51,126 bases of DNA from Candidatus Kapaibacterium sp. (GTDB taxonomy: Bacteria; Bacteroidota; Ignavibacteria; Kapaibacteriales; UBA4661), in assembly GCA_025455065.1 (NCBI GenBank), contig JALONG010000031.1, positions 1 through 51,126 of the forward strand, given 5' to 3'. Both the position numbers and the translations under genes were made by a program. The notes beneath the pieces were generated by a model. That model saw only the letters and a program-made list of their open reading frames with translations, ran no database searches and had not been told where the DNA came from. Numbering within the stretch: position 1 is the stretch's first letter; every line of letters begins with the position of its first letter. Positions 1 through 51,126 of this stretch are shown here, piece by piece.

Positions 1-90
1 AATCCTTCTCGTGATGTCATAGCTCTCTGCAAGTCTCTTAAAAACTGGGATTCTGGAATATGACGTTTGAGAAAGAAAAATCGTTAGGTA

Positions 91-3000
91 CTAAAATTGA
101 GTAATAAGAAATTTTACCGCTTTTGTTGCAACCGGAGTCTGAATTCTTAGCTCATACATCCCCTGTTGAAGGCTCTGTACCTGTGCTTCCAGCGAATATT
201 GTCCGGCTTGTTTGTATGTTTCCCCTTCCAGTGTTCGGACTTCTTGACCTAGTGCGTCGTATAATTTTACTTGCACTGAACTTGGTTCGGAAAGGCTATA
301 CGTGACCTGCGTTTGCGCTCCGGCAGGATTCGGGGAAACGGACAACGAAGTAATCACAGAACTTGTTTCCCCGCCGCTAACGCCCGCCGTTGCTTGTGGT
401 TGAGGCAATCGCTCTAACATTTGCGACACATTCAACGTGCTTGTGGTCGCAAAAATCTGCGTCGTCGAAACGGTTGAAGATTCGATTGTACCGTCATAAA
501 GTTGCAAATTTGTTTCAATGACAACACTCGTAAAACTTGCATTAACCGTCGTTGTAATCGTCAAAGTCGTTGTGGAAAGCGTAAGTTGCGATGTGGGGAA
601 AAACGTTCCCGGACGCACTCCGGCAGAAGGAGGATTAGGAACAAAAATGTTTTGCATAACCGTAACGGTTGAAACAGTTTCACCATTTCCGCTTGTCGTA
701 ATCACAAACGAGGACGTGGAAATTGTTGTCCCCGTAGCGGAAATCGCATTGGTGAATGGCGGTGCAACACGTGTGGCAGCCGAAATGATGTTGGTTGTAG
801 CGACGACACGCGACGATGTGTTGGAAACAGCGTACAATCCCAATGGCGGCAACCACTGTGATACTTGCTGATTTACAAAACCCGTTGCGGCAATCGTCAT
901 GCGCTGTCCACCGACAGCCCAGCGTTGGAGCGGTGCGGAGAACGTTCCCAAGACCGTGCGACGCTCAGTTGCAATTACATCCAACGTGTAATCCCCCACA
1001 GGAACGTCCACCCAAGCGCCTTCGCCCATGCTCAATGTTGCGAGTTTTTGAGTGCCTCCACGCGGGATAATATCTACTCGTGGCGCATCGGTGCTACCGT
1101 GGTAAAGAAGCAATCGCACTGTATCAGGGGGAATAATTCGACGGCTATCAACAAAGTGTTGATACCGCACTTTGGTTAAACGACTTTCGGGATTTGGCGC
1201 AAAATCAAGTGGGTTCAGCAAGCCACTTAACAACAGGACATTTGCACCACGAATGACATTAAATCCTTCTTGAGTATAATACAGATTATTGTTGTTGATG
1301 GTAGTTGCTCTGGAGCGCGTTGCATAAAGCGTGAGCGGTACTCCGGCAATATCTTTCAAAAGTGGAACAAAAACACCTAAGCCCGTCAGTGCGGTATCTG
1401 CGGAAGGAAAGCGTAATGACCGAGCAACAGGCAAAAAGACTCCCGTTTGCGCATCAAGTGGAAAACGCATTGCTACACCAACATTCGTAAAAGCCGGGTC
1501 TGCTGAGACGTTTATTGCTTGCAACGTCGTTTCTGCTACACCGGCAAGTGGAGGTGCTGCGGGTAATAAGCGTACTTGGTTTGTTGTTGAGGGCATTTCC
1601 GGGACAAGAATTAAGCCAATCGGCTGCCCACTTGAGTTCCGAGAAGGCTCCACAAATCCCGAACTAACAATTGATATTCGCTCCCCTCCAAATTGATTCA
1701 GGGGCGCAGAAAATGAACCAATAACATCGTCATTATCAAAGCTGGTCAGGTCAAATATGAGCGGCTGTGCCGGAAGTGTGATAAATCGCCCCTGCCCGTA
1801 GCGAAATATTCCAAGAGAATCACCACTGCGCAGGTCAATTCTCATGCGTTTTGCATCGGTTACTCCTTGAAACAACAGCACTCGCACACTATCAGGAGCA
1901 ACGGAATCAACAGGGTCAATAAAATTATTTAGCCGTTGTGCAATATTCAAACCTTCGGGGTTTTTCGCAAAATCGTTGGTATCGACAACTCCCGAAGCGA
2001 TAATTTTATTCCAACCACGTTGAAGGGTTGTTATCGAAGTAATTACCGTCGGGCGCACGGGTGGTCGTCCGGGCATTGGGCGCACATTCCGAATGGACAC
2101 GGATGAAACCTGTGAGCCGACTACGTTGTCCAAATCCAAAATTGCCTGTGTTACAACAAGCGGACGCTGACTGACAACTATAAAAACAGGCGTTGTGCTA
2201 ATTGTTTGCGTTGCTTGCCGAAATTGTAACGGCTGCCCTATTGGTGCGGTTGTCGTGGTGGTGGAATTTCCTAAACGTGCAGAAATAAAGGTCGTCAGAG
2301 GCAAGCGGGCAATGTCTCCCGTCACATCAATCACTTGAACACGTGTTCGAGGGAATGTTGCTACAAATGGTTTTTCCACTTCCGGCAATAAGAATGATGC
2401 GGCTGTCGAGACCGAATCAAGCATCACGGGGCTTGAAGGAGCAGCAATAATTGTTAAAGGACGACCATCAAGGTTATTTCGGGGATTAAAAAAACCTGAA
2501 AGAACACAGGTAATACGCTGTCCCCGTAAGTTCCAGTCTTGAAAATTAGCACCAAACGAGGCAACGACACTTTGATTTGTCGAAGTGCGAACATCAATCG
2601 TATAATTCCCAAGTGGAACGGTTGCAATCGAACTTTGGGTAAAATCTAATCGCGTGAGTATTTGCCCTGTTTGCCGCAACACAAACTCCATGCGGGGAGC
2701 GTCGGTTGAGCCATGCACGAAAATCAGGCGCATCGAAGAATCAGGAGGTGCAGTCGTATCAACGATTTGTAGTAAACGGACAACGGTACTTCTTTGGCTT
2801 GGGCTTGGGGAAAAATTAAAAATTCTTGATTGTAAAATGCCCATCGAAATCAGGATATTATCATTCCGCGAAGCCAGTGCAAATGGAATGATCGCTGACG
2901 AAGAAGTAAGTGTACTGTCTGTTCCGTAGGTATAATACAACGAATGAGTAACGCCGCCTACATTATCAACCAACGGCATAACTGTGCCGATTCCGCTTTG

Positions 3001-3279
3001 CAAAGGTGTTGCCGAACCGAATCTTGATTCACGCAATAACGGCGAAAAAGCATTGCCCCGTGAAATGAAGACATTTACGCGGCTTAGTGCAGGGTCAGCG
3101 CTTGCATGAATGTACTGTACGCGCCCTGTACGCACGGTGGAAGTTGGTTCAATACTTTGAGGGGAACTTTGTGCGACAACTTCTTTCGCCAGCAACAAAC
3201 AACCAAGAATGAGTACAACCGCAAGTTTATATGGTACACAGTTGTTCGTGTGTGAGAAGCATCTTGAAGCATATTTCAT
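91..3279 (-). CDS. T9SS-exported DUF4397-repeat surface protein
   Basis: The product is about 1,062 residues long and is probably exported across both membranes and attached to the cell surface; its ligand or role is unknown. It opens with a Sec signal peptide (core AVVLILGCLLLA, cleavage near VVAQ). It ends with a type A T9SS sorting domain, starting at VSPNPAG and closing with GMYELRIQ and KAVKFLI. The middle repeats two alternating modules: one starts like IHASADPALSRVNV or INVSADPAFTNVGV, the other like VHGSTDAPRMEFV or YHGSTDAPRVDII, each followed by a DYTLDV-type strand. These are the hallmarks of DUF4397. The ATG at 3279 is chosen because GGAG lies 8 nt upstream; an in-frame TTG at 3291 is weaker. 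The gene is divergent from the phosphatase at 3524, and the 240-bp gap between them holds no other gene. Confidence 0.85.
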   Translation of the reverse strand: MKYASRCFSHTNNCVPYKLAVVLILGCLLLAKEVVAQSSPQSIEPTSTVRTGRVQYIHASADPALSRVNVFISRGNAFSPLLRESRFGSATPLQSGIGTVMPLVDNVGGVTHSLYYTYGTDSTLTSSSAIIPFALASRNDNILISMGILQSRIFNFSPSPSQRSTVVRLLQIVDTTAPPDSSMRLIFVHGSTDAPRMEFVLRQTGQILTRLDFTQSSIATVPLGNYTIDVRTSTNQSVVASFGANFQDWNLRGQRITCVLSGFFNPRNNLDGRPLTIIAAPSSPVMLDSVSTAASFLLPEVEKPFVATFPRTRVQVIDVTGDIARLPLTTFISARLGNSTTTTTAPIGQPLQFRQATQTISTTPVFIVVSQRPLVVTQAILDLDNVVGSQVSSVSIRNVRPMPGRPPVRPTVITSITTLQRGWNKIIASGVVDTNDFAKNPEGLNIAQRLNNFIDPVDSVAPDSVRVLLFQGVTDAKRMRIDLRSGDSLGIFRYGQGRFITLPAQPLIFDLTSFDNDDVIGSFSAPLNQFGGERISIVSSGFVEPSRNSSGQPIGLILVPEMPSTTNQVRLLPAAPPLAGVAETTLQAINVSADPAFTNVGVAMRFPLDAQTGVFLPVARSLRFPSADTALTGLGVFVPLLKDIAGVPLTLYATRSRATTINNNNLYYTQEGFNVIRGANVLLLSGLLNPLDFAPNPESRLTKVRYQHFVDSRRIIPPDTVRLLLYHGSTDAPRVDIIPRGGTQKLATLSMGEGAWVDVPVGDYTLDVIATERRTVLGTFSAPLQRWAVGGQRMTIAATGFVNQQVSQWLPPLGLYAVSNTSSRVVATTNIISAATRVAPPFTNAISATGTTISTSSFVITTSGNGETVSTVTVMQNIFVPNPPSAGVRPGTFFPTSQLTLSTTTLTITTTVNASFTSVVIETNLQLYDGTIESSTVSTTQIFATTSTLNVSQMLERLPQPQATAGVSGGETSSVITSLSVSPNPAGAQTQVTYSLSEPSSVQVKLYDALGQEVRTLEGETYKQAGQYSLEAQVQSLQQGMYELRIQTPVATKAVKFLITQF

Positions 3280-3523
3280 GGAAATCTCCAAAAAATTTTA
3301 TGAAAAATATTCTGTTGGTCAGATTCAACAAGGTAAATACCCTTTTGACAATCAAAACTGCTTTTAGATTCAATGTCGTGCGATTAAGCAGAAACCATGA
3401 CAAGAACAAAAGGTTACAACTGAGCGGCAAAATAAATGAAATGCTATTGATTACGGAAATTTTACCAATGAAAGCACGGTATTTTCGTATGTTTGTATCG
3501 TATGTTCTACCGAATGTTCTACA

Positions 3524-6500
3524 ATGGTTATACAAAAATTGTTTACACAAGAACTATATCGGATTGTAAGATTTAATGCTATTGCCTTTCTTGTTACAAG
3601 GCATACAATCACGCTTTGCAAGAGTTTTGTTTTCACGGTTAAACACATTTCCACTCTTCTTGCCCCTGTCGTGCTTTTCTTGGCAGTATCTCATTGTTCC
3701 ATGCCTCAATTACAAGCAGAGTCGCCCTCCAACGGCAGTATTGACTCGTTAGAACGACAAATTTCCGCACTTCCTTCTGATAAATCAAAGGCGGACGCTA
3801 TCATTGCGCTTGCTTTGGAACATTGGAATATGGGCATTGAGGAAGAAATGTTGCAAGAACATTTGAAAACCCTCAAAACAATTACCGAACGCTTGAAATA
3901 CCGAAAAGGTCATGCGTATTGGCTCATTGCTATGGCTAGATATTATGAAAAGCGGGATAATATCAAATTTGGTAAATTTGCCTACGATGCGCTTGAACGT
4001 ATCAACGAGTTTCAAGACCCCACAGGCAGGGCGCTGGCTGAAAAGAACATTGCTTCCTTTCATTTTTACGCTGCCGATTATGACCTTGCTACCCGCTATT
4101 TTCAACAAGCATTGGAGCGATTTCAAGAAACGAATAATCGCCCACAAACCGCATGGACACTGTATTCTCTGGCAATAATTTATGGGTATCAGGGGAACTA
4201 CGTCTATTCTCTTTCGCATCAATTCAAGGCATTACGAATCTTTGAGACCTTGAACATTCGGCACGGAATAGCAGCATCTAATGAGGATTTAGGCATTGCA
4301 CTTTTGCAAATCGGTAGCATAGGCAAGGCGCTTGAATACCTTCAAAAAGCCGGAGAGGAATACGGTGAATCGCTAAAAGGCACAGAACTTGAGCGGTTAG
4401 CGAGCATTTACATCAATATCGCGTCTTGCAAACAGCAACAAGGCTCACTTGTCGAAGCGCTTGATTATCTTGCCAAAGCAAAGCAATACACACTGAAACC
4501 TCAAACAACTCAAGGCTTTCTGGCACGCTCTTCGCTGGCGGATGCACTAGGGAACATCGCCCAAAAGCAGCAAAACAAAAATTTAGCAGTTGAATATTTC
4601 CAAGAGGCGCTCGCGGTGCTTGATTCTGCGGGGCTTCGTGGGAATGACCTTAATTATGCGCTTTACCGCATCGCTTCTATCGAATTTCAGGAAGGCAGCA
4701 TTGCAACAGCTGAACGCACATTCCATCGAATGCTTGCACGATCATTGGAAAGCGGAGATAAGCGTAATTCTGCACGGGCGCTACTTTGGTTGGGCAAGGT
4801 CGCCTTCAGGCAAAACCAATTTCCAAACACGGAGCGATTCGCAAAAGAAGCATTTGCAGCAGCACAAGCTATCGGACAGTTAGAATTTACCACATCCGCA
4901 GCAGAACTGCTCTCGACGGTGTACGAAAAGCAAGGGAATACAGCGCTTTCATTACAATACGCTAAAACAGCACGAAAATATCGTGATTCCATTGCAACGC
5001 TGGAGCGGACGCAACAGCTCGCCGGAATGGAAGCTATTTACACGCTCGACAAAGAACGCGCTCAATTAGAAAACCTGCGTCGTGATAACGAAACTCAGTT
5101 GCTTGCAACACAACGCCTTCGCCTGATACTTTGGGGCGGTTTGTTGGCGCTGGTTCTTTCTTTTGTAGCATTAGTCACGTTTGTTCGCTTGAATAACCGG
5201 AGCAAACGTGCTAACGAAGAATTAGCTCGCCAAACAGAACGTATCAAGGCAATAAGCCTTATCGGGGCAGAAATTGCCGCAAATTTGAATTTGCAAGATG
5301 CAATCGTGATGATTTATTCCTACATCAATCAACTCATGGACGCGCCTATTTTCAATATCGGTGAGTATTTGCCCCATGAAGAAGCAATTCAAATGCGGTA
5401 TCTTATTGAAAACGGTGAATTTGTTGCACCGCCTCGGGTCAGTATGCTTGATTCATTACGTCCTGCCGTTAAGTGCGTGCTTACACGTTCCCCCGTTGTC
5501 ATCAATGATGGAAACATACCCGTTTTAGTCGGTGCAAAGCCTGAATCCTTGGTTTATGTACCGCTTGTTGCCGGTGAGGTCGTTATTGGCGTTTTTAGTG
5601 TGCAAAGTTTTAAGCAACAAAGTTACCCACAACAAAATGTGGATATGCTTACAGCTATCAGCGCGTACATAGCAACAGCCATTACCAACACCAACGCTTT
5701 TGAACGAATTAAAGCCCAGCAAGCCGAACTTGAACAACAAGCAAGCCTTATTCAGCTCAATAACGTAGCGCTTTCGGAGCGCAATATCACCTTAGAACGC
5801 TTAAATCACAAAATTCAGGAAAATATCGCCTACGCTCAAACAATTCAAGAAGCCGTTCTGCCAAGTGTCAGTGAATTAACCGAGCAGTTACCGAACCATT
5901 TCGTGTTGTACAAGCCTATGGAGGTGATTTCAGGCGATTTTTATTGGATGCAGCGCATGGAATTTGCAACGCTCGTGGCTGTGGTGGATTGCACCGGACA
6001 CGGCATTCCGGGTGCATTTATGAGCATGATTGGCAACGACCTTTTGAACCAAATTGTTCTCGAAAAAAACATCACCAATCCCGCATGGATTCTTACCGAA
6101 CTGCATTATGCAGTGCGTCATGCACTCAGGCAAACCAACAACATAGAAAGTAATCAAGACGGCATGGATATTTGCCTTTGTAGAATTGATGCAGAAGGAA
6201 TTACATTTGCAGGGGCGCGAAGACCGTTGTATATTGTGCAAAATGGTGAAATACTGACCATAGAGGGTGACAGAAAGCCTATTGGCGGCTTCCAACGCGA
6301 GGGAAAACGTGCATTCACTTCCAAACGTTTGGACTTGGATAAAAGCACTCCGACAATGCTCTACCTCACAACGGACGGCTATGCCGACCAACACAATGCA
6401 AAGCGCGAAAAATTTGGCATCAAACAACTCACCGAGTTATTTGCGGAGATTTCGGGTCAGACAATGTTTGCGCAGCGCGAGCATTTAGGACAATCGCTTG

Positions 6501-6565
6501 CTGCACATCAGGGAACGGTGTCTCAGCGCGATGATATAACGATAATGGGCATCCGAATCGGATAA
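3524..6565 (+). CDS. TPR-TM-GAF-SpoIIE (PP2C) protein phosphatase, SiaA-like role
   Basis: This 1,013-residue protein is probably a transmembrane Ser/Thr phosphatase. A hydrophobic export signal (TLLAPVVLFLAV) is followed by some 450 residues of tetratricopeptide repeats, expected in the periplasm. A single membrane helix lies near residues 531-555 (ILWGGLLALVLSFVALVTF). A short coiled coil, a GAF domain (about 580-725) and a SpoIIE-type PP2C domain (about 765-1013) follow. Metal-binding motifs are visible: SGDFYW, VVDCTGHGIPGAFMS, the LTTDGYAD stretch and QRDDITI. The next two genes encode a SiaB-like kinase and a SiaC-like substrate, so by analogy with the Pseudomonas siaABC module this phosphatase should dephosphorylate the SiaC-like protein. 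The long N-terminal region before the signal core may mean a later non-ATG start. Confidence 0.85.
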   Translation: MVIQKLFTQELYRIVRFNAIAFLVTRHTITLCKSFVFTVKHISTLLAPVVLFLAVSHCSMPQLQAESPSNGSIDSLERQISALPSDKSKADAIIALALEHWNMGIEEEMLQEHLKTLKTITERLKYRKGHAYWLIAMARYYEKRDNIKFGKFAYDALERINEFQDPTGRALAEKNIASFHFYAADYDLATRYFQQALERFQETNNRPQTAWTLYSLAIIYGYQGNYVYSLSHQFKALRIFETLNIRHGIAASNEDLGIALLQIGSIGKALEYLQKAGEEYGESLKGTELERLASIYINIASCKQQQGSLVEALDYLAKAKQYTLKPQTTQGFLARSSLADALGNIAQKQQNKNLAVEYFQEALAVLDSAGLRGNDLNYALYRIASIEFQEGSIATAERTFHRMLARSLESGDKRNSARALLWLGKVAFRQNQFPNTERFAKEAFAAAQAIGQLEFTTSAAELLSTVYEKQGNTALSLQYAKTARKYRDSIATLERTQQLAGMEAIYTLDKERAQLENLRRDNETQLLATQRLRLILWGGLLALVLSFVALVTFVRLNNRSKRANEELARQTERIKAISLIGAEIAANLNLQDAIVMIYSYINQLMDAPIFNIGEYLPHEEAIQMRYLIENGEFVAPPRVSMLDSLRPAVKCVLTRSPVVINDGNIPVLVGAKPESLVYVPLVAGEVVIGVFSVQSFKQQSYPQQNVDMLTAISAYIATAITNTNAFERIKAQQAELEQQASLIQLNNVALSERNITLERLNHKIQENIAYAQTIQEAVLPSVSELTEQLPNHFVLYKPMEVISGDFYWMQRMEFATLVAVVDCTGHGIPGAFMSMIGNDLLNQIVLEKNITNPAWILTELHYAVRHALRQTNNIESNQDGMDICLCRIDAEGITFAGARRPLYIVQNGEILTIEGDRKPIGGFQREGKRAFTSKRLDLDKSTPTMLYLTTDGYADQHNAKREKFGIKQLTELFAEISGQTMFAQREHLGQSLAAHQGTVSQRDDITIMGIRIG

Positions 6566-6591
6566 TTTTCTCACTCTAATTTCCTAACGTT

Positions 6592-7146
6592 ATGGCGAAC
6601 GATTTATTGGAGTTTTACAATAACATGGAGGTGGCTCGGATATTGTTTGCGTTCAAAGGTACGATTTCGCAAAATATGCTTACCCAACTTTCGTTTGTTC
6701 TCAAACAACAAGCGCAAGAAGAGCCACAAATCAACACTCTATTCGGAATTTTTATCGAACTCACGCAAAACGTACGCCATTACTCCGCCGAACAGTCGCT
6801 TGACGAAAAAGGTAATCCTTTTGGTATCGGCGTAATTACTGTCAGCGAAGAAAACAATGTGTATTCAATTAGTTCAGGAAATGCGGTGAAACCTGATATT
6901 GCTATGCGTCTCGCAAAAAATTGTGAGGATTTGAATGCCCTCGACAAATCCGCACTGAACCGCCTTTACAAGCAACGTTTGCTGGATGAACCGCCGGAAG
7001 GTAGTAAAGGAGCGGGTGTCGGACTGATTGAAATTGCCCGCCGCAGCGATTTTCCACTGAAATATCACTTACGAGAATACAAAGAAGGAATGAAATTTTT
7101 TATCATTAACGCACAGGTAAAAAAAGTCGCAGATTCAAACTCATAG
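6592..7146 (+). CDS. SiaB-family protein kinase (GHKL-type)
   Basis: The 184-residue cytoplasmic protein carries a reduced GHKL ATPase fold. The N-box is visible as IFIELTQNVRHYS (Glu56 and Asn60 are the likely metal/ATP residues), and the glycine box as GSKGAGVGLIEIARRS near residues 136-150. There is no dimerisation His box, so it is not a conventional histidine kinase. Size and motifs match the SiaB family (DUF6272). In Pseudomonas, SiaB phosphorylates SiaC on a threonine and is countered by the PP2C phosphatase SiaA. It starts 27 nt after the phosphatase stop and is followed by the SiaC-like gene, so the three genes very likely form one operon and one switch. Family assignment is firm; the exact partner is inferred from order. 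Confidence 0.85.
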   Translation: MANDLLEFYNNMEVARILFAFKGTISQNMLTQLSFVLKQQAQEEPQINTLFGIFIELTQNVRHYSAEQSLDEKGNPFGIGVITVSEENNVYSISSGNAVKPDIAMRLAKNCEDLNALDKSALNRLYKQRLLDEPPEGSKGAGVGLIEIARRSDFPLKYHLREYKEGMKFFIINAQVKKVADSNS

Positions 7147-7213
7147 AACGCAGATACCTTACAAACCTTTCTCAAACTAGATTACATCAATACTTTCAGA
7201 ACATTCAACCTCT

Positions 7214-7588
7214 ATGGAAAACCTCATTATAGAATCAACTGAGAACACGCCTCGCATAGATTTCAACCCCGATACGGGAAATTTATGGCTTATTGGCGAG
7301 TCTTTTCCCGATATGGCACATGAATTTTTTAAACCTGTTATTCAATGGTTTCAAGCATACATCGCTTCTACAAGGGGTCCGATTATCGTCAAATTTAAGT
7401 TTTCATATTTCAACACCAGCACATCGAAGTATATCATCAACATTCTCTCGCTTGCTGAAGGCGGCGCTGCTGCCGGACGCGCCATAGAAGTGGAATGGCA
7501 CTACCCCGCAAACGATGAAAATATCAAACAAAACGGCTTAGAATTAGCAGACGGCTTCCACATTCATTTTACGACGATTGCCTACTAA
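7214..7588 (+). CDS. SiaC-like DUF1987 phosphoprotein
   Basis: This is a 124-residue protein of the DUF1987/SiaC family, close to the usual family length. It opens with the family's TPRIDFNPDTG and LIGESFPD motifs. The phosphoacceptor loop reads FNTSTSKYI, in which Thr68 coincides with the threonine I recall as phosphorylated in Pseudomonas SiaC. SiaC acts as an anti-anti-sigma-like adaptor that, when unphosphorylated, binds and activates the diguanylate cyclase SiaD. No cyclase of that kind is adjacent here, so the downstream target is unknown. The gene lies 67 nt after the kinase and only 17 nt before dnaG. Confidence 0.85.
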   Translation: MENLIIESTENTPRIDFNPDTGNLWLIGESFPDMAHEFFKPVIQWFQAYIASTRGPIIVKFKFSYFNTSTSKYIINILSLAEGGAAAGRAIEVEWHYPANDENIKQNGLELADGFHIHFTTIAY

Positions 7589-7605
7589 TTTCCTGTGTAC
7601 AGTTC

Positions 7606-9594
7606 ATGCGTATTCCTGACCATATTCTTGACCAGATTCGCCGCGATACGGATATTGTCGAGGTGATTAGTGATTTTGTAGCGCTCAACAAGCGTGGTCG
7701 GAATTTTATTGGTCTCTGCCCTTTTCACAACGAAAAAACGCCTTCTTTTAACGTTCTGCCTGACAAAGGAATTTTCAAATGTTTCGGCTGCGGCAAAGGT
7801 GGCGACGCGATTACGTTTATCCGCGAACACCAGAAAATGAGCTATCCCGAAGCGATTGGTGTGCTTGCCCAGCGACTTGGAATCGTACTTGCGGAAAACG
7901 ATACCGACACGTCATCGGGAGAACATAACCGTTACGAAAATGCTTACAATGCTCTTCGATTAGCCGCAAATTACTTTTACAAAAATCTCTACCTCGACAT
8001 TGGTGAAGAAGCGCTTGAATACGTGCGCTTGCGGGGTTTTAGCGAAGAAACGGTCAAAAAATTCGGTTTAGGTTTTTCGCCGAACAGTTTTTCGGCAACC
8101 ATGAACGAACTCCACGTGCTGGGTATGAGCGACGAAGCATTGCTGGATGCGGGTTTGGTGGGCAAAAAAGAAGAAACCGGACGCATTTACGACCGCTTTC
8201 GCGGCAGACTGATGTTCCCCATTCAAAACCCGATGGGCAGAGTTATAGGCTTTGGCGGGCGTAGAATGAACGACGAGGACAAGAACGCTGCGAAATACCT
8301 CAATTCCCCGCAATCGCTGGTCTATAACAAAAGCGAGGTTCTTTACGGAATTTTTCAAGCTAAAGATGCTCTCAGACGGCTTGGTTATGCGCTGTTGGTG
8401 GAGGGATACGCAGATTTACTGAGCGTCTCGCAAGCAGGTTTTCAGAATGTCGTTGCCTCAAGCGGAACAGCGCTGACAAAAGAACAGTTACGCCTGATTT
8501 CGCGCTTTTGCAAAAAAGTGAAAATTGTGTACGATTCCGACAAAGCGGGAATCAATGCTGCACTCAGGGGCTTGGATTTGGCGGTTGAAGAAGATTTCGA
8601 TGTCGAAATTGTACGCCTTCCCGACGGCGATGACCCCGACAGCATCATCCAGCGCGATGGCGCGGATGCCTTCCAATTTCGCATAGATAATGCTTTGTCG
8701 TTGGTAGATTTCAAAGGAGAAATTTTCCGCGAGCAAGGCTTGTTGAATACGCCCGAAGGCAGCACTGAAGCCGTGCGCTCAATTATGGAAACGATTGCAA
8801 AAGTGCCAACGCAAATCAAACGCGATTTTATGATTCGCTCTGTGGCTCACCGTTTCTCGCTTCGTGAAGCAGACTTGTATGCGGAATTAACAAAAATTCT
8901 TCGCCGAAATTCCTTTGGCGAGCAGCGTGAGCGCTCAAGACAGGAGCATCATCACACCGCAGGCAAAGAGCAGTCATCACGCCCGGAGCAGCCTTCATCA
9001 CCTCGACAGCAGCCACCTTTCATTATCACGGAGAAACTGCCCTTTGATGCCTCGAATACGCAGGATTTTCTGCCTTCTCCCGAAACGAATCATACCCCAG
9101 ATGATGCCCTCCTGCCTGAAGAAGAGGAGCTTTTGCGCATTGCGCTCACAATGGACGGTGCGTGTGTCTATATGACGAAAAAAGCTAATATTAGTGAAGA
9201 TTTATTTGTTACAAACGCTGCAAAAAGTCTATTTTCGCTGATTCGAGAAGCATCTGCAAAAGACGGCAAACCATTAGACACGTTGCTGACACAATCTGCG
9301 CAAGGTGTGGAAATTCCACCGATAATTCATGGTCTGGCAATGCGCCGCGAAACACCGAGCGAACGCTGGTTAGAGTTCGATGCGACGATTTCGCAAGACA
9401 GTATGCGCATGGTTGTTGATTGCACACTAAAACTGAAGATACACGGATTAGAACGTGAAATAGACCGCCTGCAAACTCGTCATAATGCCGCAATCTTAGC
9501 AAATAATGAGGAAGAAATATTTCCCCTTCTCCTTCAAATTCAAGAACTCGACAAGCAAAAACGCGATATTCACGCTCAACTTATACGCTATTAA
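7606..9594 (+). CDS. dnaG: DNA primase DnaG
   Basis: DnaG synthesises RNA primers at the replication fork. The 662-residue protein has all expected parts. The N-terminal CHC2 zinc finger uses Cys38, His41, Cys59 and Cys62 (CPFHNEKTPSF and CFGCGKGGD). The RNA polymerase core contains GFGGRRM and KYLNSP. The Toprim domain has LLVEGYADLL, VASSGTALT and YDSDKAG. After a basic, Gln/His/Pro-rich linker (around residues 445-490) comes a C-terminal helicase-binding region starting near LLPEEEELL. The length is slightly above the usual 600 or so because of the linker. It begins 17 nt after the SiaC-like gene, with no visible terminator between, so primase expression is probably tied to the signalling operon. 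Confidence 0.97.
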   Translation: MRIPDHILDQIRRDTDIVEVISDFVALNKRGRNFIGLCPFHNEKTPSFNVLPDKGIFKCFGCGKGGDAITFIREHQKMSYPEAIGVLAQRLGIVLAENDTDTSSGEHNRYENAYNALRLAANYFYKNLYLDIGEEALEYVRLRGFSEETVKKFGLGFSPNSFSATMNELHVLGMSDEALLDAGLVGKKEETGRIYDRFRGRLMFPIQNPMGRVIGFGGRRMNDEDKNAAKYLNSPQSLVYNKSEVLYGIFQAKDALRRLGYALLVEGYADLLSVSQAGFQNVVASSGTALTKEQLRLISRFCKKVKIVYDSDKAGINAALRGLDLAVEEDFDVEIVRLPDGDDPDSIIQRDGADAFQFRIDNALSLVDFKGEIFREQGLLNTPEGSTEAVRSIMETIAKVPTQIKRDFMIRSVAHRFSLREADLYAELTKILRRNSFGEQRERSRQEHHHTAGKEQSSRPEQPSSPRQQPPFIITEKLPFDASNTQDFLPSPETNHTPDDALLPEEEELLRIALTMDGACVYMTKKANISEDLFVTNAAKSLFSLIREASAKDGKPLDTLLTQSAQGVEIPPIIHGLAMRRETPSERWLEFDATISQDSMRMVVDCTLKLKIHGLEREIDRLQTRHNAAILANNEEEIFPLLLQIQELDKQKRDIHAQLIRY

Positions 9595-9637
9595 TACGTT
9601 CCCGCTATGTACATGAATCCCCCGAAAGGCATTATCA

Positions 9638-10618
9638 ATGCACGCTTTTGAAGCAGAAACACGATTCGCTGAACGCGCCAACACCATCGTGCAACAACAA
9701 GATATTTCTGTGGAGGAAATGCGCCGAGAATATAGGCACATTGCCCAACAGTATAGTGTACTGCTCAATGAGGTGATGAAAATTACCCGTGTGAGCGATG
9801 CCACACAAACAGAACTCCGCCGCACACGCAAAGAGCTGTTCGTAGCGCTTCAGCAAGCAGAGATTCAGCGCTCAACTGCTGAACACCTCAATGACCAGAA
9901 AACTGAAATTTTAAGTATTGCCGCGCACGATTTGAAAAATCCGCTTGCCAGCATTATGGGCTTGGTGGATATTTTACGCTCAAGAATTACCGACAATAAC
10001 GACAGCAAAGAAATTTTGGATGTCATTTATGATGCAGCTGAACGTATGCTGGGCTTGATTCAAAATATCTTGAGCAATTCTGCGATTGATTTGGGAAAAA
10101 TACAACCGACCTTTGCCGATTGTGATTTTCTCTCTGTTCTCGCGGAAGTTATCCTTGCAAACACGACGCGATCACAACAAAAACAGCAGAACGTTTCCTT
10201 CAATAACGAAACGACTTCCGCTTGCATTGTTAATGGCGATATGCAGTTGCTCTACGAACTCTGTGATAATATTATTTCCAACGCCATTAAATACTCTCCT
10301 GTCGGCTCAAATATCACCATCAATCTTACTTTCGTTCAAAAAGAAAACAAGGCAACACATCACGACCAAAAGTACATTCAATTTGATGTTATTGACCAAG
10401 GTCCGGGACTCTCCGAAGATGATAAAACCAAGCTCTTTGGGTATTTTCAACGGTTATCCGCAAAACCAACCGGCGGTGAAAGTTCCAATGGTCTTGGTTT
10501 AGCAGTAGCAAAGCGGATTACAGAAATTCATGAGGGGGAAATCTGGGCAGAAAGCAAAAAAGATGAAGGTATTCCTGGCACAACGTTTTTTGTGACGATT
10601 CCCCTCAAAGAGCAGTAA
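9638..10618 (+). CDS. Cytoplasmic sensor histidine kinase
   Basis: The 326-residue kinase has no signal peptide or membrane helix. A coiled-coil N-terminus (residues 1-85) leads into a HisKA domain with the phosphoacceptor His97 in SIAAHDLKNPL. A HATPase_c domain follows, with the N-box around NIISNAIKYSP, G1 motif DQGPGLSEDD, F-box FGYFQRLSAKPTGGE and G2 motif GLGLAVAKRI. No response regulator is adjacent, so its partner is unknown. It starts 43 nt after dnaG and may belong to the same transcript. The RLSAKPTGGESS signature is shared with the kinases at 23930-25390 and 48652-50709, indicating one subfamily. Confidence 0.9.
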   Translation: MHAFEAETRFAERANTIVQQQDISVEEMRREYRHIAQQYSVLLNEVMKITRVSDATQTELRRTRKELFVALQQAEIQRSTAEHLNDQKTEILSIAAHDLKNPLASIMGLVDILRSRITDNNDSKEILDVIYDAAERMLGLIQNILSNSAIDLGKIQPTFADCDFLSVLAEVILANTTRSQQKQQNVSFNNETTSACIVNGDMQLLYELCDNIISNAIKYSPVGSNITINLTFVQKENKATHHDQKYIQFDVIDQGPGLSEDDKTKLFGYFQRLSAKPTGGESSNGLGLAVAKRITEIHEGEIWAESKKDEGIPGTTFFVTIPLKEQ

Positions 10619-10635
10619 TATCGCGGTTGTTGAAT

Positions 10636-11181
10636 CTATTCCAGCGTTTCTAAAGACAAGTGACTATTCGTATAAATGCAAATTTCCGCCGCGATTCCCA
10701 TTGATTTTTCGACGATTTCTTTTGCGGAAAGCGATGTATTTGTCTGCAACGCCCGTGCCGCAGAAAGCGCATACATACTGCCTGAGCCAATTGCGACAAT
10801 TTGGTCATCAGGCTCAATCACGTCACCTGTACCGCTAATGATGAACGCATTTTGGGTGTTCATGGCAATCAACATCGCCTCCAAGCGTCGCAAATAGCGA
10901 TCCGTCCGCCAATCACGTGCTAATTCGATGGCGGAACGTGATAAATTTCCTCTGTGCTGCTCAAGTTTTTCCTCGAAGCGTTGAAGAAGCGTGAAAGCAT
11001 CGGCTGTTGCGCCGGCAAAACCTGTTAAAATTGTGTTGTTGTAAAGCCGACGAAGTTTTTTTGCCGACTGTTTCATTACCGTTGCGCCGAGTGTTACTTG
11101 TCCGTCTGCGCCAAGTGCAGCCTTGCCGTCGCGGAGCATACCGATAACCGTTGTGGAGTGAATTTCAGGATGGTGAGCCAT
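10636..11181 (-). CDS. hslV: ATP-dependent protease proteolytic subunit HslV (ClpQ)
   Basis: HslV forms the double-hexameric peptidase chamber that works with the HslU ATPase. The 181-residue sequence matches the family over its full length: [69 protein letters not shown] and CIYTNSH. By alignment the mature N-terminal catalytic threonine is the first Thr of STTVIGM. The first nine residues (MAHHPEIHS) would therefore be a propeptide that must be removed. No hslU lies beside it in this window. It is convergent with the histidine kinase at 9638, whose stop is 17 nt away. Confidence 0.95.
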
Positions 11182-11494
11182 GATTGTGTGCTATCGTGAG
11201 AGAAAAAATTTTAGCAAAATTGCACTTTTCTTTTCTCTTCTGCAACATTGATTCGGAATTGCACGTTTGCTTATCGTGGGAAATCGTTAAACTTTCTTTT
11301 TGGAGGAAAAGTCTTACATTACAACTGCGATTCGCATCAATGCTTGAATTTCAGCCGCCTTCCGATGAAAAAAAAATTTTTTGGATGTAAGTATTTTTGT
11401 ACATTCGTTAGGGTGTTCCCAAACACTGCCGCTTACCAAATTCACTTGATAATTTTGAGTATTTCTTTTCACGTTATTTGCAGGAGTTTTTTCT
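11182..11494. other. Divergent intergenic region, hslV / YfiR-like gene
   Basis: This 313-bp stretch separates two divergent genes and should hold both promoters. I see no RNA gene or convincing ORF in it. A CAGGAG ribosome-binding site lies 8 nt before the ATG at 11495. An A8/T6 tract (GAAAAAAAAATTTTTT) occurs near 11366-11383, and a short GTGTT/AACAC dyad near 11412-11427. Confidence 0.5.
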
Positions 11495-12019
11495 ATGAAC
11501 ACAGTCACACAACGCCTTACAGGGCGCACCATTGCTCAATTTACAGCAATATTGATGCTACTCGTCTTTGCCTTTGCATCCTCGCTCAAAGCACAAGACC
11601 TAGACGTACCGCCAACACTCCAAGCGGCTATTTTCAAGAAAGTTTTCGCATATGTCAAAATCGGTACACCGAAAGTTACGATTGTTCACTCGGCAGCAGG
11701 AACAAAGTCCAAAGATGATTTGATGACACAATTCAAAAACGTCGGCTTGGAAGTTGATGCCATTGAGGAAGCGAATGCCGCAAAAGCAGCAGGAAACGTC
11801 GTGTATCTCGTTCCCGGAGTCGGTGCAGGTTCTGCGAAAAAAGTCGGAAAAAAATTCATCATTACGTGCAGCAAAGATTTTATTACCGACGGTCTTGCCA
11901 TGATGGCGATTGTCAATGCAGGCGGTAAACCGTCGTTGCTTGCTAATACCACCGCTATTGGTGGCGCAGGAATCGAAGTGGACCCGCAACTCTTCCGCAT
12001 TGCAAGCCAAGTGAAATAA
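11495..12019 (+). CDS. Secreted YfiR/DUF4154-like protein
   Basis: The 174-residue product has a clear Sec signal peptide (FTAILMLLVFAFASSLKAQ). The mature part of about 140 residues resembles the YfiR (DUF4154) fold: an opening helix PPTLQAAIFKKVFAYVK, a central ILVTS-like strand replaced by KKFIITCSKD, and a closing GIEVDPQLFRIASQVK. The last corresponds to the family's INLDAA...LSSKLLRLA end. In other bacteria YfiR is a periplasmic inhibitor of a diguanylate cyclase, but no YfiN or YfiB gene lies nearby, so the target is open. A CAGGAG ribosome-binding site supports the start. The gene ends in a strong terminator and appears to be a single-gene transcript. The match is by pattern and is moderate. 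Confidence 0.65.
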   Translation: MNTVTQRLTGRTIAQFTAILMLLVFAFASSLKAQDLDVPPTLQAAIFKKVFAYVKIGTPKVTIVHSAAGTKSKDDLMTQFKNVGLEVDAIEEANAAKAAGNVVYLVPGVGAGSAKKVGKKFIITCSKDFITDGLAMMAIVNAGGKPSLLANTTAIGGAGIEVDPQLFRIASQVK

Positions 12020-12087
12020 TAAAGTGTTGGTGAGAAGTCTAATTTTCGTCAAGACCTCCCAAAGGCTCATAGATACTCATTGCTAAT

Positions 12088-12129
12088 AAGCCCGATATTC
12101 CCTCATGGTGAATATTGGGCTTTCTTATT
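12088..12129 (+). terminator. Rho-independent terminator after the YfiR-like gene
   Basis: The arms AAGCCCGATATT (12088-12099) and AATATTGGGCTT (12111-12122) pair over 12 bp with one G-T wobble and an 11-nt loop, followed by TCTTATTT. It lies between two convergent genes and could also stop transcription from the opposite strand. Confidence 0.85.
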
Positions 12130-12160
12130 TGTGCATTGAATGTGATTGCGAGAATGAATG

Positions 12161-13897
12161 TCATTCCGCAAAGCGTCTTGTCGCAACAAGCCGTTCTTGC
12201 CGACGCGGTAAATCATCAAAGAGCGTAAATGCTTCTTTTGTCGAAAGGATAATCTGCCCAAACCGCCAAGGATTTCCCTCCAGATATGCCAAATCCACCC
12301 TAAAAATTCCCTGCTCTCCCGATGCCGAAAGCAAAGAGGGATATTTGAGCCTCAGCCCAACTCCTACACTAGAGATGTGAGAAACCGGAACATTTTGCCG
12401 AAATAACCGTCCGTTATCAACCGACGCAGCATCAATAAACACTGTTCCTGTGAGTTTATACGAGCCGATTTCTCCAATCGGTAAACCGCGTAGTTCTGCG
12501 TTAAACACGGCACTGCTGAATCCACCCAACAAGGTATTCAAGCCCAAACCGCGTACACCATTATCGCTATCCAGAATAATCACCCCGCCATTAGCAATTT
12601 CTCCACGTACACGAGTTGCAAGCACTACACCGTTTGCGATTGCCAAATGTGCCTTAAAACTTATACCAAAGGGCGATTCCCCGCCAAATTCCGCTTTCAA
12701 GGCACTGTAAAAATTCTCCCCCGAAAAAAAAGAATATGCAAAACGTCCTGTCGGATAGACCGGAGCAGAACCGAATGCACCTTGTGGGAATTGAAATGTT
12801 GTTCCATAGTGATTTAGCCGAAAACCACCAATCAGACCACCTTGAAGGTGGAAACCCGTTTCTATCATTTCGCCTAATGCTCTGCCGGAACGTTGTTCTG
12901 CACTTCCCCATAGCCGTTCATTGATGACAGTGATTTTCCGTACTTCCGTGCCTAATTCAGCGAGAAAAAGAACGGTATTATCAAACGAATTGGCAGGAAT
13001 AAAAAATGAGGTGCTGTCTCGCCGACTAACATCCACTTGCATCGTACCGCTCAAGTAAAACCCCGTTCCCCAATACGAACCACTCACAATCCCCGTCGCA
13101 TTCAAACGAGCCGAAGAAAACGGCGTTGGTCTAAATTGTGCCGGAAGAAGCACCGAAGAGCGTTCCGGTATTGTGTAAGCAAACTCATTTCCACCAAAAT
13201 ATGAAACACGCGCTGACCATTCGTTATAGGGTTGGAAATTACTAAACGGTGCGACAATACTTCCTTCAACGCCAAAATTCCAACGATTTGCCCATGCTGA
13301 GGCATTCATAATCAATGGTTGTTGGGAATCGGTTTCCCCCAAAAACAAATCCCAGCGCAGATCGGCTTGTAGTCCGATTGCATTTTCACCGCGCTGATGT
13401 AATTGCAAACGAAGTGCTGTCCCCAAATCCCCAAGATTGGCAAACGAAGCACCAACACCCAAATTCATCGCAGCACCGCCACTTTGCAAGACCAAAAACG
13501 GTGAGAACGTTGGTTTTTCGTGAAGGAGCAAGCGTATATTAGCTTCATTGGGAGCTTCACCCGACTCCGGTGAAAGTGTATCAACAACAACATCAATTCT
13601 GCTAAAAAGCCGCGAAAAGGCTAGGTTTTGCTGTGTTTCCAACAAGCCCTGTTCGTCAAGCTCTGTTCCTTCACCCAAACGCAGCAGTTCGATAAACTGC
13701 TCTTCCTTTGGGGAACGGTGCGTGTGTAAGAATGGAACGGCAAAGAGTGGAGCGGAATTACGCGAGGGCGGAACACGCTTATAGGAAGCCTTGCGGATAA
13801 GAAGGTTTAATGTTCCTTGATTTGAAGCGGGTTGCGAAAGAAGAGACGCAGGGAGAAATACCCAGAGAACATAAAGCAGCACTTTGGAAATTGCCAT
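12161..13897 (-). CDS. Omp85/BamA-superfamily outer-membrane protein
   Basis: The protein (about 578 residues) carries a signal peptide (VLLYVLWVFLPASLLSQ). One POTRA-like domain follows (around EEQFIELLRLGEGTELDEQGLLETQQNLAFSRLFSRIDV), then a long region of alternating amphipathic strands typical of a 16-stranded barrel. Near the C-terminal third it has GVRGLGLNTLLGG followed by FNAELRGLPI, which is the VRGY/F motif of strand L6 in Omp85 proteins. It has one POTRA rather than BamA's five, so a role in a side pathway such as secretion or lipid transport is more likely than core barrel assembly. The ATG at 13897 directly precedes the signal peptide; an upstream ATG at 13918 adds seven residues. 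Confidence 0.7.
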   Translation of the reverse strand: MAISKVLLYVLWVFLPASLLSQPASNQGTLNLLIRKASYKRVPPSRNSAPLFAVPFLHTHRSPKEEQFIELLRLGEGTELDEQGLLETQQNLAFSRLFSRIDVVVDTLSPESGEAPNEANIRLLLHEKPTFSPFLVLQSGGAAMNLGVGASFANLGDLGTALRLQLHQRGENAIGLQADLRWDLFLGETDSQQPLIMNASAWANRWNFGVEGSIVAPFSNFQPYNEWSARVSYFGGNEFAYTIPERSSVLLPAQFRPTPFSSARLNATGIVSGSYWGTGFYLSGTMQVDVSRRDSTSFFIPANSFDNTVLFLAELGTEVRKITVINERLWGSAEQRSGRALGEMIETGFHLQGGLIGGFRLNHYGTTFQFPQGAFGSAPVYPTGRFAYSFFSGENFYSALKAEFGGESPFGISFKAHLAIANGVVLATRVRGEIANGGVIILDSDNGVRGLGLNTLLGGFSSAVFNAELRGLPIGEIGSYKLTGTVFIDAASVDNGRLFRQNVPVSHISSVGVGLRLKYPSLLSASGEQGIFRVDLAYLEGNPWRFGQIILSTKEAFTLFDDLPRRQERLVATRRFAE

Positions 13898-14002
13898 AAA
13901 ACCATAATTCTCCAACATTGTACAAGAACAATTTGGGAAGCAGACTGACGATAGGCGTATTTCCTTGTGTGGTAAGCAATCAGAATTGGGAACACAAACT
14001 TA

Positions 14003-14040
14003 CAAAAAAAACCCGACACAACAAATGCGTATCGGGTTTT
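14003..14040 (-). terminator. Rho-independent terminator for the giant T9SS gene
   Basis: Read on the minus strand, AAAACCCGA (14040-14032) and TCGGGTTTT (14016-14008) form a 9-bp stem with a 15-nt loop, followed at once by a run of T. It sits 62 nt after the stop codon at 14102. Confidence 0.85.
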
Positions 14041-14101
14041 GAAAATTTCTTGTTGTTCAGGAAGCACCAAAAACAAGAAGAGAACATTGACGAGCGAAAA
14101 C

Positions 14102-17100
14102 TTAATGAATCACCGTGAATTTTTGCGTGGTGCTGCTTGTTTCAGATTTGATACGCAAAATATACGAACCACTTGGCAAACCCGATGTTTGAATCTTTGA
14201 GGAGTGTTCACCCAAGCTAAGTTCACCAAGAGCGATTGTTTTGAGTACCTGCCCTTGCATATCCAAAACTTCTAAAGCAATCGTTTCATTCGCTGATGTT
14301 TTGAAACTGACGAGCATTTCATTATTTGCAGGATTCGGTTGTAGTGCGTTCAACACAAGTCCCGGTGCTGCCGGAGCGATAAGTCGCGTTCCTCCGGCGC
14401 GGGATGCGGTTGCGGTAAATGTGCTGGTTGTCGGTGCTTCTTCTACAAAAATTTTCAAAGCGCGGTTTCCAAGCCTACCCCATGTTAATTGTTCCAGTAA
14501 GACTGGGGTTTCCGTTACCGTTCCAGCAACAACTCGACATGGAATTGAATCAACCAAGACGGAATCACGGCGAAGCGGATGCCTTCCATCACGCGAGAAG
14601 AAGGAAAGCGGAACGCTGGAAAACAGTATTGAACGGCTAATGGTATTAAGCGGGGCAGAATTTGGTTGATTTTCCGCAACATTATTCGTCATTAAAGACA
14701 AAACATTGCGGTCAAATCGGAGCGAACCAAACATAGATTGGAACGAGGGTAAATTCCGAACATCTGCCAAATTGGTAGAATCAGGGAAACGTGCGTTAGT
14801 ATAATAAATTTGCAGATTTACTCTTGCTCCCGGTACTGCGCGTTCTTGCCCACGAATTGGACGTAAAGCAATTTCAACGAAATAATCACTAGCCGGTTGA
14901 GCAATAACAGCATTTGCACGAAGGTTACCAAAACTACTGTCTCGAGCAGGGGCAGTAGAACCGACAGGAACAAAGCTGCCAACAACTCTGATTCTACCTG
15001 TCAAACGCCCTGATGTTGTTGGCTGACAGCGAATGATTAACGCAGTTGTGTCACCCGGACCAAGATACATCGGGGATTGGAAAGCAATCGGAACAAAGAT
15101 ATTACGCGGAGTGCTTTCAATCTCAACACCTGTTATCGTAATCACATTCGTATTTGCGCCCCCAGTTGCCGATGTTGAGCGGGGCAATCGGTTAATGAGC
15201 GAAACGGCTGCAAGAGTCCTGCGATTTACCCGCACTAGGTCAAAATCGGTATCAACCACTTTAAGCGGTGTTGCGTCCCCTTGAATGATATTGGGCAGAA
15301 GCAATGTTTTAATTTCCCCGCCTGCTACTGTTCTGTACCGTATTGTCACGCTTGCTATTTTCCGCCCCGAGGTTTTTGGAACAAATTTTATCTGGACAGG
15401 AATATTCGCGCCCGGTTGCAAGGGAAAGTTCGCCCCAATTTCGCTGACTGGTTCAAAGTTACTTTCATTGTCATTCACCACTAAACTTTGAATAAAAATT
15501 GTTGCTGTTGTGTTGCTAATCAACGTCAAATCTTGCCGTACTTCGTCGCTGACCGGTGTACGAGGGAAACGGGCAATAACAGCAGCAATTTCTACATTTC
15601 GCGCTACTGTGACAAACGGATTCCACACCGACCATGCGGTAAAGCCTGTGATATTACGTCCGCGCACACGCCAATTATAGAGCGTTTCAAAACGAACACC
15701 CGGTAAACGGAAAGCAGTATCAGCGACACTAACATTAAGCGTATCGCGCCCTGTTACTAATTGAACATCATAAATGCTGGCATCTGTTGTCCGCGTCCAA
15801 GACAACGAAGCAGTTGTGGTAATATTGGTTATGCTGTCAAGCGGAAAGAGCGGCTCCGGTACTTCACGAGGCATGGAAGGAACGCCGACGGAATCAATAC
15901 GAATTGGTCTTGTGAACAAGGTTAATCCTCGTAGTTCAGGCAACGTGTTTGTAACACGGCAGGTATAGGTGCCGGAAGATGCGGCAGTAAAGGCAAAAAT
16001 AAACGAGCTATCACGCAAGACCGCACTAACAGGGATTTCTCCTTGTGGAGTTTGCCTAAACCATTGGTAACGGTTCGCTGTTCCGGGAGTGTTTACCGAC
16101 AAACGCACGGGAATACTAACAATGCCGCCAATTCTCCGTGCGTCACCGATACTATCTTGCGGCACAATGCTCAAAGTGTCAATCAGAGCGTTGGGTTCGA
16201 TTGAGCCAAAATCCAATTTGTTGGATGCAACATTGAGGTTATTGAGCGGTCGTATGCGTAATAAATTCGGTAGTACCGTAATTTGATTGCCGGCAATACT
16301 CAATCTGGTAAGCGCCGAAAAGTTTTCAAATGACGCAGGAAGCGCACCGGAGAAGGTATTGCTGTCCAGCAATAATACTTCCAAGCTGTCCAACGAACTC
16401 AAATTATCCGGGATATTGCCCGATAGCAGATTATTTTTTAACGAAAGAAACCGCAAACGGCGTTGGAGCGCCAACTCAGGTGGAATTGTCCCTGTAAATT
16501 GATTATTACCAAGATTTAGAGTGCGGAGATTTTCAAATGAGCGCAAAATTTGCATCGGTACTGCTCCAGTGAATTGGTTATTTGAAGCAGCAAAAACGCT
16601 GATATTCCTGAGTGACCGAAGAGTATCGGGGAATATTCCTGTAAGATTATTCTGAGAAATATCAAATTCCTGCAAATTCGCCAAATTACCAAGTGAGGCA
16701 GGAATTGTGCCGGAAAGACGATTTGTATTCAGGCGTAGAACACGCAGAGCGCTCATAGAACCCAAAAACGCCGGAACGGAATCCGTCAACAAATTACCGC
16801 TTAGATTCAGCTCCCGTAACGATGTGTTTTGCAAAGCACGTGGAATGATACCGCTTAGAGTATTATTGCTCAAATTGAATACCGCCAAATTCCTCAATGC
16901 GCCAATACTGTCATTCAATGGACCGCTTAATCTCATACCGGAAAAATTCAACGTTTCGAGCCGACGATAATTCGCAATGTATTGAGGGAACGCGCCTACA
17001 AGCGGATTTCCTGACAAATTCAACGTCCGCAATTGTGTCAAAAACCGTAACGCTTGTGGTAGTGTGCCTTGTATGTTGTTTTGCGGCAAAGAAAGTCCTA

Positions 17101-20100
17101 TAACCCGACCGCGAATAGTGCTATCCGCACTGGAAGTTGCTGTAGAAACGCCTATCCACTCTGCAATCGGGCGCAAAGTTAGCCAATTCGCGTTTTGCCG
17201 CCACCCTGAGCCGACCGTACGCCGATATGTTTCGACCAATGCAAGTGAATCAGCTTGGACATCAGTGACAATGCTAAAGATATTATTTACTCGTGTTGTT
17301 CCCTGTTCAGCTTGGATTGTTATTGGTAAATCAAAACCTAAACGTGCCGAAGAGTCTATCTGCACAGTGAGTTGATTGGGTGAATCTTGTCGCACACGAA
17401 TAGCAGATCCAGCACCGATGAGAACTTCCCTCGTCCCGGTCAAATTCTGACCCGTTATTACAAATGTTGTTCCAGGCTGTCCAAATGACGGTTCCACATT
17501 AAAAATGCTTGGAGGGGGCAGATAAGTAATTGGTGAAGAGGAGCGCGCAAAGCCGCCTGATGTGCCAATAACAAGCGTTCCACTAGTTGCATTTGGAGGC
17601 ATGACAAATGTTAGCTGACCATTGGTAACAACGCGGAAGCCTTGAAGAGTCAAGATGGCATCATCGTTTACAATTTGCAGTACGTTTGCATCATTAAAAT
17701 TATTCCCGAATACCGTGACAAGCGTTCCTGTTGTTGCTGCAATTGGCTGGAATCCCGTAATTGCAGGCGGAGGAGCGATATTGAGAAAAACACCCGGTCC
17801 GATACTTGTTCCGCCCAGCGCTGTTACCGAAATTGTCCCGTCGGTACTGATCCGTGCTGATTCTGCAATGATTAACGAGTCGGAAACAACACGGAAATTT
17901 GCTGCGGTTACCCCACTGATTCTTACATTTGAGACAGTTGAAGCTAAGAAATTTCTCCCACGAATTTCTACAACTGTCCCCGTCGTACCTGATGATGGTG
18001 AAAAAGCAGTTACAATTGGTGCAGGCACAACCGTAATTTGGAAAGTGCTTGTGGTTGTGCCGCCGGGTGTGCTGACAGTTATCGGATAACGCCCGGGAGA
18101 TAAGTTAATTGGCACGGTAACATTCATAGCTGTCAACGTAGCTACCGAAACGGATTGCGCCGTTACCGAACCAAATTCCACTGTTGGTATGCCGACAAAC
18201 CCAAATCCGTCAAGCCTGATGTTAGCTCCTGTTCCTACTATTAGCGGGCTTGCAAGATTAATTCTTGGGGGAGGAGCAAAGGTGAAAATAGTCGCTGACG
18301 TGATAATTCCTGCCGGGGTAAAAAGTTCTACTACACCCGTCGCACCGGTGCTGATGAGCAAACTCACCCGATTAGCACTGTTTTGCGTAAACGCCGTTTG
18401 CACACCACCAACACGAGCTTGAAAAATTTGAATAAAACCAGTTCCATTAACAGTAACGATTGCTCGTTCGGGAGCAATAGATGGTACAATTTCACTGATT
18501 CTCGGCGGAGGAACAAAAGTAAAAGTAGATAGTGTAGCAGTTGTGCCGCCAGGTGTACTGATACGAATGGTCCCTGTTGTGCCATTGCGAGGAACAAATG
18601 CCGTAATGTCCGTTGGTGAATTTACAATGACACTTTGTGCAGGAACACCACCAAAAAATACCAAAGGAGGTTCATTATACAATGTTCCGCCTAAACGCGA
18701 CCCAATGATTCTAACAGGCGTTCCCGGCGTTCCGATTGTTGGAGTAAACGATATTGCCGTTGGAGGCAGTACAAACGTAAGAGTGGTAACGGAAGCTGTT
18801 GAACCGCCTTGTGCTGTCACATTCAAATTAACGCGCACCGCATTGCCCCCTCCCGCGTCATTCACCACAGAAGCAGGTAAAACGGCTGCAATTTGCGTCG
18901 GCGACAGAACACTGTACGAAGCCGCGGTGGTAGTACCTATACCTACTCTTGTAACATTCAAAAAGTTTGTACCACTAATCAAAATAGTTGCCCCCGAACC
19001 AGCAATAACTGGTGAAATTGCCGTGATATTCGGTGCCGGTGTCGTATTTCCAATGCGGAAAATAAGAGATGACTGCATCATGGGCAACCCGACAGGCATA
19101 GTAGAAGTCAATATCTGCGTCCCTTGCAGTATTCCGGGTAAAATGCGAAAATCTCTGGAAACATTATCCGCTAGTGCAATAACATTCGAGGACACAAGGT
19201 TTGTGTCTTGTAGTTGTACGCGAAAACTAGCAACACCCGTCAGCGTTGTTAAATTTGCCGTCCAGACCCGTCCGTTTTGGGCAAACGAAGCAATCTGCCC
19301 TAAAGTTCCGCTTGTTCCTGGCGCAACCCCTGCTTGTGGTGTTATCGAAACTCCAGGTGTTGCATCGGCAATTGGCTCTGCCGTAACCGGGTTAATAATG
19401 GTAATGGGCATATATTGATTTCCTGTGCCAACAGGATAAAAATAGCTGCTCGCGCTTGTGCGAAGGGAACGCTGAAACACCCCTTGAATATATGCGCTTG
19501 TAGAACCTCCGACAAGTGACGTGGCATTAGAACTGAGAAGGATCACTCGATTACCGACAGACGGAATAATAATCCCGCGTCGCAAATTAAGTGTTGGAGT
19601 AATGACATTGGGGAAAGCCGATTCAGGTCCAATAAGAAGATTTCCCGCTAAGGTAAGTGTCGAAGGGCGATTATAGGTGAAATTTCTTACCAAGCCGCTC
19701 CCAGTATTGGTTGTTAGTGGTCTTAGAACAAAATTTGTTATTGGAGTGGTACTTGTGCTGTCAAGCGTAATACTCACTGTTCCTTCATCTGGGTCAGCAA
19801 CACCAAGCGTAGGAACGCCTGATTGTGTAATGACATTCCCCTTTAATGTTAGAGAACTGTTGCTTAACAAACCCAACACAGGCTGATTTGCTGCACTTGC
19901 GGGGGCAATACTCAAATTTCCTCGAATAGTATAATTGCCGTTTAACCGAACCTGCCCCGCCCCACTCATCGAAACAACAATACTACCGTCCATGGTAGTA
20001 TTTAATTCCGTAGAGGGTGGGGCATTGGGTAAAATTGTGTTCGTTCCAAAATACTCTAGAGTTGCATTAGGGGAAGAATATTGTACAGGTGAATTAGGAT

Positions 20101-21229
20101 TAAGCGTAAACTGGGTTCGTAAACGCCCACCATCTTGAATTGAAATCGTTCCTGTTCCTCCAAAAGCAGCAGCTTCTACTTGCAATACACCGCTAACGGT
20201 TGTTGTCCCGTTCAAATTTACAGCACCGAAGCCACCTGTATAGATGACTGTTCCCTGAATGGCAAGTGACGTTCCTGCAATGGTCTGAAAATTGGAATAT
20301 ACGGTTTTGGTTTGCCCCTGTGAAACTGTGAGAGCTGCACCTACAGCATTGACTGTCAGATTATTGATGCCAAATGAAGAACCTAAAGAAAAAGCACCAC
20401 TGCGACTAATGGTTAAATTATTCAGCGCCGTTGCCGTCGAACCGCCTGTCGTTACGCGCAATCCACCCGTCAGCGCTCCTGTGCCACTAAAGGTGAGACT
20501 TCCAACGCCTGTGTTTGCTAGAAATGTCCCGTTTACCACATCTACGCTGCTGTTGAAGGTTATCCCGGGAGTACCGTTTATCAATTCGCACACACCATTT
20601 GACTGAAAAGCAAATGTACTGTTCATATTAAGCGTTGAATTATCAACGCGCAGCGTACTTGAACTCACCGTTACCTGCCCATTAAACGGCAAGCCGATAA
20701 AACCCGTAAGCGTAATTCCGGTTGTGGCAGTATTATGAAAAATCACATTTGCGGCGACACCCGCTCCGGGTAACTCTGTAACACCGGGTGAACGTGCTGT
20801 TGTCCCAGAAAAATACAGTGTTGAGCCTAAATTGTAATTGACAATTAACCCTACGCCTAAATTTGCAGCCCCGTCAATCCTTAACGTTCCGCCCGCATTC
20901 ACTGTCACATTCCCACCACCGGCTATTGTACCGACAACCGTCAGTTGTCCTCCTGACTGCACGGTAATAGTACCACCGTTCAGCAGCATCGTTCCATTGA
21001 CCACGGCGTGCCTTCCGCCTAAGACAATCATATTTTGTCCGGCGAAGTTTGCACCTCCAAAGCCTGCACCCAAGGCCTGTGGAGTAGTGTACCATGAAGA
21101 AGGCACGGCGGCATCCGTAAATCCGTCGAAAAAGTACAGTTGTGCATTCAGTTTGTTTGGCAATAATATATGTGCTATACATAAAACAACGGTCAAGACA
21201 ATGTATTTATGGAGTTTACAATAGTGCAT
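14102..21229 (-). CDS. Giant T9SS-exported protein with IPT/TIG repeats, LRRs, Ig/FN3 modules
   Basis: This roughly 2,375-residue protein is secreted (signal peptide ending HILLPNKLNAQ). It starts with a glycine- and threonine-rich beta-repeat region (about residues 30-700). A series of IPT/TIG immunoglobulin-like repeats follows, each with phrases like PSSGTTGTVVEIRGRNF and a GGTTTS end (about 720-1250). A block of ten or more leucine-rich repeats comes next (about 1370-1670, e.g. LRTLNLSGNPLVGAFP, IPASLGNLANLQEFDISQN). Then come an Ig-like module with GTYTCRV, an FN3-like module with NWRVRG, HYDIN/ASPM-like sandwiches, and a type A T9SS sorting domain (QPNPANNEM to QKFTVIH). The function is probably adhesion. 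ATG 21229 has an AAGG ribosome-binding site; TTG 21235 is an alternative start. Confidence 0.88.
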   Translation of the reverse strand: MHYCKLHKYIVLTVVLCIAHILLPNKLNAQLYFFDGFTDAAVPSSWYTTPQALGAGFGGANFAGQNMIVLGGRHAVVNGTMLLNGGTITVQSGGQLTVVGTIAGGGNVTVNAGGTLRIDGAANLGVGLIVNYNLGSTLYFSGTTARSPGVTELPGAGVAANVIFHNTATTGITLTGFIGLPFNGQVTVSSSTLRVDNSTLNMNSTFAFQSNGVCELINGTPGITFNSSVDVVNGTFLANTGVGSLTFSGTGALTGGLRVTTGGSTATALNNLTISRSGAFSLGSSFGINNLTVNAVGAALTVSQGQTKTVYSNFQTIAGTSLAIQGTVIYTGGFGAVNLNGTTTVSGVLQVEAAAFGGTGTISIQDGGRLRTQFTLNPNSPVQYSSPNATLEYFGTNTILPNAPPSTELNTTMDGSIVVSMSGAGQVRLNGNYTIRGNLSIAPASAANQPVLGLLSNSSLTLKGNVITQSGVPTLGVADPDEGTVSITLDSTSTTPITNFVLRPLTTNTGSGLVRNFTYNRPSTLTLAGNLLIGPESAFPNVITPTLNLRRGIIIPSVGNRVILLSSNATSLVGGSTSAYIQGVFQRSLRTSASSYFYPVGTGNQYMPITIINPVTAEPIADATPGVSITPQAGVAPGTSGTLGQIASFAQNGRVWTANLTTLTGVASFRVQLQDTNLVSSNVIALADNVSRDFRILPGILQGTQILTSTMPVGLPMMQSSLIFRIGNTTPAPNITAISPVIAGSGATILISGTNFLNVTRVGIGTTTAASYSVLSPTQIAAVLPASVVNDAGGGNAVRVNLNVTAQGGSTASVTTLTFVLPPTAISFTPTIGTPGTPVRIIGSRLGGTLYNEPPLVFFGGVPAQSVIVNSPTDITAFVPRNGTTGTIRISTPGGTTATLSTFTFVPPPRISEIVPSIAPERAIVTVNGTGFIQIFQARVGGVQTAFTQNSANRVSLLISTGATGVVELFTPAGIITSATIFTFAPPPRINLASPLIVGTGANIRLDGFGFVGIPTVEFGSVTAQSVSVATLTAMNVTVPINLSPGRYPITVSTPGGTTTSTFQITVVPAPIVTAFSPSSGTTGTVVEIRGRNFLASTVSNVRISGVTAANFRVVSDSLIIAESARISTDGTISVTALGGTSIGPGVFLNIAPPPAITGFQPIAATTGTLVTVFGNNFNDANVLQIVNDDAILTLQGFRVVTNGQLTFVMPPNATSGTLVIGTSGGFARSSSPITYLPPPSIFNVEPSFGQPGTTFVITGQNLTGTREVLIGAGSAIRVRQDSPNQLTVQIDSSARLGFDLPITIQAEQGTTRVNNIFSIVTDVQADSLALVETYRRTVGSGWRQNANWLTLRPIAEWIGVSTATSSADSTIRGRVIGLSLPQNNIQGTLPQALRFLTQLRTLNLSGNPLVGAFPQYIANYRRLETLNFSGMRLSGPLNDSIGALRNLAVFNLSNNTLSGIIPRALQNTSLRELNLSGNLLTDSVPAFLGSMSALRVLRLNTNRLSGTIPASLGNLANLQEFDISQNNLTGIFPDTLRSLRNISVFAASNNQFTGAVPMQILRSFENLRTLNLGNNQFTGTIPPELALQRRLRFLSLKNNLLSGNIPDNLSSLDSLEVLLLDSNTFSGALPASFENFSALTRLSIAGNQITVLPNLLRIRPLNNLNVASNKLDFGSIEPNALIDTLSIVPQDSIGDARRIGGIVSIPVRLSVNTPGTANRYQWFRQTPQGEIPVSAVLRDSSFIFAFTAASSGTYTCRVTNTLPELRGLTLFTRPIRIDSVGVPSMPREVPEPLFPLDSITNITTTASLSWTRTTDASIYDVQLVTGRDTLNVSVADTAFRLPGVRFETLYNWRVRGRNITGFTAWSVWNPFVTVARNVEIAAVIARFPRTPVSDEVRQDLTLISNTTATIFIQSLVVNDNESNFEPVSEIGANFPLQPGANIPVQIKFVPKTSGRKIASVTIRYRTVAGGEIKTLLLPNIIQGDATPLKVVDTDFDLVRVNRRTLAAVSLINRLPRSTSATGGANTNVITITGVEIESTPRNIFVPIAFQSPMYLGPGDTTALIIRCQPTTSGRLTGRIRVVGSFVPVGSTAPARDSSFGNLRANAVIAQPASDYFVEIALRPIRGQERAVPGARVNLQIYYTNARFPDSTNLADVRNLPSFQSMFGSLRFDRNVLSLMTNNVAENQPNSAPLNTISRSILFSSVPLSFFSRDGRHPLRRDSVLVDSIPCRVVAGTVTETPVLLEQLTWGRLGNRALKIFVEEAPTTSTFTATASRAGGTRLIAPAAPGLVLNALQPNPANNEMLVSFKTSANETIALEVLDMQGQVLKTIALGELSLGEHSSKIQTSGLPSGSYILRIKSETSSTTQKFTVIH

Positions 21230-21552
21230 AAACAAACCTTCGGTATGTTGAGTATTGTAGAAATAAAAGAGAAAAAAGACCTACGAATGTACGGTAAAAT
21301 CTGGAATTGAGAGGTTTTTCCGAAAAACGCTGTTGCTTGGTCGAAAAGATAGGCATTTTCTGAGGATTGACAAAAAAACTTCCTCCTATGAAGGAGAAAA
21401 TACCACAAAAGTAGTAGGTTTCTTTGGCAATTGGCAGAAATTTTTGTGTAAAAATACAACAATCACCCGCAAAGATGCTTCAATTCTATGACCTAACGAA
21501 AAAAAATTTGATAAACGGTAGTTTCTTTTGGGTAAACGGTAAACAATAAGAA
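21230..21552. other. Intergenic region upstream of the giant T9SS gene
   Basis: About 320 bp lie between two minus-strand genes. No gene is seen. It contains a perfect 15-bp palindrome, GTTTTTC-C-GAAAAAC (21314-21328), and an AAACGGTA direct repeat near 21515-21545, which are possible regulatory sites. It should hold the promoter of the giant gene. Confidence 0.4.
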
Positions 21553-22581
21553 TCATTCCTTCATTCCGAGCAAAAACTGCAAAGGCAGATATAATCGTTT
21601 CGCCCACGCACGTTCTGAATGATCTTCTCCAGCAAACTCTTTGGTCATCCACGATGATGCTGAATAATTTTTCTTTGTCATTATTTTGTCCACCACGATT
21701 TGATGAGGTTTGTAAAGGCTGTCTAAAGTTTTTGTGCCATAATCGAAGTAGATTGTATGAGTTTTGATGCTTTTTTGCCTTTGAGTAGGTAATTTTTCAA
21801 GAAGGTATTTCGCAATCATTCGAGGAATTACGCCATTGTTCCACCCGATATTTCCTATCCAGTGTGTTGAAAGACACGCAGCACCTCCAAAAATTTGAGG
21901 ATACTCACAAAGCGCATAGAGGGAAATCAATCCGCCCATGCTTGAACCTGCGATAAACGTGCTTTCACGGTTTGAATTTGTACGAAATGCACTGTCAATA
22001 AATGGCTTTAGTTCTTGCGTAAGGAATTTCAAATACGCATCCGATTGAACCTTATTTTGAAGCGCGGACTGTAACAAACTATCCTGCATTTTTTTTGGAA
22101 GGCGATAGAATACTTTTTTGGGAAAATATTCCGAATGGCGAGTTTTTCCCGTGTTCCAAATGCCAACTACGATGCAATTTTTGATAGCACCTTGCTGCAA
22201 TAACGCTGTCATTGTCTCATCAACACCCCATTCTTGCTTGTTCCATGTATTTGTGGAATCAAACAGCATTTGCCCGTCGTGCATATACAAGACTGCAAAT
22301 TTTTGAGCAGAATCTTTCACAAGGCTATCATAGGTTTGCGGCAGCCAAACATCTATATTTCGTGGCATCACAAAACGCGACGAAAATTGTTCAAATCGTA
22401 CAATCCTCCCCGATGCAGGTTTTGCCGGAGGTTGAGTAGATTGTGGCAATGATTGTTGAAAGGAAGTTCGCGCAAACGCGGATTCTTCTATTCCCACTGT
22501 ACAAAGCAGAAAAAAAACCACAAAACAAGGGAGAAGCAACGTTAGAATGGCACATCCAAATTGTTTGACTGAACGAATCAT
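21553..22581 (-). CDS. Secreted esterase D-type alpha/beta hydrolase
   Basis: The product (about 342 residues) has a signal peptide (FGCAILTLLLPCFVVFFLLC) and belongs to the putative esterase family PF00756 (enterochelin esterase/esterase D). Motifs are the FAVLYMHDGQMLFD strand with the oxyanion DGQ, the nucleophile elbow AGSSMGGL, and a C-terminal catalytic His in GEDHSERAW. It probably hydrolyses a periplasmic ester; siderophore or acyl esters are possible but not shown. The ATG at 22581 sits just before the signal peptide. A second ATG at 22641 overlaps the LD-carboxypeptidase stop (ATGGTAA) and would give translational coupling. The two genes are an operon. Confidence 0.85.
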   Translation of the reverse strand: MIRSVKQFGCAILTLLLPCFVVFFLLCTVGIEESAFARTSFQQSLPQSTQPPAKPASGRIVRFEQFSSRFVMPRNIDVWLPQTYDSLVKDSAQKFAVLYMHDGQMLFDSTNTWNKQEWGVDETMTALLQQGAIKNCIVVGIWNTGKTRHSEYFPKKVFYRLPKKMQDSLLQSALQNKVQSDAYLKFLTQELKPFIDSAFRTNSNRESTFIAGSSMGGLISLYALCEYPQIFGGAACLSTHWIGNIGWNNGVIPRMIAKYLLEKLPTQRQKSIKTHTIYFDYGTKTLDSLYKPHQIVVDKIMTKKNYSASSWMTKEFAGEDHSERAWAKRLYLPLQFLLGMKE

Positions 22582-22634
22582 CGCGAAAGAGATCAAATTT
22601 CCGTAAAGATTGATTGTAGAAACCTGTAGTAGGA

Positions 22635-23678
22635 TTACCATTGTACTGAAGGCTCAAGCAAGGTTATCTTTTTTGCATCGGCATCCACTTCTGCCATAAC
22701 GCCAATAGGCATTGTAAATTTTTCCTTGACATGACCAAGAGGAAAGTTTGCAATAACCGGTATTTTCAAGGGTGCAAGGCGAGAGCGCAATACTTCTTCC
22801 ATCGTTGTCACATAACTTGAATCCTCTGCTTCGGAAAACTGCCCCAAAACAATGGCTACACATTGCTGCAACTTGCCTGCAAGCCACAGTTGTGTCATCA
22901 TCCTATCAACTTTGTATGCTTTTTCACCGACATCTTCTAAAAACAGCACCGAACCTGAAAGATTAATGTCATATGGTGTTCCCATGAGTGCTGTAATGAG
23001 GGTTAAATTCCCTCCAATAATCCGTCCACGTGCCTTCCCGCCCGAATACGAAACAAGTTTTGTGCTATCCGAATACGAAAGTGGCTCAAAACGGGGCTTT
23101 CCAGTGCTTTCAGGATAAACCAAGGGTAAAAACCACTGCCGCGTAAAATCGTCTAGTTCCGCAGCAGCGACAGGACCATGAAAAGCGACCAAATTACACC
23201 GTTGATAAATCGTATTCACCAAAGCAGTAATATCGCTAAATCCACAAATCAACTTGGGATTCTGCTGAATTGCTTCAAAATCCAGCATCGGCAGTATCCG
23301 CATAACACCGTAACCACCACGAATACAGATGATACCACCAATATCCTTATTTTTTACAAACTCCATAAATTCCGCAGCACGGACTTCATCAGGGGCAGCT
23401 AAATAACTTGAACCAGCCATAACCGATTTCGCAATCACAGGCACTAACCCTATTCCCTCCAATGACTTCGTAAAACTCTTTACCTTGCGCTCAAAATCTT
23501 CTTTCGCTACACCGCTCGCGGGTGCGGGAATTCCGATTTTCATTCCCGGTTTGAGAGCAGGTGGCAGCGTGGGTGGAAAAAGGCGTTTTTCAGGTTGAGA
23601 TTGTGCGGCAAGACTGGGTGCGGCATAGAGGGACGAAGCAGCTGCTCCCAGTGTTGCTAGAAATGAGCGGCGTTTCAT
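22635..23678 (-). CDS. LD-carboxypeptidase (S66), Tat-exported
   Basis: This is a peptidoglycan tetrapeptide LD-carboxypeptidase or MccF-like S66 peptidase of about 347 residues. The start at 23678 gives a Tat signal, KRRSFLATLGAAASS, with cleavage near SLAAQ. Catalytic residues by comparison with E. coli LdcA are the Ser in CGFSDITAL (near residue 147), the Glu in LFLEDVGEK and the His in PLGHVKEKF. The RGGYG loop is present. The open frame continues upstream to 23852, but that extension is read through the antisense strand of a tRNA gene and is not real. Tat export suggests that the fold completes before transport. It is followed immediately by the esterase gene. Confidence 0.93.
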   Translation of the reverse strand: MKRRSFLATLGAAASSLYAAPSLAAQSQPEKRLFPPTLPPALKPGMKIGIPAPASGVAKEDFERKVKSFTKSLEGIGLVPVIAKSVMAGSSYLAAPDEVRAAEFMEFVKNKDIGGIICIRGGYGVMRILPMLDFEAIQQNPKLICGFSDITALVNTIYQRCNLVAFHGPVAAAELDDFTRQWFLPLVYPESTGKPRFEPLSYSDSTKLVSYSGGKARGRIIGGNLTLITALMGTPYDINLSGSVLFLEDVGEKAYKVDRMMTQLWLAGKLQQCVAIVLGQFSEAEDSSYVTTMEEVLRSRLAPLKIPVIANFPLGHVKEKFTMPIGVMAEVDADAKKITLLEPSVQW

Positions 23679-23707
23679 ATTTTTTTTCACAGGTGGTTTC
23701 ATAAAAT

Positions 23708-23739
23708 TTTGGTAATCCCAAAAAAATGTCCTAAATTTG
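23708..23739 (+). promoter_or_regulatory. Bacteroidota-type promoter of tRNA-Ser
   Basis: TTTG (23708-23711), a 20-bp spacer and TAAATTTG (23732-23739) fit the Bacteroidota sigma consensus TTTG/TAnnTTTG. The second box ends 19 nt before the mature tRNA. Confidence 0.55.
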
Positions 23740-23758
23740 TAGTCTTTCCATGAAAAAC

Positions 23759-23845
23759 GGAGAGGTGCCAGAGTGGTCGAATGGGCTCGCCTGGAAAGCG
23801 AGTGTACCGGAAACGGTACCAAGAGTTCGAATCTCTTCTTCTCCG
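23759..23845 (+). tRNA. tRNA-Ser (anticodon GGA)
   Basis: The 87-nt gene folds as a class II tRNA. The acceptor stem GGAGAGG pairs with CTTCTCC (one G-U). The anticodon stem CTCGC/GCGAG holds the loop CTGGAAA with anticodon GGA (serine, UCC/UCU codons). There is a long variable arm, GTACCGGAAACGGTAC, and a T-arm AAGAG-TTCGAAT-CTCTT. The discriminator is G73, as expected for serine. The 3' CCA is not encoded. Confidence 0.97.
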
Positions 23846-23851
23846 CATACA

Positions 23852-23887
23852 AAGGGCTTAAACACTTGAGTTTAAGCCCTTTTTTTG
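23852..23887 (+). terminator. Rho-independent terminator of tRNA-Ser
   Basis: A perfect 12-bp stem, AAGGGCTTAAAC (23852-23863) with GTTTAAGCCCTT (23870-23881), encloses a 6-nt loop and is followed by TTTTTTG. It begins 7 nt after the tRNA. Confidence 0.9.
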
Positions 23888-23929
23888 TTCACTGATGCAG
23901 TTTATTTTCAGGAGCAACAAACAGAACGT

Positions 23930-25390
23930 TTAATGTGCTTCGGTGCTTACGTGATGACGCGGTATCACCACAACAAACGTCGTGCCTTTGCCAATTTCAC
24001 TTTCCGCCCATATTCTTCCGCCGTGCAAATCTACAACTCGCTTCGTGATTGCCAAACCAACGCCGTGTGATGATTCACCTGCTGTCGGACGTGCGGAGAG
24101 TCGCTGGAAAAATCCGAATAATTTCTGCTTATCTTCTTCTGTCAAACCAGGTCCTTCGTCTTGCACCTCAAACCGAATCGCTTGTTGTGTTGCCATGACG
24201 CGAGTAGTAATCGTAGTTTCCGAGGGTGAATACTTGATAGCATTGGTTAAGAAGTTATCCAAAACCTGCTGCATCAACCCTTTATCTGCAACAAAATCAA
24301 AATTATCGCCTTTTGCTTGAACAATGATTTGCTGAAATTTATTTGTTGCTTTTTGATTATTGGAATCAATCACACGCTGCATCAATTCTTGCGCGTCGCA
24401 GCTTGCCTTGTTGATTTGAATACGACCCATTTCAAGGGCAGAACTCGCTAAAAGGCTCTCAATCAAATCAATCATCCGTTCACAAAGTTGGCGAATCATC
24501 GTACCAACTTCAGGAAATTCCTCTGCGGTAATATCACCGATTTCAATAAGTTTAATCGCTGCTAATACTGATGTAATCGGGCTTTTGAGGTCGTGGGAAA
24601 CGATGCTGAGAAGTTCGGTTTTCCGTGCATTTGCTTCTTCGGCTTTTTTGAGAGAACGTTGCACATCTTCCAAAGCAGCACGGATGCTTTCAACCATATG
24701 ATTAAACGTGTTCGCAAGCACTTCTACTTCGTCATTTGTGGTAATCTGCACTGTTGTTGATAAATCGCCGCCGGAAACTTTTTCTGCCGCACTTTCCAAG
24801 GTTTTAAGTGGCTTGACAAGGCGACCGCTTAAAATCAGCATTATCACTCCGCCCACAATGACGATTCCGGCACTCACTCCTAAAGCGATGTAGATACTTT
24901 GCCGTGCGTCTCTGGTAAGTTCATCACGACTAGTCCCCATAATAACCTGTCCTACCTTACGCCCTTGATACATTGCTGGTTCTGCGTGTAAAGCAACCTC
25001 ACCGACATCATAAATTTCTTTATTATCGGGCTTGACATCCGATTGAAGAATACGTGTTATATCGGTTGAGAGTGTGCGATATGTGGAATCAGGCTTGTAA
25101 CCCGCTATTTCCCTGCCTTCGAGATTATAAACCAGCACAAATTTCACCCCTGTAAGTTGCGGAAGGACTTCCAACGTTCTTTTCACGGCATCATCATCGG
25201 CAAATTCAAGTCCGGTAGAGGCATTGAAAGCCGTCATCTGTGCTGTAACTATAACTTTGTCGTTCAAATATTTGTTCATCTGAATCTTTTGCCGCTCAGG
25301 AAAAAACGCGGCAATAAAAACGGCAATGCTGACCAATAAGACAAGCACTAACGAAACAAATTTGAGTTGAATACCGAAACGACGTTTCAT
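23930..25390 (-). CDS. Membrane sensor histidine kinase with HAMP domain
   Basis: This is a 486-residue kinase. Helix 1 (about residues 10-30) and helix 2 (166-188) bracket a periplasmic sensor of roughly 135 residues that resembles a double or single Cache-like domain (FVLVYNLEGREIAGY). A HAMP domain (188-240) ending NDEVEVLANTFNHM leads through a coiled coil to HisKA with His266 (SIVSHDLKSPI). The HATPase_c domain has NAIKYSP, DEGPGLTEED, FGFFQRLSARPTAGE and GVGLAITKRV. No response regulator is adjacent. Its 3' end faces the tRNA-Ser terminator. Confidence 0.92.
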   Translation of the reverse strand: MKRRFGIQLKFVSLVLVLLVSIAVFIAAFFPERQKIQMNKYLNDKVIVTAQMTAFNASTGLEFADDDAVKRTLEVLPQLTGVKFVLVYNLEGREIAGYKPDSTYRTLSTDITRILQSDVKPDNKEIYDVGEVALHAEPAMYQGRKVGQVIMGTSRDELTRDARQSIYIALGVSAGIVIVGGVIMLILSGRLVKPLKTLESAAEKVSGGDLSTTVQITTNDEVEVLANTFNHMVESIRAALEDVQRSLKKAEEANARKTELLSIVSHDLKSPITSVLAAIKLIEIGDITAEEFPEVGTMIRQLCERMIDLIESLLASSALEMGRIQINKASCDAQELMQRVIDSNNQKATNKFQQIIVQAKGDNFDFVADKGLMQQVLDNFLTNAIKYSPSETTITTRVMATQQAIRFEVQDEGPGLTEEDKQKLFGFFQRLSARPTAGESSHGVGLAITKRVVDLHGGRIWAESEIGKGTTFVVVIPRHHVSTEAH

Positions 25391-25676
25391 AGCAGTTTAA
25401 GCATAGTAAAAATTGACGTGCGGTGAGCAGTAAATCATGTTGATGGGGCTTCGGAAGAAAAAAGAGGCTCCGCCTAAAGCAACGTTGATGCAACTATCCG
25501 AAGAATATAGAGACAATCTGATTACCACATCGCAAATTAGTAAAATAATTCTAAATCCCAACGCTATTCTTTACTTCACAAATTGTTTTTTCATACCGAT
25601 GGAAACTAAAAAACGCTACTTGAATGTGAAGATTTTAGAATACTTCTGCGTGATCTTACAATATCACAAGTACCAA
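25391..25676. other. Intergenic region upstream of the HAMP kinase
   Basis: This is 286 bp between the kinase start and the DUF5916 stop. I see no RNA gene or convincing ORF. A plus-strand open frame beginning at 25437 runs on antisense into the DUF5916 gene and was not accepted. Confidence 0.4.
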
Positions 25677-27941
25677 TTACAACTGCCGAATGAGCGTAAT
25701 TTTCGCAATCCCCTGCTGCTGAATCCTCCGCTCTATCATACCGTTTTGCAACGTGAAAGGCGCATCATTGCTATTGAAAACGATATACACAAACGACAAG
25801 GGCAGATATTCCCACGCAAGACGAACATTCCACACCGTGCGCTGTGCTGCGCTGTTCCACTGCGCAAAACCGATGAGTTGAAATTGCGGACTGAGCGCCA
25901 AGCGCGTGTTTACGCCAAGCAGATGTGTGTCGAAGGACGTTCCCACATCTAAACCTCCGCTTGCTTGAACTTGCTTTCCCAGTCCTTCAATGCGGTTAAA
26001 TTCGTAGTTTGCGCTGAGTTCGATATTAGGAATTGGCGCAACACGGAGCGCTGCAATAACGGTCATAAGCGAACCGTCAAAAAAACCACCTGTTTGGAAT
26101 CGTACATCTCCGGAAACTGCTGCCGATTGGTCGCTTGCGTAGCGAAAACGGTGCCGCGTGTAAGAATACAAGCCACTGCGCACAGGTACATCAAGCGGAT
26201 TAAACGAGCCATCCATACTCTGCCAGACTTGCTGGGGTCGGTATTCCACCGCCGAACCGTCTTGAAAATCAACGCTAAAAATACTCGCCTGCATATCCGC
26301 CTGCAAAAACCGCCCGTCCGAAGTCCAAAACGCATCAAAATCACCATCGGGGGAATAGCTCCGAATGAAGGCAGGAAGCCACGTTGGGCGTAAATCAAGT
26401 TCAAATGCGGGGTTCAGATTGATGAAATCTTCCAAACCCAGAAACCCCGTTCTGGTAGAATAATTTTTATCCATGTACTGCGCTACGATACCTGCATAGC
26501 CCCATGTATCGGTAAATCCAGACCACGCCGCACCCGCAAACCCTCGACCTCTGTCGGGGTCAAAACTCATGGAAGCCATGCCGTGAACAGCCCAAATTTG
26601 TGTTGGGCGAAAAATTCCGTCTATCGTTGCCGTGCCTGAAAATTCAGAATTGAAGCGCTCTCCGGCACTGTTGGTGTATGCGTCATCGCTGCGCATCGTT
26701 ACAAGCGCTCCAATGCGGCTTTGGTCGGAGATATTTTTCACATACCGCCCAACGCCAAACCACTTGGAGGGCGCATCAGCATTGCCGCGCTGACGCATTA
26801 CGATTGCCCCCACAGACTGCTCCGGCGTTTGCGAAATGAACCGCGCTCCGGCATCAATCGGCACAGTGTTGCCGTTATCATCCAAACCGATACTTCGGCT
26901 GAAAAACGGCTGAATACGGTCGTAACCGGTATAAAACAAACTTGCATTTTCCAGAAAAAATTGCCGCCGTTCCGGGAAAAAGACTGAAAAACGGCTTAAA
27001 TTCACAACTTGACGGTCTGCGTCAGCTTGGGCAAAATCGGTGTTTACCGTCAAATCCAGTACTGAATTTGGCGTAATTGCCCATTTCACTTCGCCGCCCA
27101 GCTTTGGTACACCAACGATTTCTTCCCGCTCTTTCGTTGTTCCAACAGCTTTCACCGTGCGCTGCATATCCAGCAAAATGTACGGATTCACTTGAATTGA
27201 TGCGCTCGGCGGAGGTGGTTCGATTCCCGTAAGCAATGCCTCATAAATCATTCTCGACGGGTCAAATGCACGTGGCACGGGCGGAAACGTGATAAATTCA
27301 TTGTTACGACGGATACCCCGCGAAAAAATAATACCGAATTGTTTTGCGCCCTCCGCATAACGAAGCGTCTTCCAAGGGATTGCCATTTCAACCGCCCAAC
27401 CGCTATCGCTTACACTGGTTTTCGCATACCACAGCGCATCCCAATTCACGTTTTCATCGTCTTCACCGCCATACATCCTGTCACTCTGCGCTCCGGCAGG
27501 CGTTACGAAAAAAGCGACAGAGGTGCGCTTATCCAAGTAAGCATCAATGTTGAAGCCGAAATAATCGTTTTGGTCAAGCGAAAAATCCCGTTGTAAATTT
27601 TGCAACCGCAAACCATACTTTTTCACTGAATCACGGTTAAATGCGAAAACGTAGAGATAATCAGCATCGTAAAGGATTCTCACCTCAGTTTCACCGCTTG
27701 CTTTTGCGCCTTGCACCGGATTTTGCTGCGTGAAGTTTTTGACAACGGGAGCAAGATTCCATGAGGCTTCCGAAGCAGTGCCGTCAATGACGATTTGCTC
27801 TAATGCCTGCGCAGACCCAATTTCAAGCGGCTTTTCGGGTGGTTCAAATGCTTCTTGGGCAAGAAGAGATTTTGAAGCAATAACGCCGATACAAAATACA
27901 AAGGCGCACCGGTGCTTTATTTGCTCGAATATCTTGAACAT
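25677..27941 (-). CDS. DUF5916 outer-membrane protein with CBM9-like N-domain
   Basis: The product (about 754 residues) begins with a signal peptide (FVFCIGVIASKSLLAQ). Next is a CBM9-like beta-sandwich (VIDGTASEASWNLAPVV, LYDADYLYVFAFNRDS, WAVEMAIPWKTLRY). A DUF5916 region follows, with the family phrases GGEVKWAITPNSVLDLTVN, DFAQADADRQVVNLSRF and FFPERRQFFLENASLF, and a C-terminal barrel-like part. Members are outer-membrane proteins of unproven function that often sit beside TonB-dependent receptors. Here it follows the receptor by about 130 bp and may be the last gene of the iron operon. The ATG at 27941 is chosen because it directly precedes the signal peptide; upstream ATGs such as 27971 add a charged leader. 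Confidence 0.88.
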   Translation of the reverse strand: MFKIFEQIKHRCAFVFCIGVIASKSLLAQEAFEPPEKPLEIGSAQALEQIVIDGTASEASWNLAPVVKNFTQQNPVQGAKASGETEVRILYDADYLYVFAFNRDSVKKYGLRLQNLQRDFSLDQNDYFGFNIDAYLDKRTSVAFFVTPAGAQSDRMYGGEDDENVNWDALWYAKTSVSDSGWAVEMAIPWKTLRYAEGAKQFGIIFSRGIRRNNEFITFPPVPRAFDPSRMIYEALLTGIEPPPPSASIQVNPYILLDMQRTVKAVGTTKEREEIVGVPKLGGEVKWAITPNSVLDLTVNTDFAQADADRQVVNLSRFSVFFPERRQFFLENASLFYTGYDRIQPFFSRSIGLDDNGNTVPIDAGARFISQTPEQSVGAIVMRQRGNADAPSKWFGVGRYVKNISDQSRIGALVTMRSDDAYTNSAGERFNSEFSGTATIDGIFRPTQIWAVHGMASMSFDPDRGRGFAGAAWSGFTDTWGYAGIVAQYMDKNYSTRTGFLGLEDFINLNPAFELDLRPTWLPAFIRSYSPDGDFDAFWTSDGRFLQADMQASIFSVDFQDGSAVEYRPQQVWQSMDGSFNPLDVPVRSGLYSYTRHRFRYASDQSAAVSGDVRFQTGGFFDGSLMTVIAALRVAPIPNIELSANYEFNRIEGLGKQVQASGGLDVGTSFDTHLLGVNTRLALSPQFQLIGFAQWNSAAQRTVWNVRLAWEYLPLSFVYIVFNSNDAPFTLQNGMIERRIQQQGIAKITLIRQL

Positions 27942-28072
27942 CTTGCCACAATACCGTATCAAAACGACCATGTTTCTTTTCAAAAGCTGAATAAAAAAGT
28001 GCAGACCGCAATAAACCTGTCTGCACAACCGATATAAACGAATGAGTTGAAAATACATTTTTTCTGGAACAG

Positions 28073-30487
28073 CTACAATCGCACTCCCAGCGTACAATAC
28101 CACGACCGACCGTCGGAGGGAATAATCCCCGGACCGGGATAACCGTCTGCGCGGCGTGTAAAATAGAGGGCATCAAGCAGATTATTGATTCCCGCTTCTA
28201 TTTCAATGGGACGCTCAAAAAGCGTGAACACGTATTTCGCGCTCATATCCCACACCGTATAGGCAGGAATTACGCCATTGACAGCCGTTGCCGTTCGGAC
28301 TGCATTCGTCGCGTCGGTAAAATGTTCACCGATGTAGGAATACTGTACGCTAAGGGTTATTCCTTTCCAAGCAGCCGTGATGCCGCTTCGGAGCATTATC
28401 GGCGGAGCAAGTTCCACAAAACGCCCTTGCACCGACGCATCCTGACTTTCGACATAACGCGCATCCAAAACCGAACAATTCACAAAATTCGTTAGGCGAG
28501 CATCGGTAGTTGCCGGAAACACAAACCCCGTCCAATCGGCTTCCAGCAAGGCTTCTACGCCAAAAGTTCGCGCCGTACCAACATTTGTGCGGTAGCGGTA
28601 GGGCAAAAACAACGGCGCTTCATCAGCCCGAAGCACATTTCCAATACGGTCGGCGTATTGCATCCAAAAAACCGTCACGTCGCCCGTGAGCCAAGGCGTG
28701 AAGCTACCCCGAAGCCCAATATCCGCATTAAAACCACGTTCATCGCGCAAGGCAGAATCTACCTTAAAGTTTGGATTGACCACACGCAAATCGCTGAAGG
28801 TAATTGCACGAAAATTTTGTGAAAAATTCCCGTAAAGTTCCAAGCCGTCGAAACGGTAACTCACCCCAACACCGCCTAAAACAAAGCTGCGCTCACGCTC
28901 CAAAGTTTCACGTGTGCGGACATCGGCAACGACATTTCCCGCAAAATCAAACACCCGTTGCCGCCAAAACCCTTCGGCAAGCGTGGAAATGTACTCCCAG
29001 CGCACTCCCGGCGTAATCGAAAAATTTGGTGCGAGCCAAAAGATATTTTCTGCGAACACCGCAACATTACTGCTTGGAAAGACATAATCGGAGTTTTCCA
29101 AATTCTGCGGATTCAAATACCGAAAATTCGCATCACTGCCGCGAGAACCATTGCCCTGCTTGCGTGCAGTCGAGCCGCTATACAAGCGCACTCCGGCGAC
29201 AAGCGTGGAAATATCTTCGCTGCTGAATGGCGATTTGTAGCGATGAATGAGCCTTGTTTCATTACCGAAATTTCGGTACACATCCGATAACAACGTGCGT
29301 TCCAGCCCAAAATCAATGACATTGATTCGTTCCAAATTTCCCAGCGCATCCCTGCCCGAAACTGCGCCGAAAAAGCGGCTGTTCAGGCTTGTCATTGCCG
29401 AAAACTCGTAATCAACGTTCAGCGCGGCAAGATGCCAACTGACGCGAAACCAATTCCGCGCCCGAAGCGATTGAAGCGGTTCATCTTCAAACATACGGTC
29501 GGTCAAGCCGCCGGGCTGCTGTGCCAAATACTCCATCTGCGTATAATCGGCTTGAATACTGAGTTTTGGCAGCACTAAGGCTTTCACCGACGCATATCCC
29601 ATGTTGAGTTGAAAGGAGGAATTTGGTCGCCAGCCTTGACCTTGCTTATGCTGAAAAAATGCGTAATAATTCAGTGTTAGTGCGGTTGTTGCTGCAGTTG
29701 CAATAGTAGACGGCAACCGATTTTCTCCATCGGCGTTACGTGGGGCATTGTCCAAGCGGAGCGTCCCGCCAATGGAAGTAAACGCATTCCAAAAGCCCCA
29801 CGAGCCCAGTGTTTGCCGCGTTGTTAGTTCAAACGGTTTTGCGTCGCTGCCGCGTTTCATCTGAAAATTTATCATTCCGCCAAACTGCGTTCCATACTGC
29901 AATGAAGCGGCTCCGCGCACAATTTCGATGCGCTCCAATGCCTCCACAGGCGGCGTGTAGTAGCTTTCAGGATACCCAAGCGCATCGGCGCTCATGTCCG
30001 AGCCATTTTGCCGCGTGTTAAAATTTGCCGTGCGATTCGGACTCAAACCACGCGCCCCAATTCCAAGTTGCAATCCCGCGCCGTCGCTTTCCCACACGTT
30101 TACTCCCGCCACTTTTGCAAATACCTGTCGCGCGTTGTTGGTAGCGCGGTTTGCAGTGAGTTCGTCCGGCGTAATGAGTTCCGTTTTTTTCGCTTCATAA
30201 ATCGCCGCCCCTTCCACCGAGCGCATTGAGCGCATATCGCGGCGCTTTTCGCTTTGTACGTTCACGCTTTTACTGCGGTATGTTCGTATGGTGGAATCGC
30301 TAGAAACCAGCGTTGTTGCTAGTGTTTTGCGAGGTGATTGTGATTGTTGTTGTTGTGCAAAAAGCAGGTTTGTGGTTGTACCCAAAACGCAAACAATAAT
30401 CAAGCATCGAAGTACGCTCAACACGTGATTCAATGAGGCTTTCAGGGCTTGATTTTGAAAGCACGATATGTTCGTACCAATGTGCAT
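28073..30487 (-). CDS. TonB-dependent receptor, FecA-like iron transporter
   Basis: This outer-membrane receptor of about 804 residues should import an iron chelate or heme-type ligand with energy from TonB. It has a signal peptide ending LLFAQ, then a plug domain (TANRATNNARQVFAKVAGVNVWE, IGARGLSPNRTANFNTRQNG, VEALERIEIVRGAASLQYGTQFGG). A 22-strand barrel ends in WYCTLGVRL, with the usual aromatic-position C-terminus. The ATG at 30487 overlaps the stop of the HTTM gene as TAATG, and GGTGGGG lies just upstream. That points to translational coupling and rules out the longer frame. It is the fourth gene of the DUF4856-imelysin-HTTM-receptor unit, whose promoter carries an iron-box-like palindrome. 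Confidence 0.93.
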   Translation of the reverse strand: MHIGTNISCFQNQALKASLNHVLSVLRCLIIVCVLGTTTNLLFAQQQQSQSPRKTLATTLVSSDSTIRTYRSKSVNVQSEKRRDMRSMRSVEGAAIYEAKKTELITPDELTANRATNNARQVFAKVAGVNVWESDGAGLQLGIGARGLSPNRTANFNTRQNGSDMSADALGYPESYYTPPVEALERIEIVRGAASLQYGTQFGGMINFQMKRGSDAKPFELTTRQTLGSWGFWNAFTSIGGTLRLDNAPRNADGENRLPSTIATAATTALTLNYYAFFQHKQGQGWRPNSSFQLNMGYASVKALVLPKLSIQADYTQMEYLAQQPGGLTDRMFEDEPLQSLRARNWFRVSWHLAALNVDYEFSAMTSLNSRFFGAVSGRDALGNLERINVIDFGLERTLLSDVYRNFGNETRLIHRYKSPFSSEDISTLVAGVRLYSGSTARKQGNGSRGSDANFRYLNPQNLENSDYVFPSSNVAVFAENIFWLAPNFSITPGVRWEYISTLAEGFWRQRVFDFAGNVVADVRTRETLERERSFVLGGVGVSYRFDGLELYGNFSQNFRAITFSDLRVVNPNFKVDSALRDERGFNADIGLRGSFTPWLTGDVTVFWMQYADRIGNVLRADEAPLFLPYRYRTNVGTARTFGVEALLEADWTGFVFPATTDARLTNFVNCSVLDARYVESQDASVQGRFVELAPPIMLRSGITAAWKGITLSVQYSYIGEHFTDATNAVRTATAVNGVIPAYTVWDMSAKYVFTLFERPIEIEAGINNLLDALYFTRRADGYPGPGIIPSDGRSWYCTLGVRL

Positions 30488-31941
30488 TATTTTCCCCACC
30501 TTGCCGTAGAATCGGCGTTGGTACTTGTTTCCAAGGGCAGTACCCATGTTTTTTGTGCAAAGGTTTCGTGTTCACGGGCTAAATTCACAGAAGAATCAAG
30601 ATACAAGCGGCTCGGACGGGCATTCAGCGTAACATATACTTCGGCTCGCACCGCAGGCTCAATCACGCCCTTTGCGGCATAATGGTCGCGGAGAATGTGC
30701 GCAAATTGTAGAATCATATCCGGCTGCATTGCCATTTGTTTTTCTTGATGAATGTTCAAAAACTCCCGATTGTTCACCGCACCTTCGCGCCCGCTTGCAG
30801 TATCGCGCACATAGAGCGTGGCTGTTCCGGCTTTTTCCATCAGCATCACGCGCCAACCAAAGCGGTAGCCTTCTTCCGTCCAGAACATATTTCCTTCATA
30901 GAGCAGACAACGCCAAGGCACGAGTATCTGCACGAGGCAATGCAGCGTCAAAAGCCAGATAACAAGCGTCTTTCGGGGAAATTGAACGGTAACATTTTCA
31001 AGAGAAGTTGTCGCTGGTTGGTTCAACAACGGAAGCGCCTTGGAAAGCGCATGAATACAACGTTTGTGGAATTGTTCCGAAAAGTATATCGGCGTGAGCG
31101 CTATCATCACCACAGGAAACACGCCGATTTGGAACAGTATGCCCGTGAGCGTATGAAAAACAATCACAGCGAGAAAAGCAATGATGCGGGTGTTGGGGTA
31201 CAAGAGAAAGCCAACGATTGTGGTGTCGTATATCATACCAGCCCACGAAAAGAGATAGGCAACCCACTCTTCACGAAAAAAATACCCGATTATCGGCACC
31301 GTATCATTCGCCGGAAGCCAGATGCGAAGCGGCATTGCGTTCAGAATCCATTCGGGATGCAACTTTGCCAACCCTGCGTACACATAGACAAACGCAAGCT
31401 GAAGTTTGAGGACATCAATCATCCAACGCGGCGCCATTGCTTGCTCTTGAACCGTTTTTCTGCCGCAATCTACCGAACACAGGCAGTTCGCAGGCACGAA
31501 ACACAGCAACAGCGCAACAACGCTGACAAAATAGTAGTGATTGAGATAATAGGTTTTGTCAATGAGTTCAACAAACGTAAAGGTCAGGAAATACGCCACC
31601 GCAGAGAACCTATACCACGCACCCAGCATCACACCTAGCGCCGAAAGCAACATCACTCCAAAAACAACGTAAATACTCACGCCGCCGGACACCGCTTGCA
31701 GCCAATCATGCACACGAGGCACCCACTCAAATCCCCAATATGCAAAATGAACCTTGGGTTTGATGTACTGCTCTTCAATCCAGCCCAAAATCATAAAGCG
31801 CACCACGCCGCCCGCCATCACTGCACCAAAAAGGATGCGGAACATGGCAAGCGGCGCTGCGGAAACGGCTTGGAAGGGATTGTACTGCTGTATGAAACGA
31901 AATGCAGTGGATCGCATAACGCCGTAGTTGCTAGTCTCCAT
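30487..31941 (-). CDS. HTTM-domain (vitamin K gamma-carboxylase-like) membrane protein
   Basis: The protein (about 484 residues) has six or more membrane helices and the HTTM/VKGC core. Marker motifs are FRILFGAVMAG, HFAYWGFEWV, TYYLNHYYFVSVVALLL, KLQLAFVYVYAGLAKLHPEWI and WLPANDTVPIIGYFF, with a soluble C-terminal tail. HTTM proteins resemble vitamin K-dependent gamma-carboxylase, but their bacterial reaction is not established. In this setting it accompanies imelysin and a TonB receptor, as in other Bacteroidota iron loci. The ATG at 31941 lies inside the imelysin stop region (11-nt overlap); ATG 31917 is a possible alternative. Its stop overlaps the receptor start. Confidence 0.88.
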   Translation of the reverse strand: METSNYGVMRSTAFRFIQQYNPFQAVSAAPLAMFRILFGAVMAGGVVRFMILGWIEEQYIKPKVHFAYWGFEWVPRVHDWLQAVSGGVSIYVVFGVMLLSALGVMLGAWYRFSAVAYFLTFTFVELIDKTYYLNHYYFVSVVALLLCFVPANCLCSVDCGRKTVQEQAMAPRWMIDVLKLQLAFVYVYAGLAKLHPEWILNAMPLRIWLPANDTVPIIGYFFREEWVAYLFSWAGMIYDTTIVGFLLYPNTRIIAFLAVIVFHTLTGILFQIGVFPVVMIALTPIYFSEQFHKRCIHALSKALPLLNQPATTSLENVTVQFPRKTLVIWLLTLHCLVQILVPWRCLLYEGNMFWTEEGYRFGWRVMLMEKAGTATLYVRDTASGREGAVNNREFLNIHQEKQMAMQPDMILQFAHILRDHYAAKGVIEPAVRAEVYVTLNARPSRLYLDSSVNLAREHETFAQKTWVLPLETSTNADSTARWGK

Positions 31942-33082
31942 CACCGCTTGAGAACGTAATCGAAATGCCGAGAAGTGAAGACATATCACTTTTGAAAAAG
32001 CGTGTCATTTTTTGTGCTTCGGTGTTGAGCGGCGCAAGCGTCGGATGATTCATCGTAATCAGCATATCAAGCGAGGGAGTTGTGGGAACGGCATTGAGAG
32101 CGGCTTTGAGCGCCGTGAGTTGTGTTTTCGTATTAGCAATCAAGGTTGTACCGCCCGAAACGCTGGCAAGATACTCTTCAAATCCCGTAAAATCTCGCAC
32201 CGTGCCACCTTCTTGCATGATTTTTCCTGCCCAAATTTCTTCAATAATCTGCAAGTGAATCTGCATAAATTCTCGTGAACGGCGACTGTACACCCCTTCA
32301 AGATTTTGCGGCAACGGCATGGTCTGACCTGCTCGTAAGCCAAACGGAACTCCAATTTTGAAGTTTTTCAGTTCTTCAAAACTCTTCACAAATTCGTTAA
32401 ACAGCATAGACGTTGAAGAGCCGATAGCCGTGCCGTTGTTTCGGGCGAAGTCAGTCGCATAGCTATTTTGCGGCGATAGCCAGCGATTCGCCGTTGCATC
32501 AACACGGGTTTTCACGTCATTGGTGATAGCGAGCAAGTATTGGCGGCGATTTGCGCCCGTTGTCCCTGAGAACGCAGCAACGGTCTCGCTTGCAGACCGC
32601 GCAAAGAGCAGATACTCAATGCCGTGCAGCCCGCGTGTGTCGCGGTTGAAATTATTCAGGTCTGTTTTATTTTCAGCAATGAACTGCTCGGTTTTCTGCG
32701 TGTTTGTCGGAAATATGGCGATATTTTCCCGCAGTGTACCGAATGCACTTTCCGCCGGACCAAAATCAAACGGCGAAGAGCGCAGCCATGCTCTGTATGC
32801 GTCTAACCATGCGGCTTGCGCGGTTTGCAAGGTTTGTGCATCGGGCGAGGCGGTAAAGGATTGAATACTTGTTTGCAGCGTAGTGATGCGTGTTTGCGTC
32901 TCTTGATACGACGGCACAATCAGGTTTGTCGCCATTGCCGTTAAAAAGACTGAACGGTCAAAACCGCTTTGTTGCTGGGTTGGCTGCTGACCTTGATTAC
33001 AAGCATGAAACAGTGTCGCTGCGCCAAATACAGCAAGCCCAATAAGGCACATCTTGATTGAAAACGAGAATGGGGTTTTCAT
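31931..33082 (-). CDS. Imelysin-family (M75) iron-associated lipoprotein
   Basis: This is a 383-residue lipoprotein. The lipobox LFHAC follows a short hydrophobic segment (CLIGLAVFGAA), so it should be anchored in a membrane facing the periplasm or surface. The imelysin signature GxHxxE reads GLHGIEYLLF. Two helical bundle repeats are visible (AQAAWLDAYRAWLRSSPFDFGPAES and a C-terminal EGVYSRRSREFMQIHLQ). Imelysins are iron-regulated proteins linked to iron uptake. The family name suggests a peptidase, but proteolysis is doubtful. A 14-bp tandem duplication (AAAAAAATTCGTTG, 33091-33118) lies in the short leader. Confidence 0.92.
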   Translation of the reverse strand: MKTPFSFSIKMCLIGLAVFGAATLFHACNQGQQPTQQQSGFDRSVFLTAMATNLIVPSYQETQTRITTLQTSIQSFTASPDAQTLQTAQAAWLDAYRAWLRSSPFDFGPAESAFGTLRENIAIFPTNTQKTEQFIAENKTDLNNFNRDTRGLHGIEYLLFARSASETVAAFSGTTGANRRQYLLAITNDVKTRVDATANRWLSPQNSYATDFARNNGTAIGSSTSMLFNEFVKSFEELKNFKIGVPFGLRAGQTMPLPQNLEGVYSRRSREFMQIHLQIIEEIWAGKIMQEGGTVRDFTGFEEYLASVSGGTTLIANTKTQLTALKAALNAVPTTPSLDMLITMNHPTLAPLNTEAQKMTRFFKSDMSSLLGISITFSSGDGD

Positions 33083-33213
33083 CGTTCAGAAAAAAAATTC
33101 GTTGAAAAAAATTCGTTGGAAAAATATGGTGAAACGGCGAAAGACTCACTCAATTCACAAGGGAACAAATGAGCCTTTCCTCGAACCATAAACAGGTAGA
33201 GAAGCGTGATTTA

Positions 33214-34443
33214 TTACGGTCTGTCGGTCAAATTATTCCTCTTGAAAAGTTCCACTTGCGCAGGGGTGAAACCATAAATACGGGCAAGGTCATTGATGAT
33301 GGTTGTCAATTTTGCCAATTCCATGGGATTATTCAAAAAGCGCAACATGGCGACTTGTCCGGTATGCGGCGCGTTGAGGTTTGCCAGCACCGCGTCAATT
33401 TGCGCGTCGGTGATAATTTTACGCGGCAAGGTCTTCAAACCGCCGATAAAACCTACGTTTTCACCCAATGCGTGAAGCGCAGCAGCGATTTGCGCCGGAG
33501 TGGGATTATTCGACGAAAGCGTGGCAATGGCTGAATGGCAATAGTTGATGCAGGTAGCACCGATGATGCGCTCCATATTGCCTTGCAATTCCTGAAGAGC
33601 GCTATCGAGTTCGGGTTTATAGTCGCTACCTGCTTTTAATGCCGATTGCGCCTTGATGAAGGCATCGCGTGTGAGCGTGTAATAGCCCTTTGCGCCTGTA
33701 TTTCCGCCGGGTCCGCCACCGGAATTATCACGGCGAGCAGCGTATTGCGCGATGGCTACATCGTTTGCAGCACCCGTAGCGTGGCGACCATTCGGAAAGT
33801 TCGGCGGTGCGCCGTAGAGAGCAACGATTTTATCAAGGTTAGCAAGCGTCATTGGGGAATTTAGGAGTTCCAAAATTCGATTAAACATTGTTGCTCCGAA
33901 CAGCCCTTTTTCGAGCGGCTGCTCAGGTTCTAAGCCGTTAGCAAGGAACAAATACCCCGAAGTCCCGCCAAAACGTCCCTCACGCGGAGGGTTCGCCAAA
34001 AGGTCGCCGTCTTTCCCGCTTGCGCCCGCGAGTTGGTCAATCCAACCGCCCTGCTTCGTTACGAAGTCGCGGTAATAGGGAGTGGTTGCATCGGACAACG
34101 ACGGCATTGCGGTAAAGAGTGTGCGTAATTGTGCTGCTGTAACGGGCAGATTGCGGTTTGTTGCCGTTGCAGCGCCCGGGCGACCGGTCTGCATTTGGAG
34201 CGTAAAAGCGCGAAGATTTGCCTGCAAAGACCGCTCTGTAGCTGCATTTGTGGCAAATGCGCTTGTGTCGTAGGCAGCAGCAATCATCAAGGGCGCTTTT
34301 GGCGTTACGGGCGCTTGACAAGCGGTAAATGCTGCGGCGATAATGAACGCAAACAACGGAACGGCAAAGCGTGCAGTCGGATAGAATGTCGCTTTGCACG
34401 TGTTTTCCGAGTCGAAATTGTTCGTGGAAAACGAAGTGACCAT
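33214..34443 (-). CDS. DUF4856 lipoprotein, first gene of the iron operon
   Basis: The product (about 409 residues) is a lipoprotein (IIAAAFTAC lipobox) of the DUF4856 family. Typical phrases are LRTLFTAMPSL, SGYLFLANGLEPEQPLEKGLFGATMFNRIL, a long helical C-half and CINYCHSAIATL. Members occur next to imelysin, HTTM and TonB-receptor genes in Bacteroidota, as here. The role is unknown but presumably metal capture. The start is uncertain. ATG 34443 is preferred, because a promoter read across the palindrome at 34477-34495 would begin transcripts at about 34467, making the ATG at 34467 nearly leaderless. The operon continues with imelysin after 131 bp. Confidence 0.85.
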   Translation of the reverse strand: MVTSFSTNNFDSENTCKATFYPTARFAVPLFAFIIAAAFTACQAPVTPKAPLMIAAAYDTSAFATNAATERSLQANLRAFTLQMQTGRPGAATATNRNLPVTAAQLRTLFTAMPSLSDATTPYYRDFVTKQGGWIDQLAGASGKDGDLLANPPREGRFGGTSGYLFLANGLEPEQPLEKGLFGATMFNRILELLNSPMTLANLDKIVALYGAPPNFPNGRHATGAANDVAIAQYAARRDNSGGGPGGNTGAKGYYTLTRDAFIKAQSALKAGSDYKPELDSALQELQGNMERIIGATCINYCHSAIATLSSNNPTPAQIAAALHALGENVGFIGGLKTLPRKIITDAQIDAVLANLNAPHTGQVAMLRFLNNPMELAKLTTIINDLARIYGFTPAQVELFKRNNLTDRP

Positions 34444-34473
34444 AGAGGTAGATTTAGAAAAAATCATCAAAAA

Positions 34474-34502
34474 CTTATTTAGACTAAATCTAAATTAGCA
34501 AA
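34474..34502 (-). promoter_or_regulatory. Iron-box-like operator and promoter of the DUF4856 operon
   Basis: The 19-bp palindrome ATTTAGACTAAATCTAAAT occupies 34477-34495 (arms of 9 around one base, 8 of 9 matching). On the minus strand it lies between TTTG (34502-34499) and TAAATAAG (34481-34474) at 17-bp spacing, so a bound repressor would block the promoter. The 9-1-9 geometry resembles DtxR/IdeR boxes; a Fur-type owner is also possible. Related sites precede the heme oxygenase gene. Confidence 0.65.
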
Positions 34503-34640
34503 AATCATAAAGCCCTCCAAATCTTTTGTTTTTACACGCTGTTTTTTTTCATCAAGTACGACAGGCTTCAATACTGTGTCAGCAATGAAAAAGCAATAAC
34601 GTCATTTCAAAAAGCACTATGAACTACTACAATCGAACTA

Positions 34641-35882
34641 CTACAATCTGACTTGAATCGTCATCAAAGATTCGCCCCGTTGCACTTGCACGGGTATTAT
34701 TTCGCCCGCTTTCAGTTTCCCCAAAGCCTGCATATATCCTTGAATGTCGGCAATATCACTATCACCGATTTTGAGAATCACATCCCCGCCCTGAATCCCT
34801 GCTTTTGCTGCCGGACGACCTTCCGAAACCGCATCAACCTTGAGACCTTTACCGGAATAGCTATAAGCAGGCATCACGCCGAGTGAGACTTTGTAGGAAT
34901 GTCCTGTTTGCTGTTTTACGCGAGTTTGTTGAAATGCTAGCTTGGGTGCGCTTTGCAGGCTGTCAATAATCGTTTTTACATAGCGAAGCACTTTTGTTTG
35001 TCCGGCGAAATTGATACGTTCAATATCGTCCGAAGGCTTGTGATAATCGCCGTGAACGCCGGTAAAGAAAAAGAGAACAGGGATTTTTTTGAGGTAAAAT
35101 GAGGTGTGGTCAGATGGTCCAACGCCTGATGAATCCAACGCTAGAGAAAACTCGTTACTAAACGAGCGTTCAGCAATAGACTTCACCAACGGCTCGAATG
35201 TGGGACTTGTTCCCGTACCGCCCACAACGAGTTCTTTTTTTGCCTCGTTAAAGCGTCCAATCATATCCAAATTCACCATACAATGCACGGTTTCAAGCGG
35301 GATCGTGGGATGTTCGCCAAAATGCTTTGAACCGAGCAAACCGAGTTCTTCCCCAGAAAAGCCCATAAACAGGACGTTGTAGGGTTCTTGAACATTATTC
35401 GTCGCATAGATTCTGGCAAGTTCCAACATTCCCGCCACTCCCGACGCATTATCATCCGCGCCATTGTGGATTTTCCCTTTGGGTTCTGAGTCGAGCGAAG
35501 AGCCGTCGTAGCCCAACCCCAAATGGTCAAAATGCGCACCAATGACGATTGTATGTGGTTTACCGTTGTCAAGAAAACCAATAACGTTCATCGCAAGGCG
35601 GTTACTATCGGGCAGAACATCATTTTTTTTGATAAGTGGAAACACTTGGAAATACAACGCTTTGTCGCCTTTTGGCTGAAGACCCAACGAGCGAAAATAC
35701 TCGGCAATGTAGTCCGCAGCACGTTTTTCGTCGGGTGTGCTTGTACCGCGACCTTTGAGGTCGTCGCTTGCCAAAAAGGTAATATGCTTGCGAAGCAAGG
35801 TAGAATCTATGCTTTGCGCTTTTGTTTGCTGAATTGCTACCAACCCCAGCAAAAGAAAAACAACCCAAAGCAAAGTGTTCAT
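34641..35882 (-). CDS. Secreted M28 zinc aminopeptidase with C-terminal PDZ domain
   Basis: The enzyme (about 413 residues) has a signal peptide (LLWVVFLLLGLVAIQQTKAQ). A complete M28 metallopeptidase domain follows. The zinc ligands and catalytic acids are seen in IVIGAHFDHLG, NGADDNASGVAGM, FSGEELGLLGS, VNLDMIGRF and VHGDYHKPSDD. A PDZ domain (VDAVSEGRPAAKAGIQGGDVILKIGD) ends the protein. It should trim peptides in the periplasm or outside the cell. ATG 35882 is chosen for the signal peptide and because ATG 35942 would leave only 24 bp to the divergent antitoxin gene. Confidence 0.92.
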   Translation of the reverse strand: MNTLLWVVFLLLGLVAIQQTKAQSIDSTLLRKHITFLASDDLKGRGTSTPDEKRAADYIAEYFRSLGLQPKGDKALYFQVFPLIKKNDVLPDSNRLAMNVIGFLDNGKPHTIVIGAHFDHLGLGYDGSSLDSEPKGKIHNGADDNASGVAGMLELARIYATNNVQEPYNVLFMGFSGEELGLLGSKHFGEHPTIPLETVHCMVNLDMIGRFNEAKKELVVGGTGTSPTFEPLVKSIAERSFSNEFSLALDSSGVGPSDHTSFYLKKIPVLFFFTGVHGDYHKPSDDIERINFAGQTKVLRYVKTIIDSLQSAPKLAFQQTRVKQQTGHSYKVSLGVMPAYSYSGKGLKVDAVSEGRPAAKAGIQGGDVILKIGDSDIADIQGYMQALGKLKAGEIIPVQVQRGESLMTIQVRL

Positions 35883-35966
35883 GCGCTTTCCATGAAATAC
35901 GCTATAAAACGTGTTGTGTTTTTGTAAATTTGTTGAACTCATGTCATTCACTTTTAGGAAGAAATT

Positions 35967-36269
35967 ATGGAATCGCTTGTTTTTCATTTGAACTACTCAG
36001 AAAATACGAGTATTGACGTTTGGAACGAAGTTCATTCCAGCATACAAGAGCGCTTGCAAGAAGGTTCTATCAAAGTTCTTATTGAGCCTCAACTCGTCGC
36101 TCTGCCTCGCCCAACGCTTGAACAGATTATCGAAGAACATGAGCGCTCAGGCGTTGAGTATGTTGTTCCTTTTGAAGATTTTAGTGCTATCGTTGAAAAG
36201 CTCGAAGCCGATGAATATTTTGACGCTGTTGGCGAAATTCTCAAGTATAAACAGGTAAAAGTTTCATGA
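35967..36269 (+). CDS. Putative antitoxin of the first YoeB-type module
   Basis: This is a 100-residue acidic protein that opens MESLVFHLNYS and has a C-terminal half rich in Glu and Asp. It overlaps the next gene by ATGA, the usual layout of an antitoxin and its toxin, and AGGAAG precedes its start. I cannot recognise Phd/YefM, RelB or another known antitoxin family; no NRE(R)-type Phd motif is visible. It shares the MESLxFHxxxS opening, a tryptophan near residue 19 and general length with the protein at 36546-36845, so the two are diverged paralogues. The antitoxin role is inferred from position only. Confidence 0.65.
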   Translation: MESLVFHLNYSENTSIDVWNEVHSSIQERLQEGSIKVLIEPQLVALPRPTLEQIIEEHERSGVEYVVPFEDFSAIVEKLEADEYFDAVGEILKYKQVKVS

Positions 36270-36526
36270 GAAATCTCACCCTTGAGCCACGCGCCATAAG
36301 TGATTTACAACAAATTGCTACACGCGACAAAAAACTTTTTCTTCGATGTATGAGGATTCTTGAGGAATCGGCTCGTTCTCCATTTGAGGGCATCGGCAAA
36401 CCCGAAGCGCTTAAAGGCAACCTTTAAGGCACGTGGTCGAGAAGACTGACGGATGAAGACTGCATTGTCTATGTTGTAACGGATAAAGCAATCGTTGTAC
36501 AATCAATTCTTGGACATTACTCATAA
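36266..36526 (+). pseudogene. Inactivated YoeB/Txe-family toxin (in-frame stop, lost catalytic Arg)
   Basis: The reading frame from the ATG at 36266 gives a full-length YoeB/Txe homologue of 86 codons interrupted by TAA at 36425-36427 (codon 54). The surroundings read GKPEALKGNL-stop-GTWSRRLT. The intact neighbour toxin has AAA (Lys) at this spot (GNLKGMWSRR), so a single A-to-T change explains it. Beyond the stop, the position equivalent to E. coli YoeB Arg65 is Cys66 (DEDCIVY, against EKDRIVY in the neighbour). Glu47, His84 and Tyr85 equivalents remain. Both changes should abolish RNase activity, and the 53-residue product is unlikely to fold. Confidence 0.9.
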
Positions 36527-36545
36527 CTAACCTTCATTTTTTCAA

Positions 36546-36845
36546 ATGGAATCACTAACGTTTCATATTACTCCCTCGAAGGAAGCAAGAACTGGGCTTT
36601 GGGAGGAAATTTGGCTACGCATTGAAAAAGAATTTTCTGGCGAGCCAATCACGATTTCTATTCAACGCGAATCCTCATTTTCCGGCAGTTCTGAGCCTTT
36701 GTCAGCCTTTGAGCAGCGCATTATTGATGCAAAAAATGAATCTGTTTCATTCGTTTTCAAAGACAATGAGTTTGAAGAATTTGCCGAACAAATGCTTCGA
36801 GGTGAAACTGTTGATACAGAACGATATAAGCGTATTTCGCCATGA
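36546..36845 (+). CDS. Putative antitoxin of the second YoeB-type module
   Basis: A 99-residue acidic protein starts MESLTFHITPS and has a Glu/Asp-rich second half (DNEFEEFAEQMLRGE). Its stop overlaps the start of the intact toxin (ATGA), and it begins 19 nt after the broken first toxin. It is a diverged paralogue of the protein at 35967. As with that one, no known antitoxin family is recognisable, so function rests on genetic linkage to a YoeB-type toxin. Antitoxins of this toxin family usually bind and fold over the toxin with their C-terminal half and repress the operon with the N-terminal half. Confidence 0.7.
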   Translation: MESLTFHITPSKEARTGLWEEIWLRIEKEFSGEPITISIQRESSFSGSSEPLSAFEQRIIDAKNESVSFVFKDNEFEEFAEQMLRGETVDTERYKRISP

Positions 36846-37105
36846 AAGAATTAGCATTCAAAAATTCTTCCTTCGATGCTTTGCAAGAGTGGCTCCGCAG
36901 TGATACCAAAACAGCAGAACGTATAGTGCGAATCTTACAGGAATGTCGCCGTACACCGTTCCAAGGGATTGGAAAACCTGAACCTCTCAAAGGAAATTTG
37001 AAAGGAATGTGGTCTCGACGTATCAACGAAAAAGACCGAATTGTTTACGAAGTAACGGAAACAGCAGTAATTGTCTATTCCTTGCAAGGTCATTATGAAA
37101 AATGA
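36842..37105 (+). CDS. Intact YoeB/Txe-family mRNA interferase toxin
   Basis: This 87-residue protein matches YoeB over its full length: RRTPFQGIGKPEPLKGNLKGMWSRRINEKDRIVYEVTE and a GHY end. The catalytic residues known from E. coli YoeB (Glu46, Arg65, His83, Tyr84) correspond to Glu47, Arg66, His84 and Tyr85. YoeB binds the ribosome and cuts mRNA in the A site. It overlaps the putative antitoxin gene by 4 nt and ends 11 nt before the convergent stop of the propeller gene. Unlike most yoeB genes it is not paired with a recognisable yefM. Confidence 0.92.
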   Translation: MKELAFKNSSFDALQEWLRSDTKTAERIVRILQECRRTPFQGIGKPEPLKGNLKGMWSRRINEKDRIVYEVTETAVIVYSLQGHYEK

Positions 37106-37116
37106 GTCGCCGATTC

Positions 37117-38208
37117 TTACTCCACCCAATCCGCCAAAAACAAGTTCGTATCACGTGTTCCGCCATTATTCCTATTCGACGAAAAAATAATCTGCTTTCC
37201 ATCCGGTGAAAACATCGGAAACGCATTAAAAATACTCTCGCCTGTAACCCGCTCCAAACCTGTGCCGTCGGTGTTAATTATGTACAACTGAAAATCGTAG
37301 CCGCGCTCTGAATGATGATTTGACGAAAAAATCACTTTTTTGCCTGAAGGATGAAAAAACGGTGCCCAGTTTGCTTTGCCCAAATTCGTAATTTGATGCA
37401 GATTCGAGCCGTCTGCATTGCAGATGTACAGTTCCATGTTGGTCGGAGCAACGTACCCCAAAGCAAGCAATTCCTTGTATTCGGCGATTTCTTCCGGCGT
37501 TTTCGGACGAGAAGCACGGAAGACGAGCTGTTTTCCATCGGGTGAGAAAAACGCACCACCATCGTAGCCAAGACCGCTTGTAATCTGGCGTTGGTCGCTG
37601 CCGTCCATGTTCATTGTCCACAGTTCTAAATCACCTGTGCGGTCGGATGTAAAGACGATTTTATCACCTTTCGGCGAAACGGTTGCTTCAGCGTCATAAC
37701 CTTGAGCAGAAGTGAGTTGTTTTAGGTTGGCACCATTCAAATCAGCGACAAACACATCGTAGGTTTTATGCACTGCCCAAAGGTATTTCCGCAGATATTT
37801 TTGGTTGGTAATGACAGGCTTCGCCGTGCAGGTACTATCGGCATTATGGGTGGAAGCAAAAAGAACGTGCTTCCCGTCCGGCATCACAAACGCGCACGTC
37901 GTAACGCCGCGCCCTGTACTGATGCGGTTTGGGCGAAAATTCGTATCACGCATTTTGAGGGAATCGGCAAGCGACAAATAAAAAATTTGGTCGCATTGCA
38001 AATTCCATTTTGGGTTATTTGATTGAAACGAAATCGCCCGCCCGTCAGCACTGAAGTATGCCTCAGCATTATCCCCGCCAAAGGTAAGCTGACGAAAATT
38101 CCGAAGATGGCGAGATTCTTGAACACTCCCACTTTGAGCAAAAAGCACATTTGCGTCAAGGGTACAAAATGTGCAAGCAATAACAGCAAAAGAAAGAATT
38201 ACGTTCAT
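37117..38208 (-). CDS. TolB-like PD40/WD40 beta-propeller protein
   Basis: The exported protein (about 363 residues) has a signal peptide (SFAVIACTFCTLDANVLFAQ). It carries a six-bladed TolB-type propeller with repeated PD40 motifs: AYFSADGRAISFQSN, ATVSPKGDKIVFTSDRTGDLELWTMN, AFFSPDGKQLVFRASR, PFFHPSGKKVIFSSN and PMFSPDGKQIIFSSN. It is not TolB itself, because the TolB N-terminal domain is absent. A role in a periplasmic protein-protein interaction is likely, but the partner is unknown. The ATG at 38208 directly precedes the signal peptide; the frame extends to 38277. Confidence 0.85.
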   Translation of the reverse strand: MNVILSFAVIACTFCTLDANVLFAQSGSVQESRHLRNFRQLTFGGDNAEAYFSADGRAISFQSNNPKWNLQCDQIFYLSLADSLKMRDTNFRPNRISTGRGVTTCAFVMPDGKHVLFASTHNADSTCTAKPVITNQKYLRKYLWAVHKTYDVFVADLNGANLKQLTSAQGYDAEATVSPKGDKIVFTSDRTGDLELWTMNMDGSDQRQITSGLGYDGGAFFSPDGKQLVFRASRPKTPEEIAEYKELLALGYVAPTNMELYICNADGSNLHQITNLGKANWAPFFHPSGKKVIFSSNHHSERGYDFQLYIINTDGTGLERVTGESIFNAFPMFSPDGKQIIFSSNRNNGGTRDTNLFLADWVE

Positions 38209-38318
38209 TGGAGTTGGGAAATTTGAGAACAACAGATTTCGTTGCCCAATATACGAAACAAAAATGTTTTTACACACAACGAATTGTGGAGCGGCTTCAT
38301 CAGCCTACTCCTACGACA

Positions 38319-38927
38319 TTACACAAGTTCTTCTACTTCTAAAGCAAGCCATTCCTCCAATGCAGCAAAGGTGCGTTGCGCACTTGCAATAATGACATCT
38401 TCTTTTGCAAGATTATCGTCTGCAACCTTCACAATAGCTTCACAGCAGGCTTTCCACATAGCACCGACATTCGCACCGTAGCTGGAAAAATACGCAGCCC
38501 CATTTTCTGCGTCAAACCCAAACATTTTCTGCACCTGACGAGATTGTATCTGCCCTCCAAGCGTTGAGCCTTCCATCACATACATTACGCCCATTGCCTC
38601 TTCAAGCGTATTCATAGCCGGAAGCGTCTCTGCAAGCGGCAGAGCGACAATATCCGCATCACTCAAGCCCAATGCTTTCAAATCATGCGACAAAAGAGCA
38701 ACTTTACGGCGTTCATCGAAATTAATTCCAACGGAATCCCATGGAAACCCCGACAATACTTGCTCCAAGGGTACATGGAAACCGTAAAATTTTTGCAAAA
38801 AAAGGCGATAATCTTCTTGGCTCAGTGTACCATCCATCATTGCTTTGCCGAAGCGATTTTGCTCTACACTGTCGTGCTGTGGACGGGTTTGACTTTTGAG
38901 TTCAGCGAGTATTCGTGGGCGTTCCAT
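38319..38927 (-). CDS. Biliverdin-producing heme oxygenase
   Basis: The 202-residue cytoplasmic enzyme matches bacterial heme oxygenases, which open the heme ring and release iron, CO and biliverdin. The proximal heme ligand is His18 in RPQHDSVEQNRF. The distal helix with the flexible glycines is VMYVMEGSTLGGQI. The YRLFLQKFYGFHVPLE helix is also typical. It is transcribed alone, and two palindromes related to the iron-operon operator lie within 120 bp upstream, which fits release of iron from heme under iron limitation. Confidence 0.9.
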   Translation of the reverse strand: MERPRILAELKSQTRPQHDSVEQNRFGKAMMDGTLSQEDYRLFLQKFYGFHVPLEQVLSGFPWDSVGINFDERRKVALLSHDLKALGLSDADIVALPLAETLPAMNTLEEAMGVMYVMEGSTLGGQIQSRQVQKMFGFDAENGAAYFSSYGANVGAMWKACCEAIVKVADDNLAKEDVIIASAQRTFAALEEWLALEVEELV

Positions 38928-38956
38928 CAGTGTTTTGGATAGTTGGTTTGTGAAAA

Positions 38957-38979
38957 TTATTTAGACTGAGTATAAATAA
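38957..38979 (-). promoter_or_regulatory. Iron-box-like palindrome 1 upstream of heme oxygenase
   Basis: The core ATTTAGACTGAGTATAAAT (38959-38977) has 9-nt arms matching at 8 of 9 positions around a central G, and the dyad extends two further bases on each side. It is 30 bp upstream of the heme oxygenase start and shares ATTTAGACT with the operator at 34477-34495. Confidence 0.65.
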
Positions 38980-39022
38980 ATAATAGCACAAATATAGGAA
39001 GTGATATTCTGCTATGCAAGTA

Positions 39023-39045
39023 TTATTTGGATTTCGTCTAAATAA
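39023..39045 (-). promoter_or_regulatory. Iron-box-like palindrome 2 upstream of heme oxygenase
   Basis: The core ATTTGGATTTCGTCTAAAT (39025-39043) keeps the GTCTAAAT half-site perfectly and the other half imperfectly (6 of 9). The dyad also extends by two bases on each side. Its centre is 66 bp from that of palindrome 1. Confidence 0.55.
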
Positions 39046-39070
39046 GCACAACATTGGAAGTCATAAATGT

Positions 39071-39165
39071 CCACAAATCGCACGAATCTTCACGAATTAG
39101 AACTTGACGTGAAGTAAAAAACACAAAATTTCGCAAGGATTCGTGTTAATTCGTGCGATTCGTGG
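39071..39165. repeat. Nested CACGAAT inverted repeat
   Basis: The outer arms CCACAAATCGCACGAAT (39071-39087) and ATTCGTGCGATTCGTGG (39149-39165) pair at 16 of 17 positions. An inner pair, CACGAAT (39091-39097) and ATTCGTG (39139-39145), nests inside. It lies just past the stop of the MaoC-like gene and upstream of the iron palindromes. There is no T-run, so it is not a standard terminator; it looks like a dispersed palindromic repeat. Confidence 0.7.
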
Positions 39166-39174
39166 ATGAACATT

Positions 39175-40026
39175 TTAGGAAACCTGCCCCGTCAGATGCA
39201 CGATACGTTTATCCTCGCTGGTGATACGAAATGCAGTTGGTGAGCCGCTTTCAAGGTATTCCAGCGCAACCGTCGTTGGCAGAAGAACAGGCTTCAAAAA
39301 CTGTACATCAATTTTTTTCACCGACATAGATTTCACGCGCTCAATCACCGAAGCAAACATACTCACCGAATACCACCCGTGGGCGAGTTTACCCGGTAAT
39401 CCGAATGCCTTTGCCATGATTCCTGCAATGTGAATCGGGTTAAAATCGCCCGACACTTTGGCGTAATCCCAACCGATACTGTCGGGCATGACGATAGACC
39501 CGGCACTTTTTGCTGCGGAAAAATCGGGTTCGGAAGCGACTTTATCACCGGATTTCTCTGTTTTATCGCCCCCGCCGCGTTTTGCAATGTAACCGCTTTT
39601 GCAAAGCGCTATTTTGCTTGAACCTTGCAGAATCTCAACCGTAAACATCGGAAAAAGCGAGCCTTTTTCTTTGCCTTCAATCACTACCGACGACTTCAGC
39701 GTCACAGGTGCATCAAGACTAGGTTTTGCGAACATTTCCAGCGAATTTGTCAAATGCACTATTCCGGGTGCGGCAAGCGGAAATTTGCTGTCGAGCATAG
39801 TGGCAATTTGCGCCCGTTGAGCCAAGAGATAAAGCCATGTTGCAGGAAAATCCGCGCTGTTTTGGAAGCCACAAAAAGCCGAATACTCCAGAATATTTGC
39901 CTTATCCAAAACAACGTTTTCAAACGTCGTTTCCAGCGAAACCGTTTTGTTCACAGGCGGGTTGCCGCGTGTGAGCGTGAGCATCACAGGCAGTAACATT
40001 TGGGGAATGGAATCAAGTTGAGCCAT
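39175..40026 (-). CDS. MaoC-like (R)-specific enoyl-CoA hydratase/dehydratase, double hotdog
   Basis: The 283-residue cytoplasmic protein has two hotdog folds. The C-terminal one keeps the hydratase-2 motif YAKVSGDFNPIHI, with the catalytic pair Asp194 and His199, followed by the GLPGKLAHGWYSVSM helix. The N-terminal half is a degenerate hotdog. It should hydrate trans-2-enoyl-CoA or dehydrate 3-hydroxyacyl-CoA; the chain length is unknown. A strong AGGAGG site lies 7 nt before the ATG, and a TetR-type operator lies 24 bp upstream. The residues 150-165 linker is Lys/Gly-rich. Confidence 0.88.
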   Translation of the reverse strand: MAQLDSIPQMLLPVMLTLTRGNPPVNKTVSLETTFENVVLDKANILEYSAFCGFQNSADFPATWLYLLAQRAQIATMLDSKFPLAAPGIVHLTNSLEMFAKPSLDAPVTLKSSVVIEGKEKGSLFPMFTVEILQGSSKIALCKSGYIAKRGGGDKTEKSGDKVASEPDFSAAKSAGSIVMPDSIGWDYAKVSGDFNPIHIAGIMAKAFGLPGKLAHGWYSVSMFASVIERVKSMSVKKIDVQFLKPVLLPTTVALEYLESGSPTAFRITSEDKRIVHLTGQVS

Positions 40027-40049
40027 ACAAGAACCTCCTGAAGGTATTT

Positions 40050-40072
40050 TTATTGAACGATTGGTTAGTAAA
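40050..40072 (-). promoter_or_regulatory. TetR-type operator upstream of the MaoC-like gene
   Basis: On the plus strand this reads TTGAACGATTGGTTAGTAAA, matching the tetR-promoter site in TGAACG, TTGGT and TAGT/AAGT at the same spacing. It lies 24 bp before the start codon. Confidence 0.55.
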
Positions 40073-40088
40073 ATTTCGTTTTTTTTCG

Positions 40089-42152
40089 TTACCGAATAAT
40101 CACAATTCTCTCTGTTTGCACCCGCAACCCCGCTTGCAACCTGAGCGTGTAAACACCCGCCGGAAATGCCGTAGTCGCAAGCGAATAACGCACTTCTCCT
40201 GAAGCCATTTCGTTGTCAGCAAGCCGCACTATTTCTTTGCCCAAAGCATCGAAAAGACTCAGCCGAAGAGTGCTTGGAGCGGGAAGCATGACGGAAACAC
40301 TAACACTTTCCGAAGTGGGATTGGGAAAAGCGCGGATTTGTGGGATGTTTGAGGTGTTTTTTTGCTCAGAGTTATCGGCAACAGATGTTGCGATTGCGTT
40401 TAGCATGTATAAACCGCCGTTTGTGCCGACGAAGATATTTTTGTTGGTTGCGCCAAGCGAATACGTGTAAGTTGCAGGATTAGGAAATGCAGGAAAGCGC
40501 TTCCAGTCTGTGTTTGAGGGTTTATATTCAAGTAAACAGGGTCTTCTGTATGTGGCACGAACCAGCTCATTTTTCCGAGCTGCAATATATCTCCAATCAT
40601 ATTCTTCTTGAGGAATTAGCTCATTTTGCATATTTCTTTTCAGTATTGACAACGGCATCATGTAATCACCATAATCCTCCAAAGCACCCAATAAGTTGTT
40701 GAAATAAGTTCCTGAAGCCCAAACTATTCCCTCAAAGATAGCTAAATGCTCAACTCTGAATCGGCGTGGATTTTGCCAATTAAAAAAAATTACTTGTCTT
40801 TGAAACGACATCCCTTTGTCAACAGACAGAAAAACTGAACCTGAATTACAAAACCAGATAGTGTCATTCAAGCCGACAAAATTAGCTACAGAGTTACTGG
40901 AAATGGTTGATAAATTTTCTATTCTCACACTATCCCATGTTCGCCCTGCATTGGAGGTTTTCCAGACTTCATCACCACAATTCAGAAAAACGTCTCGCTC
41001 CAATTCGCTTGCATAAACGGCATGAATAATTTTTTCAGGTTTAGGGTTGTTACCAAAACTCAACCAGTCTTGACCGTTCCGAGAACGCCAAATTGTTCCC
41101 TCCGAGGAATTTGCCCAAAACGTCGTTTGCGTAGCAGAGAGAAGCGCAGCAGTACGCCCATTAGGCAAAAGAGCCTGCTCAAAATTATTATTGCTCAAAC
41201 GATGCCACCCGCCCATATCTGGCAACAACACAAACACGGCGCTATCATTTGCAACAATATTTGTCACACGACGCAGGGAAAGACCTTGATTAAACATCCG
41301 CCAATTACAGGTTATTGCATCGGATGTAATCACCCCTTGAGTTGTGGCAACAAATATTCCCTTCTCCGTTGCGCAGAGCGCTTGTACAAGAGCATTTTGA
41401 GGTAAATCGCAAGTTCGCTGCCAAGAAATTCCTGCATTTTCCGAACGCCAAAGTGCATTAGTCGAAATGGCAAGAACGCGAGAATTGCTTACAAAAGAAA
41501 AGGAGCGGGGAACAAAAGGAATCGCGGAGTTCTGCCATGTTTGCCCACTGTCCGTTGAACGAAAAACAGTAGAATCCCTTGAACCACAGAGAACAAGAGC
41601 ATTTGTAGAAGCGATACAGGTTAAGGTAGTTGAACCAAGGACAAACTCAGGATTTATCTCAAGCCGCGCAGGTACGGTGCTGTTTGTTACACGAACTACG
41701 CCTCTATTATGAAGAATTATTGCCCAATTACCAAGTATTCTAACGTCAGAAACCCGCATTGAAAAGCGTCCGTCGGTGGTTCTGGAACGAATTGCTTGCC
41801 GTTGCCATGTCCTGCCACCATTTTGCGATTTGAGTAAGGAAAAATACCCATCAAAACCTCTGTCTGGAAAAAGGGTGTAAAGTTCATTGCTTGCAATACT
41901 TACACCACTCATCCAAAAACTATCTTCAGGCATAACAATTTCTTCCCATCGCCCACCAACACCGGTTCTAAACATTCTTCCCCGTTCCCCCACTGCAAAC
42001 AACGTATCTCCCGAAGCCGCAATATGCGTAATATTCCCGCCTTCCGGTCCCAAAAATCGCCATGAAGGGTTTGAATGTTGCGCAAGAGCAACGGAAGCAA
42101 TAACGGCGACAAACACCGTCAAAACCGCATAGAAACGTAAACAAGGCTGCAT
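40089..42152 (-). CDS. T9SS-exported BNR/photosystem-assembly-like propeller protein
   Basis: The 687-residue protein starts with a signal peptide (FYAVLTVFVAVIASVALA) and ends in a type A T9SS sorting domain (AFPNPTSESVSVS to GVYTLRL). Between them are repeated BNR/Ycf48-like blades marked by S-x-D-x-G-x-x-W: SQNGGRTWQR, STDSGQTWQN, SENAGISWQR, TSNAGRTWDS and SVDKGMSFQR. This is a secreted beta-propeller; ligand unknown. It follows the S41 peptidase in the same orientation but is separated by 133 bp that include a gene remnant. It lies 62 bp before the MaoC-like gene. Confidence 0.9.
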   Translation of the reverse strand: MQPCLRFYAVLTVFVAVIASVALAQHSNPSWRFLGPEGGNITHIAASGDTLFAVGERGRMFRTGVGGRWEEIVMPEDSFWMSGVSIASNELYTLFPDRGFDGYFSLLKSQNGGRTWQRQAIRSRTTDGRFSMRVSDVRILGNWAIILHNRGVVRVTNSTVPARLEINPEFVLGSTTLTCIASTNALVLCGSRDSTVFRSTDSGQTWQNSAIPFVPRSFSFVSNSRVLAISTNALWRSENAGISWQRTCDLPQNALVQALCATEKGIFVATTQGVITSDAITCNWRMFNQGLSLRRVTNIVANDSAVFVLLPDMGGWHRLSNNNFEQALLPNGRTAALLSATQTTFWANSSEGTIWRSRNGQDWLSFGNNPKPEKIIHAVYASELERDVFLNCGDEVWKTSNAGRTWDSVRIENLSTISSNSVANFVGLNDTIWFCNSGSVFLSVDKGMSFQRQVIFFNWQNPRRFRVEHLAIFEGIVWASGTYFNNLLGALEDYGDYMMPLSILKRNMQNELIPQEEYDWRYIAARKNELVRATYRRPCLLEYKPSNTDWKRFPAFPNPATYTYSLGATNKNIFVGTNGGLYMLNAIATSVADNSEQKNTSNIPQIRAFPNPTSESVSVSVMLPAPSTLRLSLFDALGKEIVRLADNEMASGEVRYSLATTAFPAGVYTLRLQAGLRVQTERIVIIR

Positions 42153-42179
42153 ATCGCATCAACAAGGAAGTTCGCAAAA

Positions 42180-42236
42180 CATTAGGCTACACGGCGAACA
42201 TACAGCGTTTTCAGCACAGATGCAACAAGTTTTCCT
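42180..42236. repeat. Direct repeat copy A (57 bp)
   Basis: It is identical at 55 of 57 positions to copy B at 44758-44814, with 49 consecutive identical bases (42188-42236). Together the copies bracket the S41 peptidase gene. Confidence 0.93.
42182..42236 (-). pseudogene. Remnant of a second DUF4442 gene 3' end
   Basis: On the minus strand this fragment still reads GKLVASVLKTLYVRRVA-stop in frame, matching the last residues of the DUF4442 protein (GKLVASVLKTLYVRRVS). It is part of the direct repeat described separately. Nothing of the rest of the gene is seen next to it, because the S41 gene ends 49 bp further on. Confidence 0.8.
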
Positions 42237-42285
42237 AAGGTGGTAATTACTTTTTGCCTTTACTTTTGGTAAAAACTTACTGGTT

Positions 42286-44733
42286 TTATAGCCCGATAAG
42301 CCTTATAGCTTCCAACAGCACATCATCCTGATTGTTCACAAGGCTCTTAATGGTACGCTTGACAGGATGCGTCGGCTGAACACCGATACCATGCAGCCTC
42401 GATCCATCCTGCTTCAGAACTTTCATTCCTGTCCAGCGAAAACTGTTTCCACCCGGCAGAGCCATCATATTCACGTTCCCGTCTGCTCCCGCCGTTGCCT
42501 CGCCGACGATTACGCCCAATTTGTAATGCTCGACTATGCTCATAATATCTTCTGCTTGCGATATTGCGCCACCGCCTGTCAAAAATACACATTTTCCCTT
42601 CCAACGCGGCAATCTTGGCTGAACGCTCCAGCGCCCGCTTGTGTCATAGCCTTGAACGTTTTCGTGATCGGGGTAAATGATTTGCGAAACATTCCAACGC
42701 GGTGAAAGCAATGCAGAATCAGCGATGTAGCCGAGTATCTGCACATTCCCGTTTTGCGGATAGCCTCGCATATCCAGCACGATACCCTTCGCTTTAGCAA
42801 AAATGCTTGCTTTCGCTTCCACATCGGCAAGCGTTACTTGCGATACATCCAAATACCAAACGGCATCATTGCTGTCAGAGCCGCTTATTTGCTTTATTGC
42901 GGGATGTTCATGCAAATTCACCTCACTCGGCGGTTTGCGCTCAACTCGCAGCGAGAGCGTGTCTGATCCACGCGCAAGGGTGATGTATGCGCTGGGAGAA
43001 GACGAGAGCAAAAGGCGTTCTGTAGCTTCGGCGCGTTTATGCTGCGGTGAACCGGAAATAAGCGCTTCTTCCTCTTGAAGAATAGCATTCGCGGGCTTTC
43101 CATCAATTTCCACTATCACATCTCCCCGCTTCAATTCTTTGTCCGCAGAGGCAAGTATCACAGGCTGTCCATTCACGTTCTCCACCAACGCAGGGATTAT
43201 GCGCTTTGGAACGGGGCGGTAAAACTCGGCATGACCATCGCGTAAGCCAACCAGCATTTTTCGCATGACTGTTTCAAACTCTTGCATAGAGCGACATTTC
43301 AGCGCTGCTTGAAGCGTAGCAGTTAGCGTAGAATCCCAATTTACGGGAACGTCATCGAAATAGGGATAAAAATGCTGCAACACATTCCACGCCATAGCAA
43401 CATTCGCAAGGCGGATTGCGTCTTTGTTGTAGGGCTTTTCTGCGATGTCAATTTTTTTCAATGAATCCTTCAAAAGCGCTGTGAAGGCTGCCGTGCTGGT
43501 AGTTGTTGAGCCAAACAAAGCTTTTCCGTTTGTTGGTAGTGTGAGCGGTAAAGCACATTCTATACCGCTTACAAGATTTTTGCGTAGAAGTTCCCCGTCG
43601 AAGGGTTTTGCATCAAAAAGCACTTCTCTCTGAAACTCCTCAACATCTTCCAATCGTAGGCAATACTTCCCCTGATAAGAATTGGTGCTATCGAAGCGTA
43701 CAAAATGACTTTTAGGCCGAATAAACTGCCAATGTGGAAAAGGCGTATTCCATAACTCAGTTCCGCGTAATATACTGGTAACAACTGGAGCAGTATTGTT
43801 CTTGTGTACTTGCTCAAAACCACCATTTTCGAGAGGAACTTCCGTCCAAGGACCAATCTTTTTTTCTGCTTTCCAAAGCCGTGCATTATCAAGCCAAATC
43901 GTACCTTTTCCACGAAAACCGAGCCACATCAAGAGTGCAACAGTATTCTCTCTAGTAAAGCCCGAAATTTCATATTCTTTCCATTCTTTCGATATAATTT
44001 TTTCAGCGTCCGGTGTTGAAGCAGCCCATTCACCTCCGCCTAAAAAAGATGCTTCAAGACCAATGACTGCGCCATTTTCGGGGTTTTGAATTTCTGTACG
44101 AATGGCGGCGGAAAACCGTAAATGATAAAATTTACCTTGAACTGCTTGTATTGTCGGACTTGTCGAGGAAGTGATGTAATGAAAAATGCTTCCATACTTG
44201 GTCTCAGAACTTTGTGGGCTATTGAGACTCACACTCCGGTACGGTGAATTCACTCCATACAAATCGCGCACCCCCAGCCCCAAACCTTTGTGCTGCCATG
44301 CAACGTGTTTCCATGATGCTATCTCCGGTAGGAGCGTTCTTGCAAGTGGCTTTGCGCCTTGCTTGTAAATCTGTAATGTTGGAGCAATCGGCAAAAATAG
44401 TTCTTGTAATCTCACCAGTAATTCCGAGCTGTTGCGGGCATTTTTTACTTTTTCCACGCCGTACATAGCGAATTTATCCCAAGGAAGCCGCATTGCCTCA
44501 TCGCTGGGGTGAAAATAGCGCACGTAGCCGTAGAGTTTGGTAAATGCGCGGAGATTCAGGATTTCCTGCGGTTCTGCGGTATTTGGCTGCTCACTTTTTA
44601 GGTCGTTTAAGGACAGGAGACGAGAGCTTTGTGGCTTCTGAGCAAAAAGTGCTTTTTCGTTTGAGGTAAAAATAATCTTTTGCAGCAAAAACATCGGCAC
44701 AAGCCATAACAGCAATACACGAAAATGCCTCAT
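42286..44733 (-). CDS. S41-family (C-terminal processing-like) serine peptidase, exported
   Basis: The product is 815 residues. A signal peptide (VLLLWLVPMFLLQKIIF) precedes a long N-terminal region (residues 60-410) that includes a carbohydrate-binding-like sandwich (KEYEISGFTRENTVALLMWLGFRG). An S41 module follows: the helical cap (AMAWNVLQHFYPYFDDVPVNWD), a degenerate PDZ (LKRGDVIVEIDGKPANAIL) and the catalytic core KGIVLDMRGYPQNG, FLTGGGAISQAEDIM (candidate Ser nucleophile) and GEATAGADGNVNM. It probably degrades or processes envelope proteins. It is bracketed by 57-bp direct repeats derived from the DUF4442 gene, suggesting it arrived by duplication or insertion. Confidence 0.88.
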   Translation of the reverse strand: MRHFRVLLLWLVPMFLLQKIIFTSNEKALFAQKPQSSRLLSLNDLKSEQPNTAEPQEILNLRAFTKLYGYVRYFHPSDEAMRLPWDKFAMYGVEKVKNARNSSELLVRLQELFLPIAPTLQIYKQGAKPLARTLLPEIASWKHVAWQHKGLGLGVRDLYGVNSPYRSVSLNSPQSSETKYGSIFHYITSSTSPTIQAVQGKFYHLRFSAAIRTEIQNPENGAVIGLEASFLGGGEWAASTPDAEKIISKEWKEYEISGFTRENTVALLMWLGFRGKGTIWLDNARLWKAEKKIGPWTEVPLENGGFEQVHKNNTAPVVTSILRGTELWNTPFPHWQFIRPKSHFVRFDSTNSYQGKYCLRLEDVEEFQREVLFDAKPFDGELLRKNLVSGIECALPLTLPTNGKALFGSTTTSTAAFTALLKDSLKKIDIAEKPYNKDAIRLANVAMAWNVLQHFYPYFDDVPVNWDSTLTATLQAALKCRSMQEFETVMRKMLVGLRDGHAEFYRPVPKRIIPALVENVNGQPVILASADKELKRGDVIVEIDGKPANAILQEEEALISGSPQHKRAEATERLLLSSSPSAYITLARGSDTLSLRVERKPPSEVNLHEHPAIKQISGSDSNDAVWYLDVSQVTLADVEAKASIFAKAKGIVLDMRGYPQNGNVQILGYIADSALLSPRWNVSQIIYPDHENVQGYDTSGRWSVQPRLPRWKGKCVFLTGGGAISQAEDIMSIVEHYKLGVIVGEATAGADGNVNMMALPGGNSFRWTGMKVLKQDGSRLHGIGVQPTHPVKRTIKSLVNNQDDVLLEAIRLIGL

Positions 44734-44757
44734 ACTTTATCTAGGGAGGTTCACAAT

Positions 44758-44814
44758 CATTAGCTTACACGGCGAACATACAGCGTTTTCAGCACAGATG
44801 CAACAAGTTTTCCT
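44758..44814. repeat. Direct repeat copy B (57 bp, inside the DUF4442 gene)
   Basis: It covers the last codons and stop of the DUF4442 gene and is the presumed parent of copy A, 2,578 bp away. Confidence 0.93.
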
Positions 44815-45275
44815 TGTTCGTCAAAAACTTCGACGGTGAATTTTGGTTCAGTTTTCGTGTTCGCATCCGCTTCTGCCTTGATTTCCTGCAAACGCTCTTC
44901 CGTCAAACGAAACTCGCACCAGACGCGCCCTTTGCCCGGCGAGCGGAACTGCACTTCTGCGGCTTTGTCCCAGACAACATAGTTTTTGCCGAGGTTATTC
45001 AGTAGCATAAACACATAAAACGGGTCAGTCATGGCATAGAGCGAACCGCCGAAATGCGTCCGAAAATAATTTCCGTTGTACCACCGAAGCGGCATCTCTA
45101 CTCGCACAAAACGAAAATCCTCGCTAATCGTTTTTACGGTGATTCCTGCTCCAAACATCGGTCCGTAAATGTTCAGCATAAACTTCAGCATTTTGGGACC
45201 GATCTTGAATTTGCTGAAACCGCCTTGTTTTACCTTGTGCTTGGCTAGTACCGATTGTTCTGACTTGGTATTCAT
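44760..45275 (-). CDS. DUF4442 hotdog protein (thioesterase-like)
   Basis: The 171-residue cytoplasmic protein belongs to DUF4442, hotdog-fold relatives of PaaI acyl-CoA thioesterases. The key block is YFRTHFGGSLYAMTDPFYVFMLLNNLG followed by WDKAAEVQFRSPG. A thioesterase or acyl-binding role is likely but unproven. It begins 8 nt after the stop of the alpha/beta hydrolase at 45284-46174, so both are co-transcribed from the promoter carrying the TetR-type operator at 46179. Its 3' end is duplicated downstream of the S41 gene. Confidence 0.88.
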   Translation of the reverse strand: MNTKSEQSVLAKHKVKQGGFSKFKIGPKMLKFMLNIYGPMFGAGITVKTISEDFRFVRVEMPLRWYNGNYFRTHFGGSLYAMTDPFYVFMLLNNLGKNYVVWDKAAEVQFRSPGKGRVWCEFRLTEERLQEIKAEADANTKTEPKFTVEVFDEQGKLVASVLKTLYVRRVS

Positions 45276-45283
45276 AAAAAAAA

Positions 45284-46174
45284 TTAGATTGTTGGAATAC
45301 TTGATTGCTCTGTAAACTGCTTAGAAACGTGCTTTTCAATCCAACCCAGTGGAATTTGCCATAAAGAATCTCGAAATGCTTTTCGGAAAAAACCAAAATG
45401 ACCTATCGCTTTACTGCCAACGTCGGCGGGAAAAATATGCAGGCGCTCAACGGATGCTCCCTCGAACAGTTCGTTTGCAAGCCTGTCCGTAGCTCGTTTG
45501 CTTGCCAGCAAGTCATCATCAATAGAAATAAACAGCATCTTCTTTTTCAATCGGCGGTACACCGAACTACTGTACGGGACAAGTCCCTCCACTCCTTGAG
45601 GGCGCAGCACAACACGTTGCCAATCCCTTACAACGCCTTTAGGCAAAGGCTCTCCCAATCCATGAAGATGCGAAGGAAAGTAGCCGAATACCTTTGTAAG
45701 CAAAGGAATCGAAACCCTGAAAGCAAGCCAAACCAACACGCCCTTCCACAATGCGTAATTTCGCCAATACCCTTGCTGTGAGCCAATCATAATAATTCCG
45801 GCAGCTTGATTCGTTGCTTCACTCATACCCAAACAATGTCCGCCCGAACTATGCCCCACGATAACAAGCGGCATTTCGGGATGTTTGATTGTTGCATATT
45901 CAATCAACGCGGGAAAATCTTCCCTTGCCCACGTTAAGTAATCAGTGCGAGATGCCCGTAAATCCTGCTCTTTCGACAATCCGATTCCGGAAAAATCTAA
46001 CGTATAAACCCAATACCCCTGTTCTGCACAATAAGCAGCAAAAGGGTAATAAAATGACTGCCTGACAGCAGTAGCGGAAGAAATAAGTATCACTTTACCA
46101 TTGGGATTTTGCGGGATAAATTCTGTTCCCATAATGGTACGACCATGCGACGGTTTCAAAGGAAAAGTTTGCAT
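45284..46174 (-). CDS. COG4757-type alpha/beta hydrolase, copy 1
   Basis: The 296-residue cytoplasmic hydrolase has the nucleophile Ser109 in VIVGHSSGG, the DFSGIGLSKE strand-loop, an acid in SIDDDLLA and a candidate catalytic His in AIGHFGFFR. The family block GYWRNYALWK...LLTKVFGYFP...GLGEPLPKGVVRDW marks COG4757 predicted hydrolases, whose substrate is unknown. It is a close paralogue of the gene at 46264-47151, with the serine at the same residue number. It forms an operon with the DUF4442 gene. A TetR-type operator lies 5 bp upstream of the start codon. Confidence 0.88.
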   Translation of the reverse strand: MQTFPLKPSHGRTIMGTEFIPQNPNGKVILISSATAVRQSFYYPFAAYCAEQGYWVYTLDFSGIGLSKEQDLRASRTDYLTWAREDFPALIEYATIKHPEMPLVIVGHSSGGHCLGMSEATNQAAGIIMIGSQQGYWRNYALWKGVLVWLAFRVSIPLLTKVFGYFPSHLHGLGEPLPKGVVRDWQRVVLRPQGVEGLVPYSSSVYRRLKKKMLFISIDDDLLASKRATDRLANELFEGASVERLHIFPADVGSKAIGHFGFFRKAFRDSLWQIPLGWIEKHVSKQFTEQSSIPTI

Positions 46175-46178
46175 AATG

Positions 46179-46200
46179 ATACTGAACGTTCGATTAGTAA
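46179..46200 (-). promoter_or_regulatory. TetR-type operator upstream of hydrolase copy 1
   Basis: It begins ATACTGAACG, identical to the first ten bases of the tetR-promoter site, and ends TTAGTAA. It is 5 bp from the ATG and overlaps the first unit of a 14-bp tandem repeat. Confidence 0.55.
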
Positions 46201-46236
46201 AATTCGATTAGTACAATTCGATTAGTACAATTCGTT
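46189..46236. repeat. 14-bp tandem repeat (three copies plus a partial)
   Basis: Units TTCGATTAGTAAAA, TTCGATTAGTACAA and TTCGATTAGTACAA, then a partial TTCGTTAG, follow one another from 46189. Each unit repeats the right half of the TetR-type operator, so the array may add half-sites in the promoter. Confidence 0.85.
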
Positions 46237-46263
46237 AGACAGAAGTTGAACAATAACAGCACG

Positions 46264-47151
46264 TTAGAATTGCTTACTCTCACTTATCTGCAAGCGCGTT
46301 GTTGCTTGCTTTTCAAACCATTCGTGCGGAAGTTGCCACAGTGTTGATTGAAATTGCCTCCGAAAAAAATTGAGATGTCCGATTGCTTTTACCTGCACTT
46401 CCACTGGAGTGATGTGCAAACGCTCCACAGCAGTTTCCGAATAACAACGGAATGCAAGATTGTCCACTGTTTGTTTGGGCGCATATGTGTCGTCGTCCAG
46501 GCTGATACATAACAGTGGGGTTTGTAGGTTACGCCGCCACTCGTTTGGACTTGCTGCAAGGCTTTCTACGCCATTTGGACTTAATATTACTTTCGACCAA
46601 TCACGGAGAACATAGCGCGGCAAATCTTCTCCTAAACCATGCGTTTTTGCGGGAAAGTATCCAAAAAGTTTGGTCAAAAACGGCATCGAAACGGCAAAAA
46701 TAAACCATACTCCCCAACGGTTACTTGCATGAAAATTTCGCCAATACCCGTGCTGCGAAGCCACAGTAACAATGCCATCAAACGTCGAGGCAACATCGGT
46801 TAAACCAAGAATATTTCCACCTAAGCTATGCCCAACGAGATACCGCTTATTGTCGGGATGCGCTTCTTTTATGGTTCGCACCATCGCAGGAAAATCATCT
46901 TTACCCCATGTTGAATAGGAAACCATTGAACCCCGCAATGAACCTTCTTTTGAAAGCCCTATACCCGAATAATCGTAGGTAAAAACATGATACCCCAGTG
47001 TTGCAAAATATTCTGCAAAAGCATAATAAAACGTTTGTTTCATTCCCGTTGCGGGGCTGATAAGAAGTGTCCTTCCGCAGGGTTTTTCCGGCAAAAACTG
47101 TGTCGCCGTAATGCTACTCCCGTCCTCTTTTTGTACGTTGAAGGTTTGCAT
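46264..47151 (-). CDS. COG4757-type alpha/beta hydrolase, copy 2
   Basis: The 295-residue hydrolase is paralogous to the one at 45284. It shares the MQTF opening, Ser109 in YLVGHSLGG, YSGIGLSKEGSLRGS, SLDDDTYAP, the candidate His in AIGHLNFFR and the GYWRNF...LTKLFGYFP...GLGEDLPRYVLRDW block. Both copies end with a LWQLPHEWFEK-like helix. It is probably an acyl or lipid esterase; substrate unknown. It has its own promoter region with a TetR-type operator 15 bp upstream, separate from the copy 1 transcript. Confidence 0.88.
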   Translation of the reverse strand: MQTFNVQKEDGSSITATQFLPEKPCGRTLLISPATGMKQTFYYAFAEYFATLGYHVFTYDYSGIGLSKEGSLRGSMVSYSTWGKDDFPAMVRTIKEAHPDNKRYLVGHSLGGNILGLTDVASTFDGIVTVASQHGYWRNFHASNRWGVWFIFAVSMPFLTKLFGYFPAKTHGLGEDLPRYVLRDWSKVILSPNGVESLAASPNEWRRNLQTPLLCISLDDDTYAPKQTVDNLAFRCYSETAVERLHITPVEVQVKAIGHLNFFRRQFQSTLWQLPHEWFEKQATTRLQISESKQF

Positions 47152-47165
47152 TGAATCTTCTGTGT

Positions 47166-47187
47166 TTAATGAACGTTTAGTAAGTTA
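47166..47187 (-). promoter_or_regulatory. TetR-type operator upstream of hydrolase copy 2
   Basis: It reads TGAACGTTTAGTAAGT in its core, matching the tetR-promoter site in TGAACG and GTAAGT at identical spacing. Confidence 0.55.
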
Positions 47188-47228
47188 ATACTCAATTTTT
47201 CGCGAAAAATTACTCTTGAGAATAATTT

Positions 47229-47909
47229 TTATTGCCCATTCACTATCTTGTTCAAATCCAGATTTAATCCCGTTTTCGCCAAGAGTTCATCACTGAGCAA
47301 AAACCCGTAATGGCTGCGGAACTGACGCATCATCAAATCGTAGGGCAAATCGTGAAATGAGCCGTATTCATGCGTATAGTGCATAAATACGTTGCCGGAT
47401 TTATCAAATTGTTGAAATACAGAATCTTCCTGCCCGTCAAATTCCAACGTTGCAACATTTAATTTGTGGCACAACGCAGCATTAAAGGCAGGTGTAGCCT
47501 TCACCCAACGCCCCTCCAAATAGAGTTCGGTGCAGCCATGAAATACCAACTCGTTGGTTTTGAGGAACTGTTCTAAACGTTCAGTGGCAATGTGATTTTT
47601 CACATTAAAAAACGCCAACCGTGAAGGAATCCCGACAACACGCGCCGTTGCTGCCAAAAGCACCGCTTTACTGACGCAATGCCCATAATCACGCCGCAGC
47701 ACATCACTTGCTTTTAAGCCTTGTGGACGAAAATCCAACCGATACGGGTCATACTTAAACCCGTCCCGAATTGCAAGATAAAGCCCAATGGCTTTTTCGC
47801 GCTCCGATTGCAATCCGGCGGTGTGTTTGTTTGCGTATTCAACGACCTCAGCGTTGTCCGAATCAACGAAATATGTGGCATTGAGGTAGAGTTGTTTGTC
47901 AGGTAGCAT
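47229..47909 (-). CDS. Transglutaminase-like cysteine peptidase-fold protein
   Basis: The 226-residue protein has a transglutaminase-like core: RRDYGHCVSKAVLLAATARVVGIPSRLAF with nucleophile Cys78, then FHGCTELYLEGRWVKATPAFN with His124. The third catalytic position, usually Asp, reads Ala/Thr-Pro-Ala-Phe-Asn and is not clear. No signal peptide is seen, so it is probably cytoplasmic. Members act as peptidases or amidases, and the substrate is unknown. It is 80 bp downstream of tetR and may share its transcript; no operator of its own is visible. Confidence 0.85.
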   Translation of the reverse strand: MLPDKQLYLNATYFVDSDNAEVVEYANKHTAGLQSEREKAIGLYLAIRDGFKYDPYRLDFRPQGLKASDVLRRDYGHCVSKAVLLAATARVVGIPSRLAFFNVKNHIATERLEQFLKTNELVFHGCTELYLEGRWVKATPAFNAALCHKLNVATLEFDGQEDSVFQQFDKSGNVFMHYTHEYGSFHDLPYDLMMRQFRSHYGFLLSDELLAKTGLNLDLNKIVNGQ

Positions 47910-47989
47910 ACGGAAAAATGAATGAAGGCTGAAGAAATAACGTCACTAGAAAACTATTCATTGTGTGGAAACATGATTTATCCAAAAGT

Positions 47990-48553
47990 TCAGGCAATCA
48001 TCAACCGCAATTTTGCACGTTCCAACATTTCGTCCATATATCGGCGTTCACCAAAAATGCGCAAAAACATCACTGCCCCCTCAAACTCCTGAACGGTCTG
48101 CTCTGCAATGCGCCGTGCCTTGTCCTCTTGATAAACCGACGAATAAATCTGCGTCATAGCATCTATCCAATCAGCAAAAAACTCCCGTAAATAGGGGGCA
48201 AATTCAGGCAACGACGATAAGGTTTCAAGCGCTGTGTTCGCCATTAAGCAGCCACCGTCGGACTTGGAAAACATTTTTTGAGCTTTAGTGAGGAACTTGT
48301 CGAGTTTTTCTTCCGGGGTGTATTTGTCTGAGTAGGCAAGTGCAAAGAGTGTCGTTTTAAAGTGCAGATGTACGCCGTGCAGCACAGCTTTCATCAACTC
48401 TTCCTTACTTTCAAAGTGATGATAAAATACTCCTTTTGTCAAACCACAGGCATCCGCCAAATCATTCATCGAAGTATTGTTATACCCGCGCTTACGAAAG
48501 ACCTGCGCAGAAGTAAAAATCATCTCTTCACGGCTAATTTTTTGTAATGGCAT
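47990..48553 (-). CDS. TetR/AcrR-family transcriptional regulator
   Basis: This is a 187-residue regulator. The N-terminal helix-turn-helix (residues about 7-52) is typical: REEMIFTSAQVFRKRGYNNTSMNDLADACGLTKGVFYHHFESKEELM. The C-terminal ligand domain is all-helical with GGCLMANTALE. A palindromic operator overlaps its own promoter, and similar sites precede the MaoC-like gene and both alpha/beta hydrolases. It probably represses this acyl-metabolism cluster until an acyl-CoA or fatty-acid-like ligand binds. The ligand is inferred from the neighbours only. Confidence 0.93.
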   Translation of the reverse strand: MPLQKISREEMIFTSAQVFRKRGYNNTSMNDLADACGLTKGVFYHHFESKEELMKAVLHGVHLHFKTTLFALAYSDKYTPEEKLDKFLTKAQKMFSKSDGGCLMANTALETLSSLPEFAPYLREFFADWIDAMTQIYSSVYQEDKARRIAEQTVQEFEGAVMFLRIFGERRYMDEMLERAKLRLMIA

Positions 48554-48587
48554 AGCGCATTTTCTGTTAATGAGTTGCTTGTTTTCT

Positions 48588-48619
48588 CAAATATACTGAA
48601 CGGTTGGTAAGTATGCAAG
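48588..48619 (-). promoter_or_regulatory. tetR promoter with embedded palindromic operator
   Basis: On the minus strand, CTTG (48619-48616), 20 bp and TATATTTG (48595-48588) form a Bacteroidota-type promoter, about 35 bp from the ATG. The operator (48593-48614) fills the spacer. Its ends ATACT and AGTAT are perfect inverted repeats, with inner matches A-x-C / G-x-T. The plus-strand core is TGAACGGTTGGTAAGT. Confidence 0.65.
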
Positions 48620-48651
48620 AAAAATACTATAAAATAGGATAGTATTGGAGT

Positions 48652-50709
48652 TTACTCCGAAACACTTGGCAGAATAACTGTAAATGTAGCACCATTACCT
48701 GCCGCACTCTCCAATGTTACTGTTCCCCCAAGCATCTCTGCCAATTTCTTCACAATCGAAAGCCCCAAACCTGTTGATTCTTCACCGCCTGTCGGCTTGG
48801 CAGAAAGTCGTGCAAATTTACCAAACACTTTCGTTTTATCGTCTTCGTTGAAGCCGGGACCTTCATCTTGAATAACGATACAAAGAGCCTTTTGCAGTTC
48901 ATTCCCTCCACAATCTACTGTCAAGGAAACATAAACAGACTTGCCTTTCGGCGAGTATTTCAGAGCGTTATCTAGGATATTTTCAATAATTTCGACAACG
49001 ATTGACTCGTCAGTACGAACAACGAGCGATTCTTGAGAAGGCGTGAACACAACTGTTATCTCTTTAGATCGCGCATGAGAGCTATGGTCGTCTATGATAC
49101 CCCGTATGCTTTCGACAATATTTACCGATTGAATATGTAATGCTTTTGCACCCTGCTCCAATGAATTGATATTGAGGAGTTTGGTAATAATGTTCAACAT
49201 TCTTTCGGATGTATGCAAAATCCGCTCACCAAAGATAGTTACACGCTCACGAGGCAACTCCATGGCAGCAAGGGACGAGGAAGCCATCATAATCGTTGTA
49301 AGGGGGTTTTTTAGGTCGTGAGCAACAATACCCAATACTTCATCCTTTTCGTAATTTAAGGCGGCAAGGCGCTCATTTGCCGAAGAAAGTTGTTTATTTG
49401 CCTCGGTTAATAATTCATTTTGGGCATCCAATTCACTATTGCTGGCTTCCAGTGCGGTATTTGCTTCTTGAATATGCTTCGATTGCACCTCAAGTTGTTG
49501 TTGTTGAACAGTGATGAGATGATTGACTTCACGCAACGAAGCCTCTGAACGGGCAATATAGCGATACCGGTGGATTGCCAAAAAAAGCAAGACTGCTCCA
49601 AAACCAATACAAACAAGCAGATAATTTCTTACGGATGTCAAACGGGACTGCTCTTTTTCGGAAAGGGCGAGTTCTTTGGCATTTTTTTCTGCAACCCTCA
49701 TCATATCAAGTGTTTTCATTCGTTCTGCGATATTCATTGAACGGAGAGAATCTCGCATCGAAGCGGTGCGGCGGTTATACACGAGTGCTTTGTCATACTT
49801 TCCTGTGGCTTCATACAACAGAGAAAGCCTTTCATTCATCAGGGCAAGATCCACAGAAGCAGGTAAACTTTCAGCTATCTTCAAACCTCGCTCTGCATGG
49901 CGAAAGGCTTCTTGAAAGCGCTTTTGGGAAGAATAAATAGCGGACAGTTTTTCCAATGAGCGAATGATATACTGCCCAATATTATCATCCTCAAAGCGCT
50001 CTAATGCTTGCTTTTGATAAGAGATTGCAGAATCGTACTGCCCCATTGCATGAAATATCGTTCCCAAATGATAATATGCAAGATTCGCATAAAATCGGTC
50101 TTTGAGTTGTAAGCCCAAATGAAGCGCTTCACGTTCAATACGTAGGGCTTCTGCATACTCAGAGCGCTTGAGTGCAATGTCGCCGATATTTCCCAAGACC
50201 AAAGCAATACCATCAGGAAATTTTTTTTCGCGGAACATGGCTAAAGACCGTGAAAAATAATCTTTAGCAATTTCCAACTTCCCTTCCTCTTTGTACAAAT
50301 ATCCGATATTATTCAGCAGAAACGCAACTTGGATATTGTCTTGAAGCAATGTGTACAGCTCAATTGCCTCTAAATGTGCATCTAAACCCGCATTATAATG
50401 CCCTTCGTACAGTGCAACAATTCCAATAATCATTTTCGCCCTAGCCTGACCTCGAACATAATGTACAGCTTTTGCTCTATTCAACGCATCGTTCGCATAT
50501 GCTAGGGCAGTATCATGGGCAGAATTTCGTACCCAATATGCAACGTCATTTATACGATTGATAATGACAGAATCAGGTGCTTTTTCAAAGATTGCCGAAG
50601 CGATAAGGTGTTTGAGGGAATCCACATGTGGAGTTTGGCTATAAAGATGTGCTGCATAGAAACAATGCAGGAAAATAACAAGTACCCCGTAGATTAAAAC
50701 CGTTTTCAT
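48652..50709 (-). CDS. TPR-containing membrane sensor histidine kinase
   Basis: The product (about 685 residues) has a signal peptide (LIYGVLVIFLHCFYAAHLYSQ). Six to eight tetratricopeptide repeats in the periplasm follow (e.g. AFLLNNIGYLYKEEGKLEIAKDYF). A membrane helix lies near residues 360-380 (LLVCIGFGAVLLFLAI), then a long coiled coil and HisKA with the phosphoacceptor His in GIVAHDLKNPLTTI (near residue 463). HATPase_c carries NALKYSP, DEGPGFNEDD, FGKFARLSAKPTGGEES and GLGLSIVKKL. The layout parallels the TPR-TM phosphatase at 3524. No response regulator is adjacent. The ATG at 50709 precedes the signal peptide. Confidence 0.92.
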   Translation of the reverse strand: MKTVLIYGVLVIFLHCFYAAHLYSQTPHVDSLKHLIASAIFEKAPDSVIINRINDVAYWVRNSAHDTALAYANDALNRAKAVHYVRGQARAKMIIGIVALYEGHYNAGLDAHLEAIELYTLLQDNIQVAFLLNNIGYLYKEEGKLEIAKDYFSRSLAMFREKKFPDGIALVLGNIGDIALKRSEYAEALRIEREALHLGLQLKDRFYANLAYYHLGTIFHAMGQYDSAISYQKQALERFEDDNIGQYIIRSLEKLSAIYSSQKRFQEAFRHAERGLKIAESLPASVDLALMNERLSLLYEATGKYDKALVYNRRTASMRDSLRSMNIAERMKTLDMMRVAEKNAKELALSEKEQSRLTSVRNYLLVCIGFGAVLLFLAIHRYRYIARSEASLREVNHLITVQQQQLEVQSKHIQEANTALEASNSELDAQNELLTEANKQLSSANERLAALNYEKDEVLGIVAHDLKNPLTTIMMASSSLAAMELPRERVTIFGERILHTSERMLNIITKLLNINSLEQGAKALHIQSVNIVESIRGIIDDHSSHARSKEITVVFTPSQESLVVRTDESIVVEIIENILDNALKYSPKGKSVYVSLTVDCGGNELQKALCIVIQDEGPGFNEDDKTKVFGKFARLSAKPTGGEESTGLGLSIVKKLAEMLGGTVTLESAAGNGATFTVILPSVSE

Positions 50710-50759
50710 TGGTGGTATCAAGTAATAATAAATCACACAGAGCCTTGAATTTACGACTT

Positions 50760-51126
50760 TCACGTTTTTTTTCCCAATAAAAAATAGGTTTTCATCCGTC
50801 CTTTGCCCTTCACATCAATTTCCCCACGCTCTTCAAAAAGAAATCGCTGTGAAATCCTCGAAATAGGTTGGTCATTGGTTGCTTGGTCATTGGTTGCTTG
50901 GTCACTGGTTACTTGGTTGTTAGTTACTTGGTTGTTAGTTACTTGGTTGTTAGTTACTTGGTTGTTAGTTACTTGGTTGTTGGTTACTTGGTTGTTGGTT
51001 ACTTGGTTGTTGGTTACTTGGTTGTTGGTTACTTGGTTGTTGGTTGCTTGGTTGTTAGTTACTTGGTTGTTGGTTACTTGGTTGTTGGTTACTTGGTTGT
51101 TGGTTACTTGGTTGTTGGTTACTTGG
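50760..51126 (-). CDS. C-terminal part of a class III adenylate/guanylate cyclase with pentapeptide repeats
   Basis: The frame is open from the right edge of the window to the TGA at 50762-50760 (122 codons seen). The last 30 or so residues, RFLFEERGEIDVKGKGRMKTY then FLLGKK, are the closing strands of a class III nucleotide cyclase domain (RG-x-I-x-VKGKG-x-M-x-TYFL). Just before them the protein consists only of the pentapeptide Q-V-T-N-N and variants (QATND, QVTSD) repeated about 17 times. The rest of the gene, including metal-binding aspartates, lies outside the window. The identification rests on the C-terminal motif. Confidence 0.8.
   Translation of the reverse strand, partial: QVTNNQVTNNQVTNNQVTNNQVTNNQATNNQVTNNQVTNNQVTNNQVTNNQVTNNQVTNNQVTNNQVTNNQVTSDQATNDQATNDQPISRISQRFLFEERGEIDVKGKGRMKTYFLLGKKT
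50868..51126. repeat. 15-bp in-frame minisatellite (about 17 units)
   Basis: The unit TTACTTGGTTGTTGG (or ...TTAG) repeats without frameshift up to the last base of the window, with the most diverged units (GCTTGGTCATTGG type) at the left end. Because 15 is a multiple of 3, unit gain or loss keeps the cyclase frame. Confidence 0.95.

Follow-up and report, generated by a model that had tools for sequence, protein, structure and literature searches.

A QVTNN-coding minisatellite in a Kapaibacterium adenylate cyclase gene as the probable expanded arm of a dispersed palindromic element

The window analysed here, a stretch of 51,126 nucleotides from Candidatus Kapaibacterium sp., corresponds to contig C86 in full, one of the 131 contigs that make up a 5.61-Mb genome. 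A tandem array (period 15, 95% matches, score 413 in TRF; Table 1) occupies the last 252 bases of the window and, because the window is the whole contig, is cut off by the contig end. Read on the minus strand, the array encodes QVTNN in one open frame that ends in RFLFEERGEIDVKGKGRMKTYFLLGKKT and a stop codon; its 17 full units comprise 13 QVTNN, one QATNN, one QVTSD and two QATND. A first-pass annotation, made from the letters of the sequence, had placed an in-frame QVTNN repeat of about 17 copies inside the catalytic domain of a class III cyclase, and both TRF and the frame reading bear this out, as the frame shared by array and cyclase, on which that proposal depends, is present on the minus strand and remains open through to the stop. 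Elsewhere in the window there are three short arrays with 14-bp units and 2.0 to 3.6 copies (33091-33124, 34621-34648, and 46189-46238).

Table 1. Features at the right-hand end of the window and the basis on which each was placed
Feature	Position	Strand	Basis
15-bp array, 16.8 copies, QVTNN; probably the palindromic element's right arm in expanded form, truncated where the contig stops	50875..51126	-	TRF and frame
Outer end of the probable right arm, units QVTSD-QATND-QATND	50871..50915	-	arm-pairing computation
Final cyclase strands RFLFEERGEIDVKGKGRMKTYFLLGKKT, including the KGKG motif	50763..50846	-	frame and a family member aligned to solved cyclases
Downstream TPR-histidine kinase gene	48652..50763 (longest open frame; codon-model start 50625)	-	

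The remaining part of the cyclase gene appears to lie on contig C123, which opens with 7 copies of the window's 15-bp unit and continues in frame through the rest of the cyclase; its one-frame product is a TPR plus cyclase protein ending ...SEDVNRALNSHWSLAIGHLSNDTKSPQATNNQVTNNQVTNN... No single contig covers the array from end to end; in line with the suggestion that the repeat may be why the sequence stops, C86 and C123 each end in the array. The ends of the two contigs can be overlapped exactly by 15, 30, 45, or 60 bp, and since the longest overlap is 60 bp, the joined array would have at least about 20 copies. With regard to gene order, the relative G007 carries a cyclase orthologue (C110:132418-134031) and, next on that strand, the region that best matches the window's TPR-histidine kinase (C110:130210-132300), which has two stops within the matched stretch. 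This order was seen in one of the five relatives searched; the cyclase and kinase matches are on separate contigs in G001, the kinase matches in G005 and G006 are partial and on contigs other than the cyclase's, and no kinase match passed the threshold in G002. Based on the matching frame, the shared array, and the gene order in G007, C86 and C123 very probably, if not certainly, represent one gene for a TPR plus class III adenylate cyclase protein.

A Pfam search identified 26 cyclase domains in the window's genome. The domain on C123 (positions 156-629) matches PF00211 above the curated cut-off (E 3.2e-55; profile positions 4-156 of 183) and breaks off close to where the contig begins, and the end of the profile that is missing from C123 is found in the window's frame. 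The motifs FVDIVGFT, KIKTIGDAYM, and YDLWGDTVNTASRM are all intact on C123, so that the catalytic motifs are present; we take these three motifs together to supply the metal-binding Asp pair, the Lys/Asp specificity pair, and the transition-state Asn/Arg. The insert comes after the last helix, the one that follows the Asn/Arg motif, and before the final beta-hairpin with KGKG, with the array stopping 20 residues ahead of the KGKG motif. While solved class III adenylate cyclases resemble the window gene in the whole catalytic fold and in the motifs, AC8 (1142 to 1146) and AC9 (1217 to 1221) have only three residues in this loop between the aligned segments, as compared to 43 residues (175 to 219) in the relative used as query and more than 100 residues in the window gene if C86 and C123 are joined. 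The loops of the closest orthologues are free of repeats, being short in G001 and G007 and longer in G002. For L091, a relative whose corresponding loop contains an entire element, AlphaFold2 predicts a full cyclase (mean pLDDT 86.3) with a best match to solved cyclases at Z 29.0; residues 186-206 and 208-212, which are within the element, have pLDDT values below 50. We read the insert as a tolerated linker that is predicted to be disordered.

The element to which the array appears to belong consists of inverted heptamers (GTCATTNGTCATT...AATGACCAATGAC) arranged as a palindrome; at many places, forward heptamers are followed by a spacer with a core like GTCARRCGACA and then by reverse heptamers. 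One way to read the 15-mer is as a pair of heptamers with one additional base, and a reading of the sequence also indicates that the pure heptamer in reverse contains TGA in every frame and that the 15-bp form can stay open. Five members were folded, four of which gave z values of -7.6, -5.2, -8.5, and -3.9; the fifth, composed of the window gene's left arm and the first array units, gave a z of -0.98, with 33 of 200 shuffles as good. The arm that this left arm matches is found across the array, at its opposite end. Positions 50856-50920 of the window pair with the left arm on C123 (106-165) in a duplex of -31.0 kcal/mol, as compared to a mean of -16.1 (sd 3.5) for mononucleotide shuffles of the right arm, none of 500 of which was as low. 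A conserved RNA structure was considered and rejected, as RNAalifold gave no more than 7 consensus pairs and detected no compensatory change. An expanded right arm, belonging to a dispersed palindromic element, is the best reading of the minisatellite; many 15-mer arrays are found without a left arm, and some of these may thus have another origin.

Dispersal of the element was apparent at several levels. A 27-mer pattern occurs at 60 places genome-wide at up to 3 mismatches versus none for the backwards pattern, and its recurrence is therefore not due to chance. The sequence TTGGTTACTTGGNNNTTGGTTACTTGG, at up to 2 mismatches, has 94 matches in the window's genome and is present in 6 of 41 genomes, all of the window's family, with no matches for the backwards pattern; the heptamer pattern was detected in 7 of these 41 genomes, again all of the window's family, with a single backwards match (in G020). 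An element model, for which 150 candidates were scored per genome, matched at least 7 of the 13 genomes scanned, with matches confined to the window's genus (G009 is not among the 13), and gave at least 60 matches in the window's genome with both strands counted. Two further observations concern the window's assembly. Contig C78 starts in a heptamer-derived coding array with SSHSSLV repeats (positions 1-102), and heptamer arrays thus end contigs elsewhere in this assembly too; contig C20 (11737-12315) carries two 15-mer arrays in opposite orientation, approximately 400 bases apart.

Outside the window's family, a TTGGTCA-type heptamer pattern was found in 9 of the 11 cyanobacterial genomes tried, counts that overstate the exact heptamer since the backwards control also matches (many times in G050, G055, and G057, less often in others). 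The element model had matches in all nine cyanobacteria scanned, which were those already positive for the heptamer. At eight sampled cyanobacterial loci, no array was found within an open frame of at least 90 codons. Seven loci from Microcoleus-type cyanobacteria (L207, L213, L214, L219, L221, L225, and L233) have heptamer arrays approximately 115 bases past the matched cyclase segment, near position 3650 and at nearly one place, probably just after the gene. A scan of viral contigs found the exact element core in two contigs, and the cluster test detected no array in either.

Among 58 element places examined, 36 were internal to predicted genes, 2 were at gene ends, 12 were intergenic, and 8 were mostly outside the overlapping gene, fractions that hold for the places examined only since the loci were fetched mostly because repeats were present. 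These 58 represent the best strand per place at 42 bits or more, from 130 rows, with L273 dropped as a duplicate of L183 and with 16 model-building sequences included. All 38 genic elements are in the sense orientation and 31 of them are in frame 0, even though an open antisense frame is available at 17; when the 14 genic training sequences are set aside, 24 of 24 are in sense. At the 12 intergenic places, frame 0 was open in 2 and some frame was open in 5, and frame closure hence provides no clean contrast. An earlier and looser count of 120 repeat clusters, from loci also fetched mostly for their repeats, classified 53 as gene-internal, 29 as intergenic, 29 as partly overlapping, 5 as N-terminal, and 4 as C-terminal. 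With regard to the 15-mer arrays, 23 of 52 were gene-internal, 5 were located at the ends of genes, and the other 24 were outside; all 23 inside genes (a few of which are in one gene or possibly in orthologues) read CCAAGTAACCAA in sense, a hydrophilic sequence of Q/N/T/S/P, and the opposite orientation was open in all 23 as well.

Host genes of the palindromic element include those for MutS (in four species), MutS2 (in two), LeuRS, TrmO, a P-type ATPase, a type ISP restriction enzyme, a TonB receptor, a GAF protein, a TamB protein, and a protein with UvrB-interaction, CarD-like, and helicase domains that is probably Mfd; 15-mer or heptamer arrays were found in genes for MetRS, CysRS, DNA polymerase III alpha, and a penicillin-binding protein, among others. 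Histidine kinases account for 15 of the 36 internal elements, located in or at the HATPase_c domain, and in six of these kinase elements the HATPase_c match picks up again at profile positions 34-36 right after the element. The idea that the repeat is a device specific to cyclase control is thus not supported, as the same kind of element is in frame in MutS, MutS2, LeuRS, histidine kinases, the P-type ATPase, and others.

The loop occupied in the window gene carries an element in 10 of the 88 cyclase domains surveyed (nine genomes), a proportion that is biased upward because six of the ten (L021 and L087-L091) were fetched for their repeats. The underlying set had 90 rows, two of which were dropped as not being cyclases, and includes 23 of the 26 Pfam hits in the window's genome. 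Across the open frames of the 88 (median 388 residues), 10 elements are in the loop and one is elsewhere, the latter being the second element of the L088 protein. The upstream catalytic motifs are kept in all 10 element-bearing cyclases, and K/RGKG is kept in all 8 that have a C-terminus. That the element is a general property of the genome's cyclases was rejected, as 22 of 23 surveyed domains in the window's genome are without it. In G009, a cyclase (L299; contig C96, about 900-988) has a stop 8 residues past its element, ahead of the final strands; this gene is probably broken.

On a domain tree built without the loop, the scatter of the element label is close to random (162 of 500 shuffles are as low); the label needs 9 changes, at least 6 of which are forced by well-supported branches, and a single clade of element-bearing cyclases was rejected (p-AU 3.4e-8). 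These 9 changes weigh against the reading that cyclases, and kinases in their HATPase_c domain, came to share element sites by duplication or gene conversion among paralogues, rather than by separate insertions, as does the observation that the nearest counterpart of the window's element is in a kinase of the same genome, with no cyclase element closer. On the other hand, 17 of 22 kinase and cyclase elements have their closest counterpart within their own host family (mean of the shuffles 7.1; none of 2000 as high), and part of the shared siting may hence reflect duplication or conversion; this comparison includes kinase orthologues, and common genome is a confounder since 16 of the 22 are nearest to an element of the same genome. 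Taken as a whole, we regard duplication or conversion as plausible, if not favored. It concerns only how the element spread and is compatible with the explanation of the array that we prefer.

With regard to the array itself, a private minisatellite, that is, a 15-bp sequence that arose by chance and slipped in a tolerant loop with no tie to any dispersed element, would account for the near-identical tandem units and for the repeat-free loops of the nearest orthologues. However, the genome and the family contain the 15-mer and its parent heptamer at many places, palindrome arms flank the array, and other cyclases have elements in the same loop; with a dispersed family found, we rejected this account as very unlikely. 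We also consider it unlikely that the array is a contingency locus whose copy number varies between cells and tunes cyclase activity. While the unit keeps the frame, near-identical units stand in tandem, and the array ends as close to the KGKG motif as 20 residues, inserts of the same kind are found in housekeeping genes, and the insert of a relative is predicted to be disordered and outside the folded core. An assembly artefact, with a collapsed or chimeric repeat at the contig end, appears highly improbable: although both contigs stop in the array, their ends supply the two complementary parts of a single gene in a common frame, the unit variants are ordered, and G007 has the same order of cyclase and kinase with a short loop. 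The first-pass annotation had attributed the array to recent slippage, which stands in part, as near-identical neighboring units fit it.

We thus consider it quite likely that the cyclase array, with its observed frame and place, its pairing flanking arms, its membership in a dispersed family of fixed orientation within genes, and its counterparts in the same loop of other cyclases, represents the slippage-expanded right arm of a coding palindrome that was inserted in the loop and is tolerated there. In the history that we propose, a small hairpin DNA element of inverted heptamers would have been inserted in a TPR-adenylate cyclase, in the loop that connects the last helix to the final hairpin, with an orientation and frame that give a hydrophilic peptide on translation (..SHWSLAIGHLSND...QVTNDQATND..). 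The right arm of the element, in which the heptamer takes a 15-bp (5-codon) form free of stops, would then have been amplified, presumably through slippage, until about 20 or more units were present. The outcome would be a long and probably disordered QVTNN linker in a cyclase that keeps its catalytic residues; the enzyme presumably stays active, and the insert is probably tolerated rather than selected. The element itself may move or may spread by recombination.

Among known systems, the closest functional likeness appears to be to the Rickettsia palindromic elements (RPE; PMC10969869, PMC3767692, PMC6649704). In-frame fusions of RPE are described as unusually frequent in Rickettsia in PMC10969869; PMC3767692 gives DNA polymerase III alpha and a phenylalanyl-tRNA synthetase subunit as examples of hosts, reports solvent-exposed siting, and describes RPE-4, RPE-6, and RPE-7 as rich in ATGAC, a motif that also occurs in the arms of the element found here. 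Like RPE and Wolbachia palindromic elements, the element described here is a short dispersed palindrome that can form a hairpin and that codes in frame, within unrelated genes, for a conserved peptide. By contrast to RPE, it is found in another phylum, in a lineage (Ignavibacteria/Kapaibacterium) outside the Rickettsiales, its arms are inverted tandems of heptamers, and a 15-bp minisatellite can develop from its right arm; as the host differs and any kinship in sequence is only putative, we did not file the element as an RPE. Eight element peptides gave only chance-level matches against NCBIfam and no RPE, in a library that may not include RPE models, and four element peptides likewise matched Pfam at chance level only.

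Heptamer repeats and coding repeats with dyad symmetry provide two further comparisons. The heptamer TAACTGA is described in PMC4679880 as common to Beggiatoaceae, Cyanobacteria, and Bacteroidetes, with no transfer mechanism evident there. While TAACTGA and the cyanobacterial STRR heptamers are dispersed and cross-phylum as is the element found here, the unit here is TTGGTCA, and TTGGTCA-type arrays were within a frame of at least 90 codons at 0 of 8 sampled cyanobacterial loci, as compared to 38 genic elements among the 58 examined here. PARCEL, according to PMC2996958, are coding tandem repeats with dyad symmetry that are thought to spread between genomes, and share the former properties with the element described here; they are characterized there by a 25-residue amphipathic motif in ORFs without assigned functions, whereas the element here has hydrophilic QVTNN units of 5 residues in known enzymes. 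Literature searches on Kapabacteria with repeats or palindromes and on coding palindromes gave no title on this lineage among the matches listed, which is not proof of absence, and a search with the repeat's own letters gave no title on bacterial repeats among the matches listed.

The interesting part of the finding is the element family and its repeated siting. Coding palindromes are frequent in Rickettsia, and the lineage described here is far from Rickettsia and has many paralogous hosts; replicate occurrences in the same loop beside empty paralogues make survival of inserts in enzymes, aimed versus tolerated insertion, and the seeding of minisatellites directly testable. We tentatively raise the broader possibility, which we hold to be doubtful as a whole, that a Kapaibacterium-related lineage harbors a spreading coding palindrome that has repeatedly entered one cyclase loop and one place in HATPase_c, that rewrites signalling enzymes with disordered inserts, that has arms growing as minisatellites, and that shares its heptamers with cyanobacteria; perhaps, as a guess, those cyanobacteria come from the same mats.

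Finally, some observations were made on other proteins. In G009, heptamer tracts of L157, L160, and L161 (also of L131, L169, and L179) are within C-terminal ends like AELEAGEHTWSLVVSHWSLVDGSYFLR, and the L160 protein matches the sorting domain Por_Secre_tail just below the cut-off. In MutS proteins from four species (L125 in the window's genome, L282 in G002, L270 in G001, and L277 in G005), the element is approximately 4-12 residues past MutS domain V, a position that looks as if it had been inherited.
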